64,000 bases of DNA, taken from NCBI RefSeq assembly GCF_014132155.1, contig NZ_BLJQ01000002.1:62001-126000 (forward strand). Direction: 5' to 3'. The notes below the pieces were generated by a model that worked only from the letters and a program-made list of their open reading frames with translations, did not search any database and was not told where the DNA came from. The position numbers were made by a program, and so were the translations under genes. How positions within the stretch are numbered: position 1 is the first letter of the stretch; the number at the start of each line of letters is the position of its first letter. The stretch comes from Gluconobacter sp. Gdi (lineage in GTDB: Bacteria; Pseudomonadota; Alphaproteobacteria; Acetobacterales; Acetobacteraceae). This document shows, piece by piece, positions 1 through 64,000 of this stretch.

Positions 1-366
1 CGTATCAACCGGGCGCGCCCGGAAGGAATCTGCAATCCGCAGACCTTCCGTACGGTTTTCGCCGCGGGAGACGACTTTCACCAGAGCAAGCTCACGGCCC
101 ACATACGGGCCTTCTTCCGTCAGATCACAGACCGCATGAACCGGAATCAGACGCTTCAGCTGCGCCTTGATCTGCTCAATAACCTGCGGGGTGCCCGACG
201 TCAGAACCGTAATGCGTGACAGGCTGCGCTCGGCATCCACCAGCGCAACCGTCAGGCTCTCAATGTTGTAGCCCCGGCCTGAAAACAGACCCACCACGCG
301 GGCCAGTGCGCCACTCTCGTCCTCAATAAGAACCGAGATGACCGAATGTTGGATTGTCTCCGTCAT
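1..366 (-). CDS. ilvN: Acetolactate synthase small (regulatory) subunit, C-terminus cut by window edge
   Basis: Reading the minus strand from the ATG at 366 gives a protein starting MTETIQHSVISVLIEDESGA, followed by VVGLFSGRGYNIESLTV. This is the N-terminal ACT domain of the acetohydroxyacid synthase regulatory subunit, which binds the large subunit and mediates feedback by branched-chain amino acids. 122 codons are present and the frame is open to the left edge, so the rest lies outside the window. The start overlaps the ilvB stop as TGATG, so the two are translationally coupled. It is the last visible gene of a miaA-ilvB-ilvN run. Confidence 0.93.
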   Translation of the reverse strand, partial: MTETIQHSVISVLIEDESGALARVVGLFSGRGYNIESLTVALVDAERSLSRITVLTSGTPQVIEQIKAQLKRLIPVHAVCDLTEEGPYVGRELALVKVVSRGENRTEGLRIADSFRARPVDT

Positions 367-2162
367 CAGACCAGCATCATCCCTTCTTCGGTCAGACCTG
401 CGGCTGCGGAATCCTGATCCGGGCCAAGCAGCATCTGGTTGTGGGCCGCACCCGATGGAATCATCGGGTAGCAGTTTTCATTTTCCGCCACGCAGATATC
501 CGCGATGACAGGACCGTCATGCTCCAGCATCCGGCGGATGACATCGTCCAGCTCACCCACGCAGGTCGCACGCATCCCGGTTGCCTGGAACGCTTCTGCC
601 AGCTTCACAAAATCTGGCAGCGCCTCGCTGTAAGACTGGGAATAGCGTGACCCATGCAGCAGTTCCTGCCACTGGCGCACCATGCCCATATACTGGTTGT
701 TCAGGATGAAGATCTTCACTGGCAGACGATACTGCGCAATCGTCCCCAGTTCCTGAATGTTCATCAGGGTCGAGGCCTCACCCGCGATATCAATCACCAG
801 CGCATCCGGATGCGCAACCTGCGCGCCCACAGCAGCTGGCAAACCGTAGCCCATCGTTCCCAGACCACCAGACGTTAGCCAGCGGTTCGGCTTGGCAAAC
901 TGGAAGTGCTGGGCCGCCCACATCTGATGCTGGCCGACCTCGGTGGACACAAACGTGTCACGCCCCGTTTCCATCGCCATTTCGTACAGGCGACGAACGG
1001 CATGCTGCGGACGGATCACCGCAGACGGCGTCATGTCCTGCGTGAAGCCGAAGCCATCCACGCTGCGCCAGGACGCAATCTGGTTCCACCATGTGCTCAG
1101 ATCAGGTGCCAGCGTATCGTCCCATGCGTCCAGCAGCGCCTGAAGCGTATCGCGAACATCACCTTCCAGACGTACATCCACACGGATGATCTTGTTGATC
1201 TGGCTCGGATCAATATCCGCATGAACCTTGAACGAATTCGGCGAAAACGCGTCCACACGGCCCGTCACGCGATCATCAAAACGCGCACCCAGAGCGATCA
1301 GCAGATCACAGCCATGCGTGGCCATGTTCGCCTCAACAGACCCGTGCATGCCCAGCATACCGAGGAACTGCGGATCAGGAGACGGAAACGCTCCCAGCCC
1401 CATCAGCGTGGACGTCACCGGGAAACCCGTCTTGCGCGCCAGACGACGCAGCAGCTCAGACGCTTCGGGACCGGAGTTGATGATACCACCGCCCGTGTAG
1501 AACAGCGGGCGCTTGGCCGTCTTCATGGCCTCGACCGTGCGGGCAATCGCCTCTGCATCCGGCCCACCCTGATGGCGGAAACGCTTCAGCCGGGACATGG
1601 CAGGCGCCGTCAGCGGAGCCTGACCAACCGTGATGTCCTTGGGCAGATCAACCAGCACAGGCCCCGGACGACCGGAACGCGCCACCTCGAAAGCTTCACG
1701 CACAGTCTGGGCCAGAGCGCCCGGCGTCCGCACCAGATAGTTGTGCTTCGTGGCCGGGCGGGTAATGCCCGTTGTGTCCGCTTCCTGGAACGCATCATTG
1801 CCAATCAGCTTCGTCGGCACCTGACCGGTCAGGCAGACCAGCGGGATCGAATCCATCAGCGCATCGACAAGACCGGTCACGGCATTGGTTGCGCCAGGAC
1901 CGGATGTCACCAGAACAACACCAACCTTGCCCGTCGAACGCGCATAGGCCTCAGCCGCATGAACGGCAGCCTGCTCATGACGGACAAGAATGTGGCGGAT
2001 ACGGTCCTGCTTGAAGAGCGCATCGTAGATTGGAAGGACAGCGCCCCCCGGATAGCCAAAGACTACCTCTACGCCCTGTTCATCGAGAACGCGCAGAAGC
2101 ACCTCCGCGCCATTCAGCGCCTCGTTGCCTGTTGTTGCGTCTCTTTCAGCAGAAGCCGTCAC
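366..2162 (-). CDS. ilvB: Acetolactate synthase large (catalytic) subunit
   Basis: A 598-residue ThDP enzyme that makes 2-acetolactate or acetohydroxybutyrate, the first common step of valine, leucine and isoleucine synthesis. It has the N-terminal pyrimidine-binding domain with the activating Glu in RHEQAAVHAAEAYAR, a central domain, and the C-terminal ThDP/Mg domain with LNNQYMGMVRQWQ. The canonical GDG Mg-binding motif reads AGEAS. A Glu-containing form is, as I recall, seen in related alphaproteobacteria, so I do not read it as inactivation. Length is normal for the family. It lies 9 bases after miaA and is coupled to ilvN, with no leader peptide or attenuator in the 9-base gap. Confidence 0.96.
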   Translation of the reverse strand: MTASAERDATTGNEALNGAEVLLRVLDEQGVEVVFGYPGGAVLPIYDALFKQDRIRHILVRHEQAAVHAAEAYARSTGKVGVVLVTSGPGATNAVTGLVDALMDSIPLVCLTGQVPTKLIGNDAFQEADTTGITRPATKHNYLVRTPGALAQTVREAFEVARSGRPGPVLVDLPKDITVGQAPLTAPAMSRLKRFRHQGGPDAEAIARTVEAMKTAKRPLFYTGGGIINSGPEASELLRRLARKTGFPVTSTLMGLGAFPSPDPQFLGMLGMHGSVEANMATHGCDLLIALGARFDDRVTGRVDAFSPNSFKVHADIDPSQINKIIRVDVRLEGDVRDTLQALLDAWDDTLAPDLSTWWNQIASWRSVDGFGFTQDMTPSAVIRPQHAVRRLYEMAMETGRDTFVSTEVGQHQMWAAQHFQFAKPNRWLTSGGLGTMGYGLPAAVGAQVAHPDALVIDIAGEASTLMNIQELGTIAQYRLPVKIFILNNQYMGMVRQWQELLHGSRYSQSYSEALPDFVKLAEAFQATGMRATCVGELDDVIRRMLEHDGPVIADICVAENENCYPMIPSGAAHNQMLLGPDQDSAAAGLTEEGMMLV

Positions 2163-2171
2163 CGTATCCTC

Positions 2172-3179
2172 CTAAGGGGTATGAGGCGCGGGATTTAGGA
2201 CAGTTCTGTAGGATTCGTCAACTCGCTCAGATATAAAATTCTCAATTTTTTCGTGTTCTGTTTTCGATTCTTGCGCAAATGGGGTGTATCTACGAAACGA
2301 AACCATCGAATTACCCTCTGATCCCAAGGCATGATGCCGAAACCACGTCGCCTGTCGGCGCGTATATCGGCCTGTCGCCAGAACAGCAGCCTGTCGCGCA
2401 GCCTCGATCGTCACGTCACCCTGCAACACCGCAGCAAGCTCAGGAACCCCATGCGCGCGCATGGCTGGCAATACAGAATCCAGCCCCCGTGCAACAAGTT
2501 GACGCACTTCATCCAGCGCCCCAGCCTCAAGCATCTGGCCGAAGCGGGCATCAAGAGACGCCCGCAATTCCTCCCGTGGCGGATCAAGAAGAACGGAAAC
2601 AAATCGGCAGGGAGCCGCTGGCAGACCGGGTTGAACCCGCCACCAGACAAGACCATGCCCCGTCCCACGCCAGACTTCCCATGCTCTGGAGATACGCTGC
2701 GTATCATTCGGGCGCAGCGTGGAGGCAGTTTCCGGATCTACCTCCAACAGCTTCTCATGCAGAGCTGCCGGGCCAATGTCCTGCGCCAGCGTTCGGGCTT
2801 CCTGTCGCGCGCTCTCCCCCGGGTCAGGCACTTCCACGAGACCATCTGTAAGAGCGCGGAGATACATGCCCGTACCTCCACACAGAATTGGCAGACGACC
2901 AGCCCTCCAGGCCGCGTCCATTTCGGTCAGAGCCTGCTCGCGCCACCAGGCCACACTTCCCGGCGTCGCCGCATCCAAAACACCATACAAACGGTGCGGA
3001 ACAGCCGCCTCATCCGCTGCATCAGGGCGCGCTGTGAGAATATGAAGATCGCGGTAAACCTGCATGGAATCAGCATTAATCACTGTTCCATTGAAGGTCC
3101 GCGCAAGATCAAGAGCCAGAGCAGACTTGCCGGAGCACGTCGGGCCAGCCACAATGATTGCTGTCTTTGGGGCGTTCAT
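2172..3179 (-). CDS. miaA: tRNA dimethylallyltransferase
   Basis: A 335-residue protein that adds the dimethylallyl group to A37 of tRNAs reading UNN codons. The P-loop GPTCSGKS is at residues 12-19, followed by NADSMQVYRDLHILTARP, the substrate-binding signature of MiaA, then LCGGTGMYLRALTDGL and RQATWFRHH near the C-terminus. Length is normal, though the last 30 or so residues form a charged tail that looks less conserved. It is the first gene of the minus-strand run with ilvB and ilvN. It diverges from serB, with about 40 bases between the two starts that must hold both promoters. Confidence 0.94.
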   Translation of the reverse strand: MNAPKTAIIVAGPTCSGKSALALDLARTFNGTVINADSMQVYRDLHILTARPDAADEAAVPHRLYGVLDAATPGSVAWWREQALTEMDAAWRAGRLPILCGGTGMYLRALTDGLVEVPDPGESARQEARTLAQDIGPAALHEKLLEVDPETASTLRPNDTQRISRAWEVWRGTGHGLVWWRVQPGLPAAPCRFVSVLLDPPREELRASLDARFGQMLEAGALDEVRQLVARGLDSVLPAMRAHGVPELAAVLQGDVTIEAARQAAVLATGRYTRRQATWFRHHALGSEGNSMVSFRRYTPFAQESKTEHEKIENFISERVDESYRTVLNPAPHTP

Positions 3180-3221
3180 TCCCCTGTTCCTGCCACACGC
3201 GCTGGATCGTTACGAGAGCTT

Positions 3222-4115
3222 ATGTCCCTTCCTTCCGTTCTGACACTCATTGCCGACCGCAAGGCTGGCCCCCTCAAACCAGAAGCCATCGACGTCGCCC
3301 GCTCTCTGGTGAAAGGCAAAGCCCCTATCGTTCTGTCTGAAGGGGAAGCCGTCGATATTCCATGCCCTACGCCTGGGCCCGGCGCCGCAAGCGCCGCAAC
3401 AATCCGCGCAACGCTGGCCCCCTATCAGGTCGACACACTGCTGCTGAAAACTCGTGGCCGTCGTAAAGCTGTTCTCGTCGCAGACATGGACAGCACCATC
3501 GTGACGGGAGAAACGCTGGATGAAATGGCCGCAGCTCTTGGTGTAGGCGAGCAGGTTGCGGCCATCACCCGAGCCTCCATGAATGGAGAGATCGACTTTG
3601 AAACGTCCATTGAACAACGCGTTGCTCTGCTCGCAGGAAAATCAGCGTCTGTTCTGGAAGACGTCTGGAAGACTGTAACCCTGACGGACGGCGCAAAAGA
3701 GCTCGTGCAGACCATGCGCAAGCACAACGCGCGCACGGCTCTGGTGTCAGGTGGCTTCACATGGTTCACACAACGTGTGGCAGAGCTGTGTGGCTTCGAC
3801 GAAAACCACGGAAATATTCTTGATATCGTTGATGGCAAGATGACCGGAAAGCTCGGCGGCCCGGTTCTGGGGCCAGATGCAAAGCTGACTCACCTAGAAG
3901 CCCTGACAACTGAGCGGGGCGTTCAACTTCGTGCTGCGCTCACAACCGGTGACGGTGCGAACGATATTCCAATGCTGGCCAGCGCCGGGCTGGGTCTGGC
4001 CTTCCACGCAAAACCGAACGTGAAGAAGGTGATTGGTACGCAGATCAATTTTTCAGGTCTGCGCGCACATCTGTTCGCTCAGGGATACCGCGCCGCCGAT
4101 TTCGTCACTGACTGA
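3222..4115 (+). CDS. serB: Phosphoserine phosphatase
   Basis: A 297-residue HAD-family phosphatase that completes serine synthesis by dephosphorylating phosphoserine. After an N-terminal ACT-like segment comes DMDST, whose first Asp (residue 88) is the nucleophile and Asp90 the acid/base. SGGFTWF and GDGANDIPML (about 243-252) are the later HAD motifs. The frame is open far upstream, but that stretch is antisense to miaA. The ATG at 3222 is preceded by a GAGAG ribosome site and gives the usual family length. It converges with the glycine-rich gene downstream. Confidence 0.95.
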   Translation: MSLPSVLTLIADRKAGPLKPEAIDVARSLVKGKAPIVLSEGEAVDIPCPTPGPGAASAATIRATLAPYQVDTLLLKTRGRRKAVLVADMDSTIVTGETLDEMAAALGVGEQVAAITRASMNGEIDFETSIEQRVALLAGKSASVLEDVWKTVTLTDGAKELVQTMRKHNARTALVSGGFTWFTQRVAELCGFDENHGNILDIVDGKMTGKLGGPVLGPDAKLTHLEALTTERGVQLRAALTTGDGANDIPMLASAGLGLAFHAKPNVKKVIGTQINFSGLRAHLFAQGYRAADFVTD

Positions 4116-4144
4116 CGAAAAGGCCGCGCCTTTATACTCCCGCC

Positions 4145-4708
4145 TCAATACCCCCAAGTATAAGGCGGGGCACCACCGTAGTAGGCTGGCGCTCCATAAT
4201 ATCCCTGCGGAACGGCATACCCGCCAGCAGGAACACCCCCCTGATACCCGCCAGGGTAGTATCCGCCGGGATAGGAATTGGCAGCGCCTTCGATCGCCAT
4301 ACCGGCTGCAACGCCAAGGGCAGCACCAACACCCCAGCCGCCCCAGCCCCAGCCGCCGCCCCAGCCCGGCGTACCCCAGCCGTAACCGAACCAACCCGGT
4401 CCGCCCCAGCCATTCCACCCCCCCCAACCGGGCGTGCCCCAACCGACGAAGCGCGGGCCACCCCATCCACCGCCCCAGCCACCATATCCAGGACGAAAGC
4501 CCCAACCGGGGCCTCCACGATAGCCGTAGCCACCTCCCGGGCCACCACCGTAACCGCCACCACCACGAAATCCGCCCATCCCGCCACCTCCACCATGGAA
4601 GCCACCACCGCCCGGACCACCCCCACGCTGCGCCATTGCCGAAAACGGTGCAGCGCCGATCAACGCAGCAAGAACCAAGGCTCCAGCAGATTTTTTCGTG
4701 ATGTTCAT
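4145..4708 (-). CDS. Exported Gly/Trp/Tyr-rich low-complexity protein
   Basis: A 187-residue protein with a clear Sec signal peptide (basic MNITKK, hydrophobic core, cleavage expected after AMA at residue 26). The mature part is made almost wholly of Gly with Trp, Tyr, Pro and Phe in irregular short repeats such as GGGFHGGGG and WGWGGWG. I recognise no enzymatic domain. Composition suggests a flexible surface or periplasmic protein, perhaps structural or stress-related. The gene is monocistronic and converges with serB. Two long open frames on the same strand are composition artefacts. Function is unknown. Confidence 0.8.
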   Translation of the reverse strand: MNITKKSAGALVLAALIGAAPFSAMAQRGGGPGGGGFHGGGGGMGGFRGGGGYGGGPGGGYGYRGGPGWGFRPGYGGWGGGWGGPRFVGWGTPGWGGWNGWGGPGWFGYGWGTPGWGGGWGWGGWGVGAALGVAAGMAIEGAANSYPGGYYPGGYQGGVPAGGYAVPQGYYGAPAYYGGAPPYTWGY

Positions 4709-4799
4709 GGCTTGTCTCCTTGGAAATAGCCGCTTTCAGCTTTCCATATCGTCAGAACTCTGGTCCCTGAAAAGGGCTCTTTCAGGGCATGAAACAAGT

Positions 4800-4815
4800 C
4801 GTTTCACGTGAAACA
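4800..4815. promoter_or_regulatory. parS centromere site 1
   Basis: CGTTTCACGTGAAACA matches 15 of 16 positions of the ParB-binding consensus TGTTTCACGTGAAACA. It lies in the gap just downstream of the dciA-like stop. Two more copies occur at 29718 and 32004, near parAB. Confidence 0.92.
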
Positions 4816-4821
4816 CTTCTG

Positions 4822-5340
4822 TCACCGACGCCTGCGGCCACCCCGCGCTCCGATATGGCCACCAAGGCGTTGCAGGGCATCCCGCAACTCGTCATCTTCA
4901 ATCTCAGGAACATCAACCTGAACGGGCTTGGGCCTTGGCGGCTTCGGCCTCTCAAATGCTGTCATGTCCTGAACAATCTTCAACCGAAGAATGAGATGCT
5001 CTCCCCGCAGACCACAGGCTGTATTGATCCGTTCAATGATCTGAGGTGCGAGATGCTGCAGTTCCATGGCGATCGGCCCCGAACATGCCAGCGTCAGAGA
5101 CCCTGCCGACAGTCGGCGCGGCTCAGTCACACGAGACAGACGTGGACCGATAAAATCTTCCCAGTCCATGGAAAGCCGAACCAGAAGCGGAGACTTCTTC
5201 TTGAACGCCGGTTTGGTAATTCCCGGCACCAGAGCGCCGATCTGCCGCGCTCCTCCACGCTTGGGAATCCATGCGGGCTTTTGGTCCATGCCCGCTGCCC
5301 GACCACGAAGGTTCTTGTCCGGACCGTGATCCTTCGTCAT
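4822..5340 (-). CDS. DUF721/DciA-family protein, likely helicase-loader related
   Basis: A 172-residue basic protein with a core reading LVRLSMDWEDFIGPRLSRVTEPRRLSAGSLTLACSGPIAMELQHLAPQIIERIN. This is the DUF721 signature (W..IVG..L...T.P..L..G.L.V...S...A.EL). DciA of this family helps load the replicative helicase DnaB in bacteria without DnaC. The N-terminus is basic and the C-terminus ends in GGRRRR. I chose the ATG at 5340, whose start faces the mutY GTG 11 bases away. A longer frame to 5391 would overlap mutY. The role in DNA replication is from family knowledge, and the exact function here is inferred. Confidence 0.78.
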   Translation of the reverse strand: MTKDHGPDKNLRGRAAGMDQKPAWIPKRGGARQIGALVPGITKPAFKKKSPLLVRLSMDWEDFIGPRLSRVTEPRRLSAGSLTLACSGPIAMELQHLAPQIIERINTACGLRGEHLILRLKIVQDMTAFERPKPPRPKPVQVDVPEIEDDELRDALQRLGGHIGARGGRRRR

Positions 5341-5350
5341 ATCCCTCTCC

Positions 5351-6412
5351 GTGACTCCTGATGCTTCCGACCTGCTCCGCTGGTACGACACTCACCGCCG
5401 CACCCTTCCCTGGCGCAGCCTCCCGGGGCAGCGGCCTAACCCCTATGCCGTATGGCTGAGCGAAATCATGCTTCAGCAGACGACCGTAAAGGCTGTCATA
5501 GCCTATTACGAACGCTTTCTCACGCATTACCCGACCGTGCAGGAACTGGCCGCAGCCCCACAGGAAGACGTTCTCTATCTTTGGGCCGGGCTCGGCTACT
5601 ACGCCCGTGCCCGTAATCTCCACGCCTGCGCCAAACGCGTTGCAGAACTCGGGCAATTCCCGGACACAGTCGAAGACCTCCTGAAGCTTCCAGGCATCGG
5701 GGCCTATACCGCACGCGCCATCGCCGCAATTGCCTTCGGCCGCCCCGTCGTACCGGTCGATGGAAATGTCGAGCGCGTGACATCACGCCTTTTCGGCATA
5801 GAAAACCCTCTCCCCGCCTCGCGCCCGCTTCTGGCCAAACAGGCAGCGCTCCTCAACCAGTCAGCAGAAGCACAGGATCGTCCATCAGACTTTGCCCAAG
5901 CCCTGTTCGATCTTGGGGCCACAATCTGCACACCCCGCAACCCATCTTGTCTGACATGCCCCTGGCGTCCATCCTGCCTTGGCCATACCAAAGGAATAGC
6001 GTCCACCCTTCCCCGCAAAGCGCCCAAACAGGCACGTCCCACGCGTTACGGCGTGCACTTTGTCCTTCTGGATACAAGTGGGCAGGTTTTGATGAGAACG
6101 CGCCCTGAAAAAGGTCTTCTCGGCGGCATGGACGAATTTCCGGGGACGGAGTGGCGCGAGACCCCCTGGACTGAAGCTGATGCCATGAACCATGCCCCAA
6201 CACTCGGGCCGTGGGCTCTACGGGGAGAGGTCACTCATGTCTTTACCCATTTCACACTTAAGCTCATGGTTTACGCAAAGACCCTCCCTGCGGGACATAA
6301 TGCAGGGATCGACCCATCCTTTGGCGCGTTTCGGTCAACAACACGCGCAGCATTGCCAGGCGTTATGAAGAAATGCCTCGCCCTTGCAGTTACTGATATG
6401 GAGAAAAAATGA
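5351..6412 (+). CDS. mutY: A/G-specific adenine DNA glycosylase
   Basis: A 353-residue base-excision enzyme that removes adenine mispaired with 8-oxoguanine. Catalytic Glu38 lies in LSEIMLQQTTVKAV. The helix-hairpin-helix LLKLPGIGAYTARAIAAIAFG is followed by Asp137 in VPVDGNVERV. The 4Fe-4S loop has Cys193, 200, 203 and 209 in CTPRNPSCLTCPWRPSC spacing. A NUDIX-like 8-oxoG recognition domain follows. The start is GTG. The stop overlaps the next gene as ATGA. Confidence 0.96.
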   Translation: MTPDASDLLRWYDTHRRTLPWRSLPGQRPNPYAVWLSEIMLQQTTVKAVIAYYERFLTHYPTVQELAAAPQEDVLYLWAGLGYYARARNLHACAKRVAELGQFPDTVEDLLKLPGIGAYTARAIAAIAFGRPVVPVDGNVERVTSRLFGIENPLPASRPLLAKQAALLNQSAEAQDRPSDFAQALFDLGATICTPRNPSCLTCPWRPSCLGHTKGIASTLPRKAPKQARPTRYGVHFVLLDTSGQVLMRTRPEKGLLGGMDEFPGTEWRETPWTEADAMNHAPTLGPWALRGEVTHVFTHFTLKLMVYAKTLPAGHNAGIDPSFGAFRSTTRAALPGVMKKCLALAVTDMEKK

Positions 6413-7032
6413 GCCAGACTTTTCCCAAAACCCAGGTGTGGTTCATGGACTGGCACAGCCGCGTTCTGGATCATGACCCGATCAGCGACTATTTTTCTCC
6501 GACGCCCTTCCAGCCTGGCGTCTATCCCGGCATATCCGCAAAGATTGCCCCTCCCCTAAATCTTCCTTGCGACATCACTTTTGAAAAGCGCGTTTCAATG
6601 CCGCGGCCGTTGCCCGTACTTGAAGCTCTGGACGCGGGAAACGGTCTGATTATTTTTCAGGAGAAAGAACTTAAAACTTTCCTGATAAGTGCCCCTGTTC
6701 CCGGCAAAGGCAGAATTGGCACAGACTCTACGAACCCTGGGGAATGGGAACGTTTCCTGCCCATGACGGAAGACACCATGCGTGGCCTGTCCACTCTCTT
6801 GGTTTCTCAAGCCGCAAGCCTGATCGACGTGGAAACAGGCAAGGTTCTTTCCACCATCAGGCCCGGCGAAGGCTTCCTTTGGATGCTGGGAGACACGTCT
6901 ATTCCCCTCACAGCCAACATCCAGAATATTGAACAGATCGGGAGGCTGCCAGCACGGCATGAAGCCGAAATCTCGTTTATTCGAAACGATGATCAGCCTC
7001 CTCTCCGGGTTCACGTCAGACGACCTGGCTGA
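6409..7032 (+). CDS. Hypothetical protein coupled to mutY
   Basis: 207 residues, starting MSQTFPKTQVWFMDWHSRVLDHD. The start overlaps the mutY stop by four bases, so it is translationally coupled and probably in the same operon. No signal peptide, membrane segment or catalytic motif that I recognise. The second half (PGEWERFLPMTEDTMRGLSTLLVSQ, SLIDVETGKVLSTIRPGEGFLWMLGD) looks like a compact alpha/beta fold. I cannot name a family. Codon use resembles its neighbours. It may be confined to acetic acid bacteria. Confidence 0.8.
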   Translation: MSQTFPKTQVWFMDWHSRVLDHDPISDYFSPTPFQPGVYPGISAKIAPPLNLPCDITFEKRVSMPRPLPVLEALDAGNGLIIFQEKELKTFLISAPVPGKGRIGTDSTNPGEWERFLPMTEDTMRGLSTLLVSQAASLIDVETGKVLSTIRPGEGFLWMLGDTSIPLTANIQNIEQIGRLPARHEAEISFIRNDDQPPLRVHVRRPG

Positions 7033-7107
7033 CACATCAAGACACGGATTTCACGATTGTCGTGAGGTTTTAGGATTTTGCAGACCTTTCAGGGCTGAAC
7101 CTGCGTT

Positions 7108-7136
7108 GCTTTTCCTGAACACCCTTCAGGGAAAGC
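7108..7136 (+). promoter_or_regulatory. Hairpin enclosing the ribosome site of the Gfo/Idh gene
   Basis: Arms GCTTTTCCTGAA (7108-7119) and TTCAGGGAAAGC (7125-7136) pair over 12 bases with one wobble and a five-base loop. The purine run GGGAAAG that would act as Shine-Dalgarno for the ATG at 7144 is inside the 3' arm, so folding would hide it. It is not followed by a T run, so it is not a standard terminator. Confidence 0.5.
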
Positions 7137-7143
7137 AGCGACA

Positions 7144-8325
7144 ATGCCTCAGACTCCGTCCTCTGACCTCAAACATCTCCTCCCTTCCGAACTGGATACG
7201 GGAACAGTCGAAAAGGGCCAGATCACCTTCGGTAACTGGCGCGGAGACGCCGACGTCCCTGAAGCACAGCCCCCTCATGCACTCCCCCCGTCCGAGCGGG
7301 TTGGGTTCGCCGTTATGGGACTGGGACGGCTGACTCTTGGAGAAATTCTTCCATCCTTCCTTCAATGCCGCCTCGCCAAACCTGTAGCGCTTATTTCCGG
7401 TCGCAAGGAAAAGGCCAGATCCGCGGGACATGATTATGGCATCAGGGAAGAGTCACTTTTCACCTATGATGAAATCCACAAGCTGGCAGACAGGCCCGAT
7501 ATTCAGGCCGTTTATGTCGTCACCCCCAACGCACTCCACGCTGGCCAGGTCGAAGCCCTCGCAACAGCAGGCAAACATGTCCTGTGCGAGAAGCCCATGG
7601 CCAACTCAAGCGAGGACGCCAGACGCATGATTGAAGCCTGCCATGCCGCAGGTGTGAAACTCATGATTGCCTATCGCTGCCATTATGAACCCTTCAACCA
7701 GCTTGTCAGAAAACTGGTTCAAAGCGGGGAGCTCGGCCGGCCCAAACTCGTCGAAGCCATCAACACACAGATGCAGGGAGACGCCGATCAGTGGCGCCTC
7801 AAACCTGAACTGGCTGGCGGAGGAGCCCTTCCGGATATCGGCCTCTATTGCCTCAACGGCACGCGCGCGGTGCTCGGAGAAGAACCTGAGAGTCTGTTCG
7901 CACAAATGGTCAGCCCTCCCGATGATCCACGCTACAGAAACCTGGATGAAACATTCTCTTTCATGCTCCGCTTCCCGTCAGGCGTCATTGCCAACTGCGC
8001 GACCAGCTATGGCGCACACGAAAGCAAAGACCTTCGTATCCAACTGGAGAAAGGGTGGATCACTCTGGAAAACGCCTTCGCCTATACAGGCCACCGCCTG
8101 CGGATCGGACGACGCCAGGGCGACCATAAAGCCGTCAGCGAATGGCACATCCCGGCCGGAAACCAGTTTGCTCTGGAAATCGACCATTTTTCCGAATGCA
8201 TTCTCAAGAACCAGACACCCCGGACGCCCGGTGAAGAAGGCCTGCGGGACCAGAAACTGATGGAAGCGCTCTACCATTCCGCCAGAACCGGTCAGATGAT
8301 CCATCTGCCTAAAAACGCGTTGTAA
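7144..8325 (+). CDS. Gfo/Idh/MocA-family NAD(P)-dependent sugar oxidoreductase
   Basis: 393 residues. After an unusual 55-residue N-terminal segment comes the Rossmann fold (VGFAVMGLGRLTLGEILPSF), then DIQAVYVVTPNALHAGQVEALATAGKHVLCEKPMA with the family's EKP motif, and the C-terminal domain with GGGALPDIGLYCLNGTRAVLG, close to the DxGxYC segment of Zymomonas glucose-fructose oxidoreductase. There is no Tat or Sec signal, so unlike the Zymomonas enzyme it should be cytoplasmic. It is probably a sugar or inositol dehydrogenase; substrate unknown. The ribosome site lies in a hairpin. Confidence 0.85.
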   Translation: MPQTPSSDLKHLLPSELDTGTVEKGQITFGNWRGDADVPEAQPPHALPPSERVGFAVMGLGRLTLGEILPSFLQCRLAKPVALISGRKEKARSAGHDYGIREESLFTYDEIHKLADRPDIQAVYVVTPNALHAGQVEALATAGKHVLCEKPMANSSEDARRMIEACHAAGVKLMIAYRCHYEPFNQLVRKLVQSGELGRPKLVEAINTQMQGDADQWRLKPELAGGGALPDIGLYCLNGTRAVLGEEPESLFAQMVSPPDDPRYRNLDETFSFMLRFPSGVIANCATSYGAHESKDLRIQLEKGWITLENAFAYTGHRLRIGRRQGDHKAVSEWHIPAGNQFALEIDHFSECILKNQTPRTPGEEGLRDQKLMEALYHSARTGQMIHLPKNAL

Positions 8326-8398
8326 ACTCACTCCCAACCACGCTCACCCCTGGCATGAGATGGAACCCCTCGCCGCTCAGGCAGTTAGGATATCTGCT

Positions 8399-8776
8399 AT
8401 GTTCAAACTTTCTTCTGCCCTTTCCGTCCCGACAGCCCTGTGCCTTGCAGCATTTGGCCTTGCTGGCTGTGTCTCTGAACCGATGAGTCCGCCGGAACAG
8501 CAACTCGCTTCTGCGGGGTTTGTTAGACACCCAGCCAATTCCCCATCACGCCGGGCCGAGCTTCAGCTCATGCCACAGCATGTCTTTCTGACCCGGACTA
8601 CACCGGAAGGCCTGCGTTACATCTACGCAGACCGGGACATCTGTGACTGCGCTTATATCGGCACGCAGGAAGCCTTCGAGAAATATGCAGCCCAGCAGCC
8701 TCATGGCGTTCCCACACTGGGCAAAACTGCCTCAACGGCTGCAGAACAGACGCCCCTCAAGGCGGCCACTCACTGA
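8399..8776 (+). CDS. Small putative lipoprotein
   Basis: A 125-residue protein, MFKLSSALSVPTALCLAAFGLAGCVSE. The hydrophobic segment ends in the lipobox LAGC, so lipidation on that Cys is expected. The mature part contains LQLMPQHVFLTRTTPEGLRYIYADRDICDCAYIGTQEAFEKY. The frame is open back to 8360, but the ATG at 8399 puts the lipobox at the right distance and has AGGA upstream. I recognise no domain. Confidence 0.75.
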   Translation: MFKLSSALSVPTALCLAAFGLAGCVSEPMSPPEQQLASAGFVRHPANSPSRRAELQLMPQHVFLTRTTPEGLRYIYADRDICDCAYIGTQEAFEKYAAQQPHGVPTLGKTASTAAEQTPLKAATH

Positions 8777-8801
8777 TCATGGCTCCTGAAGCGCGGAAGA
8801 C

Positions 8802-10138
8802 ATGATTTTCACCGTCGGACATTACCTTGCGGAACGTCTCACCCAGATTGGCCTGAAGCATCATTTCGCCGTAACGGGAGACTGCAATCTCGTCCTGCTG
8901 GATCAGCTTCTCGCGCACGGTGGCATGAAGCAGATTTATAGCTGCAATGAGCTGACTTGCAGCCTCTCAGCGGAGGGCTATGCCCGCGTCAACGGTGCAG
9001 CAGCCGCAATCATCACCTTTGGCGCTGACGCCATTTCTGCCCTGAATGGCATTCGCGAAGCCTATGCCGAAAATCTGCCGGTCATTCTGATTTCAGGAAC
9101 ACCCAACACGCGTGACCCGAGGTCAGATCTTGCCCCCCTCCGCCAGATCGGGATGGTCCGCCACATTACCGTAGCCGCAGAAATCATCACTTCGGCTGAA
9201 ACGGCGCCGGCACAGATCGATCACGTTATTCGAACGGCACTGCATGAGAAAAAACCCGCATATCTGGAAATTGCCTGTCATATCGCAGACCAGCCGTGCG
9301 TAAGACCCAGTCCGGTTTCCTCACTCTGCTCCCATCCGGCGCCAGATTTGGAAAGCCTGAATGAAGCTGTAGATGAAAGTCTCTGCTTCCTCGAAAAACG
9401 GAATAGAATCGTTATTCTTGTCGGCAGCAAGCTTCCGGCAGCTGAGGCACTTGAAAACACAACAGAACTCGCTGACGGCCTTGGGTGCAGCATTACGGTT
9501 GTGAGTGCTGCCAAAAGCCTCTTCCCCGAAGAGCATCCGGCTTTCCAGAGCATTTACTGGGACGAAGTCAGCAATCCAAGGACAGAAAAGATCATTCATG
9601 AGGCGGATGGAATCATCACGCTCGCCCCAGTCTGGAATGATTATTCCTCCGTAGGCTGGCAGAACCTTATTCACGGCGAGAACGTTCTGGAGATCAACCC
9701 AGATCGTGTCACGGTCAATAATCGCACTTTCAACGGCTTCTGCCTTAAGGACTTCGTAAGGGAAATTGCCCATCGCTCTCAGGGCAGGCCGGCCTCTTCA
9801 AAGGAGGACTATCAACCCTGGTTTTTTCCTTTAACGACCCCGATGACCAACGATGAAACAACACGTCAGAGCAACATACGTCGCAGATCTTTTCCAAGAG
9901 GAACGCAAGCCGAGGACGAAATGCCGTGGCAGCCCCAACGTCTAATGGCCACCACGTCCTCATAGTCGATCCGTACCGGAAGTCCTCTGGGTATAGCGCG
10001 CATCATTATTGCTCTCGCAACGCTCTACGTCATCAAAACCGAAATTCACGCGACGGCTTATATAACCAGAGCTACACGCGGACCCTGCCCAAACCTGCAG
10101 AAGCCATCAGAACCGTCCGGCCTACTCTGCATTGTTAA
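8802..10138 (+). pseudogene. pdc: Pyruvate decarboxylase, decayed
   Basis: The first about 340 codons track Zymomonas pyruvate decarboxylase closely (TVGHYLAERLTQIGLKHHFAVTGD, AYAENLPVILISG, KPAYLEIACHIADQPC). ThDP-site residues Asp27 and Glu50 are kept. The segment carrying the catalytic His-His pair is shortened and has no HH. Beyond codon 350 the gene falls apart: a remnant of the VEYEMQWGH segment (AEDEMPWQ), a stop at 9963-9965, then in other frames IIIALATLYVIKTEIHATAYI (from [21 protein letters not shown], with the catalytic Glu changed to Lys) and AEAIRTVRPTLHC (from AEAI...GPTLIEC). The GDGS ThDP/Mg motif is missing. The remaining open frame, 387 codons, ends at 9965 and cannot encode an active decarboxylase. 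Confidence 0.88.
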
Positions 10139-10238
10139 TTAGCTGAGACAGGCGCGCTGCTTCCACAAATTCACCCCATCACGGGAAAGCTGATCCGCCT
10201 TCCCATCCCGAAATCACCACCAACAGACCGCTACAGAT

Positions 10239-10679
10239 TTAGTCCGAGGGTAGAATCTTTATATCTTCGACCCCGCCGATAAAAACCTGCGTCTGATAAT
10301 AAATGCTACCAACGGTGCCATCTGCCTTGAGCCGTCCGACAGGGACTTTTTTGGCCAGACCTGAGGCCCGAACCCGACGGTGCATGAAATACTGCTCTGC
10401 CGTCTGGGACGTCCCCTGTAGCAAGTCGTTTGCCGTGCTTTCGTGAATGGCGATGATGAGCGTCGTTGGATCCCGATAATTATCGGCAGAATCTAGATAG
10501 ACCATATTGTCTTGTCGGCCGACGCGCTGGACAGTCATCTCAAATGTGCCAACAACACCCGTCGGGTCTGCCGCTGCCGCCGCAATAGCCGTTTTGGGTG
10601 TGTACACATCCGGTGAACACGCAGCCAGACTGACACCCAAGACGCCAAGAGCAATGGTCTTTTGAAAACGCGCTATCAC
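10239..10679 (-). CDS. Putative lipoprotein of unknown function
   Basis: 146 residues from a GTG at 10679. The N-terminus reads (M)IARFQKTIALGVLGVSLAACSPD, a lipoprotein signal with lipobox LAAC. A longer frame begins at 10739 but would bury the signal, and a GGGGAC ribosome-like site precedes the GTG. The mature part has TFEMTVQRVGRQDNMVYLDSADNYRDPTTLIIAIHES and ends in VFIGGVEDIKILPSD. This looks like a small beta-rich fold, perhaps nucleic-acid-binding-like, but I cannot assign a family. It converges with the pdc remnant. The 100 bases between them hold nothing I recognise. Confidence 0.65.
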   Translation of the reverse strand: MIARFQKTIALGVLGVSLAACSPDVYTPKTAIAAAAADPTGVVGTFEMTVQRVGRQDNMVYLDSADNYRDPTTLIIAIHESTANDLLQGTSQTAEQYFMHRRVRASGLAKKVPVGRLKADGTVGSIYYQTQVFIGGVEDIKILPSD

Positions 10680-10813
10680 TGTCCAGTCCCCATCATCAAG
10701 CACAGCCAAAATAACTGTATCTTTTCGTAACAGATACACAGACTAACCGCTTAAGCGACAAGGCCAAGACCTTATCCCGCGAAATTTCCAAGAATTTTAA
10801 CGCTGCGAAGCCT

Positions 10814-11878
10814 TCAGAGAAGACGTGCGAATTTCATGAACAAAAACGTCACACTCATAAAAACGAAGCAGACAAAACCGGCCTCAACAGTTCCCCACGC
10901 TCCCTGAGCCAGAAACATTCCCCCGGTATTCATTCCGAAAAAACCCGTCACGAACGTAGCGGGAAGCATCAATGTCGTTCCCACGGAAACGATATAGAGC
11001 CGTCGGTTGGTTTCTTCCGCCTGATTAGAGCCCAGTTCGTCCTGCAATGACCGGGCACGATCCTGAAGCGCGATAAGATCGTCCAGAGCAGCGTGAACCT
11101 GACGTTCCGCACGATCCCGCAGTTCATCTTCCGCCCAGTCTGGGAGATCCAGATCTTCGTCTTTCAGAACGCGATCAATTGGCGTCACAACACGACGCAG
11201 CTCCGTCGCCCGACGCCGCACCTTACCAACAATACCGCCCAGATGACCAAGATCAGAACGATGCTCGATCAGTAGAAGAGCATCTTCCGCACGATCCAGA
11301 TCATCATCAAGCTGGCCAAGCTGGCGCCTGACTGTTCCCGTGAACTCGCGCAGAGCACGGTCAATGATTCCTGCAGGCGTCGGCGGAATATGGTCGGCTT
11401 TCAAAGACCGGTAAGCAGCGCCAAGAACCGGGATCGGATTACGCCGGGTTGTAATCAGGAGATCCGGCCGCATCGCAAAGCGCCATGCACAAATCTCCCT
11501 GTCATCTTCCGACAAGGCATCATCAAAAGCTGGCAGTGCGCCCCAGATCAGGTCATCCGCTGCTTCAAGCGCAATCCCATATTCCGTTTCTGCCAGCATC
11601 CCGCACACGTCTTCAGGCAGATCTGGCAGATGTGCGACGAACGACCGTGCTGAGCTGTGGACCGTATCAAAGTGAAGCCAGAACCAGCCCTGAGACGTCA
11701 GCTCATGGCCGGGCGTCAGAAGATCTTCAACTTCTTCCTGCCCCAGAGGTCGCAGGTCTTGTCCAGGCACAGCATGGACAGCCCATACCAGCCCATTCGC
11801 AAACGCAGGCTTCCCCGTCTCCTGATATGCAGGATCGATCACCGTGAAAGGAAAATTGTAGGTGGAGTTCTCTGACAC
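10814..11878 (-). CDS. zntB: CorA/ZntB-type divalent cation transporter
   Basis: 354 residues. A large cytoplasmic N-terminal domain with long charged helices (ALREFTGTVRRQLGQLDDDLDRAEDALL, ERQVHAALDDLIALQDRARSLQDELGSNQAEETNRRLYIVS) leads to two C-terminal membrane helices. The first ends in the GMN selectivity motif within TGFFGMNTGG, followed by AGFVCFVFMSVTFLFMKF. This is the pentameric CorA architecture; resemblance to the zinc-exporting ZntB branch is by overall pattern only, so Mg or Zn is open. The frame is open to 11983, but AGGAGG at 11884-11889 decides for the GTG at 11878. Confidence 0.85.
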   Translation of the reverse strand: MSENSTYNFPFTVIDPAYQETGKPAFANGLVWAVHAVPGQDLRPLGQEEVEDLLTPGHELTSQGWFWLHFDTVHSSARSFVAHLPDLPEDVCGMLAETEYGIALEAADDLIWGALPAFDDALSEDDREICAWRFAMRPDLLITTRRNPIPVLGAAYRSLKADHIPPTPAGIIDRALREFTGTVRRQLGQLDDDLDRAEDALLLIEHRSDLGHLGGIVGKVRRRATELRRVVTPIDRVLKDEDLDLPDWAEDELRDRAERQVHAALDDLIALQDRARSLQDELGSNQAEETNRRLYIVSVGTTLMLPATFVTGFFGMNTGGMFLAQGAWGTVEAGFVCFVFMSVTFLFMKFARLL

Positions 11879-12073
11879 GGCATCCTCCTGTTCTTCAGGG
11901 GGTATTCTGGACCTTCGTCGGCACTGAGCAACACGACAGAAGGTGATCTGCCGTTCTCTGACATGGCCGCACAGCAGACGCAATATGCTCTTTATGGCAA
12001 CTGTTACGCTGGCCGGGAGTTAACAGATTATTCCTGGAAGAGCCAGCTCTTCACCATCAAAGGAAATATCATC

Positions 12074-12427
12074 ATGACTTTTCGCCTCAAAGCTTCCCTG
12101 CTTGCCACTGCTGTTCTGATGGCCGCTCCTGCCGTGTCCTCAACAGCATTCGCACAGGCCATCAGCAGCCCAAGTAACGACCAGACGCAAACGGCCAACA
12201 CCGCAGCGCAGAAGGCCCAGAACTCTACCATCGATCAGCCGTCCAATCATCTGCCAACCAATCCCAACACGATTGAAGAGCAACCGGATCAGCCCGCGCC
12301 CAAGGCTCCCCATGCCATGTCGGACACCACCAAGCAGGGCAAGACGGAATACAAGCACCACCTGAAGCGGACACATCAGCCGCACCTGACGGTAAAAACC
12401 AAGCCTGACACCACACAGCCGAACTGA
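12074..12427 (+). CDS. Small exported protein, low complexity
   Basis: 117 residues with signal peptide MTFRLKASLLATAVLMAAPAVSSTAFAQA. The mature part is rich in Gln, Asn, Thr and Pro (NDQTQTANTAAQKAQNSTIDQPSNHLPTNPNTIEEQPDQP) and turns basic with histidines at the end (TEYKHHLKRTHQPHLTVKTKP). No domain is recognised and it is probably disordered in the periplasm. The upstream extension to 11963 is not needed. It precedes ahcY but is separated by a hairpin. Confidence 0.7.
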   Translation: MTFRLKASLLATAVLMAAPAVSSTAFAQAISSPSNDQTQTANTAAQKAQNSTIDQPSNHLPTNPNTIEEQPDQPAPKAPHAMSDTTKQGKTEYKHHLKRTHQPHLTVKTKPDTTQPN

Positions 12428-12443
12428 CACAGGTCAGGTGCGA

Positions 12444-12468
12444 CGGAGCCACACTTTGCGTGGCTCCG
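12444..12468 (+). terminator. Hairpin between the exported protein gene and ahcY
   Basis: CGGAGCCAC and GTGGCTCCG pair perfectly over nine bases with a seven-base loop. Only a weak T-containing stretch (AAATCTCTAT) follows, so this may be a poor terminator or part of the ahcY leader. It does not match the SAH riboswitch pattern I know. Confidence 0.45.
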
Positions 12469-12517
12469 CCAAATCTCTATACCTGCTGCCATCAAAGACG
12501 GGCAGTAAGGGCCAATC

Positions 12518-13813
12518 ATGACCACGCAGGACTACAAGGTACACGACATCTCCCTGGCAGACTGGGGCCGTAAGGAAATTTCCATCGCTGAAGGCGAAAT
12601 GCCCGGCCTGATGGCACTTCGCGAAGAGTACAAGGACTCCCAGCCGCTTAAGGGCGCCCGCATCGCTGGCTGCCTGCACATGACCATCCAGACCGCCGTT
12701 CTGATTGAGACGCTGACGGCCCTTGGTGCCACGGTCCGCTGGTCGTCCTGCAACATCTTCTCCACGCAGGATCACGCCGCAGCGGCCATCGCCGCCGCTG
12801 GTATTCCGGTTTTCGCCTGGAAGGGCCTGACGGAAGAAGAATTCAACTGGTGCATTGAACAGACCATCACGGGTCCGGACGGCTGGACGCCGAACATGAT
12901 CCTCGATGACGGCGGCGACCTCACGGTCATGATGCACGACAAGTTCCCGGAACTCCTGAAGGACGTTCGCGGTCTTTCTGAAGAAACGACGACGGGCGTG
13001 CATCGCCTCTGGCAGATGGCCAAGGCTGGCACGCTGAAGGTTCCGGCCATCAACGTGAACGACAGCGTCACCAAGTCCAAGTTCGACAACCTGTATGGCT
13101 GCCGTGAGAGCCTCGTGGACGCGATCCGTCGCGGCACAGACGTCATGATGGCTGGCAAGGTTGCCGTAGTTGCCGGTTATGGCGACGTGGGCAAGGGTTC
13201 CGCTGCTTCCCTGCGCAACGCAGGCTGCCGCGTTCTCGTGACCGAAGTCGACCCGATCTGCGCCCTGCAGGCCGCCATGGAAGGCTATGAAGTCGTCACC
13301 ATGGAAAACGCAGCTCCGCGCGGCGACATTTTCGTCACCTGCACGGGCAATGTGGACATCATTACGATCGACCACATGCGCGAAATGAAGGACCGTGCGA
13401 TCGTCTGCAACATCGGTCACTTCGATAGCGAAATCCAGGTTGAAGCCCTGCGCAACTATCGCTGGAACAACATCAAGCCGCAGGTTGACGAAGTCGAGCT
13501 GGCCGAAGGCCGCCGCATCATCCTGCTCTCCGAAGGCCGTCTCGTGAACCTTGGCAACGCCACAGGTCACCCGTCCTTCGTGATGTCCGCTTCCTTCACC
13601 AACCAGACGCTGGCCCAGATCGAACTCTGGACCGCCAAGCCGGGCCAGTACGAGGTGAAGGTTTACACTCTGCCAAAGGCTCTGGACGAAAAGGTTGCTG
13701 CCCTGCACCTCGCAAAGGTCGGCGCCGAGCTCTCCAAGATGTCCACGAAGCAGGCTGACTACATTGGCGTTCCGGTTGCCGGTCCGTTCAAGCACGAAGA
13801 ATATCGTTACTGA
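12518..13813 (+). CDS. ahcY: Adenosylhomocysteinase
   Basis: A 431-residue NAD-dependent enzyme that splits S-adenosylhomocysteine into homocysteine and adenosine, clearing the product of methyl-transfer reactions. Visible motifs are [27 protein letters not shown], the catalytic [19 protein letters not shown], the NAD-binding [10 protein letters not shown] from residue 220, and C-terminal KHEEYRY. Length is normal. Codon use is strongly biased, as expected for a highly expressed gene. A long antisense frame of 453 codons is a shadow. A terminator-like hairpin follows. Confidence 0.97.
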
Positions 13814-13828
13814 GCGGAACAGGTGACA

Positions 13829-13862
13829 CGGGGTAGGCGTTGTCTACCCCGACACTGTTTTT
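13829..13862 (+). terminator. Terminator after ahcY
   Basis: CGGGGTAG and CTACCCCG pair over eight bases around a seven-base loop, followed shortly by a T-rich run. It stands in the 71-base gap between ahcY and the DUF3597 gene. Confidence 0.65.
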
Positions 13863-13884
13863 CAAACCGTCAGGAGAATTTCCT

Positions 13885-14286
13885 ATGGGTCTTTTCAGCT
13901 CGATCATGTCCAAGATTTTCGGACATGCAGAAGCAGCCACGCCGACAACTTCCGGCACGGCTGATGCACAGGCTTCCGCTGGCGCTCCGGCTGCCGCAGC
14001 CCCAGCGACACCTGCAACTCCAGCTGCACCAGTAGATGTGGATGCCGTTCTTTCGGATCTGGCATCCAAGGCTGGCCAGCCGCTGAACTACAAGACCTCG
14101 ATTGTGGATCTTCTGAAGCTGCTCGGCCTCGACAGTTCCCTGGAATCACGCAAGCAGCTTGCAGGCGAACTGCACTACACGGGCAGCACGGATGACTCAG
14201 CAACGATGAACGTCTGGCTCATCAAGCAGGTCTATGCCGAGCTGGCCAAGAACGGTGGTAAGGTTCCTGAAGGCTGGGCTCACTAA
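13885..14286 (+). CDS. DUF3597-family protein
   Basis: 133 residues from an ATG with CAGGAGAA just upstream. A short N-terminal MGLFSSIMSKIFGHAEA, an Ala/Pro linker, then the conserved domain VDVDAVLSDLASKAGQPLNYKTSIVDLLKLLGLDSSLESRKQLAGELHYTGSTDDSATMNVWLIKQVYAELAKNGGKVPEGW. This matches the DUF3597 pattern, small proteins whose fold resembles LysM-linked domains of KRXK type. Function is not established. A strong terminator follows, so it is expressed alone. Confidence 0.82.
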   Translation: MGLFSSIMSKIFGHAEAATPTTSGTADAQASAGAPAAAAPATPATPAAPVDVDAVLSDLASKAGQPLNYKTSIVDLLKLLGLDSSLESRKQLAGELHYTGSTDDSATMNVWLIKQVYAELAKNGGKVPEGWAH

Positions 14287-14312
14287 GCCTTTCCAACAGG
14301 ATCAGTTACGAA

Positions 14313-14346
14313 AAAGCCCGGATGTTCTCATCCGGGCTTTTTTTAT
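14313..14346. terminator. Strong rho-independent terminator, probably bidirectional
   Basis: AAAGCCCGGATG and CATCCGGGCTTT pair perfectly over twelve bases with loop TTCT, followed by a long T run. It lies between the convergent DUF3597 and acid phosphatase genes. Confidence 0.9.
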
Positions 14347-15536
14347 TTTTCACTGCGTAGAAAAAAAATGGGCCGCGAAGGGGACAGTGTTAAGGCAGAC
14401 GTCTCGATATCAGGCGCCCTCCCCTGACGCAGCTCTGCCAGAGACTGGTGGAAAACCCTGATCCTGACATCCCGTGAGCCATCTGCGTGACGCCAGCGTT
14501 CGAACGCCAGAACGGTATTCGGGGCCGTAGAATCCGGTTGATCGGGAAAAGACCAGTCCAGCCCGAACAGGGCCATCATGGCAGCCAGATTGGTATCGTG
14601 GCCGGCCAGAACAAGCACCTTCGTGGAAGGCGATATCCCGGGGATAGACCGAACCGGGCGATCAGACAAAAACGCACGAATACTTTCCGCCATCACCCCG
14701 TTTCTGGCGCGGGCATATTCGGGCAGACGCCTCAGAAGATGATTTTCTGCCTCATGCGCGGGCATAACAGCTTCCAGAACGTGCGGCGCATCTTTGTCAG
14801 CCACCTCGAAGTCAGCCAGAGACAAACCTTCTGCATAAGTCAGCAACAGACTTTCTGCGGCCATGCCTGCCGTTACGAAGCCACCCTGAAGATTTGGTGC
14901 TCCTTTTTTCCACTCATTCTTCGTTGCACCTAAAAAGCATTGCGGCGACGAATTACTCTCCGAGCATGCTTCCGGCGCCATGAGCGACTGAACGGCTTTC
15001 AGAGCGTTATGAGAGGCCGGTTCGGGCAATGTCTTCGTGGCGGCTGCAAATTCTTGCTCCAAAACTCCACGATCAATCTTGCCTGCCTGAGTGCCAAGCG
15101 CATTAAAAACCGGATCGACACCTGTCGTCGCCCAATGGGCCTTTATGGCGCATCCTGGGGCTATTTCTTTGGCCCAGACGTCCCCCGTCTGTCGCGTCCG
15201 ATGATCAGCCGTATCAGCCCAGACAACAGTCTCCTGCTCCAGGATCTGACACGTCTCGGCGCCCTGAAACAGAGCGCTTGCGCTATAGTTTCTCTGAACA
15301 GCCTGCACCATCGCTGCCAACGCTGCGGCACCGTGCTGTGTCATTTCTCCAGGCGCTACAGACCATGTCTGCCAGGTATGACCCGTCCGATGCTGCATTT
15401 CCTGCGGCGAGAGCGTCGGACTGCGGATCCCGTGTCGGCCGAGAAAAACGACTTTTTCGAGAACGTCTGGCTGCGCCTGAGAGGCACAGCCCCCCAAGGC
15501 GAACAGAAGAGCAAGCGAAGACAGTCTCCGCATCAT
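14343..15536 (-). CDS. Histidine acid phosphatase (phytase/glucose-1-phosphatase type), lipoprotein
   Basis: 397 residues. The N-terminus MMRRLSSLALLFALGGCASQ carries a lipobox (LGGC, Cys17), so the protein should be anchored in an envelope membrane facing the periplasm. RHGIRSP at residues 34-40 holds the phosphate-accepting His, and AGHDTNLAAMM near the C-terminus holds the HD proton donor of AppA/Agp-like phosphatases. Length fits the family. The start overlaps the end of the upstream TonB receptor gene in ATGATG, so the two were one transcript. That pairing suggests scavenging phosphate or the polyol of an organic phosphate. Because the receptor gene is broken, expression may be reduced. 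Confidence 0.88.
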   Translation of the reverse strand: MMRRLSSLALLFALGGCASQAQPDVLEKVVFLGRHGIRSPTLSPQEMQHRTGHTWQTWSVAPGEMTQHGAAALAAMVQAVQRNYSASALFQGAETCQILEQETVVWADTADHRTRQTGDVWAKEIAPGCAIKAHWATTGVDPVFNALGTQAGKIDRGVLEQEFAAATKTLPEPASHNALKAVQSLMAPEACSESNSSPQCFLGATKNEWKKGAPNLQGGFVTAGMAAESLLLTYAEGLSLADFEVADKDAPHVLEAVMPAHEAENHLLRRLPEYARARNGVMAESIRAFLSDRPVRSIPGISPSTKVLVLAGHDTNLAAMMALFGLDWSFPDQPDSTAPNTVLAFERWRHADGSRDVRIRVFHQSLAELRQGRAPDIETSALTLSPSRPIFFLRSEK

Positions 15537-17780
15537 GGCATCGTTGCCGTCATGTTGAAGAACACGCTCCGGCCAGCAATACGCCAGAACAGTGGGGCAT
15601 CTCCATAAGACTGATTACCCGCAAAGTCGCTGATGGCGCGGTTGTCGAACAGATTGGCAATCTTGATGCTTGGGGTCACATTACTGAAAAATGAGCCAAT
15701 ATGATGAATACGCCAGCCCATGGCGAGATCCGCCGTCACAGTGCTTCCAATTTTGTACTGATTTTTGAAGACCGTATTATCTGCATCATCAGTCGTGCTG
15801 TCCAAGCCCCAATGCGTTCCGGCATATTTTCCCATAATCGAGAAATAGGGCCCATGTTCACTCTCATAGAGCAGCCCGAAAGACGCCAAAGCGTTTGGAC
15901 TTTTAGCAACGCGAACATTGCTGTGCTTATATTTTGCGTCATTGACGCTGTAGTTCCCATAAAGGGAAAAACCGTAACCAATGACATATTGCCCTTCGAG
16001 TTCAATTCCTTGGTAAACTGCACCACCGCTATTCACATATGTCGATGTCGTACCGATATTGGGAACCTGAATCTGCGCCGAGGCAATATAATTCGAGAAA
16101 TTGATGTAATATCCATCCAGAGAAAGCATCCAGTTGCGGCCATGATATACCGATCCCACCTGATAATTCATGGTGGTTTCAGGCTTTACATTTCCAACGG
16201 AACTAACCTGAAAAACAGACAGTGGTGGCGCGAGAAAGCCCCGTGCAACCTGAGCATAAGCACTCCAGTTTTTCATAATACGTTGATTAATTGCAATGGA
16301 TGGTTGCCATGATCCATAGCTTTGCGTGTCTTTCAGTGGGAGCTTTGTCCCCTTATTAAGGCCTGCATCATAATCTCTTTTGAAAATGGAATATTTTACA
16401 CCCGGCTTAATTGTCGCTCCTGCCCACGGATGAAAATTCAGCTCCAGATAAGGTTGAATTGTCGTGTTCAGGTCTGAAATATCATAGCTATATGCTGAAC
16501 CATTTTTACCAAGAACCGGAACGGAATTCTGGCTCAGCTCAATGGCATACGTGTAGCGACGATCTTTTTGAACGTCAGCCCAAACTCCCAGAAGAATATC
16601 GCCGTAAGACGTATGCCCTTTCAGACGAAGGGTATCGCCATATGTCCGATACGCCGCATCTGCGTATTTTCCAGGAATATCGTTTTTATAGGTCGCCACC
16701 TTTTTTCCGGCGGCACTATAAAATGTCACACCGTTTGCTGCGGTATCACCCTGACTTGCGTCTGTGCTTTCAGAATAATCATGCTCAAAGCCACTGGTGT
16801 AAATCTGATTTTCTAATGTGAGCCAGGACAGAAGCTTTGTTTCAAGGGAGATATAATCAAAATCAGATGTATAAACGCTTGGCTGATACCCGTAATAACA
16901 CTGCTTCGATGGGTCATTGCATAACCCGTAGTTCTTTCCATATTTTTTATAATCGTCCAGCGTGGCGCCCTAGGTCGTGTACTGCCATTCCTTGTTATAC
17001 GTCGTTTCAATCGTAAGCGTTGTTTCTGGCGCCAGATCGATAACATCCTTGAACATCAGGTTGCTGCGACGCTCAGAAGAATTGGTCAGATAACCATTGG
17101 TTTCCTCGTGCTGCATATCGATAAAAGCACGGCCCATTCTGGTTTTGCCTGTATCGAACTCAATACCACCTGCGCGAGTATTGAAACTACCGCATGTCCC
17201 GTAAAGCGTTGTCCCCATCCGCGCCGCTGGATTTTTGGACGTAAATCCCATGGTTCCGCCGAACGTCGCATTTCCAATCGTTGACGCTGTGCCAGGCCCA
17301 CGATCAATCTGCGCCTCCCCCAAAAAGTGAGAGATAAACAGTGAGGACGTCGTATGGCCCATATCGGAAGCGTTTCCGAAAGGAATGCCGTCGAATGTCA
17401 TATTATATTGGCCGTCCTGAAAACCACGCAGACTCATGGTTTCAGCTTTTCCCATTCCCGGCCCATTCGGGTTCTGAGAAAATACGCTTGGCTGGAATTG
17501 AATAATATCATCAACGCTTGCGAGCGGAATAATATTATTTGCTAAAAAAACCCGACCGAATTTTTGATGTCGGCTGCGTAATGTCCAGTGAAACCGTTGC
17601 GGGAGCGATACATTCAGCATACCCAAGAACTGTGAGCTTTTCGACCTTCGGCTTTTCTTTGGAAGCATTCTTTTCGGTGTCAGCCTGCTTGAGCTCTGCC
17701 GCGTTGGTCGTTGAACCAAAAAATATCGCCGCAGCCATAACGCCTGCCTGCAGGACGAATTTTTTTCTGGTACTGATCAT
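15533..17780 (-). pseudogene. TonB-dependent outer-membrane receptor, broken by frameshift and amber codon
   Basis: Three pieces on one strand make one receptor. 17780 to about 17551 encodes the signal peptide (MISTRKKFVLQAGVMAAAIFFGSTTNA) and the start of the plug, ending at a TAA after SGFFSK. A shifted frame then reads the rest of the plug (NNIIPLASVDDIIQFQPSVFSQNPNGPG, RGFQDGQYNMTFDGIPFGNA, DRGPGTASTIGNATFGG) down to TAG at 16970-16972. The same frame continues on the far side (GATLDDYKKYGKNYG) through the barrel to FFNMTATMP. The shift is at a run of seven T/A at 17545-17551. The total of 2248 bases is one over a multiple of three, consistent with one inserted base. Substrate unknown; the downstream acid phosphatase hints at an organophosphate. 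Confidence 0.87.
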
Positions 17781-17929
17781 TGGAATTGTGCGCTCCCGTG
17801 GAATAGAGAACGCTCATTACTGTTACTACCCAGCGCTGAGAACAGTAATTACCAACCTGTAATATAAACTTCATACGAAGTACCAAAATCTGTCATAAAC
17901 ATGATGAAACATTTTGGTGTTGGAATGTA

Positions 17930-18907
17930 TCAGGGTAGCGGTCGCTTGTCCGCGATGGGGTCAATCTTCGGCTCCGTCAATGGGCCGGAATCCACTACAA
18001 CAACCAGATCTCCCGCGATCGGGGTCGCCTCCCGGTCCTTGGGCAGGAGTGCCGCAAAGCGTGGATCATAGCTGGCCGCCTGTTCGTAAAGCGCATCTAT
18101 CAGACCATAATGATCCATGAAGCGGTTCATCGTCGCTGGAATTCGGATACACCCTTCAGACGCAGAGTGACCAAGTCTCCACTCGAGAAACTGTGGGTCC
18201 GTAGCGTGAATTTCCAGCCGGATCTGCCCGGTTTCATGTTTTGGGAGCCAGCCCTTCATTGCCGTCTGCCAGCCCATATCCCAAACACGAGATCCTTTGG
18301 CACCAATCCCGCGGATACCATATTTGTTTTTTGTGCCTTCAGCGCGATAGCCCAAGCGGTCGGCTGAATTTTGGAAAACGCCTGTCGGAGTAATGTAATA
18401 GTATTTCCGGCCTGTTGTTCCTGTTGAAACAGGAGTGCCTCCTAGGGAAACCCAAGGTTCGTCTGGTAATGCCAGAACAAAATCAAGATGCTGAATTCGC
18501 TCATTCCGATCCACAACCATAATCAGTTGAGGACGTGATACAGGCTGATTGGCCTTTGCAACTTCAGCCTGAGCAAGAGAAACAAAAGCGTCCCGACGGT
18601 CCTGCTTATACGTGGTGAATCCCTTCACCGTCTTCGCCATCATTTTTACAAGGCGTGCGGCTTCCTTATGAGCTTCCGTATTGCTGACAATAGGAAGAGG
18701 CGGAATCTGAACTGAAGGAACCACCGGCGTCGCATCTGTCACTGGATTATCAGCTGGCAGAGGAACAGATACATCTCCGTTTTCCGTCGGCGTAGCGGGG
18801 GTTGGGTCGGCATGTGCGCAGGCCGACAACAAAGGACCGCCACCGCATAATGCGGTTGTCACGACAAAAAGTCTGGCAGAGCGATACAATGTGGAAACAG
18901 GCCGCAT
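17930..18907 (-). CDS. L,D-transpeptidase (YkuD domain) lipoprotein
   Basis: 325 residues from the ATG at 18907; the longer frame starts with TTG at 18940. The N-terminus ends in a lipobox (LLSAC, Cys30), followed by a Pro/Thr-rich linker and a helical region. The YkuD core has the YYYITPTGVFQNSADRLGYRAEG segment and IHATDPQFLEWRLGHSASEGCIRIP, matching the H...SxGCxR catalytic signature, in which the Cys forms 3-3 crosslinks or attaches proteins to peptidoglycan. It stands alone between the broken receptor gene and odhB. Confidence 0.86.
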   Translation of the reverse strand: MRPVSTLYRSARLFVVTTALCGGGPLLSACAHADPTPATPTENGDVSVPLPADNPVTDATPVVPSVQIPPLPIVSNTEAHKEAARLVKMMAKTVKGFTTYKQDRRDAFVSLAQAEVAKANQPVSRPQLIMVVDRNERIQHLDFVLALPDEPWVSLGGTPVSTGTTGRKYYYITPTGVFQNSADRLGYRAEGTKNKYGIRGIGAKGSRVWDMGWQTAMKGWLPKHETGQIRLEIHATDPQFLEWRLGHSASEGCIRIPATMNRFMDHYGLIDALYEQAASYDPRFAALLPKDREATPIAGDLVVVVDSGPLTEPKIDPIADKRPLP

Positions 18908-19017
18908 GGACAGGATTACCCTCGGTTCATAATGGTTCAATGAACGCGGGGGATCGGCAGAACCGTCCAGCGTTCAGCGGGAGACGCCACGCCTTAACGC
19001 GCCATCTCCCCAAAAAG

Positions 19018-20118
19018 TCACAGGTCGAGCAAGAGGCGTCTTGGATCTTCAACAAGCTGCTTCACTCTAACAAGAAAACTGACTGCTTCCCGACCATCGA
19101 CAATTCGATGATCGTAGGAAAGTGCGACATACATCATCGGCCTGACAACAATCTGACCATCCCGCACAACGGGTCGATCCTGAATGGCATGCATCCCCAG
19201 AATACCCGATTGCGGAGTATTCAGAATCGGCGTGGACAGAAGTGAGCCGAAAATGCCTCCGTTCGTTATGGAAAACGTTCCAGAAGAAAGCTCATCAAGC
19301 TTGAGAGACCCAACTCTCGCACGCTTTCCATAGTCGGCGATCCGACGCTCCAATTCGGCGAAGCTCATCTGATCGGCTTCATGCAGAACCGGGACAACAA
19401 GCCCCCGTTCCGTTCCAACGGCAATGCCCAGATTGACGAAATCGCGATAGACAATTTCATCGCCCTCGATCTGGGCATTAAGTGCCGGATAATCCTTCAA
19501 CGCTCCAACAACAGCCCGGGCGAAAAATGACATAAAGCCCAACCGGGCACCGTCATGCTTTTTTTCAAACTCTTCACGATATTCTGCCCGCAGCGCTTTT
19601 GCCGCTGACATATCAATTTCATTGAACGTCGTGAGAATGGCAGCCGTATTCTGAGCCGCTTTCAGATTCCGTGCGATAGTCTGACGAAGGCGCGACATGG
19701 GAACACGACGCTCGCGACCATCATCTGCCCTTGGCGCTGAGGGAATTGGTGCTTTGGCCGGTGCAGCAACGGGTTCCGGCTTCGGAGCAGCAGCAGGCAA
19801 AGGTTCGGGGACAGGCGGCGTTGAAACCGGCTCAGGCTTTGCCACTTCAACAGGCGCAACGGGAGCGACAGCCGGCGCTTCAGCCGTTTCGTCCACTTCT
19901 CCCAGAAGACCCCCTATTTCCACCTCTGTGCCAACCGCGATGCAATTCTCCAGACGCCCGGCAGACGGGGCCGTCACCTCAACGCTGACCTTATCTGTCT
20001 CAAGTTCGAGAATGGTTTCATCGTGCTGAACATAGTCGCCAGACTGCTTCAGCCACCGCGCGACGATTGCGGTCGTCAGGCTTTCCCCTAGCGCCGGTAC
20101 CCGGATTTCGACCGCCAT
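19018..20118 (-). CDS. odhB: Dihydrolipoamide succinyltransferase (E2) lacking the subunit-binding domain
   Basis: 366 residues. Lipoyl domain at residues 1-77 with lipoyl-Lys43 in [10 protein letters not shown] Pro/Ala-rich linker runs from about 78 to 130 and goes straight into the catalytic domain ([36 protein letters not shown] to [20 protein letters not shown], with the catalytic His in DHRIVDG). The peripheral-subunit-binding domain that normally lies between them (about 35-40 residues with a GxxGRxxKxDV motif) is not there. The family normally has about 400 residues. An AAGGAG site fixes the start at the ATG at 20118. Neither sucA nor lpdA is adjacent. Confidence 0.9.
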
Positions 20119-20292
20119 CGTCACTCCTTACTTGCACAAACATCCCGATCAAGGGATGGATCTCTATAAAATTCCCGTTCCGTCGGACATACGACAGGAT
20201 CACAAAAACAGGATAGTGCATCTTGCGGCCAAACGGGAGCCAGGAACTATCCCTATGCCGGGACTTTGAAAAGAAGAGCAAAGGACACCGTC

Positions 20293-20925
20293 ATGCCCCT
20301 TCCCTCGGATTATCCCGAATTTATTGCATCCGATCATCTTTCTGGAAGAACGCGCGACATTCTCGTCACGCGCCTTGAGGACGACCTGTTACAGGCGCCA
20401 CGCGTCCTTTCCCCAAAAGCCTTTGCGGTTCTTGAGGCCATCCTGCCGGTTCTGCTTCCTCAGGAAGATATTCTGGGAAACAGTCCCCTTAATCTGGCCG
20501 TCCGCATAGATACCGCTCTTGCCGGACCACGCGACGGCTGGCGGTTTGCCGAACTTCCTCCAGACGTCACAGCGTGGGAGCAGGCATTACTGACTCTGGA
20601 TGATCTTGCCCAAGCTCAGCACAGCATGCCGTTTCCGGCGCTTAATGCTTCAGCGATTGGTCAGACGCTCGACGAACTCGCGGAAGGACGCCACGGCATA
20701 AGCGCGGCGAACCGCCTGACTCCTGAGCAGATGCAAAAATGGTCATTCGATCTCCGGGCAGACGCGATTGAATGCTTCCTTGCCGATGCTCGTGTTCAGG
20801 ATGCACTGGGAATTTCCGCCAACCTCAACGGTGGGGATAATGTGTTCCAAGGGTTCCAGACTGTTGAGGCCAATGAGCGGGAATCCTTTGAACCCTCACC
20901 CAAAATTCCTTCAGCCAAACCGTGA
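20293..20925 (+). CDS. Small subunit-like partner of GMC dehydrogenase (gluconate 2-dehydrogenase subunit 3 type)
   Basis: 210 residues, MPLPSDYPEFIASDHLSGRTRDILVTRLEDDL. The pattern LSPKAFAVLEAILPVLLPQEDILGNSPLNLAVRIDTAL resembles the helical subunit 3 of gluconate 2-dehydrogenase and FAD-glucose dehydrogenase, which helps mature or export the FAD subunit. Those usually carry a Tat signal; none is visible here, either from this ATG (AAAGGA upstream) or from the TTG at 20266. The stop overlaps a possible GTG start of the next gene, so the two form an operon. Confidence 0.7.
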   Translation: MPLPSDYPEFIASDHLSGRTRDILVTRLEDDLLQAPRVLSPKAFAVLEAILPVLLPQEDILGNSPLNLAVRIDTALAGPRDGWRFAELPPDVTAWEQALLTLDDLAQAQHSMPFPALNASAIGQTLDELAEGRHGISAANRLTPEQMQKWSFDLRADAIECFLADARVQDALGISANLNGGDNVFQGFQTVEANERESFEPSPKIPSAKP

Positions 20926-20939
20926 GACAAGACCCTTCC

Positions 20940-22469
20940 ATGAAGACCTATGCCGAAACAGAGATTCTGGACGTCATTGTCATTGGGAGTGGCGCAGGTG
21001 GCGCTCCTCTTGCCGCTCGTCTGGCCCAGGCCGGAAAGAGTGTCCTGGTCCTTGAAGCTGGCCCGAGCTTTTCACCCTCCCGTTATACATCAGACGAGAT
21101 CGAGGCGCGCGAAATCTACTGGCTGCATGAACGTCTGTCTGGTGGCCGCAATCCTCAACCTTTCGGTGGAAATAACAGTGGCACTGGCGTGGGCGGCTCC
21201 CTGCTACATTACGGCGCTTTTCTACCCCGCCCTCATGCTGGCGATTTTCGGCTTCATACTGAAACCGGCCGCAGTGTGGATTGGCCCTTTTCTTATGAAG
21301 AGCTCCTCCCTTACATCGAAGAGGTTGAAGCTTTCATTGGTGTCTCGGGGCCATCCAACTATCCGTGGGATCCTGCCCGGCGTTATGCTTATGCCCCCCC
21401 ACCAGCCAATCCGGCTGCGATGAAGATGCGGGACGCCTGCGATGCCGTTGGCATTCGTCATGCTGATGGGCCAACGGCTCTCATTACGCGCGATTTCAAT
21501 CAGCCTCATTTTGGAACTCGTAAAGCGTGTGCAAATTGCGGCGCATGTCATCAGGGCTGCCGCAACGGGGCCAAGTCAGGCGCAGACAATACGTGGCTTC
21601 CACTTGCTGTCGCGCATGGTGCTGAAATTCGCTCTGGATGCCACGTCCATACAATCGAGACCAATCAGGCTGGGCGCGTCACCGGTGTCGTCTACACTCG
21701 AAACGGTGAAAACGTCCGTCAACGCTGTGAGCGCCTTGTTCTGTCTGCTGGTGCTGTCGAAACGGCAAGACTGCTGCTTCACAACGAACTGGCAAACAGC
21801 TCCGGACAGGTCGGTGAAAACTACATGACCCATATCTCGACGCAGATCTGGGGAGAAATTGATGAGGAGGTACGCCCGAACCGGGGTTATCCGTCCCTCA
21901 CAATCACAGAAGACATGATGCGCCCTAAAGATGCCGATTTTGCGGGGGGCTATCTTATTCAGTCTCTCGGAATGATGCCCATCACCTGGGCCTCCAATAT
22001 TGCACGTGGGTCAAACCGTCGTGGAGCAGATCTCGTAAGAACATTGGCCGGGTACAACCGCAGTATCGGCATGGGGATTCATGGTGACTGCATGCCCAGC
22101 CCTGAAAACCGGGTTGTTCTGTCAGACGAAAAGGATGCCCTGGGTCTGCCAAAGCCACTCATTACCCACAGCTACGGCCCAAACGAACTGGCAATGCACG
22201 CTCATGCATCGCGTCTGTTAACGCGCATGTGGCAAGCCATCGGAGCCAAGGATCTACGTCTTCTTGATCGGGCAGCCCATATGATGGGAACGGCACGGAT
22301 GGGGACGGAGTCTGGTTCAGCCGTCGTTACCCCATACGGCCAGAGTTTTGATATCGACAACCTCTGGATCAGCGATCATTCAACCTTTCCCAGTGCGACG
22401 GCCGCCAATCCGGCCCTGACCATTATGGCCCTGTCTTTGCGCACCGCAGATGCCATGTTGAAAAACTGA
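20940..22469 (+). CDS. GMC-family FAD-dependent dehydrogenase
   Basis: 509 residues from the ATG at 20940; a GTG at 20922 that overlaps the previous stop is an alternative. The FAD-binding VIVIGSGAGGAPLAARLAQAGKSVLVLEAG lies at residues 13-41, then NNSGTGVGGSLLHYGAF. Cys197, 200, 203 and 207 in CANCGACHQGCRNGAKS resemble the cysteine cluster that holds an Fe-S centre in bacterial FAD-glucose and gluconate dehydrogenases. The C-terminal HMMGTARMG and SDHSTFPSATAANPALTIMALSLRTAD carry the catalytic His/Asn region. No signal peptide and no cytochrome c gene follow, so the electron acceptor and location are open. Confidence 0.88.
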   Translation: MKTYAETEILDVIVIGSGAGGAPLAARLAQAGKSVLVLEAGPSFSPSRYTSDEIEAREIYWLHERLSGGRNPQPFGGNNSGTGVGGSLLHYGAFLPRPHAGDFRLHTETGRSVDWPFSYEELLPYIEEVEAFIGVSGPSNYPWDPARRYAYAPPPANPAAMKMRDACDAVGIRHADGPTALITRDFNQPHFGTRKACANCGACHQGCRNGAKSGADNTWLPLAVAHGAEIRSGCHVHTIETNQAGRVTGVVYTRNGENVRQRCERLVLSAGAVETARLLLHNELANSSGQVGENYMTHISTQIWGEIDEEVRPNRGYPSLTITEDMMRPKDADFAGGYLIQSLGMMPITWASNIARGSNRRGADLVRTLAGYNRSIGMGIHGDCMPSPENRVVLSDEKDALGLPKPLITHSYGPNELAMHAHASRLLTRMWQAIGAKDLRLLDRAAHMMGTARMGTESGSAVVTPYGQSFDIDNLWISDHSTFPSATAANPALTIMALSLRTADAMLKN

Positions 22470-22504
22470 TTTATATCAAAGTGACACCCCGAAGCGCACG
22501 AGGC

Positions 22505-22534
22505 TTGACACCCCTTTATGCGCTCCGGTAATTC
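22505..22534 (+). promoter_or_regulatory. Likely sigma-70 promoter for rho
   Basis: TTGACA at 22505-22510, an 18-base spacer, then TAATTC at 22529-22534. This leaves a leader of roughly 180 bases before the rho start, with room for the autoregulation known for rho. I see no other gene in the 254-base gap 22470-22723. Confidence 0.5.
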
Positions 22535-22723
22535 GAGCGTGACTTCTTGGTGGCTATCAGCTGCCCGGTCTCCTTTCCTAACCGGATGATGCCCGTTTGC
22601 GATGCCCGGCCCTTTATGGGTGTCAGACATCCCGAACCACTGCTTCCGATCCAGTTCTTGCATCAAGCAGGCACATCCTCCCCCATTAAGGTCTGCCCAA
22701 CGGGCACATAAGGCGCGCCTTTC

Positions 22724-24025
22724 ATGCATCTCGCCGAACTCAAGAAAAAATCTCCGGCCGATCTGCTGGCTTATGCAGAGGAACTGGAGATCGAGAACGT
22801 CTCGTCCATGCGCAAGCAGGACATCATGTTTGCCATCCTCAAGACCCTTGCCGAGCGCGATCAGGCGATCTACGGCGAAGGGACGCTGGAAATCCTGCCA
22901 GACGGTTTTGGATTCCTGCGCAGCCCGGAAGCAAATTACCTTCCCGGCCCTGACGACATCTACATTTCCCCGACCCAGGTTCGTCGCTTCGGCCTCCGCC
23001 CCGGCGATACCGTCGAAGGTCAGATCCGTGCACCGCGTGACGGCGAGCGTTACTTCGCTCTGCTCAAGGTCAACACCATCAACTTCGAAGACCCGGACGT
23101 TGTCCGGACGCGTATCAACTTTGACAATCTGACGCCGCTCTACCCTGAGCGCCGCCTGAAGATGGAAGTTGAGCAGTCCGAGCCAGCCGCCAGCGAGTCT
23201 TCTCCGCGTAGCAAGGGCAAAAAGGACCAGCGCGACTACACCCCGCGTGTAATCGATCTGGTAACGCCAATCGGCATGGGCCAGCGTGCCCTGATCGTTG
23301 CTCCGCCCCGCACGGGTAAGACCGTGATGCTCCAGAGCATCGCTGCGTCCATTTCAGCCAACCATCCTGAAGTCTTCCTGATCGTTCTTCTGATTGATGA
23401 GCGTCCGGAAGAAGTGACGGACATGGCGCGCTCGGTGCGTGGTGAAGTCGTGTCCTCCACCTTCGACGAACCGGCAACACGCCACGTTCAGGTGACGGAA
23501 ATGGTTCTCGAAAAGGCCAAGCGCCTCGTCGAGCACAAGCGCGACGTGGTCATCCTGCTGGACTCCATTACGCGTCTTGCCCGCGCCTACAACACCGTCG
23601 TTCCTTCATCGGGTAAGGTGCTGACAGGTGGTGTGGACGCAAACGCCCTACAGCGCCCCAAGCGCTTCTTCGGTGCGGCCCGTAACATTGAAGAAGGTGG
23701 CTCACTCACCATCATCGCAACGGCCCTGATCGATACGGGCTCGCGCATGGACGAAGTGATCTTTGAAGAGTTCAAGGGCACCGGTAACGCCGAACTCATC
23801 CTGGATCGCAAGCTTGCAGACAAGCGTACCTTCCCGGCCATCGACATCACCAAGTCTGGCACACGTAAGGAAGAGCTTCTTGTTGAGCGCGGTGAGCTTT
23901 CCAAGATGTGGGTCCTGCGTCGCATCCTTGCCCCGATGGGCACGATGGATGCCATGGACTTCCTGCTGGACAAGCTCAAGTACAGCAAGTCCAATCAGGA
24001 CTTCTTCGACGCGATGAACAACTGA
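22724..24025 (+). CDS. rho: Transcription termination factor Rho
   Basis: 433 residues, a hexameric RNA-dependent ATPase. N-terminal [37 protein letters not shown] is the Rho_N domain; [45 protein letters not shown] is the RNA-binding cold-shock fold; APPRTGKT at 193-200 is Walker A, with [15 protein letters not shown] as Walker B region and [20 protein letters not shown] as the Q-loop region. Length is normal. It is monocistronic with its own promoter and terminator. In many alphaproteobacteria rho lies near mnmE/hemE, as here. Confidence 0.97.
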
Positions 24026-24044
24026 TCCTGTTGTTTGCATCACA

Positions 24045-24076
24045 AAAAAAGGGGAGCCATGGCTCCCCTTTTTTAT
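24045..24076. terminator. Terminator between rho and ogt
   Basis: A perfect palindrome of 30 bases: A6, GGGGAGCC, GGCTCCCC, T6. It serves the convergent rho and ogt genes in both directions. Confidence 0.88.
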
Positions 24077-24085
24077 TGGGCTTTC

Positions 24086-24571
24086 TCACTCACCCTTTTC
24101 GAGATTGAGGAGAATTCTCTTGTCTACAACACCATTCAGGCCCGAATAGCCTCCAAGCCCGTTTGTTCCCACAACACGATGACACGGGATCAGAACAGGG
24201 ATCGGATTCGCGCCCATTGCTCCGCCTATGGACCGGGCTGATCCACCAGCCTGAGCCGCAATCTGGGCGTATGTTCGGGTCTCTCCGTAGGGGATTTCAA
24301 GGATTGCCTGCCAGACCTTCTGGCGATACGGCGTGCCATATGGAGAGAATGGCAGACTGGAAAAATCTACCTTTTCGCCATCGAAATACTGTTCGAGCAG
24401 ATCCCGAACTTTTACGAGGAGCGGAGTCTGCTCCTGATCGCGTCCCCATCCCCAGTCGAGGGCGACAATACGCCCTTCGTCTTCACTGATGGTCAGGGCA
24501 CCCAAGGGGGAATAACAGGATAGCTGTGGCATACAGTTAGGCTGCCCGATGCCTCGGAAAGCGTCAATCAT
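24086..24571 (-). CDS. ogt: Methylated-DNA-protein-cysteine methyltransferase
   Basis: 161 residues. It removes methyl or other alkyl groups from O6 of guanine to its own Cys in the PCHRV motif (IPVLIPCHRVVGTNGLGGYSGLNGVVDKRILLNLE). The upstream FSPYGTPYRQKVWQAILEIPYGETRTYAQIAAQAGGSARSIGGAMGANP is the standard helix-turn-helix DNA-binding segment. AGGGA precedes the ATG at 24571; an internal Met at 24532 is an alternative start. It converges with rho. Confidence 0.93.
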   Translation of the reverse strand: MIDAFRGIGQPNCMPQLSCYSPLGALTISEDEGRIVALDWGWGRDQEQTPLLVKVRDLLEQYFDGEKVDFSSLPFSPYGTPYRQKVWQAILEIPYGETRTYAQIAAQAGGSARSIGGAMGANPIPVLIPCHRVVGTNGLGGYSGLNGVVDKRILLNLEKGE

Positions 24572-24994
24572 GCTTCCCTAAAAGAGTCCCGGTAAAAAAA
24601 ACGTATGCATGCCCTGCATATTCCGGGAGGCCGATATTCTCAAAAAACATATGGAACTATTTTCGTATCCTTTCCTGAAATACTCTGCAATCTGTTGGGA
24701 AATAGCCATTCGTGTGTCAAAAACGCGACAGGATGCCCCATATGCAGGTCATTAGTTTTTGAGAACAGTTCTCATCTACTTGTTTTCAGATTTTTGCCAG
24801 CATAACGATCACGGAAACGTCAGAAGCCCAGTTTTCTATAAACAATAAGATAAGGAGTAGTAAGTTCTCGTGATGCTGGTTTTCCAGGCAACTTGAAAAA
24901 CTGATGATTCCTTACCTGTAAGGCATCTATCAGGACTTGAGCGGTCCGGAATGTCAGCAATAAGAACAGTCTTTGCAAAAAGGACAGTCGGATC
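24572..24994 (+). promoter_or_regulatory. 423-base adhA upstream region with 15-base palindrome
   Basis: No gene here: short open frames have no ribosome site or family. The region is AT-richer than its surroundings and must carry the promoter of the highly expressed adhAB operon. A perfect 15-mer palindrome, TGAGAAC-A-GTTCTCA at 24760-24774, stands about 220 bases before the adhA start and is a candidate operator. AAAGGAC before 24995 is the ribosome site. Confidence 0.5.
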
Positions 24995-27259
24995 ATGGTC
25001 TCTGGTCTACTGACGCCGATCAACGTTACGAAGAAGCGCCTTCTAGGCTGCGCAGCCGCACTGGCATTCTGCGCAGCTTCCCCTCTTGCCCTCGCTGAGG
25101 ACACCGGTACCGCCATCACCAACGCCGACCAGCATCCAGGAGACTGGATGAGCTATGGCCGGACCTATTCCGAGCAGCGCTACAGCCCGCTGGACCAGAT
25201 CACAAAGGACAATGCCGGCAACCTGAAGCTTGCATGGCATTATGATCTGGATACCAATCGTGGGCAGGAAGGTACGCCGCTGATCGTCGATGGCGTCATG
25301 TATGCCACGACCAACTGGAGCAAAATGAAGGCTCTGGATGCAGCAACAGGCAAACTGCTCTGGTCCTACGATCCAAAAGTTCCCGGCAATATCGCTGACC
25401 GCGGCTGCTGCGATACGGTCAACCGTGGTGCGGCTTACTGGAACGGCAAGGTCTATTTTGGCACGTTCGACGGTCGTCTGATCGCTCTGGACGCCAAGAC
25501 CGGCAAGCTGGTCTGGAGCGTTTACACGGTTCCAAAGGAAGCACAGCTCGGTCACCAGCGCTCTTACACGCTTGATGGCGCCCCGCGTATTGCCAAGGGC
25601 AAGGTCATCGTCGGCAACGGTGGTGCAGAGTTCGGCGCCCGTGGCTTCGTGACGGCGTATGACGCTGAAACGGGCAAGCTGAACTGGCGCTTCTTTACCG
25701 TTCCGAACCCCGACAACAAGCCGGACGGCGCCGCTTCTGACGATGTGCTGATGTCCAAGGCTTACCCGACATGGGGCAAGGGCGGCGCATGGAAGCAGCA
25801 GGGCGGCGGCGGTACCGTCTGGGACTCGCTGATCTATGACCCGGTCACAGATCTTGTCTATCTGGGCGTCGGTAACGGCTCGCCATGGAACTACAAGTTC
25901 CGTTCTGAAGGAAAAGGGAACAACCTCTTCCTTGGCAGCATCGTGGCCATCAATCCTGATACCGGCAAATACGTCTGGCATTTCCAGGAAACGCCGATGG
26001 ACCAGTGGGATTATACCTCGGTTCAGCAGATCATGGCGCTCGACATGCCGATCAATGGCGAAATGCGCCATGTGCTTGTTCATGCGCCAAAGAACGGCTT
26101 TTTCTATATCCTCGATGCCAAGACCGGTAAGTTCATTTCCGGCAAGCCTTACACCTACGAGAACTGGGCCAATGGTCTGGACCCTGTAACGGGCCGTCCG
26201 AACTATAACCCCGACGCTCTGTGGACGCTGAACGGCAAGCCTTGGTATGGTATTCCGGGCGATCTGGGTGGTCATAACTTCGCTGCCATGGCTTACAGCC
26301 CGCAGACGAAGCTGGTTTACATCCCGGCCCAGCAGGTTCCGTTCGTCTATGACCCGCAGAAGGGTGGCTTCAAGGCTCACCACGACAGCTGGAATCTTGG
26401 TCTGGACATGAACAAGATCGGCCTGCTGGACGACAACGATCCGCAGCATAAGGCTGACAAAGCCCAGTTCCTGAAAGATCTGAAGGGCTGGATCGTGGCT
26501 TGGGATCCGCAGAAGCAGCAGGCAGCGTTCACGGTTGACCACAAGGGTCCGTGGAATGGTGGCCTTCTCGCCACGGCTGGCGGCGTTCTGTTCCAGGGTC
26601 TCGCGACCGGTGAATTCCATGCCTACGACGCTACGACAGGCAAGGATCTGTTCAAGTTCCCAGCCCAGAGCGCCATCATTGCTCCTCCGGTGACCTATAC
26701 GGCTCACGGCAAGCAGTATGTTGCGGTTGAAGTGGGTTGGGGCGGTATCTATCCGTTCTTCCTCGGTGGCGTAGCCCGGACCTCCGGCTGGACCGTCAAC
26801 CACTCACGCATCATCGCCTTTGCTCTTGATGGCAACGATAAGCTGCCTGCCAAGAACGAGCTTGGATTTGTTCCGGTGAAGCCGCCTGAGAAGTGGGACG
26901 AAGCCAAGACCAAGGACGGTTACTTCCAGTTCCAGACCTATTGTGCAGCCTGCCACGGCGACAACAGCGTCTCTGGCGGCGTTCTGCCTGACCTGCGTTG
27001 GTCCGGTGCGATCCGCGGGCCTGAGAAGTTCTACAAGCTTGTCGGCAAGGGTGCTCTGACGGCCTACGGTATGGATCGTTTCGACACGTCCATGTCTCCG
27101 GCTGAAATCGAAGACATCCGCAACTTCATCGTAAAGCGCGCCAACGAGTCCTACGCAGACGAAGTCAAGGCCCGAGAGAATGAGGCAGGCGTCCCGAACG
27201 ACGAATTCCTCAACGTCCCTCAGGGTTCGGTTGCGCCTGCAACGCCGGACCATCCGTGA
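24995..27259 (+). CDS. adhA: PQQ-dependent alcohol dehydrogenase, large quinohaem subunit
   Basis: 754 residues. Signal peptide of 34 residues ending LALA. The mature protein starts EDTGTAITNADQHPGDWMSYGRTYSEQRYSPLDQI and forms the eight-bladed PQQ propeller. The vicinal disulfide Cys138-Cys139 (DRGCCDTV) stacks on PQQ, and the family tryptophan-docking repeats are present. A C-terminal cytochrome c domain binds haem at Cys650, Cys653 and His654 (CAACH). It oxidises ethanol, and in acetic acid bacteria other primary alcohols and polyols, to the aldehyde in the periplasm and passes electrons to AdhB and ubiquinone. A 586-codon antisense frame is a shadow. adhS is not in this window. Confidence 0.97.
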   Translation: MVSGLLTPINVTKKRLLGCAAALAFCAASPLALAEDTGTAITNADQHPGDWMSYGRTYSEQRYSPLDQITKDNAGNLKLAWHYDLDTNRGQEGTPLIVDGVMYATTNWSKMKALDAATGKLLWSYDPKVPGNIADRGCCDTVNRGAAYWNGKVYFGTFDGRLIALDAKTGKLVWSVYTVPKEAQLGHQRSYTLDGAPRIAKGKVIVGNGGAEFGARGFVTAYDAETGKLNWRFFTVPNPDNKPDGAASDDVLMSKAYPTWGKGGAWKQQGGGGTVWDSLIYDPVTDLVYLGVGNGSPWNYKFRSEGKGNNLFLGSIVAINPDTGKYVWHFQETPMDQWDYTSVQQIMALDMPINGEMRHVLVHAPKNGFFYILDAKTGKFISGKPYTYENWANGLDPVTGRPNYNPDALWTLNGKPWYGIPGDLGGHNFAAMAYSPQTKLVYIPAQQVPFVYDPQKGGFKAHHDSWNLGLDMNKIGLLDDNDPQHKADKAQFLKDLKGWIVAWDPQKQQAAFTVDHKGPWNGGLLATAGGVLFQGLATGEFHAYDATTGKDLFKFPAQSAIIAPPVTYTAHGKQYVAVEVGWGGIYPFFLGGVARTSGWTVNHSRIIAFALDGNDKLPAKNELGFVPVKPPEKWDEAKTKDGYFQFQTYCAACHGDNSVSGGVLPDLRWSGAIRGPEKFYKLVGKGALTAYGMDRFDTSMSPAEIEDIRNFIVKRANESYADEVKARENEAGVPNDEFLNVPQGSVAPATPDHP

Positions 27260-27293
27260 CGGGAAACCGTCACGCTGAAAGGAATGACGTGAC

Positions 27294-28730
27294 ATGCTCA
27301 AGGCATTAACTCGGGACAGACTGGTATCTGAGATGAAACAGGGATGGAAATTCGCGGCCGCAGTCGGCCTTATGGCAGTGTCTTTTGGCGCTGCCCAAGC
27401 CCAGGACGCTGATGACGCCCTGATTCAGCGCGGTGCCTACGTGGCCCGCCTGTCTGACTGCGTCGCCTGTCATACCGCACTACACGGCCAGCCTTATGCT
27501 GGTGGTCTGGAGATCAAGAGCCCGATTGGCACGATCTACTCCACCAACATTACGCCGGACCCAAAATACGGTATCGGCAGCTACACGCTGGAAGACTTCA
27601 CGAAGGCGATCCGCAAAGGCATCCGTAAGGACGGCGCAACGGTCTATCCGGCCATGCCGTATCCTGAGTTCGCCCGCCTGTCCGATGACGACATCAAGGC
27701 CATGTATGCCTTCTTCATGCATGGCGTGAAGCCGGTCGCCCTTCAGAACAAGCAGCCGGACATCTCCTGGCCGATGAACATGCGCTGGCCGCTGGCCATC
27801 TGGCGCGCCATGTTCGTGCCAACCGTTACACCGGGTCTGGACAAGAGCATTTCCGATCCGGAAGTGGCTCGCGGCGAATATCTGGTGAACGGCCCGGGCC
27901 ATTGCGGCGAGTGTCATACACCTCGTGGCATGGCCATGCAGGTCAAGGGTTACACGGCCAAGGACGGCAATGCTTACCTGTCCGGTGGTGCCCCGATCGA
28001 CAACTGGATTGCACCAAGCCTGCGCAGCAACAGCGACACAGGTCTGGGCCGCTGGTCTGAAGACGATATTGCTGAATTCCTGAAGAGCGGCCGTATCGAC
28101 CATTCCGCCGTCTTCGGTGGGATGGCTGACGTGGTGGCCTACAGCACGCAGCATTGGACTGATGACGATCTGCACGCCACAGCCAAGTACCTGAAAAGCA
28201 TGCCTGCCGTGCCTGAAGGTAAAAACCTTGGTCAGGACGATGGCAAGGCAACAGCCCTGCTGGAAGCTGGCGGCAAGGGTGATGCGGGCGCAGAGGTTTA
28301 TCTGCATAACTGCGCCATCTGCCATATGAATGACGGTACAGGCGTCAACCGTATGTTCCCGCCTCTGGCTGGCAATCCGGTTGTCATCACCGACAATGCA
28401 ACGTCAATGGCCAACATTGTGACCTTCGGCGGCATTCTGCCTCCGACGAACACAGCACCATCTGCTGTTGCCATGCCGGGCTTCCGCGATCATCTGTCTG
28501 ACCAGCAGATCGCTGATGCCGTCAACTTCATGCGCAAGAGCTGGGGCAACCAGGCTCCTGGCACGCTGTCTGCCGCAGACATCCGCAAGCTCCGTACAAC
28601 AGGTGCTCCGGTTTCCACAGCAGGCTGGAACGTGTCATCCAGAGGCTGGATGGCTTACATGCCACAGCCTTACGGCGAAGGCTGGACCTTCTCCCCGCAG
28701 ACGCATACGGGTGTGGACGAGGCTCAATAA
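27294..28730 (+). CDS. adhB: Alcohol dehydrogenase cytochrome c subunit (three haems)
   Basis: 478 residues, 34 bases after adhA. The signal peptide covers residues 1-36 (MLKALTRDRLVSEMKQGWKFAAAVGLMAVSFGAAQA). Three CxxCH haem sites are at Cys56-His60, Cys204-His208 and Cys340-His344. The subunit anchors AdhA to the inner membrane and carries electrons to ubiquinone. The C-terminal WMAYMPQPYGEGWTFSPQTHTGVDEAQ matches what I know of Gluconobacter AdhB. A strong terminator follows. Confidence 0.97.
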   Translation: MLKALTRDRLVSEMKQGWKFAAAVGLMAVSFGAAQAQDADDALIQRGAYVARLSDCVACHTALHGQPYAGGLEIKSPIGTIYSTNITPDPKYGIGSYTLEDFTKAIRKGIRKDGATVYPAMPYPEFARLSDDDIKAMYAFFMHGVKPVALQNKQPDISWPMNMRWPLAIWRAMFVPTVTPGLDKSISDPEVARGEYLVNGPGHCGECHTPRGMAMQVKGYTAKDGNAYLSGGAPIDNWIAPSLRSNSDTGLGRWSEDDIAEFLKSGRIDHSAVFGGMADVVAYSTQHWTDDDLHATAKYLKSMPAVPEGKNLGQDDGKATALLEAGGKGDAGAEVYLHNCAICHMNDGTGVNRMFPPLAGNPVVITDNATSMANIVTFGGILPPTNTAPSAVAMPGFRDHLSDQQIADAVNFMRKSWGNQAPGTLSAADIRKLRTTGAPVSTAGWNVSSRGWMAYMPQPYGEGWTFSPQTHTGVDEAQ

Positions 28731-28758
28731 GCCTCTTCTGACCCTATCGGTCTGACAG

Positions 28759-28794
28759 AAACGGGCGGTCCGGAAACGGACCGCCCGTTTTCTT
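28759..28794 (+). terminator. Terminator of adhAB
   Basis: AAACGGGCGGTCC and GGACCGCCCGTTT pair perfectly over 13 bases with loop GGAAAC, followed by TCTTTT. Confidence 0.92.
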
Positions 28795-28843
28795 TTGTGC
28801 AGGCCGATTTCACATGACGACGTCCTGCATTACATAAAGGGGC

Positions 28844-30139
28844 ATGAACCCCTTTTCTTCCTCGGACCCTCAGGTCATTTTTGCTCTGGCCACAGGCGCA
28901 GGCCGCGCAGCGATCGCCATCGTGCGCGCCAGCGGACCGGGAAGCGCCTCTATTCTCCAAAGCCTGTGCGGGTCCTTGCCCGAACCTCGGCGTGCCAGCC
29001 TCCGGAGCCTTCGCCATCAGGACGAGGTGATGGATCATGCTGTGGTGCTCTGGCTGCCAGGGCCAAAATCGTACACCGGAGAAGATGGGTTCGAATTACA
29101 CCTGCATGCAGGTCCAGCCGTTATTGCGTGTGTCGCTGACGCCCTGACGGATCTGGGCGCCCGTCCTGCAGAGCCGGGAGAATTCACAAAGCGCGCCGTG
29201 CAGAAGGGCCGACTGGATCTCCTGCAAGCAGAAGCCATCGCAGACCTTGTCGATTCCGAGACTGAAAGCCAGCGCAAACAGGCCCTGCAACAAGCCGATG
29301 GGGCGCTAAGTCGCCTTTATGATGGATGGGCTCAACGGTTAAGGCTTGTTCTGGCCCATCAGGAAGCTCTGATCGACTTTCCTGATGAAGACCTTCCCCC
29401 CGAGGTGGAACACACTCTTCTAGCCGAGATGTCCGCTCTACATGACGAGATGTCCGCTCATCTTCAGGACAACCGTGGAGAACTGATGCGACAGGGGCTG
29501 ACGGTTGTGATCGCAGGTTCGCCAAACGTTGGAAAATCAAGCCTTCTCAATGCGTTATCCGGATATGACGCAGCTATTGTCACTCACCGCGCAGGAACAA
29601 CACGGGATGCCATTGCGGTAGACTGGGTTCTGGATGGTGTTCGTCTTCGTCTGATCGACACCGCCGGGCTACGGGAAACTGAAGATGAAATTGAGGCGGA
29701 AGGTATTCGCCGGGCACTGTTTCACGTGAAACAGGCAGACGTTATTCTACACCTCATTGGGCCGGATGAAGCAGCCGATGCCTTGGCTTCCGATGAAATT
29801 GCAGTCCGAACAAAAATCGACATCGCACCAGCGCCCCCGAACATGCTAGGCATCAGCACCCAGACGGGTGAAGGTCTGTCAGAACTGCGAGCCTTCCTGA
29901 CCCAACGGGTCTCAGCGATGACGGCCAATGCCGGAGCGCCGCCTTTGACCCGTGCGCGCCACCGTGCAGGCATTCAGGAAGCTGTTACACATCTGGATCT
30001 CGCCCGAGGTGCCATGTGGCCCGAGTTGCGCGGAGAAGAATTACGCCTGTCCATGCAGGCTCTGGGACGTCTGACAGGACGTGTTGATGTTGAATCCCTG
30101 CTCGATGCAATTTTCGGGCAGTTCTGTATCGGGAAGTAA
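28844..30139 (+). CDS. mnmE: tRNA modification GTPase MnmE
   Basis: 431 residues. Partner of MnmG in making the carboxymethylaminomethyl group on wobble U34. N-terminal folate-binding domain ([70 protein letters not shown]), a G domain inserted in helices ([10 protein letters not shown] at 224-233, [25 protein letters not shown]), and the C-terminal CIGK, whose Cys is characteristic. AAGGGG precedes the start. A perfect parS lies within the coding sequence. It leads mnmE-mnmG-rsmG-parA-parB. Confidence 0.96.
29718..29733. promoter_or_regulatory. parS centromere site 2, inside mnmE
   Basis: TGTTTCACGTGAAACA is an exact match to the ParB-binding consensus. It is read by the ribosome as part of LFHVKQ in MnmE. 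It lies about 3.6 kb from parB. Confidence 0.95.
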
Positions 30140-30142
30140 GTT

Positions 30143-31999
30143 TTGAGCGATTTCGATGTCATCGTGATCGGCGGCGGCCATGCTGGTTGTGAAGCAGCAG
30201 CAGCGTCAGCGCGCTTTGGGGCCAAGACGCTCTTGCTGACGCACAAGCTCGAAACCATCGGGGCTATGTCTTGCAACCCAGCCATCGGCGGCATCGGCAA
30301 GGGACATCTCGTGCGTGAGATTGATGCACTGGATGGCCTGATGGGCAAAGCCGCTGATCGCGCTGGCATCCATTTCAAGCTGCTCAATCGCTCCAAGGGA
30401 CCGGCTGTCCATGGCCCGCGCGCGCAGGCAGATCGCTCCCTTTACAGAACGGCCATTCAAACCCTTCTGGCAGAAACACCTAATCTGACGATCATGGCTG
30501 GAGCTGTTGGAGATCTGATTGAAGAGAACGGGCATATTCGTGGTGTGATCTGCGAAGATGGTCGGTCTTTCCGCTGTGGCGCCGTGGTGCTCACGACGGG
30601 CACGTTCCTACGCGGTGTCATCCATGTCGGCCACGAACAGCAGCTTGCGGGGCGCATCGGTGAAGCGCCCGCTACCAAGCTGGGAGAACGGTTGGAAGCT
30701 CTGAAGCTTCGTATGGGCCGCCTCAAGACTGGCACACCACCACGCATCGCCCGCGACAGCATTGACTGGGAGAGCCTGCCTGAAGATCGGGGTGATGAAG
30801 TTCCAGAGCCGTTCAGCCCTTTGACGGGCAGCATCACCAACGCCCAGGTCTCATGCCGGATCAGCCAGACCACGCCGGAAACGCACCGGATCATTAACGA
30901 GAACCTGCACCGTTCAGCCATGTATGGTGGTGCGATTGCAGGCCGTGGGCCACGCTATTGCCCGTCTATTGAGGACAAGGTTGTCCGTTTCGCAGAGCGG
31001 TCTTCCCATCAGGTTTTTCTTGAGCCCGAAGCGCTCTCTGGAAATCCCGGGGGTGATCTTGTTTACCCGAACGGTATCAGCACCAGCCTTCCCGCTGATG
31101 TTCAGGCCCTCATGATCGCTTCGATGCCAGGGCTGGAAAAAGCGCGGATCGTCACAGCCGGATACGCTGTGGAGTATGATTACGTCGACCCGCGAGAACT
31201 GATGCCCTCACTTCAGTTGCGCAGCCTGCCTGGCCTCTACCTGGCGGGGCAGATCAACGGTACGACAGGCTATGAGGAAGCGGGCGCTCAGGGCCTTCTT
31301 GCTGGCCTGAATGCCGCTCGCGCGACCGCCGGAAACGATCCGCTCATTCTGGATCGGAGCGATGCTTATCTGGGTGTCATGATCGACGACCTGACATTGC
31401 ACGGCATCAGCGAGCCCTACCGCATGTTCACGTCACGGGCCGAGTATCGCTTAAGCCTCCGGGCTGACAATGCAGACCTAAGACTTACGCCAAAAGGCAT
31501 GGACGCTGGCTGCATTCTATCTGAACGCGCTGAAGCCTTTACCGACATGAAAACCCAGATTGACGCAGCCATGGCACTGGCAGCATCGACGACCTTCCTG
31601 CCCCAAGCCCTCAAGGACGTCGGGTTTGAGGTCTCTCTGGATGGGCGACGACGCAGCGTTCTGGATGTTCTGGCCAGCAACGGCGATCATTCGAAGGTAT
31701 TGGATCTAGCGCCATGGTTTGGTGCCCTGCCTCTCCGTATCCGCCGCCATGTGGAAACGGAAGCTCGCTACGGCGGCTATCTCCAGCGGCAGGATCGCGA
31801 GATCAAGCAGCTTGCATCTGAAAGCGCCATCGCTCTTCCGGACAATCTGGATTACAACGCTATCGGCGGCCTGAGCAGTGAGATGCGTGAGCGTTTTACT
31901 CAGGCACGACCAACCAGCTTTGCAGCTGCGCAACGTGTGCGAGGTGTAACCCCCGCTGCGCTGGTTGCCCTGCTGGCCCATGTAAGGACCCTGTCATGA
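30143..31999 (+). CDS. mnmG: tRNA uridine 5-carboxymethylaminomethyl modification enzyme MnmG
   Basis: 618 residues starting at TTG, three bases after the mnmE stop. FAD-binding [29 protein letters not shown] is at the N-terminus, with [33 protein letters not shown] and the catalytic-loop segment [18 protein letters not shown]. The C-terminal helical domain ([12 protein letters not shown] to [16 protein letters not shown] end) binds MnmE and tRNA. Length is typical. Its stop overlaps the rsmG start as ATGA. Confidence 0.97.
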
Positions 32000-32577
32000 C
32001 CACCGTTTCACGTGAAACGCAGGAGAGACTGGAACGCTTCGCAGACCTGCTCGTGCAATGGAATGCGAAGATCAATCTGGTCAGCCCAAAAGATCTGGGC
32101 CAATTGTGGCCACGCCATATTCAGGACAGCCTGCAACTCGCAGACATGATTCCTGCCGGTGCAACCATTACTGATCTGGGCTCAGGCGGAGGCTTTCCTG
32201 GCCTTATTCTGGCAATCGCAACAGATAATCCTGTGACGTTAATTGAGTCCGATCAGCGGAAATGTGCCTTCCTCCGGGAAGCTGGTCGCATCTGCGGAGC
32301 CAAAGTCACGGTCATTCCGAAGCGCATTGAAGCAGCAACCCCGCCAGAAGCCGACATCATTACAGCCCGTGCGCTGGCCCCGCTGGTCAAACTGCTCGGA
32401 TGGGCGCGTCCTTTGCTGAAAGAAAACGGATTTTGTCTGTTTCTCAAAGGCATAAAGGCGCAGGATGAGTTGACCGAGGCAAGCCGTGACTGGCACATGA
32501 CATCTACCATTCTTCCCAGCCGCACCGACCCCGGCGGAGCCATTATCAAGGTCAGTGATTTCAAGCGTGTCGTCTAA
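31996..32577 (+). CDS. rsmG: 16S rRNA (guanine-N7) methyltransferase RsmG
   Basis: 193 residues. Methylates G527 of 16S rRNA with S-adenosylmethionine. [17 protein letters not shown] is the SAM-binding motif I, and [23 protein letters not shown] the later conserved block. The N-terminal TVSRET is encoded by a parS site. It overlaps mnmG by four bases and parA by about 23 bases, so this is a tightly coupled operon. Confidence 0.95.
32004..32019. promoter_or_regulatory. parS centromere site 3, at the start of rsmG
   Basis: CGTTTCACGTGAAACG is a perfect palindrome and matches 14 of 16 consensus positions. It encodes the VSRET peptide at the N-terminus of RsmG, an arrangement seen in other bacteria with rsmG-parAB. 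Confidence 0.92.
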
Positions 32578-33367
32578 TTCCGTATCCCCCACCACTCGCA
32601 TCATTGCCGTCACCAACCAGAAGGGTGGTGTTGGCAAAACCACGACCACAATCAATCTAGCTGCTGCGCTGGCACGGAAACAGCGCGTCCTGCTCGTTGA
32701 TCTGGACCCTCAAGGCAATGCCTCGACCGGGTTGGGCATTGAGTATGATCAGCGGAATATTGGCACGTATGCCGCCCTGATGCAGGAAGCAGAGCCACAC
32801 GCTCTCGCACAGCCGACAGAGTTCGAAAATCTTTCGATTATCACCGCCAATAATGAGCTGGCTGGTGCTGAACTTGAGATGATCGCAGATGAGCGTCGTG
32901 AATATCGTCTAAGGGATGCTCTGCGCTCCCTTGAAGGCGACTACGATACCATCCTGATCGATTGCCCGCCCAGCCTTGGCCTTCTCACGCTCAATGCCCT
33001 CGTCGCTGCAGACAGCGTTCTCGTGCCGCTACAGTGTGAGTTCTTTGCGCTGGAAGGGATCAGTCAGCTTGTGCGCACCATTGACCGTGTGCGTCGTGCC
33101 TTCAATGCAGATCTGCATCTCGAAGGCATTGTGCTGACCATGTACGATCGGCGGAACAACCTTTCAGAACTCGTGGCACAGGATGCACGAGGTTTCTTTG
33201 GTGAGCAGGTTCTCGAAACGCTAATCCCGAGAAATATTCGTATTTCCGAAGCCCAGAGTCATGGCAGCCCGGTGCTGAACTATGATGCACGCTCCACAGG
33301 CGCAGTCGCCTATGTGGCACTGGCGGACGAACTTCTGAAGCGAACCGAGAACAGGACAAAGGCGTAA
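32555..33367 (+). CDS. parA: Chromosome partitioning ATPase ParA
   Basis: 270 residues. The deviant Walker A KGGVGKTT is at residues 23-30, followed by VLLVDLDPQGNASTGLG (A' motif) and LIDCPPSLGLLTLNALVAAD (Walker B). It drives movement of ParB-parS complexes away from the origin. The GTG at 32555 has AAGG just upstream; a GTG at 32567 is an alternative. It overlaps rsmG and is followed within six bases by parB. Confidence 0.96.
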   Translation: MISSVSSNSVSPTTRIIAVTNQKGGVGKTTTTINLAAALARKQRVLLVDLDPQGNASTGLGIEYDQRNIGTYAALMQEAEPHALAQPTEFENLSIITANNELAGAELEMIADERREYRLRDALRSLEGDYDTILIDCPPSLGLLTLNALVAADSVLVPLQCEFFALEGISQLVRTIDRVRRAFNADLHLEGIVLTMYDRRNNLSELVAQDARGFFGEQVLETLIPRNIRISEAQSHGSPVLNYDARSTGAVAYVALADELLKRTENRTKA

Positions 33368-33373
33368 GCTGTG

Positions 33374-34252
33374 ATGGCCAAAAAGGATACTTCTCCGCGC
33401 CTCGGTCGTGGTCTTGCCGCCCTTCTGGGCGATCAGGCTCCCCAGCTGGCCCGTGCTACGCGCGCCAATGCGCCTGTTCAGCAGCATACGTCCCTGCCTG
33501 TTGATGTGCTGGAGCCCAGCCCCTTTCAGCCCCGTCAGGACATGAACCCTGAGCGACTGGAAGAACTGGCCAATTCCATTCGGTCCCGCGGCGTTCTGCA
33601 GCCCCTCCTCGTCCGACCAGACCCGGCCAACCCTGAGCGATACCAGATCATCGCTGGCGAGCGGCGGTGGCGCGCCTCTCAGCTTGCCGGACTGCATAGT
33701 GTCCCCGTGCATGTGCGCCAGCTGGATGACACGGATGCCATGGCAGCCGCGCTTGTGGAAAACCTTCAGCGCGCCGATTTGAACCCGATCGAAGAAGCTG
33801 AAGGCCTTCAGCGGCTCATCACAGATTATACCCTGACGCAGGAAGAACTGGCCGGCGCCGTCGGAAAATCCCGACCTCACATCACCAATACCATGCGCTT
33901 GCTGAACCTGCCGCCAGAGATCCGGACCCATGTTCGCCGCGGTGAACTCTCAGCCGGACATGCCCGTGCCCTTCTGAGCCATCCAGACCCGATAGCTGCG
34001 GCCAAAACTGTTTTGGAAAAAGGACTGAATGTCCGCCAGACAGAAGCTCTTGTCGCTGAGAAATCAGAGAAGAAAGCCGTTCAGAAAAAGCGCCGGGACG
34101 CAGAGATTGTCCAGATTGAAGAAGATCTGGCTCTCCGGCTGGGACTTAAAGTCCACATCGCTTACGACGGAAAAAAGGGCGGCTCGCTAAAGATCGATTA
34201 CCGATCTCTTGAACAGTTTGAGAGCCTCATGCGTCTTCTCAACCGGGAATAA
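33374..34252 (+). CDS. parB: Chromosome partitioning protein ParB
   Basis: 292 residues. N-terminal basic RLGRGLAALLGD, then the CTP-binding and parS-clamp region (VDVLEPSPFQPRQDMNPERLEELANSIRSRGVLQPLLVRP, YQIIAGERRWRASQLAG, VENLQRADLNPIEEAEG), the helix-turn-helix (LTQEELAGAVGKSRPHITNTMRLLNLP) and a C-terminal dimerisation domain ending SLMRLLNRE. A GTG three bases earlier is also possible. It binds the three parS palindromes in this window. Confidence 0.96.
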   Translation: MAKKDTSPRLGRGLAALLGDQAPQLARATRANAPVQQHTSLPVDVLEPSPFQPRQDMNPERLEELANSIRSRGVLQPLLVRPDPANPERYQIIAGERRWRASQLAGLHSVPVHVRQLDDTDAMAAALVENLQRADLNPIEEAEGLQRLITDYTLTQEELAGAVGKSRPHITNTMRLLNLPPEIRTHVRRGELSAGHARALLSHPDPIAAAKTVLEKGLNVRQTEALVAEKSEKKAVQKKRRDAEIVQIEEDLALRLGLKVHIAYDGKKGGSLKIDYRSLEQFESLMRLLNRE

Positions 34253-34317
34253 GAGGCGGTTATCAAAGGGAGCCATCATTTTTTTGGATTTTATTCATTA
34301 TAATCTGAAAAAACCCC

Positions 34318-34347
34318 TTGCAAGCATTCCCGCTTCCCCTTTATAAG
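34318..34347 (+). promoter_or_regulatory. Promoter of tRNA-Lys
   Basis: TTGCAA, an 18-base spacer and TATAAG stand 25 bases before the mature tRNA, followed by a GC-rich discriminator typical of stable RNA genes. Confidence 0.6.
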
Positions 34348-34371
34348 GCGCCTCACCGGAAACGGAGCGAC

Positions 34372-34447
<76 letters not shown>

Positions 34448-34837
34448 AGCTCCGTTTCCGGTCTTACCCTTGAAAATATGCATCTCAAAGTATTTTATCT
34501 GGATTTTCAAATCTGGTTACTCTCGCTTTTAGAAAGCATTCGCTCGAACGTTTTCACAAAAATTAAAATAATAGCCCCTTAGAAGAGCTTTCTTTGGTGA
34601 TAATGAAATATTCCTATCGTCTTTTTTGACGACAAAAAGACGATAGGAAAACGCTTTAAAGAATTTCTGCTCTGCCTTATTCGCAGTTCTGACATACAAG
34701 CTTCTGCAAGAATACCATTACGCATCCTATATTTTGGCTGCACTCGGCGGCTGCCTGATGCAATGGATCATGGATGTGACGCGCTCGCTTAAAGAAAAAG
34801 AATACCTGACCAAGACCTCCTCAGAGGCATCCCCGGT
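34448..34837. other. 390-base AT-rich gap with a long hairpin
   Basis: Between tRNA-Lys and the phosphatase gene. It contains a perfect 16-base-pair hairpin, TTCCTATCGTCTTTTT (34611-34626) and AAAAAGACGATAGGAA (34634-34649), with loop TGACGAC. No GC-rich stem base or clean 3' T run marks it as a standard terminator. The short open frames have no ribosome site. No coding gene is supported. Confidence 0.5.
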
Positions 34838-35527
34838 TTATCCCCGAAAATCTGGCAGTTCGTTAACAGCCACAACACGCCACAACCCATTGATACGCTC
34901 GATAATCGAAATCGACAGATTTTGAATAGTGAAGCGCAGAGCAATATCAGGGTGGATGGCAAGAGCGTGTGAAAGTGCCGCCCGGATCGCGCCACCGTGG
35001 CTCACAACAACCATATCCTGACCAGCATTTGCGTTGGCAAGATCTTCCAGGCCATGGGAGACGCGCGCACAAACATCCAGCATGCTTTCTCCGCCCGGCG
35101 GAAGCTCACTGGCTGACAAAGACCAGAATGGATTGGGCGGCAGCGTCAGCAGAGAGAGAAACTGATCGTGCGGCGTTCCGTGCCACTCTCCGATAGATTG
35201 CTCAATAAATCTTGGATCAACCGTGACGTCAGCGTGGGTAAACGCTCCTGCGCAGCGTATCTGTGCGGCAGTGTCACGTGCCCTTTGAAGCGGTGAGGTA
35301 TACCAGACAGCATCAGACGGCAGACGTCTGGCCAAAGCAGCGTATCCACCCTGCTGGCTCGCCATCGCATCCATGCAAAGCGGAACGTCCATCGCGCCAT
35401 ACATGGTCTTGCGCGCACTCGCCTCTACAACGGCATGTCTGATCAGCCAGAAGCGGGTAATACCGCGTGGCAGTTCAGGCGTATCAAGAAAGTGTCCATG
35501 AGGGACGGCTTGGTCTGTCTGTGTCAT
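34838..35527 (-). CDS. Histidine phosphatase (phosphoglycerate mutase superfamily)
   Basis: 229 residues. FWLIRHAVVEASARKTMYG holds the catalytic His in RHA, where the family usually has RHG. WYTSPLQRARDTAA, the acid Glu in FIEQSIGEWHG, and VVVSHGGAIRAALSHAL with the second His follow, as in alpha-ribazole phosphatase or CobC-like enzymes. No cobalamin gene is nearby. Its ATG overlaps the stop of the large PLP-fold gene (ATGA), so the two are translationally coupled and may act on one metabolite. Substrate unknown. Confidence 0.82.
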   Translation of the reverse strand: MTQTDQAVPHGHFLDTPELPRGITRFWLIRHAVVEASARKTMYGAMDVPLCMDAMASQQGGYAALARRLPSDAVWYTSPLQRARDTAAQIRCAGAFTHADVTVDPRFIEQSIGEWHGTPHDQFLSLLTLPPNPFWSLSASELPPGGESMLDVCARVSHGLEDLANANAGQDMVVVSHGGAIRAALSHALAIHPDIALRFTIQNLSISIIERINGLWRVVAVNELPDFRG

Positions 35528-37614
35528 GAGAGAGGCGCGTAACGGGGAACAGGGTTGGCGTCCAGAAGAACGTCCCAGTTTTCCAAAATGAGCTCAAGTT
35601 TGGCAAGCACCCGTTTCGCGTCTGCACACTCCCGCTGCAAGCGCTGCTTTTCATCCAGACCTTCGTGCGATGGCTCGCCTGAGACCAGACGCGCGCCGCC
35701 ACACAATCTCAAAGCTCCGGCATGACCAGTCACCAAGGGATGTGGAACCGGAACAGGCTGGCCAAGAACACAGAGAAGTGCTGGCTCGCCCTCCCCTACC
35801 CATGGTGAAAGATCTGCATTGAGCCACCGATGCAACTTACGCGCATCTTCCAGTCCGAGAGGCGCATCCGGATTTTTGGGATCTTCCACCAGAAATGACA
35901 GAATGGTCGGCACAGCGTCCCACCGACCATCATCAGTAGGTTTCCCGACTGGCAGTAACGTGCAGGTAGGACTGGCCTCTACCAGCTTAACAGCCTCGGT
36001 CATGAAATCATTGAGTCTCTGGCGGATCAGGGAATCAGGAAGCGAGAAGAGCGCATCCATTTCAGCGAGAGCCGCATGCCAGCGTAGGGCCAGACCAATA
36101 TTGTGACCATTATTCAACGCGTGCCTGTCAGCCTGCTCAGGCCACTCGTCCCGATTTCCATAAGACTTCAAGCCTTTGGGGAGCGAAAGCGATGACATCT
36201 TCTCCAGGATCACATCTGGCACCAGAAGTGCCCCACAGAACGGTGGTCCAGTAAAGAATTTTGACCCCGTGATCATAACCAGCAGACCATCTTTAACCCA
36301 TTCTGAAACACGCGATGGGCTAAGGCGTGCCTGGCAGGCATCTACAACAACACTGAGATGCTCTCCCAATTCAGTCTGCAACTCTGCAACCGTTTCCATA
36401 TCAGGTGCAGCAAGACCCGTTTTTGACTGATCCAAACGATGCAGCAGGACGTGTCGGCCAGCCTTCACTTCTCGTCGGGCCAACTCCCTACATTCCGCAT
36501 TAATGTCTTCAAGCAGACGCGAGGTTCCATCCTCATTCCGAATGGGAACGCCAAACAGTTGTGTGTCTTCGGGGAATCCCTCAATCAGTTCCCCCTTTCC
36601 GACTGTCGTAGAGCATGCGCTATCACCCGCGAAGTGACGCCCACGAGCGGCCAAGGGCACCCCACTCCCTGTCTCATCAGGAGCCAGAAGAATGGAACTG
36701 ACTGGTCGATCTGTTCCGGCCGCCACAAGAGCAAGCACAGCAAGTTCACAATCCGTGCCGGATGCGGACAGAAGAACGGCATCTTCCGGCAAACCATAAT
36801 GCCGCCCGATACCTGCACGCGCACTTCTGACAATGCTTTCCTGCACGAGATCCGGGTCCTGCTTTGACAGGAGCGCATTCATCATCATGCAGCGCGCAAA
36901 TTCAGCCCCCCCAAAACCTCGTTCTGACAAAGAGGATGCCGTGGAAGAACCAAACGTCACGGCCCATGGGCGTGGGCGATGAGAACAAGAATACTTGTTC
37001 AGGCCAGTTTCGGGGTCAACGGCCAGGCGAGAATCCCCGCCACTACTCATCAGTGTTTCTGCCGGGGCCATAACGTGCCACAGCCGCACAAGAACGGGTC
37101 TGAGGCGCTTTGCGTCATCTTCGGTGAATTCCGGAGGATTTGACAGGTGGTGCTTCAGGCTAGTCCAGAGTGCCAGAAGCGTTGTGCTGTCCGGAACGTC
37201 TCCCGCACAAAGAGCCAATTCCCGTGGAAGCGGATTGACCGCATTCGTATCGAGCGCATGAAACAGCGCTGCGACACGGGCAGCAGCAAAGCTCGCAAGA
37301 CGGACATCTGCCCCATTATGCAGAAGTCGAAAGAGTTCAACAGCCTGGCGAAGAAATGTCGGCGCTAAACCGGGCGTCCGCAAACATGGTTCACCTAGTT
37401 TCAGACATGCTCGCCCCGTTACTGAACTTGGTTCAGACAGGAGATTCTCACCCAACTGAAAAGACTGCTCCAGCGAAATATCAAGCTCGGGCATAAGCCC
37501 TGCAGCCACGACCCGCAGATCCGGACGTTCCAAAACGTCTACAAGCGATCGGGTCAGTATATCAGCCAGCATACCTCTAATCTCCTGCCTAACAGGAATG
37601 TCTGGGTAGCTCAT
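35524..37614 (-). CDS. Large PLP-fold (aminotransferase-like) protein of unknown function
   Basis: 696 residues. The first about 200 form a helical domain I do not recognise. From there it looks like a fold-type I PLP enzyme: VTFGSSTASSLSERGFGGAEFARCMMMNALL, VLLSASGTDCELAVLALVAAGTDRP for phosphate binding, VVVDACQARLSPSRVSEWVKDGLLVMITGSKFFTGPPFCGALLVP with the Asp that contacts the pyridine and a Lys in GSKFF as probable Schiff-base residue. Then a C-terminal small domain and an Arg/Lys-rich helix. The ATG at 37614 lacks a good ribosome site; the ATG at 37572 (MLADILTRS) has GGAG nearby and may be the true start. It is coupled to the histidine phosphatase downstream. Confidence 0.78.
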   Translation of the reverse strand: MSYPDIPVRQEIRGMLADILTRSLVDVLERPDLRVVAAGLMPELDISLEQSFQLGENLLSEPSSVTGRACLKLGEPCLRTPGLAPTFLRQAVELFRLLHNGADVRLASFAAARVAALFHALDTNAVNPLPRELALCAGDVPDSTTLLALWTSLKHHLSNPPEFTEDDAKRLRPVLVRLWHVMAPAETLMSSGGDSRLAVDPETGLNKYSCSHRPRPWAVTFGSSTASSLSERGFGGAEFARCMMMNALLSKQDPDLVQESIVRSARAGIGRHYGLPEDAVLLSASGTDCELAVLALVAAGTDRPVSSILLAPDETGSGVPLAARGRHFAGDSACSTTVGKGELIEGFPEDTQLFGVPIRNEDGTSRLLEDINAECRELARREVKAGRHVLLHRLDQSKTGLAAPDMETVAELQTELGEHLSVVVDACQARLSPSRVSEWVKDGLLVMITGSKFFTGPPFCGALLVPDVILEKMSSLSLPKGLKSYGNRDEWPEQADRHALNNGHNIGLALRWHAALAEMDALFSLPDSLIRQRLNDFMTEAVKLVEASPTCTLLPVGKPTDDGRWDAVPTILSFLVEDPKNPDAPLGLEDARKLHRWLNADLSPWVGEGEPALLCVLGQPVPVPHPLVTGHAGALRLCGGARLVSGEPSHEGLDEKQRLQRECADAKRVLAKLELILENWDVLLDANPVPRYAPLS

Positions 37615-37761
37615 TACGGAACTCGGGGCGAGGCCTTAATGGTTACGGCAATTGGTTTCACTAAATATTACCACAAGCAAAATTTGCGCCTCTTGTACAA
37701 CACTGTAAGATACTTCTTCGTGACGGGGCTGAAGCTCCTACCGTGATGTTAAGAGGTTGAA

Positions 37762-38817
37762 ATGCGGATATTGTTGACAGGCGGTTGCGGCTTCATAGGT
37801 TCGGCCGTGGTGCGTCATATTATCAGGAACACTGAACACAGCGTTCTGAATGTGGACTGCATGACATATGCAGCGTCCGAAGACACCGTAGCCGAAGTCG
37901 CTTCTGATCCGCGTTATTCCCACGCACGGGCGAACATCGTAAATGGCGTTGAAATGCAACGCCTTTTTGAGGAATATCGCCCGGATGCCGTCATGCATCT
38001 GGCTGCTGAAAGCCATGTAGACCGCTCGATTGATGGTCCTGGCGTTTTCATCCAGACAAATATTGTCGGCACTTACTCTCTCCTGGAAGCTGCCCGGAAA
38101 TACTGGAGCAATCTTGGAAATGATGAGAAAGCGGCTTTCCGCTTCCATCACATTTCAACGGATGAAGTGTTTGGCCATCTAGAGCCAAATGATCCGCCTT
38201 TCACCGAGACGACCCCTTACGATCCACGCAGCCCCTACTCCGCATCAAAAGCCTCTTCCGATCATCTGGTTCGTGCCTGGTATCATACCTACGGTCTGCC
38301 AACTTTCGTCACCAATACGACCAACAACTACGGCGTCTGGCACTTCCCGGAAAAGCTCATTCCGCTCGTGACCATCAATGCCATCGAAGGTCGTGAATTG
38401 CCGGTGTATGGCAAGGGTGAGAACATTCGCGACTGGCTGTTCGTTGAGGACCATGCTGAAGCTCTCGTTCGCGCTGTCGAAATTGGCAAGCCCGGTGAGA
38501 CCTATGCCATCGGTGCCCGTCAGCCGCGCACGAACCTCGAAGTCGTCAAGAAGATCTGCGCCGTTCTGGATGAACTCCTGCCAGACCCGGAAGGCCCGCG
38601 TGAGCGTCTGATCCGTTATGTGACAGACCGTCCCGGCCATGATTTCCGCTATGAAATCGACCCGTCCCATGCCGAAAAGGAGCTGGACTGGAAAGCCAAG
38701 AACGATTTCGAAACTGGCATCCGCAAAACGGTTCAGTGGTATCTCGACAACCGTGACTGGTGGGAAGGAATCCGCTCCAAGCGTTATACGGGACAGCGAC
38801 TGGGAACACGCGCATGA
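37762..38817 (+). CDS. rfbB: dTDP-glucose 4,6-dehydratase
   Basis: 351 residues. An extended SDR enzyme making dTDP-4-keto-6-deoxyglucose, second step of dTDP-rhamnose synthesis. TGGCGFIGS at residues 6-14 binds [12 protein letters not shown] holds the dehydratase Asp-Glu pair; Tyr159 and Lys163 in YSASK are catalytic; [15 protein letters not shown] is the sugar-binding segment (usually [15 protein letters not shown]). AAGAGGT precedes the ATG. Its stop overlaps the rfbA start by ATGA. It leads rfbBACD. Confidence 0.96.
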
Positions 38818-39710
38818 GCACGATCGAGACGAAGCCCATGAAGGGCATTATCCTGGCTGGCGGTTCGGGCACACGCCTGTATCCCATGACGCTTGCTTCC
38901 TCAAAGCAGCTCCTGCCGGTCTACGACAAACCGATGATCTATTATCCCCTTTCCACGCTGATGCTGGCGGGAATCCGGGATATCATGATCATCACGACCC
39001 CGCATGACATGCCGCAGTTCCAGCGTCTTCTGGGCGATGGATCACAGTTTGGCGTGAAGTTTGAATACCGGGTTCAGCCGTCCCCAGACGGTCTGGCACA
39101 GGCGTTTCTGATTGCCGAAGATTGGATCCAGGGCGCTCCTTGCGCACTCGCTCTCGGCGACAATCTGATCTTCTCCGAACATCTGGGTGTGCTGCTGCGC
39201 GCAGCATCGAACCGGCCGGAAGGCGCAACCGTCTTCGCCTATCAGGTCCGTGATCCTGAGCGCTATGGCGTGGTCTCGTTTGATGAAAGCGGCCGAGCTC
39301 TAAAAGTCGAAGAAAAACCAGCTCAACCGGAATCCCATTGGGCCGTCACAGGTCTGTATTTCTATGATCATCGCGTTGTGGATTTCGCCAAGAAGGTGAA
39401 ACCCAGTCCCCGCGGCGAACTGGAAATTACCGATCTCAACCGTATGTATCTTGAAGAAGGTACTCTGCAGGTTGACCGCCTTGGTCGTGGCTGTGCCTGG
39501 CTTGATGCTGGTATGCCAGATAGCCTGATGCAGGCTGGAACCTTCGTTCAGACCATTCAGTCCCGTCAGGGCATGCTGGTTGGCTCACCTGCTGAAGTCG
39601 CGTTCCGCAACAAGTTCATCAACGCTGACCAGCTTCGTGCCCATGCAAAAAAAATGGGCAAAACAGAACTCGGCCGCCTTCTGCTTGAACTGGCAGACCA
39701 CGCTTCCTGA
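38814..39710 (+). CDS. rfbA: Glucose-1-phosphate thymidylyltransferase
   Basis: 298 residues. It makes dTDP-glucose from dTTP and glucose-1-phosphate. The signature [43 protein letters not shown] is at the N-terminus, with [12 protein letters not shown] and [20 protein letters not shown] later. The longer open frame from 38760 overlaps rfbB; the ATG at 38814 gives ATGA coupling and the usual length. A terminator-like hairpin follows before rfbC. Confidence 0.96.
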
Positions 39711-39721
39711 ACTGGATGTCC

Positions 39722-39756
39722 AAAACGCTGTCTGAATTTCCCAGACAGCGTTTTTT
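39722..39756 (+). terminator. Terminator or attenuator inside the rfb operon
   Basis: AAAACGCTGTCTG and CAGACAGCGTTTT pair over 13 bases with loop AATTTCC, followed by further T bases. It lies between rfbA and rfbC, so it would cut or reduce read-through into the second half of the pathway. Confidence 0.82.
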
Positions 39757-39814
39757 CTGTCCCCTTTCTGTTTTGTCTCCGCTCCCGGACATCGTTTATA
39801 AAAAGGAATTCGTC

Positions 39815-40378
39815 ATGAAGGTTGAACGTCTCGCCATTCCAGACGTCATTCTCGTCACGCCGCCACGTTTTAGTGACAATCGGGGTTTCTTTTCGGAGAC
39901 CTACAATCTCGATCGTATGACAGAAGCGGGTATCAACCTTCCGTTCGTTCAGGACAATCAAAGCCTGTCCTGCGAAAAAGGCGTTGTTCGTGGACTTCAC
40001 TGCCAGCTTGCCCCCTATGAGCAGGGAAAGCTGGTTCGTGTAACACGTGGCGCGATCTGGGACGTCGCTGTGGATGCTCGCACAGGCTCACCAACATACG
40101 GTCAATGGGTGGCCGCTGAGCTTTCTGCTGAAAACTGGTCTCAGCTCTGGGTGCCGCCGGGCTTTCTGCATGGCTTCGTGACTCTCGAAGAGAACACGGA
40201 AGTTCAGTATAAGTGCACATCGCTTTACAGCAAGGTTTCCGAGCGGGCCGTCATCTGGAACTGTCTCGACCTGAACATTGATTGGCCCATTTCCGAAGAA
40301 GAAGCCGTCCTTTCCGACAAGGATAAGGTCGCTCCACACTTCTCCGCAGCCAAGGGCTGGTTCTCTTACGAAAAGTGA
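39815..40378 (+). CDS. rfbC: dTDP-4-dehydrorhamnose 3,5-epimerase
   Basis: 187 residues. A cupin epimerase of the rhamnose pathway. FSDNRGFFSETYN, FVQDNQSLSCEKGVVRGLHCQ with the catalytic His, KLVRVTRGAIWDVAVDARTGSPTYGQWVAAELSAEN, and VPPGFLHGFVTLEENTEVQYKC are visible. AAAAGGAA precedes the ATG at 39815; the open frame from 39716 runs through the terminator and is not used. Confidence 0.95.
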   Translation: MKVERLAIPDVILVTPPRFSDNRGFFSETYNLDRMTEAGINLPFVQDNQSLSCEKGVVRGLHCQLAPYEQGKLVRVTRGAIWDVAVDARTGSPTYGQWVAAELSAENWSQLWVPPGFLHGFVTLEENTEVQYKCTSLYSKVSERAVIWNCLDLNIDWPISEEEAVLSDKDKVAPHFSAAKGWFSYEK

Positions 40379-40386
40379 GTCGCATT

Positions 40387-41277
40387 ATGTCCAGCACAGG
40401 TCCTATCCTTGTCACGGGCGGCAATGGCCAGCTTGCGACGTCTCTTGCGAACATCGGGGGTGATCAGATCATCCGTGTTGGGCGCCCGGAGTTCGACTTC
40501 GACAAACCGGAAACCATTTCCGCAGCGATTGAAAAATACCGCCCTGAAGCTGTCGTAAATGCAGCTGCCTGGACGGCCGTTGATCTGGCAGAAACGGAAA
40601 CAGCTGGAGCCGAGCGCGCCAACTGCTCAGGCCCCAAGGCGCTCGCGGAAGCCTGCGCAAAGGCCGGCATTCCGTTCATCCATGTTTCAACGGACTATGT
40701 TTTTTCTGGTGACAAGGGATCTCCTTACACGGAAGAGGATCCTACAAGCCCTGAAACAGTCTATGGCAGCACCAAAGCTGACGGCGAACAGGCTGTTCTG
40801 GCGGCAAACCCGAAGAGCATCATTCTTCGGACCTCCTGGGTTTACTCCGCTCACGGCAAGAATTTCGTCAAGACCATGATCAATGCCGGCGCTAAAAATC
40901 CGGCGCTCAAGGTTGTTGGCGATCAAAGCGGCAACCCCACCAGTTCTGACGATCTGGCTGATGCTATTCTCGCTATTCTGGCCCTCATCAAAAAAGATGG
41001 CTGGAAGCCGGAATTTGGTGGCATCTATCACGCCAGCGGCACAGGCGAAACGACATGGCACGGTCTGGCTGTTGCCGCGCTCGAAGAAGCAGAAAAGCAT
41101 GGTCAGACCATGCCAACAGTCAGTGCAATCCGGACGGAAGACTGGCCGACCCCTGCCAAGCGCCCGCAGGATTCCCGACTGGACTGCTCGAAACTGCATC
41201 GTATTTTCGGTGTTCGTCTGCCAGAATGGCGTGAGAGCGTGGCGCGGACAGTCCACCGGCTTTTCGCAGCAACCTGA
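40387..41277 (+). CDS. rfbD: dTDP-4-dehydrorhamnose reductase
   Basis: 296 residues. The last step, reducing the keto sugar to dTDP-L-rhamnose. VTGGNGQLATSLA binds NAD(P); STDYVFSGDKGSPYTEEDPTSPETVYGSTKADGEQAV carries the catalytic Tyr and Lys; RTSWVYSAHGKNFVKTM follows. A GTG at 40375 that overlaps the rfbC stop is a possible earlier start. It is followed by a hairpin and a glycosyltransferase gene. Confidence 0.95.
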   Translation: MSSTGPILVTGGNGQLATSLANIGGDQIIRVGRPEFDFDKPETISAAIEKYRPEAVVNAAAWTAVDLAETETAGAERANCSGPKALAEACAKAGIPFIHVSTDYVFSGDKGSPYTEEDPTSPETVYGSTKADGEQAVLAANPKSIILRTSWVYSAHGKNFVKTMINAGAKNPALKVVGDQSGNPTSSDDLADAILAILALIKKDGWKPEFGGIYHASGTGETTWHGLAVAALEEAEKHGQTMPTVSAIRTEDWPTPAKRPQDSRLDCSKLHRIFGVRLPEWRESVARTVHRLFAAT

Positions 41278-41284
41278 GAATAAG

Positions 41285-41315
41285 GGGTCATCCCAGCAAC
41301 CTTGCAGGATGACCC
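41285..41315 (+). terminator. Weak hairpin after rfbD
   Basis: GGGTCATCC and GGATGACCC pair perfectly over nine bases around a 13-base loop. The short TAGTTT that follows makes it a weak terminator at best. Confidence 0.4.
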
Positions 41316-41347
41316 TAGTTTCCTGACCCGTTTCAACCAAGGATATT

Positions 41348-42358
41348 ATGTCTTCTCCCCACTCCGGCATTCGCCGCTGGAATCCACAGATGATACGGGG
41401 AGGAGCAAGCCAGACCGCCGACAGGACAGACCGTGTCGCCATTCTACTGTCCTTGCATAACGGCGAAACCTATCTCAACGCTCAGCTCGACAGCATTCTC
41501 GCCCAGACCCACACGGATTGGGTCCTTTACTGGCGTGATGACGGATCAACTGATGCCTCCCGTGTGATCATGCTCTCATTTGAAGAGCATCGCGGTCACG
41601 GGCGTTGCATCGAAATTACATCCGTCATGGGCAATATGGGCGTAACGGGGTCTTATCTGCATCTTCTGGATTCCATTCCTCCAACGCCATTCGTAGCGTT
41701 CGCGGACCAGGATGACGTCTGGCAGCCCAAAAAGCTGGAATGGGCGCTGGAATGGCTCCAGAGACAGCCGCTCGATGTGCCCGCTTTATATTGTGCCCGT
41801 CAGTATCTGACAGATTCTTCGCTCAACGTGTTCAGTAAGTCGGCGTCCCTCAGCAGAACCCCTGACTTTGCATCCGCTCTGACGCAAAACATCGCAACCG
41901 GGCACACAGTTGTTATCAACGCAGCGACATATGAGCTTTTATATGAGCGACTACCTCCGCCCTTCATCCTGCATGACTGGTGGGCTTATCTCGTTACGAT
42001 GGCCTCTGGCGGCAAAGTCTTTTTTGATGAGCGGTGTGTCAGCTATTACCGCCAGCACGCGCGCAACACCGTAGGAGCCAAACGCTCGCTTCTCAGCCGA
42101 GGCTTAAGTGCTCTCAGACGCGGACCCGGCGTCTTCATGACGATCTTTGAGTCCAATGTTCAGCATCTGCTCCATGAGCCAGATATCCTGACAGAAGACG
42201 CACAGACCCTTCTGTCAGAACTGGCCGGAGCCCGGACGTTAAGAGCCAGAATTAAAATCCTCTGGAGGCGAAGAGAACTTCAGCGCCAGACACGTTGTGA
42301 GACCGCTATTTTCCGTCTCTGGTTTCTTCTCGCGGGCCGACAGCCGACTCAAGGCTGA
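41348..42358 (+). CDS. Family 2 glycosyltransferase, probably rhamnosyltransferase
   Basis: 336 residues, GT-A fold. VAILLSLHNGETYLNAQLDSILAQTHTDWVLYWRDDGSTDAS carries the nucleotide-sugar DDGS motif, and FVAFADQDDVWQPKKLEWALEWL the DxD-like metal site. HDWWAYLVTMASGGKVFFDERCVSYYRQHARNTVG is typical of rhamnosyltransferases. There is no membrane segment. Its place after rfbBACD suggests it moves the rhamnose made by that operon onto a cell-surface polysaccharide; the acceptor is unknown. Confidence 0.88.
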   Translation: MSSPHSGIRRWNPQMIRGGASQTADRTDRVAILLSLHNGETYLNAQLDSILAQTHTDWVLYWRDDGSTDASRVIMLSFEEHRGHGRCIEITSVMGNMGVTGSYLHLLDSIPPTPFVAFADQDDVWQPKKLEWALEWLQRQPLDVPALYCARQYLTDSSLNVFSKSASLSRTPDFASALTQNIATGHTVVINAATYELLYERLPPPFILHDWWAYLVTMASGGKVFFDERCVSYYRQHARNTVGAKRSLLSRGLSALRRGPGVFMTIFESNVQHLLHEPDILTEDAQTLLSELAGARTLRARIKILWRRRELQRQTRCETAIFRLWFLLAGRQPTQG

Positions 42359-42792
42359 ATATGTAGCTCGCGCCGCATGGCGTCCATGAAGGCCCCGTCA
42401 TGCTCAGGACTGAACGGGCGCGCAGACGCATAATCATAAGCGATACTGGCTGCCTTGATGCGCAGGTCTTCAGGTTCTGAGGCATACCGCGGAACAATAT
42501 GCGTATGAAGAGACGGTGCCAGATTGCACCATGTTTCGTAATTGATGCGGCTTGAAGCGGTAAGAGCCAGAAGAGCATCACCGACGGCAGCAACATCCAG
42601 AAGATATTGAATCCGCTCCTCACCTTTCAGGTCATTTAGGGAAGACACGACAGGATCAGCCAAGAGTTGGCAGTATCCTGCAAGCGGCTGCGTCTCACCG
42701 ATCACCAGCCAACCAGATTTCATACGCCCAATGACAAACGGGTTGCTGCCACTTCGCGCGGCAACAACCCGTTTTGCAATAACATCCAACAT
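42349..42792 (-). CDS. HIT-like (histidine triad) protein
   Basis: 147 residues. RINYETWCNLAPSLHTHIVPRY resembles the HIT active site HxHxHxxPR, but the first of the three His is Ser; the middle, nucleophilic His and the third are kept. The N-terminal part (FVIGRMKSGWLVIGETQPLAGYCQLLAD) fits the HIT fold, with the usual G(Y/F)C(L)LL pattern. Likely acts on nucleotide-linked substrates. It converges with the glycosyltransferase gene, overlapping by ten bases. Confidence 0.66.
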   Translation of the reverse strand: MLDVIAKRVVAARSGSNPFVIGRMKSGWLVIGETQPLAGYCQLLADPVVSSLNDLKGEERIQYLLDVAAVGDALLALTASSRINYETWCNLAPSLHTHIVPRYASEPEDLRIKAASIAYDYASARPFSPEHDGAFMDAMRRELHIQP

Positions 42793-42821
42793 GTATGTTT
42801 CCCTTCAAAAAGGGAAAGCTA

Positions 42822-44309
42822 TCATGCAGCGGAGCGTGCGTCCTCTTCATCGTCTTCCGGCACAATGCGCTTGTTATCGCGAGTAGGCCGGAAACGGTTT
42901 TCCACCAGAGCGTCTTCAATATCTTCGAGAGAGGCACCTGATGTCTCTGGCACAAAGAAGAAGACAAAAATGACAGAAGCCAGATTGACGAAGGCGTAAA
43001 ACCACATCGTCCATGTCAGACCAATTCCCTCTGCCATCGTAAGCGCTGTGCTGGTGACAAGCAGATCAGCCCCCCACAGAGTAGCTGCATGTAGCGAGGT
43101 TGCCTGACCACGCATGGACAGCGGGAACATTTCAGCGCCCAACAGCCAGCCACAGACCTGAATGCCACCAGAGTTGAACATCATGAACAACAGCAGGAAC
43201 GCCACGATCAGATAAGACCCCGCGCTGCCTGCGGCCGGGTGAAGCATGAACATGATACCCAGACCAACCAGCGAGAGTGCAGCCCCCGGGCCCATGATCA
43301 GCATCAGGCGACGCCGACCGATCCGGTCTACGAAAAGACAGCCCAGAATGGTCATGATGCAATAAACGATCGCGACACCAAGCGAGGCCCAAAGCGCCGA
43401 CGATGCGCCGAAACCAGCATCATTCAAAAATGTTGGGGCATAGTAGATCATCATCTCCAGGCCACCACACTGGGTGAAAAACGCCACGCCCAGTGCTGCG
43501 ACCAGAGCCGGACGAACCCATGGCTGAAAAAGACCACACCACCCTCGGTTCTCCTGCTTGATACCCTCTGCATTCTCACGAATGGCTTCGACTTCCTTGC
43601 GAACAGCCCTTTTTGTGGTGCGGATACGGCTAAGATGAAGAATGGCATTCTTCATGCCTTCATTCTCAGCAGACCAGCGCGGGCTTTTCGGCATGAAGAA
43701 CATGGATACGAAGACGAGGGCAGCCGGTATGGCGGCAATCCCCACCATAGGGCGCCAACCCCAGTTTGTGCGCTGGGTAAGACCGATAATGTTAGCAATC
43801 AGAATACCGAGACCGATGGCCACATTGAACATCGTCACCAGGCTTCCCCGCCGTTCTTGGGGAGCCAGTTCCGAAATATACATCGGCACAACCTGTGTGG
43901 AACCACCAACGGCAAGTCCAAGCACAAACCGTGCGGCAATGAGGCTCCATACATCCGGAGAGAAAGCACATGTTGTCGCGCCAAGGACAAAGACACCACT
44001 AACCAGACATGTTGTGGTGCGGCGCCCGAATTTCTCTGACAAAGATCCGGCTATAAAGGCTCCGAATACTGCGCCAAGGAGAATAGCCGAAGCTACACTT
44101 TCCTTCATTGTGGAGTTCAGATGAAAATCATCACCAATCAAAGGCAATGTGCCTGAGATGATGCCCGTGTCGTAACCGTAGAGACCACCACAGATTGCAG
44201 CAACCATAGCTGCAAGCATCAGGATCAATTTCGCGTTTGGTGAGACCTCAACCTGTGAGAGGTCTATCTGTTCACGAGCAGGTCGAGATGTTTTTGTATC
44301 ATTTGGCAT
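42822..44309 (-). CDS. Sugar porter, major facilitator superfamily
   Basis: 495 residues with twelve predicted membrane helices. Sugar-porter signatures are GGLYGYDTGIISGTLPLI in helix 1, SEKFGRRTTTCLVSGVFVLG between helices 2 and 3, RFVLGLAVGGSTQVVPMYISELAPQERRGSLVTMFNVAIGLGI, and VDRIGRRRLMLIMG. The C-terminus has FFVPETSGASLEDIE. It is a proton-coupled sugar or polyol importer by family; substrate not deducible. The open frame starts with TTG at 44330; I chose the ATG at 44309 (MPNDTKTSRP). Confidence 0.9.
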   Translation of the reverse strand: MPNDTKTSRPAREQIDLSQVEVSPNAKLILMLAAMVAAICGGLYGYDTGIISGTLPLIGDDFHLNSTMKESVASAILLGAVFGAFIAGSLSEKFGRRTTTCLVSGVFVLGATTCAFSPDVWSLIAARFVLGLAVGGSTQVVPMYISELAPQERRGSLVTMFNVAIGLGILIANIIGLTQRTNWGWRPMVGIAAIPAALVFVSMFFMPKSPRWSAENEGMKNAILHLSRIRTTKRAVRKEVEAIRENAEGIKQENRGWCGLFQPWVRPALVAALGVAFFTQCGGLEMMIYYAPTFLNDAGFGASSALWASLGVAIVYCIMTILGCLFVDRIGRRRLMLIMGPGAALSLVGLGIMFMLHPAAGSAGSYLIVAFLLLFMMFNSGGIQVCGWLLGAEMFPLSMRGQATSLHAATLWGADLLVTSTALTMAEGIGLTWTMWFYAFVNLASVIFVFFFVPETSGASLEDIEDALVENRFRPTRDNKRIVPEDDEEDARSAA

Positions 44310-44446
44310 AATGACATTAACATATCGCAATCTATTCAGTTTTTCTGCATTTTTCTATTTTTTTGAAAATTAAGTGACTTTCCACTTATTCTAGCCATGA
44401 AAATCAGAACTCTATATGAATTCCAGGATTGCTCCGGAGGCCCTCG

Positions 44447-44575
44447 ATGCTAACGCCTACACCTGATACCACCCGTGATGTCCCATACATCTCTGGCAGA
44501 GCCCTGATCATCATGCATATTGGTCTTGTGGCTTTTATCGTGCTTGTGTCCTCGTGTGCAGGAACACTCAACTAG
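44447..44575 (+). CDS. 42-residue putative small membrane protein
   Basis: The ORF encodes MLTPTPDTTRDVPYISGRAL followed by a hydrophobic stretch and a short tail. CGGAGG lies seven bases before the ATG, a better ribosome site than most genes here have. One membrane helix is expected (LIIMHIGLVAFIVLVSSCAG). It converges with znuB and overlaps its last eight bases. I know no family for it. Its place beside the zinc transporter and diverging from the sugar porter may be chance. Confidence 0.5.
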   Translation: MLTPTPDTTRDVPYISGRALIIMHIGLVAFIVLVSSCAGTLN

Positions 44576-45374
44576 CCTTGAAACGCGTCCAAACGTTCGC
44601 CAATCCGTAAAAAACTCCTGCTCCCAACCCAATCCAGAATGGAATAGGAATATCCGTTATCCAGGACAGCATCAGACCGCCCCAGGACAGGACAAGAGCG
44701 AGCAATACCGAAACCAGTAGTCCCATCGCCGGGCATAGCCCTAGCCTCAATGCCGTAGCCGCCGGGCCAATCATGAGACTGAAGGCCAGCAATGCGCCGG
44801 AGACCTCAGCACAGGCTGAACAGGCCAAAGCTGCTATAGCCATAAACCCCAGGGACGTCAGACGCACAGGAACACCACGCGCACGCGCTACTTCTGGCGT
44901 TAGGCTCGAAAACAGAAGCGGCCGCCCAAGAAAAACCAGCCCTGCCAGACAAAGAGCCGTCACTCCAGCCAGAATAAACAGCGTTAGAGTGTCAATTCCG
45001 AGCACATCCCCAAATAGCAGTGTCGTCGCCATGCTGGAGGCTCCGTTGGCCTCATGCAGGAACCAGGTGCCCACGCCAAGGCTGGCAGCAAGCACAAGGC
45101 CAATCGTGCTGTCTCTCTGAGGGGGAATTTTACCGCGTCCCTCACCTTCGCTTCCTATGGCAAGGCCTGCCAGAAGGCTGAAAGCAATCATCCCGAAGAG
45201 AGGCGAAACGCCAAGCCAGACTGCCCCTGCGGCTCCACTGAAGCCAATATGGGACAGAGCATGGGCGGCAAAAGCCTGTCGCCGCAGGCTCAGAAACCAT
45301 CCCACAGTTCCTGCGAGAACAGAGACGAGCGTGCATCCCAGAAATGCATGCCGCATGAATTCAAATTCGAACAT
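44568..45374 (-). CDS. znuB: Zinc ABC transporter permease
   Basis: 268 residues with seven to eight membrane helices, ABC-3 permease family. FMRHAFLGCTLVSVLAGTVGWFLSLRRQAFAAHALSHIGFSGAAGAVWLG and SGALLAFSLMIGPAATALRLG are the typical blocks. I chose the Met at 45374 (MFEFEF), which overlaps the znuC end; an ATG at 45386 is an alternative. It is the last gene of znuA-znuC-znuB. Confidence 0.9.
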   Translation of the reverse strand: MFEFEFMRHAFLGCTLVSVLAGTVGWFLSLRRQAFAAHALSHIGFSGAAGAVWLGVSPLFGMIAFSLLAGLAIGSEGEGRGKIPPQRDSTIGLVLAASLGVGTWFLHEANGASSMATTLLFGDVLGIDTLTLFILAGVTALCLAGLVFLGRPLLFSSLTPEVARARGVPVRLTSLGFMAIAALACSACAEVSGALLAFSLMIGPAATALRLGLCPAMGLLVSVLLALVLSWGGLMLSWITDIPIPFWIGLGAGVFYGLANVWTRFKAS

Positions 45375-46026
45375 GCAACTCGCCATTTTCCAGAGCCAGA
45401 ACGCGCGTTACCTTTCCTTCCAGCGCGGCAGTTTCATGAGATGTCATAAGGATTGAAACGCCAAGGGTCTGGGTGAGTGATACCAGCAGGGAAACAATCT
45501 GCTGCTGCGCGTCGTGATCCAGGGCGGCAAGGGGTTCGTCCAGAAGAAGCAGACCCGGTTGACCAGCAAGTGCCTGCGCCAGACAGACACGCTGTCGCTC
45601 TCCCCCTGACAGATGTCCCAGAGGCCGTTTTGAGAAAGAAAGTGCTCCAGTCAGGGCAAGAAGCCTCTCGGCCTCCCTTTTTCTTTGACCAAAACGAATA
45701 GGCACACCCCAGCGCGCACCATCCATGGCAGCCATCACATGACTGATCGCCGGGATCATGAGAGCCGCATCGCTCAAGCCCTGCGGCATGTATCCAATGC
45801 GTTCACAGGTCATTCCGGGTGGGAGGCCATCAATCAGGATCTGTCCTTTTTCGGGCCTTACAAGATCCAGACAGGCCCGCAGAACAGTCGATTTTCCTGC
45901 ACCATTTCGGCCTGACAGAAGCGTAATGCCTTCAAGAGGTACGGTCAGGGAAACCTGATTTAAAACACGTGTCTGGCCTGCACAGAGGGTAACATTCTCA
46001 AGAACAAGGTTATCGGGACTGGCCAT
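45361..46026 (-). CDS. znuC: Zinc ABC transporter ATP-binding protein
   Basis: 221 residues. LLSGRNGAGKST is Walker A, HLSGGERQRVCLAQALAGQPGLLLLDEPLAALDHDAQ carries the ABC signature and Walker B, and MTSHETAAL the switch His. It energises import through ZnuB. It overlaps both neighbours in the operon. A TTG three bases before the ATG is possible. Confidence 0.92.
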   Translation of the reverse strand: MASPDNLVLENVTLCAGQTRVLNQVSLTVPLEGITLLSGRNGAGKSTVLRACLDLVRPEKGQILIDGLPPGMTCERIGYMPQGLSDAALMIPAISHVMAAMDGARWGVPIRFGQRKREAERLLALTGALSFSKRPLGHLSGGERQRVCLAQALAGQPGLLLLDEPLAALDHDAQQQIVSLLVSLTQTLGVSILMTSHETAALEGKVTRVLALENGELHVRI

Positions 46027-46864
46027 CAAGTGCCTGCTGAACGGACTGAAGGATCGACGAGACCCAGTCTTGCCATTGCTGGCTGACAGGGAGCGTCTCT
46101 CCTATCATAACCAGCGGCAGACCGCTGCCCCTAGCCCGCTCTATCATACGGTCAATCTGTGGAGACCTGACGGCAGGATTGACGATCAGAAATCTGATCT
46201 GTCTGCTATCGATTGCAGTTTCCAGTTGAGCCACATCGCGCGGAGACGGTTCGCTATGATGCATGATCGACAGGGCAAACCCGGGGTCAATGATCCTGAG
46301 TCCCATCGTCTGGATCAGATCAGCTCCCACCGGTTCCATGACACCGATGATAGTCCCGTCGTGTTTCTGCCTGATGGCCGCTGTCTGGCCAGACAAAGCA
46401 TCAACCTGTGTCAGAAAGCTTGTGAGGCGACTGCGAATATCCGTCTGATCCAGGCCTCGCGCTATAAACGCGTCCGCCACGGCTGACGCCACCTTACGCA
46501 CGGCGCTCAGATCGAGGAACAGATGCGGATTATCCCCTGCGCGCCATCCCGCTTCTTCGGCCGCAATAATTCGTGTTGCTGATGAAGGAGAAAAATGGAC
46601 TGCCCAGTCATCGTAGGTCGCGCCATTCAGAACGATGACGCTGGCATGAGCCATGTTCCGCGCCATGGACGGCGTTGGCGTCAATTCATGTGGATCGATG
46701 CCCGGAGTTGAAATTAATGACTGTGTCTGGACGGCTGGTCCACCAATCTGCGCTGCAATATTACACCAAGCTGCCTCAACGCAGACCACAGGCAGCGGAG
46801 CAGCATATGCAAAAGGCGCAGTCAGAAGCGAACCAGCCAGAAACAGGGTTCGGACACAGCGCAT
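46010..46864 (-). CDS. znuA: Zinc/manganese ABC transporter substrate-binding protein
   Basis: 284 residues with signal peptide MRCVRTLFLAGSLLTAPFAYA. Cluster A-I periplasmic metal-binding protein: GIDPHELTPTPSMARNMAHASVIVLNGATYDDW and GDNPHLFLDLSAV supply two metal-binding His, SIMHHSEPSPRDVAQLE the region before the third ligand set. It lacks the long His-rich loop of many ZnuA proteins. A Zur-box palindrome stands 31 bases before the start, supporting zinc rather than manganese. Confidence 0.9.
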   Translation of the reverse strand: MRCVRTLFLAGSLLTAPFAYAAPLPVVCVEAAWCNIAAQIGGPAVQTQSLISTPGIDPHELTPTPSMARNMAHASVIVLNGATYDDWAVHFSPSSATRIIAAEEAGWRAGDNPHLFLDLSAVRKVASAVADAFIARGLDQTDIRSRLTSFLTQVDALSGQTAAIRQKHDGTIIGVMEPVGADLIQTMGLRIIDPGFALSIMHHSEPSPRDVAQLETAIDSRQIRFLIVNPAVRSPQIDRMIERARGSGLPLVMIGETLPVSQQWQDWVSSILQSVQQALDGQSR

Positions 46865-46894
46865 GAGTTTCCCCGGACGGATGGAAAGGAAAAA

Positions 46895-46909
46895 CGTTAT
46901 AAGATAACA
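46895..46909 (-). promoter_or_regulatory. Zur box before znuACB
   Basis: GTTAT-AAG-ATAAC (46896-46908) is a perfect inverted repeat that fits the alphaproteobacterial Zur consensus (TGTTATANNATAACA type). It lies in the 57-base gap between the transglycosylase gene and znuA, so zinc-bound Zur should repress the operon. Confidence 0.8.
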
Positions 46910-46921
46910 TTCTTCCTTTGG

Positions 46922-47338
46922 CTATCCTCTGGACGGCGGCCTTACGTAAAGTTCGGTTGCTGCGGCAAGAACCTTACGCTGATACGCCATATTCAATGGC
47001 ACGGTCCGCGAATGGTAATCTCCAATGGCGCGCATGAGATTCCCGTGTTCATTATCCAGAGCGGTGCGAAGGATCATCGCAGCGGCAGCAACATTGAAAC
47101 AAGGCTCAAGGGCCAGTCGCGTTGCAATCTGGGCAGGGCTCTGGTGCAGCATGGATGAAATAGGAAGGATCCACCGCGAATTGATCTGCATGAGACCAAT
47201 ATCCACTGATCCATCCTTATTCTGGCTAACCTTGCCCATCACTCCACCCTCAACCCGCTGGATTGCGGGAAGAACACGGGGAGGAATGCGATAATGCAAA
47301 GCCGAAGCAAACATACAGGCTAGGAAACCAGCGGCCAT
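46922..47338 (-). CDS. Lytic transglycosylase, SLT/IagB type
   Basis: 138 residues. A hydrophobic N-terminus (MAAGFLACMFASALHY) acts as signal or anchor. The SLT fold has the catalytic Glu in IQRVEGGVMGKVSQNKDGSVDIGLMQINSRW, followed by CFNVAAAAMILRTALDNEHGNLMRAIGDYHS. It cleaves peptidoglycan between MurNAc and GlcNAc, and this short class often opens the wall for secretion or pilus systems. None is adjacent. Confidence 0.86.
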   Translation of the reverse strand: MAAGFLACMFASALHYRIPPRVLPAIQRVEGGVMGKVSQNKDGSVDIGLMQINSRWILPISSMLHQSPAQIATRLALEPCFNVAAAAMILRTALDNEHGNLMRAIGDYHSRTVPLNMAYQRKVLAAATELYVRPPSRG

Positions 47339-47437
47339 GAAACCCTGTCATCTTTATTAAAGAAGCTCATAGTCTAGCATCCTCTGACCCTACCTGCCAT
47401 CCTGACATGACAAGCCGAGAGAATAAGAGCAACAGGA

Positions 47438-47923
47438 ATGAATACACAGGACACTTCCGCAACCCTGACCTTGGATGCTCTGTCCATACCCTATCAGCGT
47501 CGCATTTATGACTATGATCCATCCGCGGGGAAACTGGGTATTGCCGCCGCCAAAGCCCTTGGTCTTTCCCCGGATCATGTTCTCAAAACCCTGATGGTTC
47601 AGATTGATGGTCGCCCTGCCTGTGTTGTCCTGCCCGCTGATAGAGAGCTGGATTTTACACGTGTTGCGGCGGCATTCGGAGGACGAAAGGCTAAAATGCT
47701 GTCCCGCCCAGAGGCAGAACAGCGGACAGGGTACAAAATTGGTGGTGTCAGTCCGTTCGGCCAGCGCAGTATTGTACCAACAGCTTTTGATCAAAGTGCA
47801 ATGGATGGACCGCCCATCGTCATCAATGGCGGAGACCGGGGCCTTCTTCTGGAACTTGGACCTCAGGATGCTCTCATAGCGACGAACGGTCTGATTGCAG
47901 ACCTCGTTCGCCCACTGCCCTGA
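47438..47923 (+). CDS. ybaK: YbaK/EbsC-type aminoacyl-tRNA deacylase
   Basis: 161 residues. LDALSIPYQRRIYDYDPSAGKLGIAAAKALGLSPDHVLKTLMVQIDGRPACVVLPADRELDF matches the Cys-tRNA(Pro) deacylase YbaK fold. The conserved Lys of LKTL binds the tRNA 3' end, and GYKIGGVSPFGQRSIVPTAFD is the family's GGISP-like signature. It hydrolyses mischarged tRNA. It stands alone before tRNA-Ala. Confidence 0.92.
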   Translation: MNTQDTSATLTLDALSIPYQRRIYDYDPSAGKLGIAAAKALGLSPDHVLKTLMVQIDGRPACVVLPADRELDFTRVAAAFGGRKAKMLSRPEAEQRTGYKIGGVSPFGQRSIVPTAFDQSAMDGPPIVINGGDRGLLLELGPQDALIATNGLIADLVRPLP

Positions 47924-48041
47924 ATTTGGACACAGACCTGATCCTTCATATTGAAAGGGTAAGGTCTGATCCGGCAATACGCACTTCGTGTGTAGAAACA
48001 CAAAAATCGCAGAGCATAATTTCAGATTTTTTGGGAGAAAC

Positions 48042-48117
48042 TGGTGGAGCCAATCGGGATCGAACCGACGACCTCCTGAATGCCATTCAGGCGCTCTCCC
48101 AACTGAGCTATGGCCCC
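48042..48117 (-). tRNA. tRNA-Ala (GGC anticodon)
   Basis: On the minus strand, acceptor GGGGCCA pairs with TGGCTCC (one G-T pair). D arm GCTC-AGTTGGGA-GAGC, anticodon arm CCTGA-ATGGCAT-TCAGG with anticodon GGC, T arm GTCGG-TTCGATC-CCGAT, discriminator A and encoded CCA are present. It reads GCC and GCU codons. Confidence 0.95.
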
Positions 48118-48208
48118 ACGTGTTTCATCTACAGCCCCTTTGGGGTGGAGCCGGATGAGCGCGGTATATAAGGATGTTTTCATCGTGACAAGCCATAAAA
48201 ACACTTTT

Positions 48209-48820
48209 TCAGGCTAGAATCACGTTCTCCTGACGCAGCTTCTCAAGAAGCGAAAGCCGTGGAAGCCCAAGGATAGCATCCTGATCGCCCGAAATTTTGG
48301 AAAAGAGCTGAATACCCAAGCCTTCCAGCCGATAAGCCCCTACGCAGGACAGTATCCTGTCTCCCTCTTCCTTTAGATAGAGCTCCAGAAATTCATCGGA
48401 AAAGGCGCGCATCGTCATTTGAGGAGTAGCGAGTGTCTCCCAGATTTTCTGTGTCCCCCGATACAAAACAACAGCCGTCTGAAGAATATGCGTGCGGTTT
48501 CGAAGGCATTTAAGATGCGTCTTTGCCTCATTGAGATCCTCCGGTTTCGCAAAGGCTGTTCCGTCCAGATCGAGGATCTGGTCAGCAGCGATAATCAGAC
48601 TGGTGTCAGACGATACATCGGCCGCAAGCCTCGCTTTGGCATCCGCGAGAGCCAAAGCCGTGTCTCCCAGAGATTTTCCTTCACTTTCACACTGCTGGCG
48701 CAAAGCCTCTTCATCCAGATCTACCGGTCGAACCTGAATGATCAGACCACTCTCTTCCAGAAGTACTCGCCGGGCACTCGAGCCACTTGCGAGGATTATG
48801 GAATTATTGAGCAAGGTCAT
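48209..48820 (-). CDS. maf: Maf-like nucleotide pyrophosphatase
   Basis: 203 residues. SIILASGSSARRVLLEESGL is the Maf phosphate-binding N-terminus; AADQILDLDGTAFAKPEDLNEAKTHLKCLRNRTHILQTAVVLYRG is the catalytic block with the usual Asp-Gln. Members hydrolyse non-canonical or methylated NTPs. I chose the ATG at 48820; the longer frame to 48853 enters the presumed origin. It transcribes away from the candidate origin, opposite to hemE. Confidence 0.93.
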   Translation of the reverse strand: MTLLNNSIILASGSSARRVLLEESGLIIQVRPVDLDEEALRQQCESEGKSLGDTALALADAKARLAADVSSDTSLIIAADQILDLDGTAFAKPEDLNEAKTHLKCLRNRTHILQTAVVLYRGTQKIWETLATPQMTMRAFSDEFLELYLKEEGDRILSCVGAYRLEGLGIQLFSKISGDQDAILGLPRLSLLEKLRQENVILA

Positions 48821-49173
48821 AAGATGCGACTCCAAACTATCGACGGCGAGCACGAGTACCAGTACTGCGTATGACCCGGTGAAAAGATTGTGTCAGTACT
48901 GGGGTACATGGGGACAGTACTTGAAGTTTGCGGGAAAGTACCGAGTACCGTGGATTGTTGGGTACGCCCCCAAATTTTGGGGGTTGTACACAGGGGGTCT
49001 GTGAGCAAATCGGGATAGAATCCTGCACCCCCTTGTCCACTGCGGGTTTTGCAGTTGTACACAGTGTGAGTAAGACGGGGTACATTTTTAGAGAGCCGGG
49101 TACCCCGGTATCCACAGGGATCATCCTATCCTCCAGGATTTCTTTCTTATTTCTTTCATGGTTAGTGAGCGGC
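48821..49173. other. Candidate chromosomal origin of replication (oriC) between maf and hemE
   Basis: A 353-base gap between divergent genes. DnaA-box-like nonamers (consensus TTATCCACA) are GTATCCACA at 49108-49116 (one mismatch), TTGTACACA at 48984-48992 and 49055-49063, TTGTCCACT at 49033-49041, and on the other strand TTACTCACA at 49065-49073. At least eight GTAC motifs lie between 48855 and 49105. CCCCCAAA-T-TTTGGGGG at 48967-48983 is a perfect palindrome. Plus-strand composition changes from C-rich to G-rich around here. hemE borders the origin in Caulobacter and other alphaproteobacteria. Open frames crossing it are not real genes. Confidence 0.72.
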
Positions 49174-50223
49174 ATGAATTCGGAAAACGCACCCCTCTCC
49201 CCATCCTCGAAACCGCTCCTGAGAGCTCTCAAGGGTGAAGCTGTCTGGCCCCCGCCGGTCTGGCTCATGCGGCAAGCAGGGCGTTACCTTCCCGAATTTC
49301 GTGCCATGCGTGACAAGGCCGACTTCCTGACGCGCTGCATGACTCCGGACATGGCTGAAGAACTGACCCTGCAGCCGATCCGCAGGTATGGAATGGACGG
49401 AGCAATTCTGTTCTCGGACATTCTCATTCTGCCCTGGGCAATGGGTCAGTCTCTTGAATTCATTGATGGTCGGGGCCCGGTTCTTGGCGCCATCCGTTCT
49501 CAGGCAGATCTGGAAAAACTTGATCCCAAGCGTGTACAGGAAGCCACGGCGCCTGTGCGGGAGACACTGTCGCGACTGAGTAAATCGCTCCCAGATGTCA
49601 CGACATTGCTCGGCTTTGCTGGTAGCCCCTTTACGGTCGCCTGTTACATGGTTGAGGGCGGCGGATCGCGGGATTTCGCCAATACCCGCAAAATGATGCA
49701 AACTGATCCAGCGCTGTTTGACCGTCTGATTGAAACTCTGACGATCAGCACGGCAGAGATGCTTTGCGGCCAGATTGAAGCCGGGGCCGAAGCTGTCATG
49801 CTCTTCGATTCCTGGGCTGGAATTCTTCCTCCCAATGCGTTCCGTCGGTATGTGATCGAACCCACCCGGCAGATCGTGCGTCATATCCGGGAGAAGCATC
49901 CGGGAACGCCGATTATCGGTTTTCCGCGCCTCGGAGGGATCATGATACGCGAATACGCAGAAAAGACCGGGATCAATACGCTGGCGCTCGATACAGTGGC
50001 TGATCCGGCGCAGATTGCGGAGCTGGTACCAAACGTGACGCTGCAAGGAAACATGGACCCGATGGTCCTGTTTTCTGGCGGTGAGGCCATGGTGCGTGAG
50101 GCTCAGGGTATCCGGGATGCGCTTCGCGGACGTTCTCATGTTTTTAATCTGGGACACGGCGTCATGCAGCACACGCCCCCTGAAAATATCGGTGCTCTGG
50201 TTGAAGCGGTGCGCGCAATATGA
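49174..50223 (+). CDS. hemE: Uroporphyrinogen decarboxylase
   Basis: 349 residues. It converts uroporphyrinogen III to coproporphyrinogen III in haem synthesis. WLMRQAGRYLPEFRAMR is the N-terminal signature with the conserved Arg pair, AILFSDILILPWAMG follows with catalytic Asp, then GFAGSPFTVACYMVEGGGSRDF and VFNLGHGVMQHTPPENI. The frame is open from 48928 through the presumed origin; the ATG at 49174 gives the normal length. It overlaps the HAD gene by four bases and leads hemE-HAD-hemJ. Confidence 0.96.
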   Translation: MNSENAPLSPSSKPLLRALKGEAVWPPPVWLMRQAGRYLPEFRAMRDKADFLTRCMTPDMAEELTLQPIRRYGMDGAILFSDILILPWAMGQSLEFIDGRGPVLGAIRSQADLEKLDPKRVQEATAPVRETLSRLSKSLPDVTTLLGFAGSPFTVACYMVEGGGSRDFANTRKMMQTDPALFDRLIETLTISTAEMLCGQIEAGAEAVMLFDSWAGILPPNAFRRYVIEPTRQIVRHIREKHPGTPIIGFPRLGGIMIREYAEKTGINTLALDTVADPAQIAELVPNVTLQGNMDPMVLFSGGEAMVREAQGIRDALRGRSHVFNLGHGVMQHTPPENIGALVEAVRAI

Positions 50224-50924
50224 CCACGGCTCTGGATGCAGCAGGCCAGCTGAAACTGGTCATCTTCGACTGTGACGGCGTACTCGTGGACAGTGAGCGT
50301 GCGTCCTGTCGGGCCACAGCAGAATTCGCTCGGTCGCTTGGTCTCAAGATTTCAGACGATGAGGCTCATGACAGGTTTTCAGGTAAGGCACTCTCTCAGG
50401 TCGTGAAAGAATTAGAGCATGAAACGGGACATGCTCTTCCTAAAAATACGGCACTCAAAATGAGGGAAAATCTTGTACGCCTGATGCAAAAAATGGCAGA
50501 ACCTGTAGAGGGTGCGCCAGAAATGCTGCAGGGAATACGTGGTTTACAACTGCCGTTTCGTGTTGGTTCGAACTCATCTGTCGTAGAGATGGACGCCAAG
50601 TTTGAACGGACGCAGATGACCACGTTTTTCGCGAAAAACCGGGTCCATTCAGCAAATGACATGGATGAGCCGAAGCCGTCTCCTGAGGTTTATCTGTACG
50701 CTGCAAAAGCAGAAGGTGTTCTGCCAGAAAGCTGTGTTGTGATTGAGGATAGTGACACGGGTGCTGAAGCCGCCCGGCGTGCTGGTATGAGTTGTGTGCT
50801 TCTTCGTTCAGAAGACCTCCCTCTGCCGGCATTTTGGCCAACGCCAGGCTTCGTCAGGATCGGTCATCTCTCCGAACTGGTACCGCTGCTTCGCAAGACA
50901 CTTCAAAGCCAGAAAGAGAACTGA
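50220..50924 (+). CDS. HAD-family hydrolase between hemE and hemJ
   Basis: 234 residues. LVIFDCDGVLVDSERASCRATAEFARSLGL is HAD motif I with nucleophile Asp and the beta-phosphoglucomutase-like cap. RVGSNSS is motif II, KPSPEVYLYAAKAEG motif III and CVVIEDSDTGAEAARRAGM motif IV. It likely dephosphorylates a small metabolite or acts as phosphoglucomutase/phosphoglycolate phosphatase-like enzyme. It is coupled to both haem genes (ATGA with hemE, TGATG with hemJ), yet it has no known haem role. Confidence 0.88.
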   Translation: MTTALDAAGQLKLVIFDCDGVLVDSERASCRATAEFARSLGLKISDDEAHDRFSGKALSQVVKELEHETGHALPKNTALKMRENLVRLMQKMAEPVEGAPEMLQGIRGLQLPFRVGSNSSVVEMDAKFERTQMTTFFAKNRVHSANDMDEPKPSPEVYLYAAKAEGVLPESCVVIEDSDTGAEAARRAGMSCVLLRSEDLPLPAFWPTPGFVRIGHLSELVPLLRKTLQSQKEN

Positions 50925-51367
50925 TGGACTTTGTTGTTGATCACCTGAGCTGGTTCCTGTCCCTCCATATCATGGCCTTCACAGCCTGGATGGCGGGGAC
51001 ATTCTATCTGCCACGCCTTTACGTGTACCATACCCAGACAACGCCTGGTACTGCGGAGAGCGAACGTTTCAAAATCATGGAGCGCAAGCTTCTCCGTCAG
51101 ATCATGACGCCTGCGATGATTGTTACCGTGCTCGTGGGGGGCATGATGTCGTCGGTGCCGGGTCTGGTGGACTGGAACAGCGGCTGGTGGTGGACAAAAG
51201 TGATCTGCGTTCTCGGCCTCATGGGGTTTCATGGGGCATGCAGCAAATGGCGTCGTCTGTTCGCAGAAGACCGTAATCCGTATTCCGAGAAATATTACCG
51301 GATCGCAAATGAGGTACCGACCATTCTCATGGTGATCATTGTCATCATGATCATGGTTCGGCCCTGA
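50924..51367 (+). CDS. hemJ: Protoporphyrinogen IX oxidase HemJ
   Basis: 147 residues, four membrane helices. LSLHIMAFTAWMAGTFYLPRLYVYHTQ is the HemJ/UPF0093 N-terminal signature with the conserved His, then LMTPAMI-like helix 2 (LLRQIMTPAMIVTVLVGGMM), WWWTKVICVLGLMGFHGACSKWRRLFAEDRNPYSEKYYRIANEVPTILMV with the conserved Lys, His and NE(V)P motif. It oxidises protoporphyrinogen IX in the inner membrane. Its linkage to hemE supports this role. Confidence 0.92.
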   Translation: MDFVVDHLSWFLSLHIMAFTAWMAGTFYLPRLYVYHTQTTPGTAESERFKIMERKLLRQIMTPAMIVTVLVGGMMSSVPGLVDWNSGWWWTKVICVLGLMGFHGACSKWRRLFAEDRNPYSEKYYRIANEVPTILMVIIVIMIMVRP

Positions 51368-51385
51368 GACACGTCGCCTGTACAG

Positions 51386-51409
51386 ATACGGCCTTAGAGA
51401 AGGCCGTAT
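51386..51409. terminator. Hairpin between convergent hemJ and SDR genes
   Basis: ATACGGCCTT and AAGGCCGTAT pair over ten bases with loop AGAG. It covers the end of the SDR coding sequence and can stop transcription from hemJ. The T run is short. Confidence 0.5.
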
Positions 51410-52365
51410 TTGACGCCAGTCATTTCTTCAGAAATTGCCCAGAGGCGTTTTGCAAGCGTATGGTCTGACGCAGCCTCTGGCAGCCCGGCGTCACCCGGGA
51501 GACCGGTTCTTTCTCCCTTGCCCAGAGGCCCATAATAACCTCCGTCCTGCGCTTCAGGAGATGCCAGAGCATAGAGAAGCGGCCAAGCCCCCTCCTCCAC
51601 TGTCTGTCCCATCATATGAAACACAGGGCCGGCGAAGCTTCGGGCAATTTTACGACCCCAGCGACCAATCGGTGTACCATTCCGATCAAGCGAGCCGTTA
51701 TTGGAGACAATATCGCTTGCTGCCCAGCCGGGATGAGCAGCCCGTGAATGAATGGGCCAAGGAGCTTTCTTGGCCCGACGGTCTAGTTCCAGAGCAAAGA
51801 GCAGATTTGAAAGTTTACTCTGCCGGTAACGTGCCATCGGATTGTAGCGGTGCCGGGCATTCAGATCACCAAACGGAATTTCACCCTTCAGGGCAGCAAG
51901 AGACGCGACAGTCATGATTGTCGCATTGCCCGCGGCTAATAGAGGGAGCAGCCGTCCGGTCAGAGCAAAGTGACCAAGGTGGTTGGTACCAAACTGAAGT
52001 TCAAACCCGTCTTTCGTGGTGAGCCGGGATGCAGGGCCCATGATGCCAGCATTATTGGCAAGAAGCTGAATGGGGCGTCCCTGCTCGCGCAAAGCGGTGG
52101 CAAAAGCTGCAATAGATGCCAGTGAGGCAAGATCCAGCACTTCAAAGCGGCCCTGCACACTTGGAACACGTTCATACAGGCGGTTAAGAGCCGCCCTGCC
52201 CTTCTCCAGGTTACGCCCACTTAGAATGATGGAAGCGCCACGTGCAGCCAGTCCACAGGCAATTTCGAAACCCAGACCGCCTGTAGAGCCCGTAATGAGC
52301 GCAGTCTGACCATCCAGACGGTTCAGATTATCAAGAGACCAGCTGGTCTGGGAAAGACGGGTCAT
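51394..52365 (-). CDS. Short-chain dehydrogenase/reductase
   Basis: 323 residues. ALITGSTGGLGFEIACGLAARGASIILSGRN binds NAD(P); LLANNAGIMGP, the catalytic Tyr and Lys in YRQSKLSNLLFALELDRR, and AAHPGWAASDIVSN are the later motifs. The pattern is that of retinol-dehydrogenase/protochlorophyllide-reductase-like SDRs. Substrate unknown. Its ATG overlaps the DedA stop (TAATG), so the pair is one operon. Confidence 0.9.
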   Translation of the reverse strand: MTRLSQTSWSLDNLNRLDGQTALITGSTGGLGFEIACGLAARGASIILSGRNLEKGRAALNRLYERVPSVQGRFEVLDLASLASIAAFATALREQGRPIQLLANNAGIMGPASRLTTKDGFELQFGTNHLGHFALTGRLLPLLAAGNATIMTVASLAALKGEIPFGDLNARHRYNPMARYRQSKLSNLLFALELDRRAKKAPWPIHSRAAHPGWAASDIVSNNGSLDRNGTPIGRWGRKIARSFAGPVFHMMGQTVEEGAWPLLYALASPEAQDGGYYGPLGKGERTGLPGDAGLPEAASDHTLAKRLWAISEEMTGVKYGLL

Positions 52366-52976
52366 TAGTGTTGTCCTTTTTCGTGGGCTCCGGCGGCTGA
52401 ACGCTTTTCATCTTCTTCAGCCTGTTTGATGGCTTCTTCAGTCAGTCGTTTCTCGTTCTTTTTGAGAAAGAGAAACGCTCCTCCCAGACAGCAGGCTCCT
52501 ACGACGGCCAGAGCAATTCCAACCGGCCCGGTGATCTTTTCGATCTGCTTACCGAGTTCATAAGTGATGAAGGCATAGCCCCCAGCCCAGAAGAGACCGC
52601 CCAGCGCGTTGAAAAAAAGAAACGAATGCCAGGGCATTCGGTTTGCTCCAGCCAGAAGAGCAACGAACACACGCAGAACAGCGACAAAGCGTCCGAGGAA
52701 GACAACAATCCCGCCGTGTTTGCGAAAAAGATAGCGGCCGAGCATCAGGCGCTCATCAGTCAAGCCGACTTTCTTGCCGTGTTTCTTCAGGATGCTGTAG
52801 CCAAAATGGTGGCCGAGCAGATACCCGAAATTATCGCCCATGATGGCGCCTGTCACAGCGGCAAGGGCAATCCATCGAATCTCTAGATGGTGCGTACTGC
52901 CTGCATAGAGGGACGCAGCGATGATGATGCTTTCCGCTGGCAGTGGCAGGCCCATGCTTTCCAGCATGACTGTCAC
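52365..52976 (-). CDS. DedA-family membrane protein, start uncertain
   Basis: 203 residues from a GTG at 52976. VMLESMGLPLPAESIIIAASLYAG, GDNFGYLLGHHFGYSILKKHGKKVGL and FRKHGGIVVFLGRFVAVLRVFVALLAGANRMPWHSFLFFNALGGLFWAGGYAFITYELG are DedA (VTT) blocks, thought to act in lipid scrambling and membrane stress. The frame continues upstream through FHLTQFLDHLLQEYGYGVIGVTV, which looks like the expected first helix but holds no ATG, GTG or TTG. A CTG at 53037-53039 with AGGA nine bases earlier may be the true start. The tail is charged. Confidence 0.85.
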   Translation of the reverse strand: MTVMLESMGLPLPAESIIIAASLYAGSTHHLEIRWIALAAVTGAIMGDNFGYLLGHHFGYSILKKHGKKVGLTDERLMLGRYLFRKHGGIVVFLGRFVAVLRVFVALLAGANRMPWHSFLFFNALGGLFWAGGYAFITYELGKQIEKITGPVGIALAVVGACCLGGAFLFLKKNEKRLTEEAIKQAEEDEKRSAAGAHEKGQH

Positions 52977-53116
52977 GCCGATAACGCCGTAGCCATATTC
53001 CTGGAGCAGGTGATCGAGAAATTGCGTGAGATGAAACAGTGTCGTGATCCTGTGCGAATATGGCGGAAGGCAAAACCGCCAGCTACGATATTAGGACATC
53101 AGACACGGGATGAAAA

Positions 53117-55033
53117 ATGACTGAGCTTTGCCCCCCTCACGTAGCCGGAAACTGGCCCTCCTGGGTTGGCCCTGAACTCGTGGCTGGCCGCACTCTTTCT
53201 TTCTCTGAACTCAGAACGGTTGAAGACTGGGTATTCTGGCAGGAGACCCGACCAGAAGAGCAAGGCCGCACGGTGATCGTCGGACGACGTCACGATGGAA
53301 CACTCGTAGACCTGATACCGCCAGAGAGAACTGTCGGAACCCGTGTTCACGAATATGGTGGAGGAGCGTGGGATGTCCGCCTGAAAAACGGATATCCAGA
53401 AGTTGTTTTCAGTGATCGAAAGGTTGGCGGTCTGTGGTTCAGTAACAGAGAGGGCATGTTTCAGGCGTTATCTGGCGATCGTGCACCGGAAATGCGTTAT
53501 GCTGATCTGACATGGGATACAGCCGGAGACGGTGTTTTCTGTGTTCGTGAAACGCATGACGAAGGTCTGCCAACAGCGGCGCTTGTCCATGTATCACAGT
53601 CGGGCCAGGAAACGGTTCTGGTAGACGGGGCTGATTTCTATGCAGCCCCTCGCCCCTCGTTGGATGGTGCCTCTCTGGCTTGGTTCTCCTGGCAGAATCC
53701 GGAAATGCCATGGACAGTCACCCGACTGTCTGTGGCACCTATTGATCGACCTGGCCTCAAGCTTGGACGAGCCATAGATCTGAGTGGTCAGACACCCTGC
53801 AGCATCATTGAACCGCGTTGGGGAGCAGATGGTTACCTCTATGCGACATCAGATGCTCAGGGCTGCTGGACGCCTGTTAAATTCGTGCATGATCAAACGG
53901 GATGGAAAGAGCAGTTTTTCCCAGAGGCTGGAGCTGAGATTGGTCTGCCGCATTGGGTCTTCGGACAAAGAACACTCACACCACTGCCTGACGGTCAGCT
54001 TCTCGCATTAGGAATTCGGGAAGGCCTCACTGGCGTTCTGCTCTTTGCAGATGGACATTGGAAAACTGTTCAGATGGGAGCGCCCGTCAACGTTCCAGAA
54101 CGTCTGTCGAATGGACAGTTTGCCTGGATTGATGCCCCCGAAAACGCTCCACCTGCTTTGGCTATTGGTGACATGGATGGGAATTTCGAGCGTTTTCGCT
54201 CAAGTGTTGTGCTGCCTGATACGATTACGTCTGACGACATTGCCAAGCCTTCTCTGTTCTCTTTTCCAACAGCCGATGGATCGAAGGCATACGCGCTCTT
54301 CTATGAACCAGCGAGCAGCACGTCGCATCTAAAAGAAGGCGAAAAACCGCCTTTGGTTGTTATGGCTCATGGTGGTCCAACAGGGCGTGCCAATTCAGGC
54401 TTTGCTTTCAAAGTGCAATGGTGGACCTCCCGCGGTTTCGCTGTTCTTGATGTCAATTACCGCGGTTCAACAGGGTTTGGTCGCAAATACCGGGAAGCTC
54501 TAGACGAACAATGGGGTGTTGCAGATGTCGAGGATTGCCTGGCCGGTGTTCAGTCTCTGATTGAACAAGGTCTGGTTGATCCAACACGCTGCGTTATTCG
54601 CGGAAGCAGTGCGGGAGGCCTGACGGTTCTGTCAGCACTGGCACAGTCTGATCTTTTTGCGGCAGGCGCCTCTCTTTATGGCGTTACCGATCTAAGGGCC
54701 TTGGCAGCAGAGACGCATAAATTCGAAGCACGCTATCTGGATGGTCTGATTGGGCCTTATCCCGAAAAGGAAGCTGTGTATCTGGAACGTTCTCCTCTCA
54801 CACATGCAGAGAAAATTTCCGTTCCTGTCCTGTTCCTGCATGGTGGTGCTGACAAGGTAGTGCCTCTCGCACAGGCTGAAGCCATGAGAACAAAACTGGC
54901 ACAGTCTGATCTCCATGTTTATCCGGACGAAGGTCACGGTTTTAGAGCCCGTGAAGTTGTCGAAGATGCTCTTGAGAGAGAGCTGAGATTTTACCGAACT
55001 GTTTTTGCCACATCCGCTGATCCGGCCTTATGA
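53117..55033 (+). CDS. S9-family prolyl oligopeptidase/dipeptidyl peptidase
   Basis: 638 residues, no signal peptide, so cytoplasmic. The N-terminal two thirds form a beta-propeller (EYGGGAWDV, YADLTWDTAGDGVFCVRETH, PRWGADGYLYATSDAQGCW). The C-terminal alpha/beta hydrolase has VMAHGGPTGRANSGFAFKVQWWTSRGFAVLDVNYRGSTGFGRKYREAL, nucleophile Ser in IRGSSAGGLTVLSAL, Asp in LFLHGGADKVVPLAQAE and His in YPDEGHGFRARE. It cleaves short peptides. The GTG/ATG start at 53117 gives a normal length. Confidence 0.93.
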   Translation: MTELCPPHVAGNWPSWVGPELVAGRTLSFSELRTVEDWVFWQETRPEEQGRTVIVGRRHDGTLVDLIPPERTVGTRVHEYGGGAWDVRLKNGYPEVVFSDRKVGGLWFSNREGMFQALSGDRAPEMRYADLTWDTAGDGVFCVRETHDEGLPTAALVHVSQSGQETVLVDGADFYAAPRPSLDGASLAWFSWQNPEMPWTVTRLSVAPIDRPGLKLGRAIDLSGQTPCSIIEPRWGADGYLYATSDAQGCWTPVKFVHDQTGWKEQFFPEAGAEIGLPHWVFGQRTLTPLPDGQLLALGIREGLTGVLLFADGHWKTVQMGAPVNVPERLSNGQFAWIDAPENAPPALAIGDMDGNFERFRSSVVLPDTITSDDIAKPSLFSFPTADGSKAYALFYEPASSTSHLKEGEKPPLVVMAHGGPTGRANSGFAFKVQWWTSRGFAVLDVNYRGSTGFGRKYREALDEQWGVADVEDCLAGVQSLIEQGLVDPTRCVIRGSSAGGLTVLSALAQSDLFAAGASLYGVTDLRALAAETHKFEARYLDGLIGPYPEKEAVYLERSPLTHAEKISVPVLFLHGGADKVVPLAQAEAMRTKLAQSDLHVYPDEGHGFRAREVVEDALERELRFYRTVFATSADPAL

Positions 55034-55281
55034 ATAAAGAAATCAAAATAGAAGACTTTATAAAAATTCGATTTTATTCCGGAATGGTGTGTCTAAATGT
55101 TCTGAATAAGAAATATTCAATTGGAAAGAATGAAATTGCTTTGCCGCGGGCGGCGCAAACATCATGCATGCCCTGCCCTTGCGTTTGATCCCGGCACAGG
55201 AGAGACTCAGCTTAACCGGTTGCGCATTTATCTGTTGGATGCGCAACCTGACATCCAAGAAATCATCTCATCGGACCTTCT
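55034..55281 (+). other. 248-base gap with AT-rich segment
   Basis: The first 110 or so bases are much more AT-rich than the surroundings. An open frame of 52 codons (MNKEIKIEDFIKIRFYSGMV...) starts at 55030, overlapping the S9 stop as ATGA, and ends at 55188. Its composition is unlike its neighbours and I see no family, so I do not call it a gene. The aldo/keto reductase promoter should lie here. Confidence 0.35.
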
Positions 55282-56331
55282 ATGAAACATCGCAAACTTG
55301 GACGCACCGGTCTTCAGGTCAGTGAAATCTGCCTGGGCACAATGACTTTCGGTCAGCAGAATACGGAAGCCGAAGGGCATGCGCAGCTCGATATGGCGCT
55401 CGATCAGGGGATCAATTTTATTGATACTGCTGAACTTTATTCCATTCCCCCACGTGCTGAGACCTATGGCGCGACTGAGACCATTGTTGGAAGTTGGCTA
55501 AAAGCTCGCGGCGGCCGTGACAAACTTGTTATTGCGAGCAAAGTTGTTGGACGCAGTTCTTCACCGTGGTTTCGGCCCGGCGGTGAGGAAGCCCGTTTGA
55601 CGCCAAAGCAAATTCACTATGCTGTTGAAGGCTCTTTGCGACGTCTGCAGACGGACTATCTTGATATTTATCAGCTTCACTGGCCAGACCGTAAAATCGG
55701 ATTGTTTGGTGAAGGTGGGACGACGTTTCGGGACGTGGCGGCAGCTAATGAAGTTCCGATTGCTGAAACTCTTGGCGCATTGGGTGATCTGGTCGCACAA
55801 GGTAAGATCCGTCATGTCGGTGTTTCCAATGAAACAGCGTGGGGTGTCTCACAATTCCTTGCGGCTTCGCAGAATGGTGGTCTTCCGCGGCTGGCATCCA
55901 TTCAGAACGCCTACAATCTCATTAACCGGACGTTCGAAATTGGTCTGGCAGAGATGTGCCTGCGGGAAGATGTCGGGCTTCTGGCCTACTCTCCGCTGGC
56001 TCAGGGATATCTGACGGGGAAATACCTGAACGGAGCACGCCCTGCTGGCGCGCGCACCACGCTCTTTAATCGTGGTCAGCGTTACGAGAAGCCCGGTGTG
56101 GATGCTGCCATTGAGGCCTATCACGCATTGGCCCGTGAGGAAGGACTGGATCCGGTTCAGTTGGCTGTGGCTTTTGTGACGTCGCGTCCGTTCGTGACAT
56201 CCAATATCATTGGGGCCACCAGCACGGATCAGCTTCAAACAATTCTGGACTCAACCCGTCTACAGATCACGCCTGAACTGGAAGCCAAGATCAACGCCAT
56301 TCACCAGGTGCATTCAAACCCCGCTCCCTGA
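55282..56331 (+). CDS. Aldo/keto reductase (Tas-like)
   Basis: 349 residues, TIM barrel. KHRKLGRTGLQVSEICLGTMTFGQQNTEAEGHAQLDMALDQGINFIDTAELYSIPPRAETYGATE supplies the catalytic Asp and Tyr; VIASKVVGRSS the Lys; YLDIYQLHWPDRKIGLFGE the His. IGATSTDQL near the end binds NADPH. The long loop after HWPDR marks the Tas subgroup. It reduces aldehydes, ketones or sugars; in Gluconobacter several such enzymes act on ketoses. Confidence 0.92.
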   Translation: MKHRKLGRTGLQVSEICLGTMTFGQQNTEAEGHAQLDMALDQGINFIDTAELYSIPPRAETYGATETIVGSWLKARGGRDKLVIASKVVGRSSSPWFRPGGEEARLTPKQIHYAVEGSLRRLQTDYLDIYQLHWPDRKIGLFGEGGTTFRDVAAANEVPIAETLGALGDLVAQGKIRHVGVSNETAWGVSQFLAASQNGGLPRLASIQNAYNLINRTFEIGLAEMCLREDVGLLAYSPLAQGYLTGKYLNGARPAGARTTLFNRGQRYEKPGVDAAIEAYHALAREEGLDPVQLAVAFVTSRPFVTSNIIGATSTDQLQTILDSTRLQITPELEAKINAIHQVHSNPAP

Positions 56332-56339
56332 ATTTCAAC

Positions 56340-56367
56340 GATGCGGGCATGAGATCATGCCTGCATC
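56340..56367. terminator. Hairpin between convergent AKR and MATE genes
   Basis: GATGCGGGCATGA and TCATGCCTGCATC pair over 13 bases with one G-T pair and a two-base centre. It fills the 38-base gap. There is no clear T run. Confidence 0.45.
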
Positions 56368-56369
56368 TG

Positions 56370-57752
56370 TCAGGGGGCTGTGTGCGGCCCGAGCCGTCCA
56401 ATGACGCGGAAAGCCGTCAGAACTGCAAACGTGCCAAAAATAACGACACCAAGAGACTGCCCAACGAGAATACCAATAGGGCCATAAGCTGAGCCGAACC
56501 ACACAAACGGGATGGTTCCCAGTGTGGCGCGTCCCCAGTTGAAGCCGGTTGAATAGAAAGGGTGCCCAAGGTTGTTGAACGCCGTATTGGCGACAAAAAG
56601 CAGCCCGACGAACATATAGCTCAGGACCAGCCAGCAACAGAACAGGCGTACGATTTCCGCCCCAATACCCTGAACGTTGAAAAGCTGGAGAATGACATTG
56701 TGCCCGGCAGCAAGAACAAACCAGGTGGTTCCAACACAGAGCGCTGTCAGCTTCAGTGCGGCCATCAGGGCTTCACGCACCCGATCAAATTGTTGGGCAC
56801 CAAGGTTCTGCGCCATGATGGGTCCGACAGAACCTGTCAAAGCAAAAACCAATGAAAACGCAACAGGCACAATGCGGTCGATAGTTGCCTGCCCTGAAAC
56901 AGCATCCAGCCCAAACTGTGCCATGGCATGAGTTACGAACAGTGCGCCTGTTGGTGTGGCGAGATTGGTTGCAATCGCCGGGACGGCAATGCCGCCAATT
57001 TTTCGCATGGCAGGCTCAAAGGCTTCTTTCTTTGGCCATTCCAGCATGGCGTGCCCCCGAAGGTTCAGGAAGCCGCTCGCTGTAATGGCACATCGCGCCA
57101 GAATGGTGCTGATGGCTGCACCTTCCAGACCGAGATGCAGCACAAAGATCATCAAGGGGTCCAGCAGAGCTGAAACAAGCGCACCTGTCAGGGTAATGCG
57201 CATGGACCGTTTGGCATCACCAACTGCGCGCAACAGAGCTGACAGAGCCATTCCCAGACACACTAATGGAAGAGCTGGCGACACTATGTGCAGGAAGGTC
57301 GCAGCGTTTTCCAAAGCTGCTCCCTGAGCTCCAAGCAGCCTGAGAAGTGGCGTGGCAAAAACCGCCGTGAGCGTGCCGAGAACGGCCGCGATGCCAACCA
57401 TGACAGCAATGAAAGCAGATGCGAGACTTCGGGCCTCCGCATGCTGGCGAGCGCCGATCAGACGACCAATGCAGGCGCCAAGTCCAATGGTCATTCCAAT
57501 GGATACTGAAATCTGAAGAAAGCTTAGAGACGTCGCAAAAGCGATGGCAGCCGTCAGGGCAGAATCATGCAGGTGGGAGATGTAGAAGTAGTTCAGAAGA
57601 TCGACAGCAAAAACCGCCATGAGGCCAATGGCCCCGGTTCCCGCCATGGTGATGACATGACGCATGATGCTGCCATGTACGAATCTCGCCGGCTTTATGG
57701 GAGAATCGTCAGGAATTCTGGGCTTGGATGGGTCATCTGATGGTACTGGCAT
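56370..57752 (-). CDS. MATE-family multidrug/metabolite efflux protein
   Basis: 460 residues, twelve membrane helices in two halves. ITMAGTGAIGLMAVFAVDLLNYFYISHL, AIAFATSLSFLQISVSIGMTIGLGACIGRLIGARQHAEARSLA and, in the second half, GPIMAQNLGAQQFDRVREALMAALKLTAL are MATE signatures. It exports cationic compounds in exchange for H+ or Na+. The frame is open to 57923, but the ATG at 57752 (MPVPSDDPSKPRI) gives the family length. Confidence 0.92.
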   Translation of the reverse strand: MPVPSDDPSKPRIPDDSPIKPARFVHGSIMRHVITMAGTGAIGLMAVFAVDLLNYFYISHLHDSALTAAIAFATSLSFLQISVSIGMTIGLGACIGRLIGARQHAEARSLASAFIAVMVGIAAVLGTLTAVFATPLLRLLGAQGAALENAATFLHIVSPALPLVCLGMALSALLRAVGDAKRSMRITLTGALVSALLDPLMIFVLHLGLEGAAISTILARCAITASGFLNLRGHAMLEWPKKEAFEPAMRKIGGIAVPAIATNLATPTGALFVTHAMAQFGLDAVSGQATIDRIVPVAFSLVFALTGSVGPIMAQNLGAQQFDRVREALMAALKLTALCVGTTWFVLAAGHNVILQLFNVQGIGAEIVRLFCCWLVLSYMFVGLLFVANTAFNNLGHPFYSTGFNWGRATLGTIPFVWFGSAYGPIGILVGQSLGVVIFGTFAVLTAFRVIGRLGPHTAP

Positions 57753-57965
57753 GTCGGCATATACTGCCTCGTCCCGTGACAAAGAACCAGTGCCTGAAGT
57801 GCTTTGTTGGGAAGGTTTTCTGTCTGCCAGAAAGGAAAGGGAGCGTGGGAAGAAGAAGGAGGTTTTCCGCGAGTGTAAGGGTTTCGTTAACGCATGGTGT
57901 GGAACTGTCAGGTCAGATAACACCCGGGCGTGAGGCCCGAAGCCCAGTTTCTGCCGGAGTCCGCC

Positions 57966-59225
57966 ATGTCGATCATCAATTCTCTCAACACGGCTGTCAG
58001 TGGCCTCAATTCCCAGTCACATGCTTTCAGCGATCTCTCCAACAATATCGCGAATAGTCAAACGACAGGATATAAAGCTGCAACAACAAGCTTTGCCGAT
58101 TATGTGACGAGCAATGATCTGGCAAGCGACGGGGAGTCACTGAGCGACAGTGTGGCTGCGACAACCAGGCAGCATACTGACAATCAGGGTATGGTTGTTT
58201 CTTCCACAAATACGCTGGCGCTCGCAATTTCAGGCAACGGATTCTTCAACGTTGTCCAACCCACAGGAAGCACGACATCCAGCACAGCGCCGACGTTCAG
58301 CAGCCAGCAGTTTTATACGCGAAATGGTGACTTCTCACAAAATAACCAGGGATATCTGGTCAACACCTCGGGTTATTATCTGGAAGGGTATCAGGTGGGT
58401 TCAGAGGGCGCTTTGAGTAGCACTCTGTCACCTATAAAAATCTCTGATTCCGTTGCATTTCAGCCGACCAAGAGCACAACTGTTTCTCTGTCTGCTGCGA
58501 TTGGCAGCACCTCTGGGGCAGAAGGAACCAATACATCTACGGCAACAGCCTATGACAGTAAGGGAAATGCTCAGGAGGTGAGCCTGAACTGGAACCAATC
58601 CTCCACGGATCCCTTGGTTTGGACTGTCAGTAATTCAGCAGATTCGAGCAATTCAGCCACAGTGAAGTTTAACAGTGATGGTTCTCTGGCGTCTGTAAAT
58701 GGAGCGTCCCAGTCTACGGGTTCAGCGGCAACCTTTTCATATACGGGGCTGCCGCAGGATATGACTGTCAACCTGGGAACCATCGGGAGCACGTCCGGTG
58801 TGAGCCTGGCAACAGACAGCAGTAATTATAGCACCAATCCCACAATGACGACGGACAGCGTCACAAGCGGTACCTTCACGGGTCTGTCTATGCAAAGCGA
58901 CGGGTCTGTGATGGCGACATTTGATAATGGGCTTTCCCAGCTTCTTGCAAAAATACCGCTCTCGACGTTCGCAGATCCTAATGGACTCTCTGCCCAGAAC
59001 GGGCAGGCTTATACAGCAACGGCGTCATCTGGTGCACCGACAGTCAATGCAGTGAATACGAATGGGGCAGGGACGCTCAGCACCAGTTCCACTGAAAGCT
59101 CGACGACAGACCTGACCAGCGATCTTACCAAACTTATCGTCGCGCAGCAGGCTTATGGAGCGAATACAAAAATCGTGACCACTGCAAATCAGCTTCTGCA
59201 GACCACTTTGGCGATGATTCAGTAA
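57966..59225 (+). CDS. flgE: Flagellar hook protein
   Basis: 419 residues. N-terminal SIINSLNTAVSGLNSQSHAFSDLSNNIANSQTTGYKAATTSFADYV is the rod/hook signature, and the C-terminal LTSDLTKLIVAQQAYGANTKIVTTANQLLQTTLAMIQ forms the coiled D0. The middle is Ser/Thr-rich, as in exposed hook domains. GGAGT precedes the ATG at 57966. It leads flgE-flgK-flgL, the hook and hook-filament junction genes. Confidence 0.93.
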   Translation: MSIINSLNTAVSGLNSQSHAFSDLSNNIANSQTTGYKAATTSFADYVTSNDLASDGESLSDSVAATTRQHTDNQGMVVSSTNTLALAISGNGFFNVVQPTGSTTSSTAPTFSSQQFYTRNGDFSQNNQGYLVNTSGYYLEGYQVGSEGALSSTLSPIKISDSVAFQPTKSTTVSLSAAIGSTSGAEGTNTSTATAYDSKGNAQEVSLNWNQSSTDPLVWTVSNSADSSNSATVKFNSDGSLASVNGASQSTGSAATFSYTGLPQDMTVNLGTIGSTSGVSLATDSSNYSTNPTMTTDSVTSGTFTGLSMQSDGSVMATFDNGLSQLLAKIPLSTFADPNGLSAQNGQAYTATASSGAPTVNAVNTNGAGTLSTSSTESSTTDLTSDLTKLIVAQQAYGANTKIVTTANQLLQTTLAMIQ

Positions 59226-59250
59226 GACCGGGTGAGGGGAACTCTATATC

Positions 59251-60774
59251 ATGGGGCTGACTGATTCACTTTCAATCGCCGTCTCTGGCTTGCAGGCCGT
59301 CCAGTATGGAATGTCTACGGCTTCCCAGAACGTGGCCAATGCGTCTACTGCAGGTTACATCAAAGAAGTCGCAAACGTTCAGTCTGTCGTAAATGACGGG
59401 ACGGGCGGCGGCGTACGACGCGCAGCAACCAGTCTGGCTACAAACGCACATATCCAGACTGCTTTATATTCCCAGAATTCAGATGTTTCCCAATATACGA
59501 CAACAAGCAACGCGCTCTCTGTCGTCACGGCTCTACAAGGTTCAACCTCTGCAGATTCTGGTAGCAGCGGGACACTTTCTGATCAGTTGGGAAATCTTCA
59601 GTCAGCTCTTATTTCTTTGACCAGCTCCGCGTCCAGTTCGACCACCCAGAGCACAGTTATTTCTGCGGCCAATAGTTTTACCCAGTCGTTGAACACTCTT
59701 GCAGACACTGTGCAGGAGCAACGTCAGAACGCACAGGATAGTGTTGTCTCGTCAGTTTCGGATATCAATACCAACCTGACGACTATTGGCTCTTTGTCTA
59801 CCAAGATCATGGCTCTTAAAGGGCAAGGGCTCGATACTGCGGATATTGAAAATCAGCGCTTTACGGCCTTGTCATCGCTCTCCAGTGAATTGGGTGTGAA
59901 TTGGAAGGTTTCCTCCAATGGAGACATGTCCATTACCACGGAAGACGGTGTCACGCTCCCTACACACAATACGTCTTCGGGTTCAGCAGATGCCATTTCG
60001 AGCACGTGGCCTTTGACGACAGCCTCAGCGCAAATTTCAACCAGTATGAGCTACCCGGGTAACTCCGACGCTAATGCGATTCCAGCAATTACGCTGAACG
60101 GAAAAGATATTACTGGTCATCTGACGGGTGGAAGCCTCGGAGCTGATATAACGCTGCGAGATATCACGCTCCCAACGATGCAAGCGCAATTTGACTCTCT
60201 AGCCTATACCGTAGCCAGCCGCTTCGATGCGCAGGGCATGTCTTTATTTACAACATCAAGTGGCAATATTCCCGATGCGTCCCAGACGTCCATTGTGCCG
60301 CGGGGAAGCGCTGGTTTTGCTCAGAATATTCAGGTTTCCCAGTCCTATCAGGACGATCCATCGCTTCTTGTATCTGGTGAGACCGCAAGTAGCAGTGTTG
60401 TCCAGAACATTCTGTCTTATGCGTTTGGAACCACTCAATCAGATGGCACAGGACAAGTAGCCGCCCCTACCAATAATTTAGGTGTGACGGGGAAATTGTC
60501 TACCGGATATAGTGGAAGTCAAAGTCTTGTGGCTCTTGCGACGTCTTTGACAGCCAACCAGGCCGCGACAGCTAATAACGCAAGTAGCAGTCTTTCTTTT
60601 GCACAAACAACGCAGACCAATCTCTCTTCAAGCCTGGCAGGAACATCAACTGTCTCTGTCGATACTGAAATGGCAAATATCGTTACACTACAGAACGCCT
60701 ATTCAGCCAATGCGAAAGTTATTTCTTCCGTACAGTCCATGTTCACCGCCCTTTTAAACGCTGTTGGAAGCTGA
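59251..60774 (+). CDS. flgK: Flagellar hook-associated protein 1
   Basis: 507 residues, shorter than enteric FlgK. GLTDSLSIAVSGLQAVQYGMSTASQNVANASTAGYIKEVANVQS is the N-terminal signature; C-terminal SVDTEMANIVTLQNAYSANAKVISSVQSMFTALLNAVGS forms the coiled D0. It joins the hook to the filament. Ser/Thr-rich like flgE. The gene is 25 bases after flgE and two bases before flgL. Confidence 0.92.
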   Translation: MGLTDSLSIAVSGLQAVQYGMSTASQNVANASTAGYIKEVANVQSVVNDGTGGGVRRAATSLATNAHIQTALYSQNSDVSQYTTTSNALSVVTALQGSTSADSGSSGTLSDQLGNLQSALISLTSSASSSTTQSTVISAANSFTQSLNTLADTVQEQRQNAQDSVVSSVSDINTNLTTIGSLSTKIMALKGQGLDTADIENQRFTALSSLSSELGVNWKVSSNGDMSITTEDGVTLPTHNTSSGSADAISSTWPLTTASAQISTSMSYPGNSDANAIPAITLNGKDITGHLTGGSLGADITLRDITLPTMQAQFDSLAYTVASRFDAQGMSLFTTSSGNIPDASQTSIVPRGSAGFAQNIQVSQSYQDDPSLLVSGETASSSVVQNILSYAFGTTQSDGTGQVAAPTNNLGVTGKLSTGYSGSQSLVALATSLTANQAATANNASSSLSFAQTTQTNLSSSLAGTSTVSVDTEMANIVTLQNAYSANAKVISSVQSMFTALLNAVGS

Positions 60775-60776
60775 TT

Positions 60777-61844
60777 ATGACTGGAATTACGGCATCTTTT
60801 GGTTATAGCGGATTATCGAATCAACAGACGCTAAACCTGGCTTCGTTATCCCAGATAAAAGATAATCTTCAGGAACAAGCTTCTACGGGCGTGAAATCCA
60901 GCAACTACGCCCAGCTTGGAGACACACGTGCGCAGGCGCTGGCGCTTCAGCCTGCAATCACTCAGGTTTCGTCCTGGAACTCCAACGTGACCATGGCACA
61001 AAACAGATTAACGGTCACGCAGAGTGCAGTCAGCCAAATTTCGACGATCGCAGATAATTTGAATGAGACACTTTCAACCCTTGTTGGGAATGTTTCCTCA
61101 ACGTCCATAAGCTCAGCGTCCGAGCAGGCTAAATCAGATTTATTATCCTTGGGCAACCTGCTGAACATGCAGGAAGGCGGAAGTTATATTTTTGCAGGGT
61201 TACAGTCTTCTACTGCCCCCGTAAGCACCATTCTAACTAACTCTAATCTCTCGTCTTCTATACAGGAAGCTGTACAAAGCATGGGAAATGGTGGTGCCTC
61301 AGATGTTCTGTCTGAGACGCTTTCTCTGGCGGGACAAACTAGCCAAAATCAACCGTTTTCCGCAGCGCTTTCGACTAATCCGGTCACAGCATCCCAGCAA
61401 AACCTGAAAATTACTGTTGGGAGTAATCAAACGGTCTCCGCAGGTATCGTTGCGACACAAGGAAGCACTTCTTCGAAAACATCAACAGGCTCACCAATCC
61501 GGGATCTCATACGAAACCTGATGGTGGTTGCTGCTCTTGGTTCTGATGATGCAGGGACCGCAGATCATACACAGCTGGTTCAAGGATTACAGACGACGAA
61601 TGCCGGTGTCATCGAAGGGCTATCCGATATCAGTGGGGGCCTTGGAATACAGCAGAACAGCTTGACCAGTCAGAGTACGATGCTGGCACAGATGAAAGCC
61701 GCTCTGACCACCCAGCTTGGAACCGCAAAAGATGCAGATCTGGCGCAGGTTTCCGTCCAATTGAATGATACCAGCAATCAACTCCAGGCATCATATTCCA
61801 TTATCGCAAATATGAAGGGTATGACGCTTGCAAGTTATCTCTGA
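60777..61844 (+). CDS. flgL: Flagellar hook-associated protein 3
   Basis: 355 residues. Flagellin-like ends: GITASFGYSGLSNQQTLNLASLSQIKDNLQEQASTGVKSSNYAQLGDTRAQALALQPAI at the N-terminus and DADLAQVSVQLNDTSNQLQASYSIIANMKGMTLASYL at the C-terminus. It is the second junction protein between FlgK and flagellin. It follows flgK with a two-base gap, so it is co-translated. Confidence 0.9.
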   Translation: MTGITASFGYSGLSNQQTLNLASLSQIKDNLQEQASTGVKSSNYAQLGDTRAQALALQPAITQVSSWNSNVTMAQNRLTVTQSAVSQISTIADNLNETLSTLVGNVSSTSISSASEQAKSDLLSLGNLLNMQEGGSYIFAGLQSSTAPVSTILTNSNLSSSIQEAVQSMGNGGASDVLSETLSLAGQTSQNQPFSAALSTNPVTASQQNLKITVGSNQTVSAGIVATQGSTSSKTSTGSPIRDLIRNLMVVAALGSDDAGTADHTQLVQGLQTTNAGVIEGLSDISGGLGIQQNSLTSQSTMLAQMKAALTTQLGTAKDADLAQVSVQLNDTSNQLQASYSIIANMKGMTLASYL

Positions 61845-61911
61845 ACTCTGTTGAAAAATTGACCCTGACGTCGCATATCTTCGTTACTTTCCTAAGAGGA
61901 GATTGGTGACG

Positions 61912-63777
61912 ATGAGTGCAACGCAAGGCCAGCCGGAACAGCATGAATTCAGTGCAGAGGTGGGGCGCCTGCTCGATCTTGTCGTGCACGCGCTTTATTC
62001 GGATCGAGAGATTTTTCTGCGTGAACTTGTTGCGAACGCAGCAGATGCGACGGACAAACGTCGGTTTGAAGGGCTGACGAATTCTGCTCTCGCTCTTCCA
62101 GAAAATGCGTCAATTCGTATTGCTCCGGAAAAAGACAAGAAAGAGTTGGTCATTTCTGACGATGGCGTGGGAATGACACATGATGAACTGGCTCAAAATC
62201 TAGGTACGATTGCCCGTTCAGGCACACGCGCTTTCGGTGAAAAACTAAACGCAGCCAAAGCTGAAGATCGCCCAAGTCTGATTGGTCAGTTTGGTGTTGG
62301 GTTCTACGCGGCGTTCATGGTTGCCGACAGGGTGGATGTGACGTCCCGCAAGGCTGGGGCAGACGAGGCCTGGACTTGGTCTTCAGACGGGAAGGGCGCT
62401 TTTACCCTGACGCCTTCCACCCGCTCTACGCCTGGCACTGACATTGTTCTGCATATGAAAAGTGATGCGGAAGAGTTTCTGGATAGCTGGCGTCTTCGGT
62501 CGATTATCCGCAAATGGGCCGACCATATTTCCTGGCCGATCACCCTGCGTGAGGTTAGTGAAGACGGAACAGTCGAAGAAAAAGCTGCCAACGAAGGAAC
62601 AGCCTTGTGGCGCAAGCCGAAGGCTGAAATTACGCCTGAGCAATATACGGAATTCTACAGGCACATCGCGCGTGCCTTTGATGAGCCTTATGCAACTATG
62701 CACTGGCATGCAGAAGGGACGACAGAGTTCACAGCCCTTCTGTTTCTCCCCAGCGCTCGACCATTTGATTTCATGGAACAGTCTAGGGAAAGCAAGATTC
62801 ACCTGCATGTTCGCCGCATGTTCATCACGGACGATGCAGATCTGCTTCCCAATTGGATGCGCTTTGTCCAAGGCGTAGTCGATACGGAAGATCTTCCGCT
62901 CAATGTCTCTCGTGAAATGCTGCAGGCAACCCCAGTTCTTGCTCGTATTCGCAAGGCTGTCACGAAACGGGTTCTGACAGAGATTAAAACTCGGGCCAAA
63001 GATGCAGATGCTGGATTTAACGCATTTTGGGAAAACTTTGGAGCTGTTCTGAAAGAAGGTTTGTGGGAAGATAGCGAACACCGTCAGGAAATTGCTGGTT
63101 TCGCACGGTTCCATACCACTCATGATGACAATCTAACGACGCTTGATGATTATATCTCGCGCATGAAGGATGGACAGGACGTTATCTACTTCCTGACGGG
63201 CGATAACCTTGAGGCTTTGAAGGCATCCGCACAGTTGGAGGGCTTCCGAGCCCGTGGACTGGAGGTTCTTCTCCTCGCGGATCCGGTAGATGCATTCTGG
63301 CCAGGGCGACTGCATTCATACAACGACAAAATTTTGCGGTCAGTCGTGTATTCTCATGGAGATCTTGAGAAGTTCCCTACGGACAGTGAGGAAACAGTCG
63401 AGGCAGCCAATGTAGACACCCTTGTTCCTGCGTTGAAGGAGGCTTTGGGTGATGCAGTGAAAGATGTTCGTAGTACGGTTCGTCTTACGGATAGCGCGGT
63501 CGTCATGACTTCTGAGGGCGGACCAGATCTGGCCATGCAGAGGTTAATGCGCCGGTCAGGCCAGGCTCTTCCAGAAACACTGCCCATTTTGGAAATTAAT
63601 CCTCGTCACCCTTTGATCAAAGCTTTGGCTCAGCGTGTCGAGAATAAAGAAAACATTCAGGATCTTGCACGCGTGCTGTTGGATTTGGCTCGTGTTCAGG
63701 AAGGTGAACCTTTGCCAGACCCGACAGGTTTTGCCCGGCTGCTTGCAAAGCTGCTTGCTGGTACTTCTGCTACTTAA
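61912..63777 (+). CDS. htpG: Chaperone HtpG (Hsp90)
   Basis: 621 residues from the ATG at 61912. AGGAG lies ten bases before it, but only four before a GTG at 61906, so that start is possible. N-terminal GHKL ATPase: [81 protein letters not shown]. Middle domain with [38 protein letters not shown] and a short C-terminal dimer domain. It folds client proteins under stress. A terminator follows. Confidence 0.95.
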
Positions 63778-63806
63778 TTGAGTGCTAGTAGCGGTCTGGA
63801 CAGAAA

Positions 63807-63836
63807 AAAAGGCGGAAGATTACTCTTCCGCCTTTT
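63807..63836. terminator. Terminator after htpG
   Basis: AAAAGGCGGAAGA and TCTTCCGCCTTTT pair over 13 bases with loop TTAC, flanked by A and T runs. It serves the convergent htpG and AraC-type genes. Confidence 0.9.
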
Positions 63837-63863
63837 CTAGGTAATTGGGTGACGAGTAATACT

Positions 63864-64000
63864 TTATCCTGTCAGTTTCTTCTGACGAAATTCCCTAGGC
63901 GAAAGTCCAAACTTTTGACGGAAGCGCCTTGAGAAATGAGCTGCATTTCTGAAGCCATGTTTGGCAGCGATCTCGGCGATGGTCATGGAAACGTAAGTGG
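63864..64000 (-). CDS. AraC-family transcriptional regulator, C-terminal end
   Basis: Only the last 45 codons are inside the window: TYVSMTIAEIAAKHGFRNAAHFSRRFRQKFGLSPREFRQKKLTG and stop. This is the second helix-turn-helix of an AraC-type activator (IAxxxGFxxxxxFxRxFxxxFGxSPxxFR). The effector domain and targets lie outside. Confidence 0.88.
   Translation of the reverse strand, partial: TYVSMTIAEIAAKHGFRNAAHFSRRFRQKFGLSPREFRQKKLTG

Follow-up and report, generated by a model that had tools for sequence, protein, structure and literature searches.

Control of chromosomal origins by DNA methylation is best known for Dam and its word GATC in gammaproteobacteria, while a position beside hemE is a known arrangement for the origins of Caulobacter and other alphaproteobacteria. 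The E. coli oriC is credited with 11 GATC sites (PMC13337833), oriI and oriII of Vibrio cholerae are both described as having a high GATC density, with an essential dam gene (PMC2865523), and several GANTC motifs are reported for the Caulobacter origin (PMC3973325). The word GTAC is methylated by M.RsaI of Rhodobacter blasticus 28/5, which makes N4-methylcytosine (m4C) in it (PMC6256690). Two further papers describe, for Helicobacter, a GTAC enzyme of the gamma class, which is not the class of the enzyme treated below (PMC3936762), and discuss orphan enzymes for CTAG and GATC in haloarchaea (PMC6471742). Among open-licence papers, the titles and abstract openings mentioned no GTAC cluster in an origin and no GTAC methyltransferase in acetic acid bacteria.

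The locus described here lies in a stretch of 64,000 nucleotides (the window; G000:C2:62001-126000) of a 3.55-Mb Gluconobacter genome in 178 contigs, the HemE of which shares 98% identity with its Gluconobacter cerinus counterpart. It resembles the E. coli oriC/Dam/SeqA system in its dense 4-bp palindromic word, 12 GTAC in 248 bp being found here and 11 GATC there, and in that no restriction partner was seen beside the gene of the methyltransferase concerned, which adjoins mltA. It differs in that the word is GTAC rather than GATC and the enzyme of the RsaI kind, with m4C probably replacing m6A as the mark. Compared with the origins of V. cholerae, the word, the enzyme and the bacterial class are all different. 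The Caulobacter CcrM-type origin is alike in lying beside hemE, and a CcrM-like protein is also present in the window genome, but the enriched word is GTAC and not GANTC. Neither GANTC nor GATC was enriched upstream of hemE in this genome, and both were rejected as the word of this locus.

The maf-hemE gap as the probable origin of replication

The gap (48821..49173) is flanked by two divergent genes, maf (Pfam Maf; minus strand, 48209..48853, with a GTG start at 48853 or an ATG start at 48820) and hemE (uroporphyrinogen decarboxylase; plus strand, 49174..50223). The initial annotation had put it forward as a candidate chromosomal origin on the strength of DnaA-box-like nonamers, GTAC motifs, a palindrome and G-C skew, all of which proved real when recounted. 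The skew in particular bore the proposal out: within the window, cumulative G-C skew reaches its minimum at 48,786, which is 35 bp before the left edge of the gap, and along the 670-kb contig (20 sampled stretches plus eight window blocks; blocks of 7-8 kb) the skew changes sign at the gap, being negative in 9 of 9 blocks to its left and positive in 19 of 19 from the gap block rightward. The seven lines that had been counted by hand were exact in every case (7/7). At the finer scale of 2-kb blocks, 23 of the 24 left of 48,000 were negative and 5 of the 8 on the right side positive, the exceptions on the right being 48-50 kb (-0.004) and 58-62 kb. The long frames of window positions 58001-62000, where skew is locally negative on the positive side, resemble flagellar hook or hook-associated proteins, as read from their translations.

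Three further genomes were consistent with an origin near hemE. In G066 the interval in which the skew changes sign (0.89-1.02 Mb) includes hemE (0.949 Mb); in G025 the minus-to-plus change falls at 1.73-1.85 Mb and hemE at 1.875 Mb, an inexact distance of about 15-145 kb; and in G149, where hemE is near the contig end, the skew fits an origin at hemE if the contig is circular, 2 of the 10 stretches being near zero. The neighbourhood of partition genes and sites, to which attention had also been drawn, was found as well. A perfect parS (TGTTTCACGTGAAACA) lies at 29718..29733 on the plus strand, with weaker sites at 4800 (1 mismatch) and 32004 (2 mismatches), and parA (32555-33367) and parB (33371-34252), on the plus strand at 32555..34252, close a TrmE-GidA-GidB-ParA-ParB gene order that occupies 28844-34252; the perfect parS and parAB are thus placed 15-19 kb from the gap. 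The skew minimum, adjacency to hemE and the parAB/parS neighbourhood, all to be expected of an oriC, therefore occur together here.

The gap also contains exactly five nonamers with at most two mismatches to the DnaA box TTATCCACA, the number originally claimed, and so has the box cluster of an oriC. Dinucleotide shuffles of the gap gave a mean of 1.08 such nonamers, and five or more in only 1 of 500. Conservation was assessed in an alignment of 14 species in which the G. cerinus type strain represents the window genome. Two of the boxes are TTGTACACA on the plus strand and enclose a GTAC: that at 48984..48992 (GTAC site 9, 48986) has all 9 of its 9 letters invariant in the 14 species, and that at 49055..49063 (site 10, 49057) has TGTACAC invariant. 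The box TTGTCCACT (49033..49041, plus strand) is not conserved, and TTACTCACA lies on the minus strand at 49065..49073. No perfect box occurs, as had been stated; the best, and the only one with a single mismatch, is GTATCCACA (49108..49116, plus strand), in which the final four letters, CACA, are invariant in the 14 species. The 17-base palindrome of the initial annotation was found at 48967..48983 (CCCCCAAATTTTGGGGG, that is CCCCCAAA-T-TTTGGGGG), its letters not being kept in relatives. A T-rich stretch before hemE (49138..49168), with a T-rich run at the same place in the aligned species, is a candidate unwinding element.

The window does not contain dnaA, as had been noted; the gene is on another contig (G000:C3:193251). 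In the 15 of 19 genomes with both genes on one chromosome-sized contig, all of them Acetobacteraceae, dnaA and hemE were separated by 33-50% of the replicon in 13, the exceptions being G143 (5%) and G121 (19%), and this is a further difference from the Caulobacter CcrM-type origin. The plus-to-minus skew change of G025 (0.54-0.70 Mb) surrounds dnaA (0.602 Mb); in G149 it falls past dnaA, by about 0.3-0.5 Mb, at ~1.6-1.8 Mb, and G066 shows no sharp change. In the latter two genomes dnaA is terminus-side, not at the terminus. Two genome papers place oriC elsewhere: near dnaA in Acetobacter pasteurianus 386B (PMC3751514), and, in A. cerevisiae KSO5, where the skew peaks next to dnaA, with only 51 kb between it and dif (PMC13209655). 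Since dnaA is far from the hemE-side origin in other Acetobacteraceae genomes, these dnaA-based calls in Acetobacter look doubtful.

Taken together, the skew change, the proximity of parS and parAB, the deep conservation among acetic acid bacteria and the persistence of the GTAC cluster away from hemE (both described below) indicate that the maf-hemE gap is very probably the oriC of Gluconobacter. Lying as it does between divergent genes, the gap might have been a promoter or regulatory region for maf and hemE and no origin at all, but a skew minimum and sign change would not be expected at such a region, nor would the cluster be expected to survive unlinked from hemE, as it does in three genomes; we regard this explanation as highly improbable.

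A conserved GTAC cluster

GTAC is the most informative feature of the gap, and it points to a methyltransferase encoded outside the window. At least eight motifs had been claimed; the actual count is 12, at 48856-49103, a span of 248 bp. Elsewhere in the genome, a 203-kb sample gave a background of 0.31 GTAC per 250 bp, with no more than 4 in any 250 bp, and 500 shuffles of the gap gave a mean of 2.1 and a maximum of 6. The dense word of a methylation-sequestered oriC is therefore present, with GTAC as the presumed methylation word. When the whole genome was scanned for spaced GTAC triples, a single additional dense spot emerged, a 69-bp stretch preceding aat that contains five GTAC (G000:C1:325468-325536; aat assigned by Pfam). 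This was rejected as a conserved partner site, since of 16 genomes examined only the window genome and G446 had four or more GTAC within 200 bp upstream of aat.

Nine GTACs could be aligned across the 14 species, eight of them present in 14/14 and the ninth in 12/14. Sites 3-5 (48896, 48904 and 48917; 48896..48920), which form the block AGTACTGGGGTACATGGGGAC.GTAC, are kept in 12, 14 and 14 species, respectively. Sites 6-7 (48938 and 48945; 48938..48948), in the block GTACCGAGTACC followed by CGTGGAT, are both kept in 14/14, as are sites 11-12 (49080 and 49100; 49080..49103), in the block GGTACRTTT-N10-GGGTACC. Sites 1-2 (48856 and 48862; 48856..48865) and site 8 (48962..48965) are not in the set shared by half or more of the species. 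Conservation was 0.99 in the GTAC core, 0.88 one base out and ~0.75 at 4-6 bases out; the flanks are thus conserved too, and GTACs sit in varied contexts (AGTACT, GGTACC, TGTACA).

When the 450 bp before hemE were inspected at 80 named loci, 66 had 11-16 GTAC, two had 6-7 and 12 had 0-2, the last group comprising Bombella, Parasaccharibacter, Saccharibacter and two further Acetobacteraceae. In the low-GTAC hemE genomes that were scanned further (G032, G118 and G101) the cluster was present on the same contig, 19-26 kb from hemE. The block of sites 11-12 was also used as a signature of the origin. When no more than one mismatch was allowed, it was found, among 147 relatives, in 41 genomes (the window genome included), all of them among the 59 that carry the methyltransferase described below; one genome of another family, without the enzyme, has it as well. 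Two-mismatch matches were left uncounted, being as scattered as those of a reversed-pattern control. Acetic acid bacteria share the GTAC cluster as a conserved element.

The location beside hemE, being a known alphaproteobacterial arrangement, would also suit an ordinary origin of this type in which the GTAC cluster had a minor role, either as a shield from GTAC-cutting restriction or as a relic. A relic would not keep eight sites in 14/14 species, nor stay clustered once parted from hemE, and avoidance of restriction would be expected to favour fewer sites, not more; a minor role is accordingly judged improbable.

A methyltransferase beside mltA, probably of the M.RsaI kind

The genome of the window was searched for methyltransferases of the PF01555 family. 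Matches comprised a CcrM-like protein encoded beside the ribonuclease HII gene (a full-length match to the Caulobacter CcrM model, with a score below the curated cut-off), one protein encoded beside mltA on an 858-kb contig, and more on a 35-kb contig. The mltA-side match was followed. Its gene (G000:C1:601324-602151) is not part of the window; it is flanked by mltA and a di-haem cytochrome c peroxidase gene, and an mltA-like gene adjoins the enzyme at 37 of 46 loci. The protein carries the SPPY motif, which is that of m4C enzymes. Its tblastn relatives in phages include an enzyme of Synechococcus phage ACG-2014j that is 42% identical and whose gene directly follows, and overlaps, one annotated R.RsaI; in the same comparison the genome's own CcrM-like protein was only 24% identical. 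In phages Syn19 and Syn2, too, an R.RsaI-related gene adjoins the enzyme. Between the catalytic motifs, most of the sequence is common to the acetic acid bacteria, an enzyme-bearing outgroup, Paracoccus and the phage. The name R.RsaI is that of the phage annotation, the protein having no family match in Pfam or NCBIfam; a search of a plasmid collection for a homologue gave no match, and no restriction gene was seen among the genes adjacent to the enzyme in the window genome. The mltA-side enzyme is thus close to RsaI-linked members of PF01555, the comparator being the phage enzyme beside R.RsaI. It differs from M.RsaI and the phage enzymes in that no adjacent restriction gene was seen, in its mltA neighbour and in its spread across one bacterial family. 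Because of the homology to the RsaI-linked phage enzymes and the specificity of M.RsaI, GTAC is its likely word, and the enzyme probably methylates it as N4-methylcytosine.

At a threshold of E 1e-40 the enzyme was found in only three of 289 genomes across the class, all Acetobacteraceae and one of them the window genome. Among 150 genomes of the family there were 71 strong and five weak matches. HemE was matched in 145 of these, and 141 were usable, having at least 600 bases to examine. At least five GTAC per 300 bp upstream of hemE were present in 35 of the 141, and all 35 had a strong enzyme match, whereas the 73 without one (68 with none, five weak) yielded 0 clusters and a maximum of 4 GTAC. 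When 16 palindromic tetramers were compared, a sizeable split was seen for GTAC alone (35/68 vs 0/73). The other 33 of the 68 usable enzyme bearers had fewer than five GTAC per 300 bp upstream of hemE, and in six clusterless bearers no comparable cluster was found genome-wide, the densest being five GTAC in a 52-bp repeat of G143; the enzyme can therefore exist without the cluster. Stop codons flagged in the G070 and G122 enzymes were rejected as signs of decay, since they are the ends of the reading frames.

Both enzyme and cluster are missing from G066, G029 and G116, and genome-wide G066 and G029 have one GTAC triple each. The DnaA proteins of these two are extremely diverged (end branches of 3.2 and about 10 changes per column), too much so for placement in a DnaA tree, and a HemE tree was used. 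In it the three genomes fall on long branches inside the GTAC-bearing clade. Keeping the 36 core bearers together was rejected, though only at AU p 0.024 and with the long branches calling for caution, and the branch support that joins the three was weak (82/47). The 540 bp examined in G066 contain 14 perfect TTATCCACA, where the 35 cluster bearers average 0.09. Five other genomes without the enzyme (G059, G036, G121, G102 and G003) have 9-13 GANTC, the CcrM word, at the origin position. As only four independent pairs are available for co-occurrence, of which 1-2 go in the expected direction and 0 against, significance is unreachable and the statistics are weak; the case is carried by the enzyme family and by motif specificity.

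Proposed marking of the origin by GTAC methylation

We propose, with a probability of roughly 0.6, that the gap is an oriC whose GTACs are methylated by the M.RsaI-kind enzyme and at which hemimethylation limits initiation. The resident methyltransferase would put N4-methylcytosine on the origin GTACs, and once the fork had left oriC the dense cluster would become hemimethylated. This would probably alter the binding of DnaA or of a putative reader protein, DnaA being a possible reader because two of its boxes are TTGTACACA with GTAC inside; we know of no SeqA-like reader for a GTAC origin. The altered binding would then limit origins to one firing per cycle, as Dam and SeqA do with GATC in E. 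coli, so that GTAC methylation would mark the age of the origin as GATC does there. Methylation, DnaA binding, initiation control and the reader are, at the GTAC origin, all inferred. Against the proposal stand the 33 of 68 enzyme bearers without a cluster, the presence of a CcrM-like enzyme in the same genome, and the situation at dnaA. The E. coli dnaA promoter is GATC-rich, according to the paper cited above (PMC13337833), whereas here no GTAC cluster was found at dnaA, the own locus having 1 GTAC in 3.2 kb and the 19 genomes no more than 3 per 300 bp. The dnaA promoter was therefore rejected as a GTAC target.

The main rival also takes the gap to be oriC, with GTAC as the core of initiator sites (DnaA boxes in altered form, or the targets of some other protein that binds the origin) and the methyltransferase as an inherited bystander. 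It would account for the two GTACs inside DnaA-box-like TTGTACACA, for the conservation of the flanks, for the perfect boxes found in G066 where the GTACs are gone, and for the 33 of 68 genomes in which the enzyme occurs but the cluster does not. It does less well with the variety of contexts in which the GTACs occur, and membership of the enzyme in an RsaI-linked family would not be needed of a bystander. In addition, a 29-residue helix-turn-helix stretch of DnaA is identical in six bearers (the window genome included) and in the non-bearers G102 and G143, and this speaks against a changed DnaA specificity as the cause, as far as can be judged from the protein sequences; in the other 11 of the 19 genomes the stretch differs somewhat, in bearers and non-bearers alike. 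On balance we consider initiator sites with a bystander enzyme to be unlikely, although not negligibly so.

A broader form of the methylation proposal, on which we are evenly divided, is that these bacteria have an independently evolved licensing mark, an RsaI-type m4C on an array of ~12 GTAC whose hemimethylated form DnaA or a putative reader would recognise, and that the origin word has changed within the family: acetic acid bacteria would use GTAC and some relatives GANTC, and genomes that lost the enzyme would have reverted to plain perfect DnaA boxes. Were this true, methylation control of the origin would have evolved again, using a different word, a different family of enzymes and probably a different modified base, and its gain, switch and loss within a single family would offer natural experiments. 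In practical terms, the GTAC signature locates what is likely to be the true origin in industrial acetic acid bacteria, at odds with the oriC near dnaA given in the two genome papers. The origin of these bacteria would, if the proposal is correct, be an unrelated counterpart of the GATC-marked origin of E. coli.
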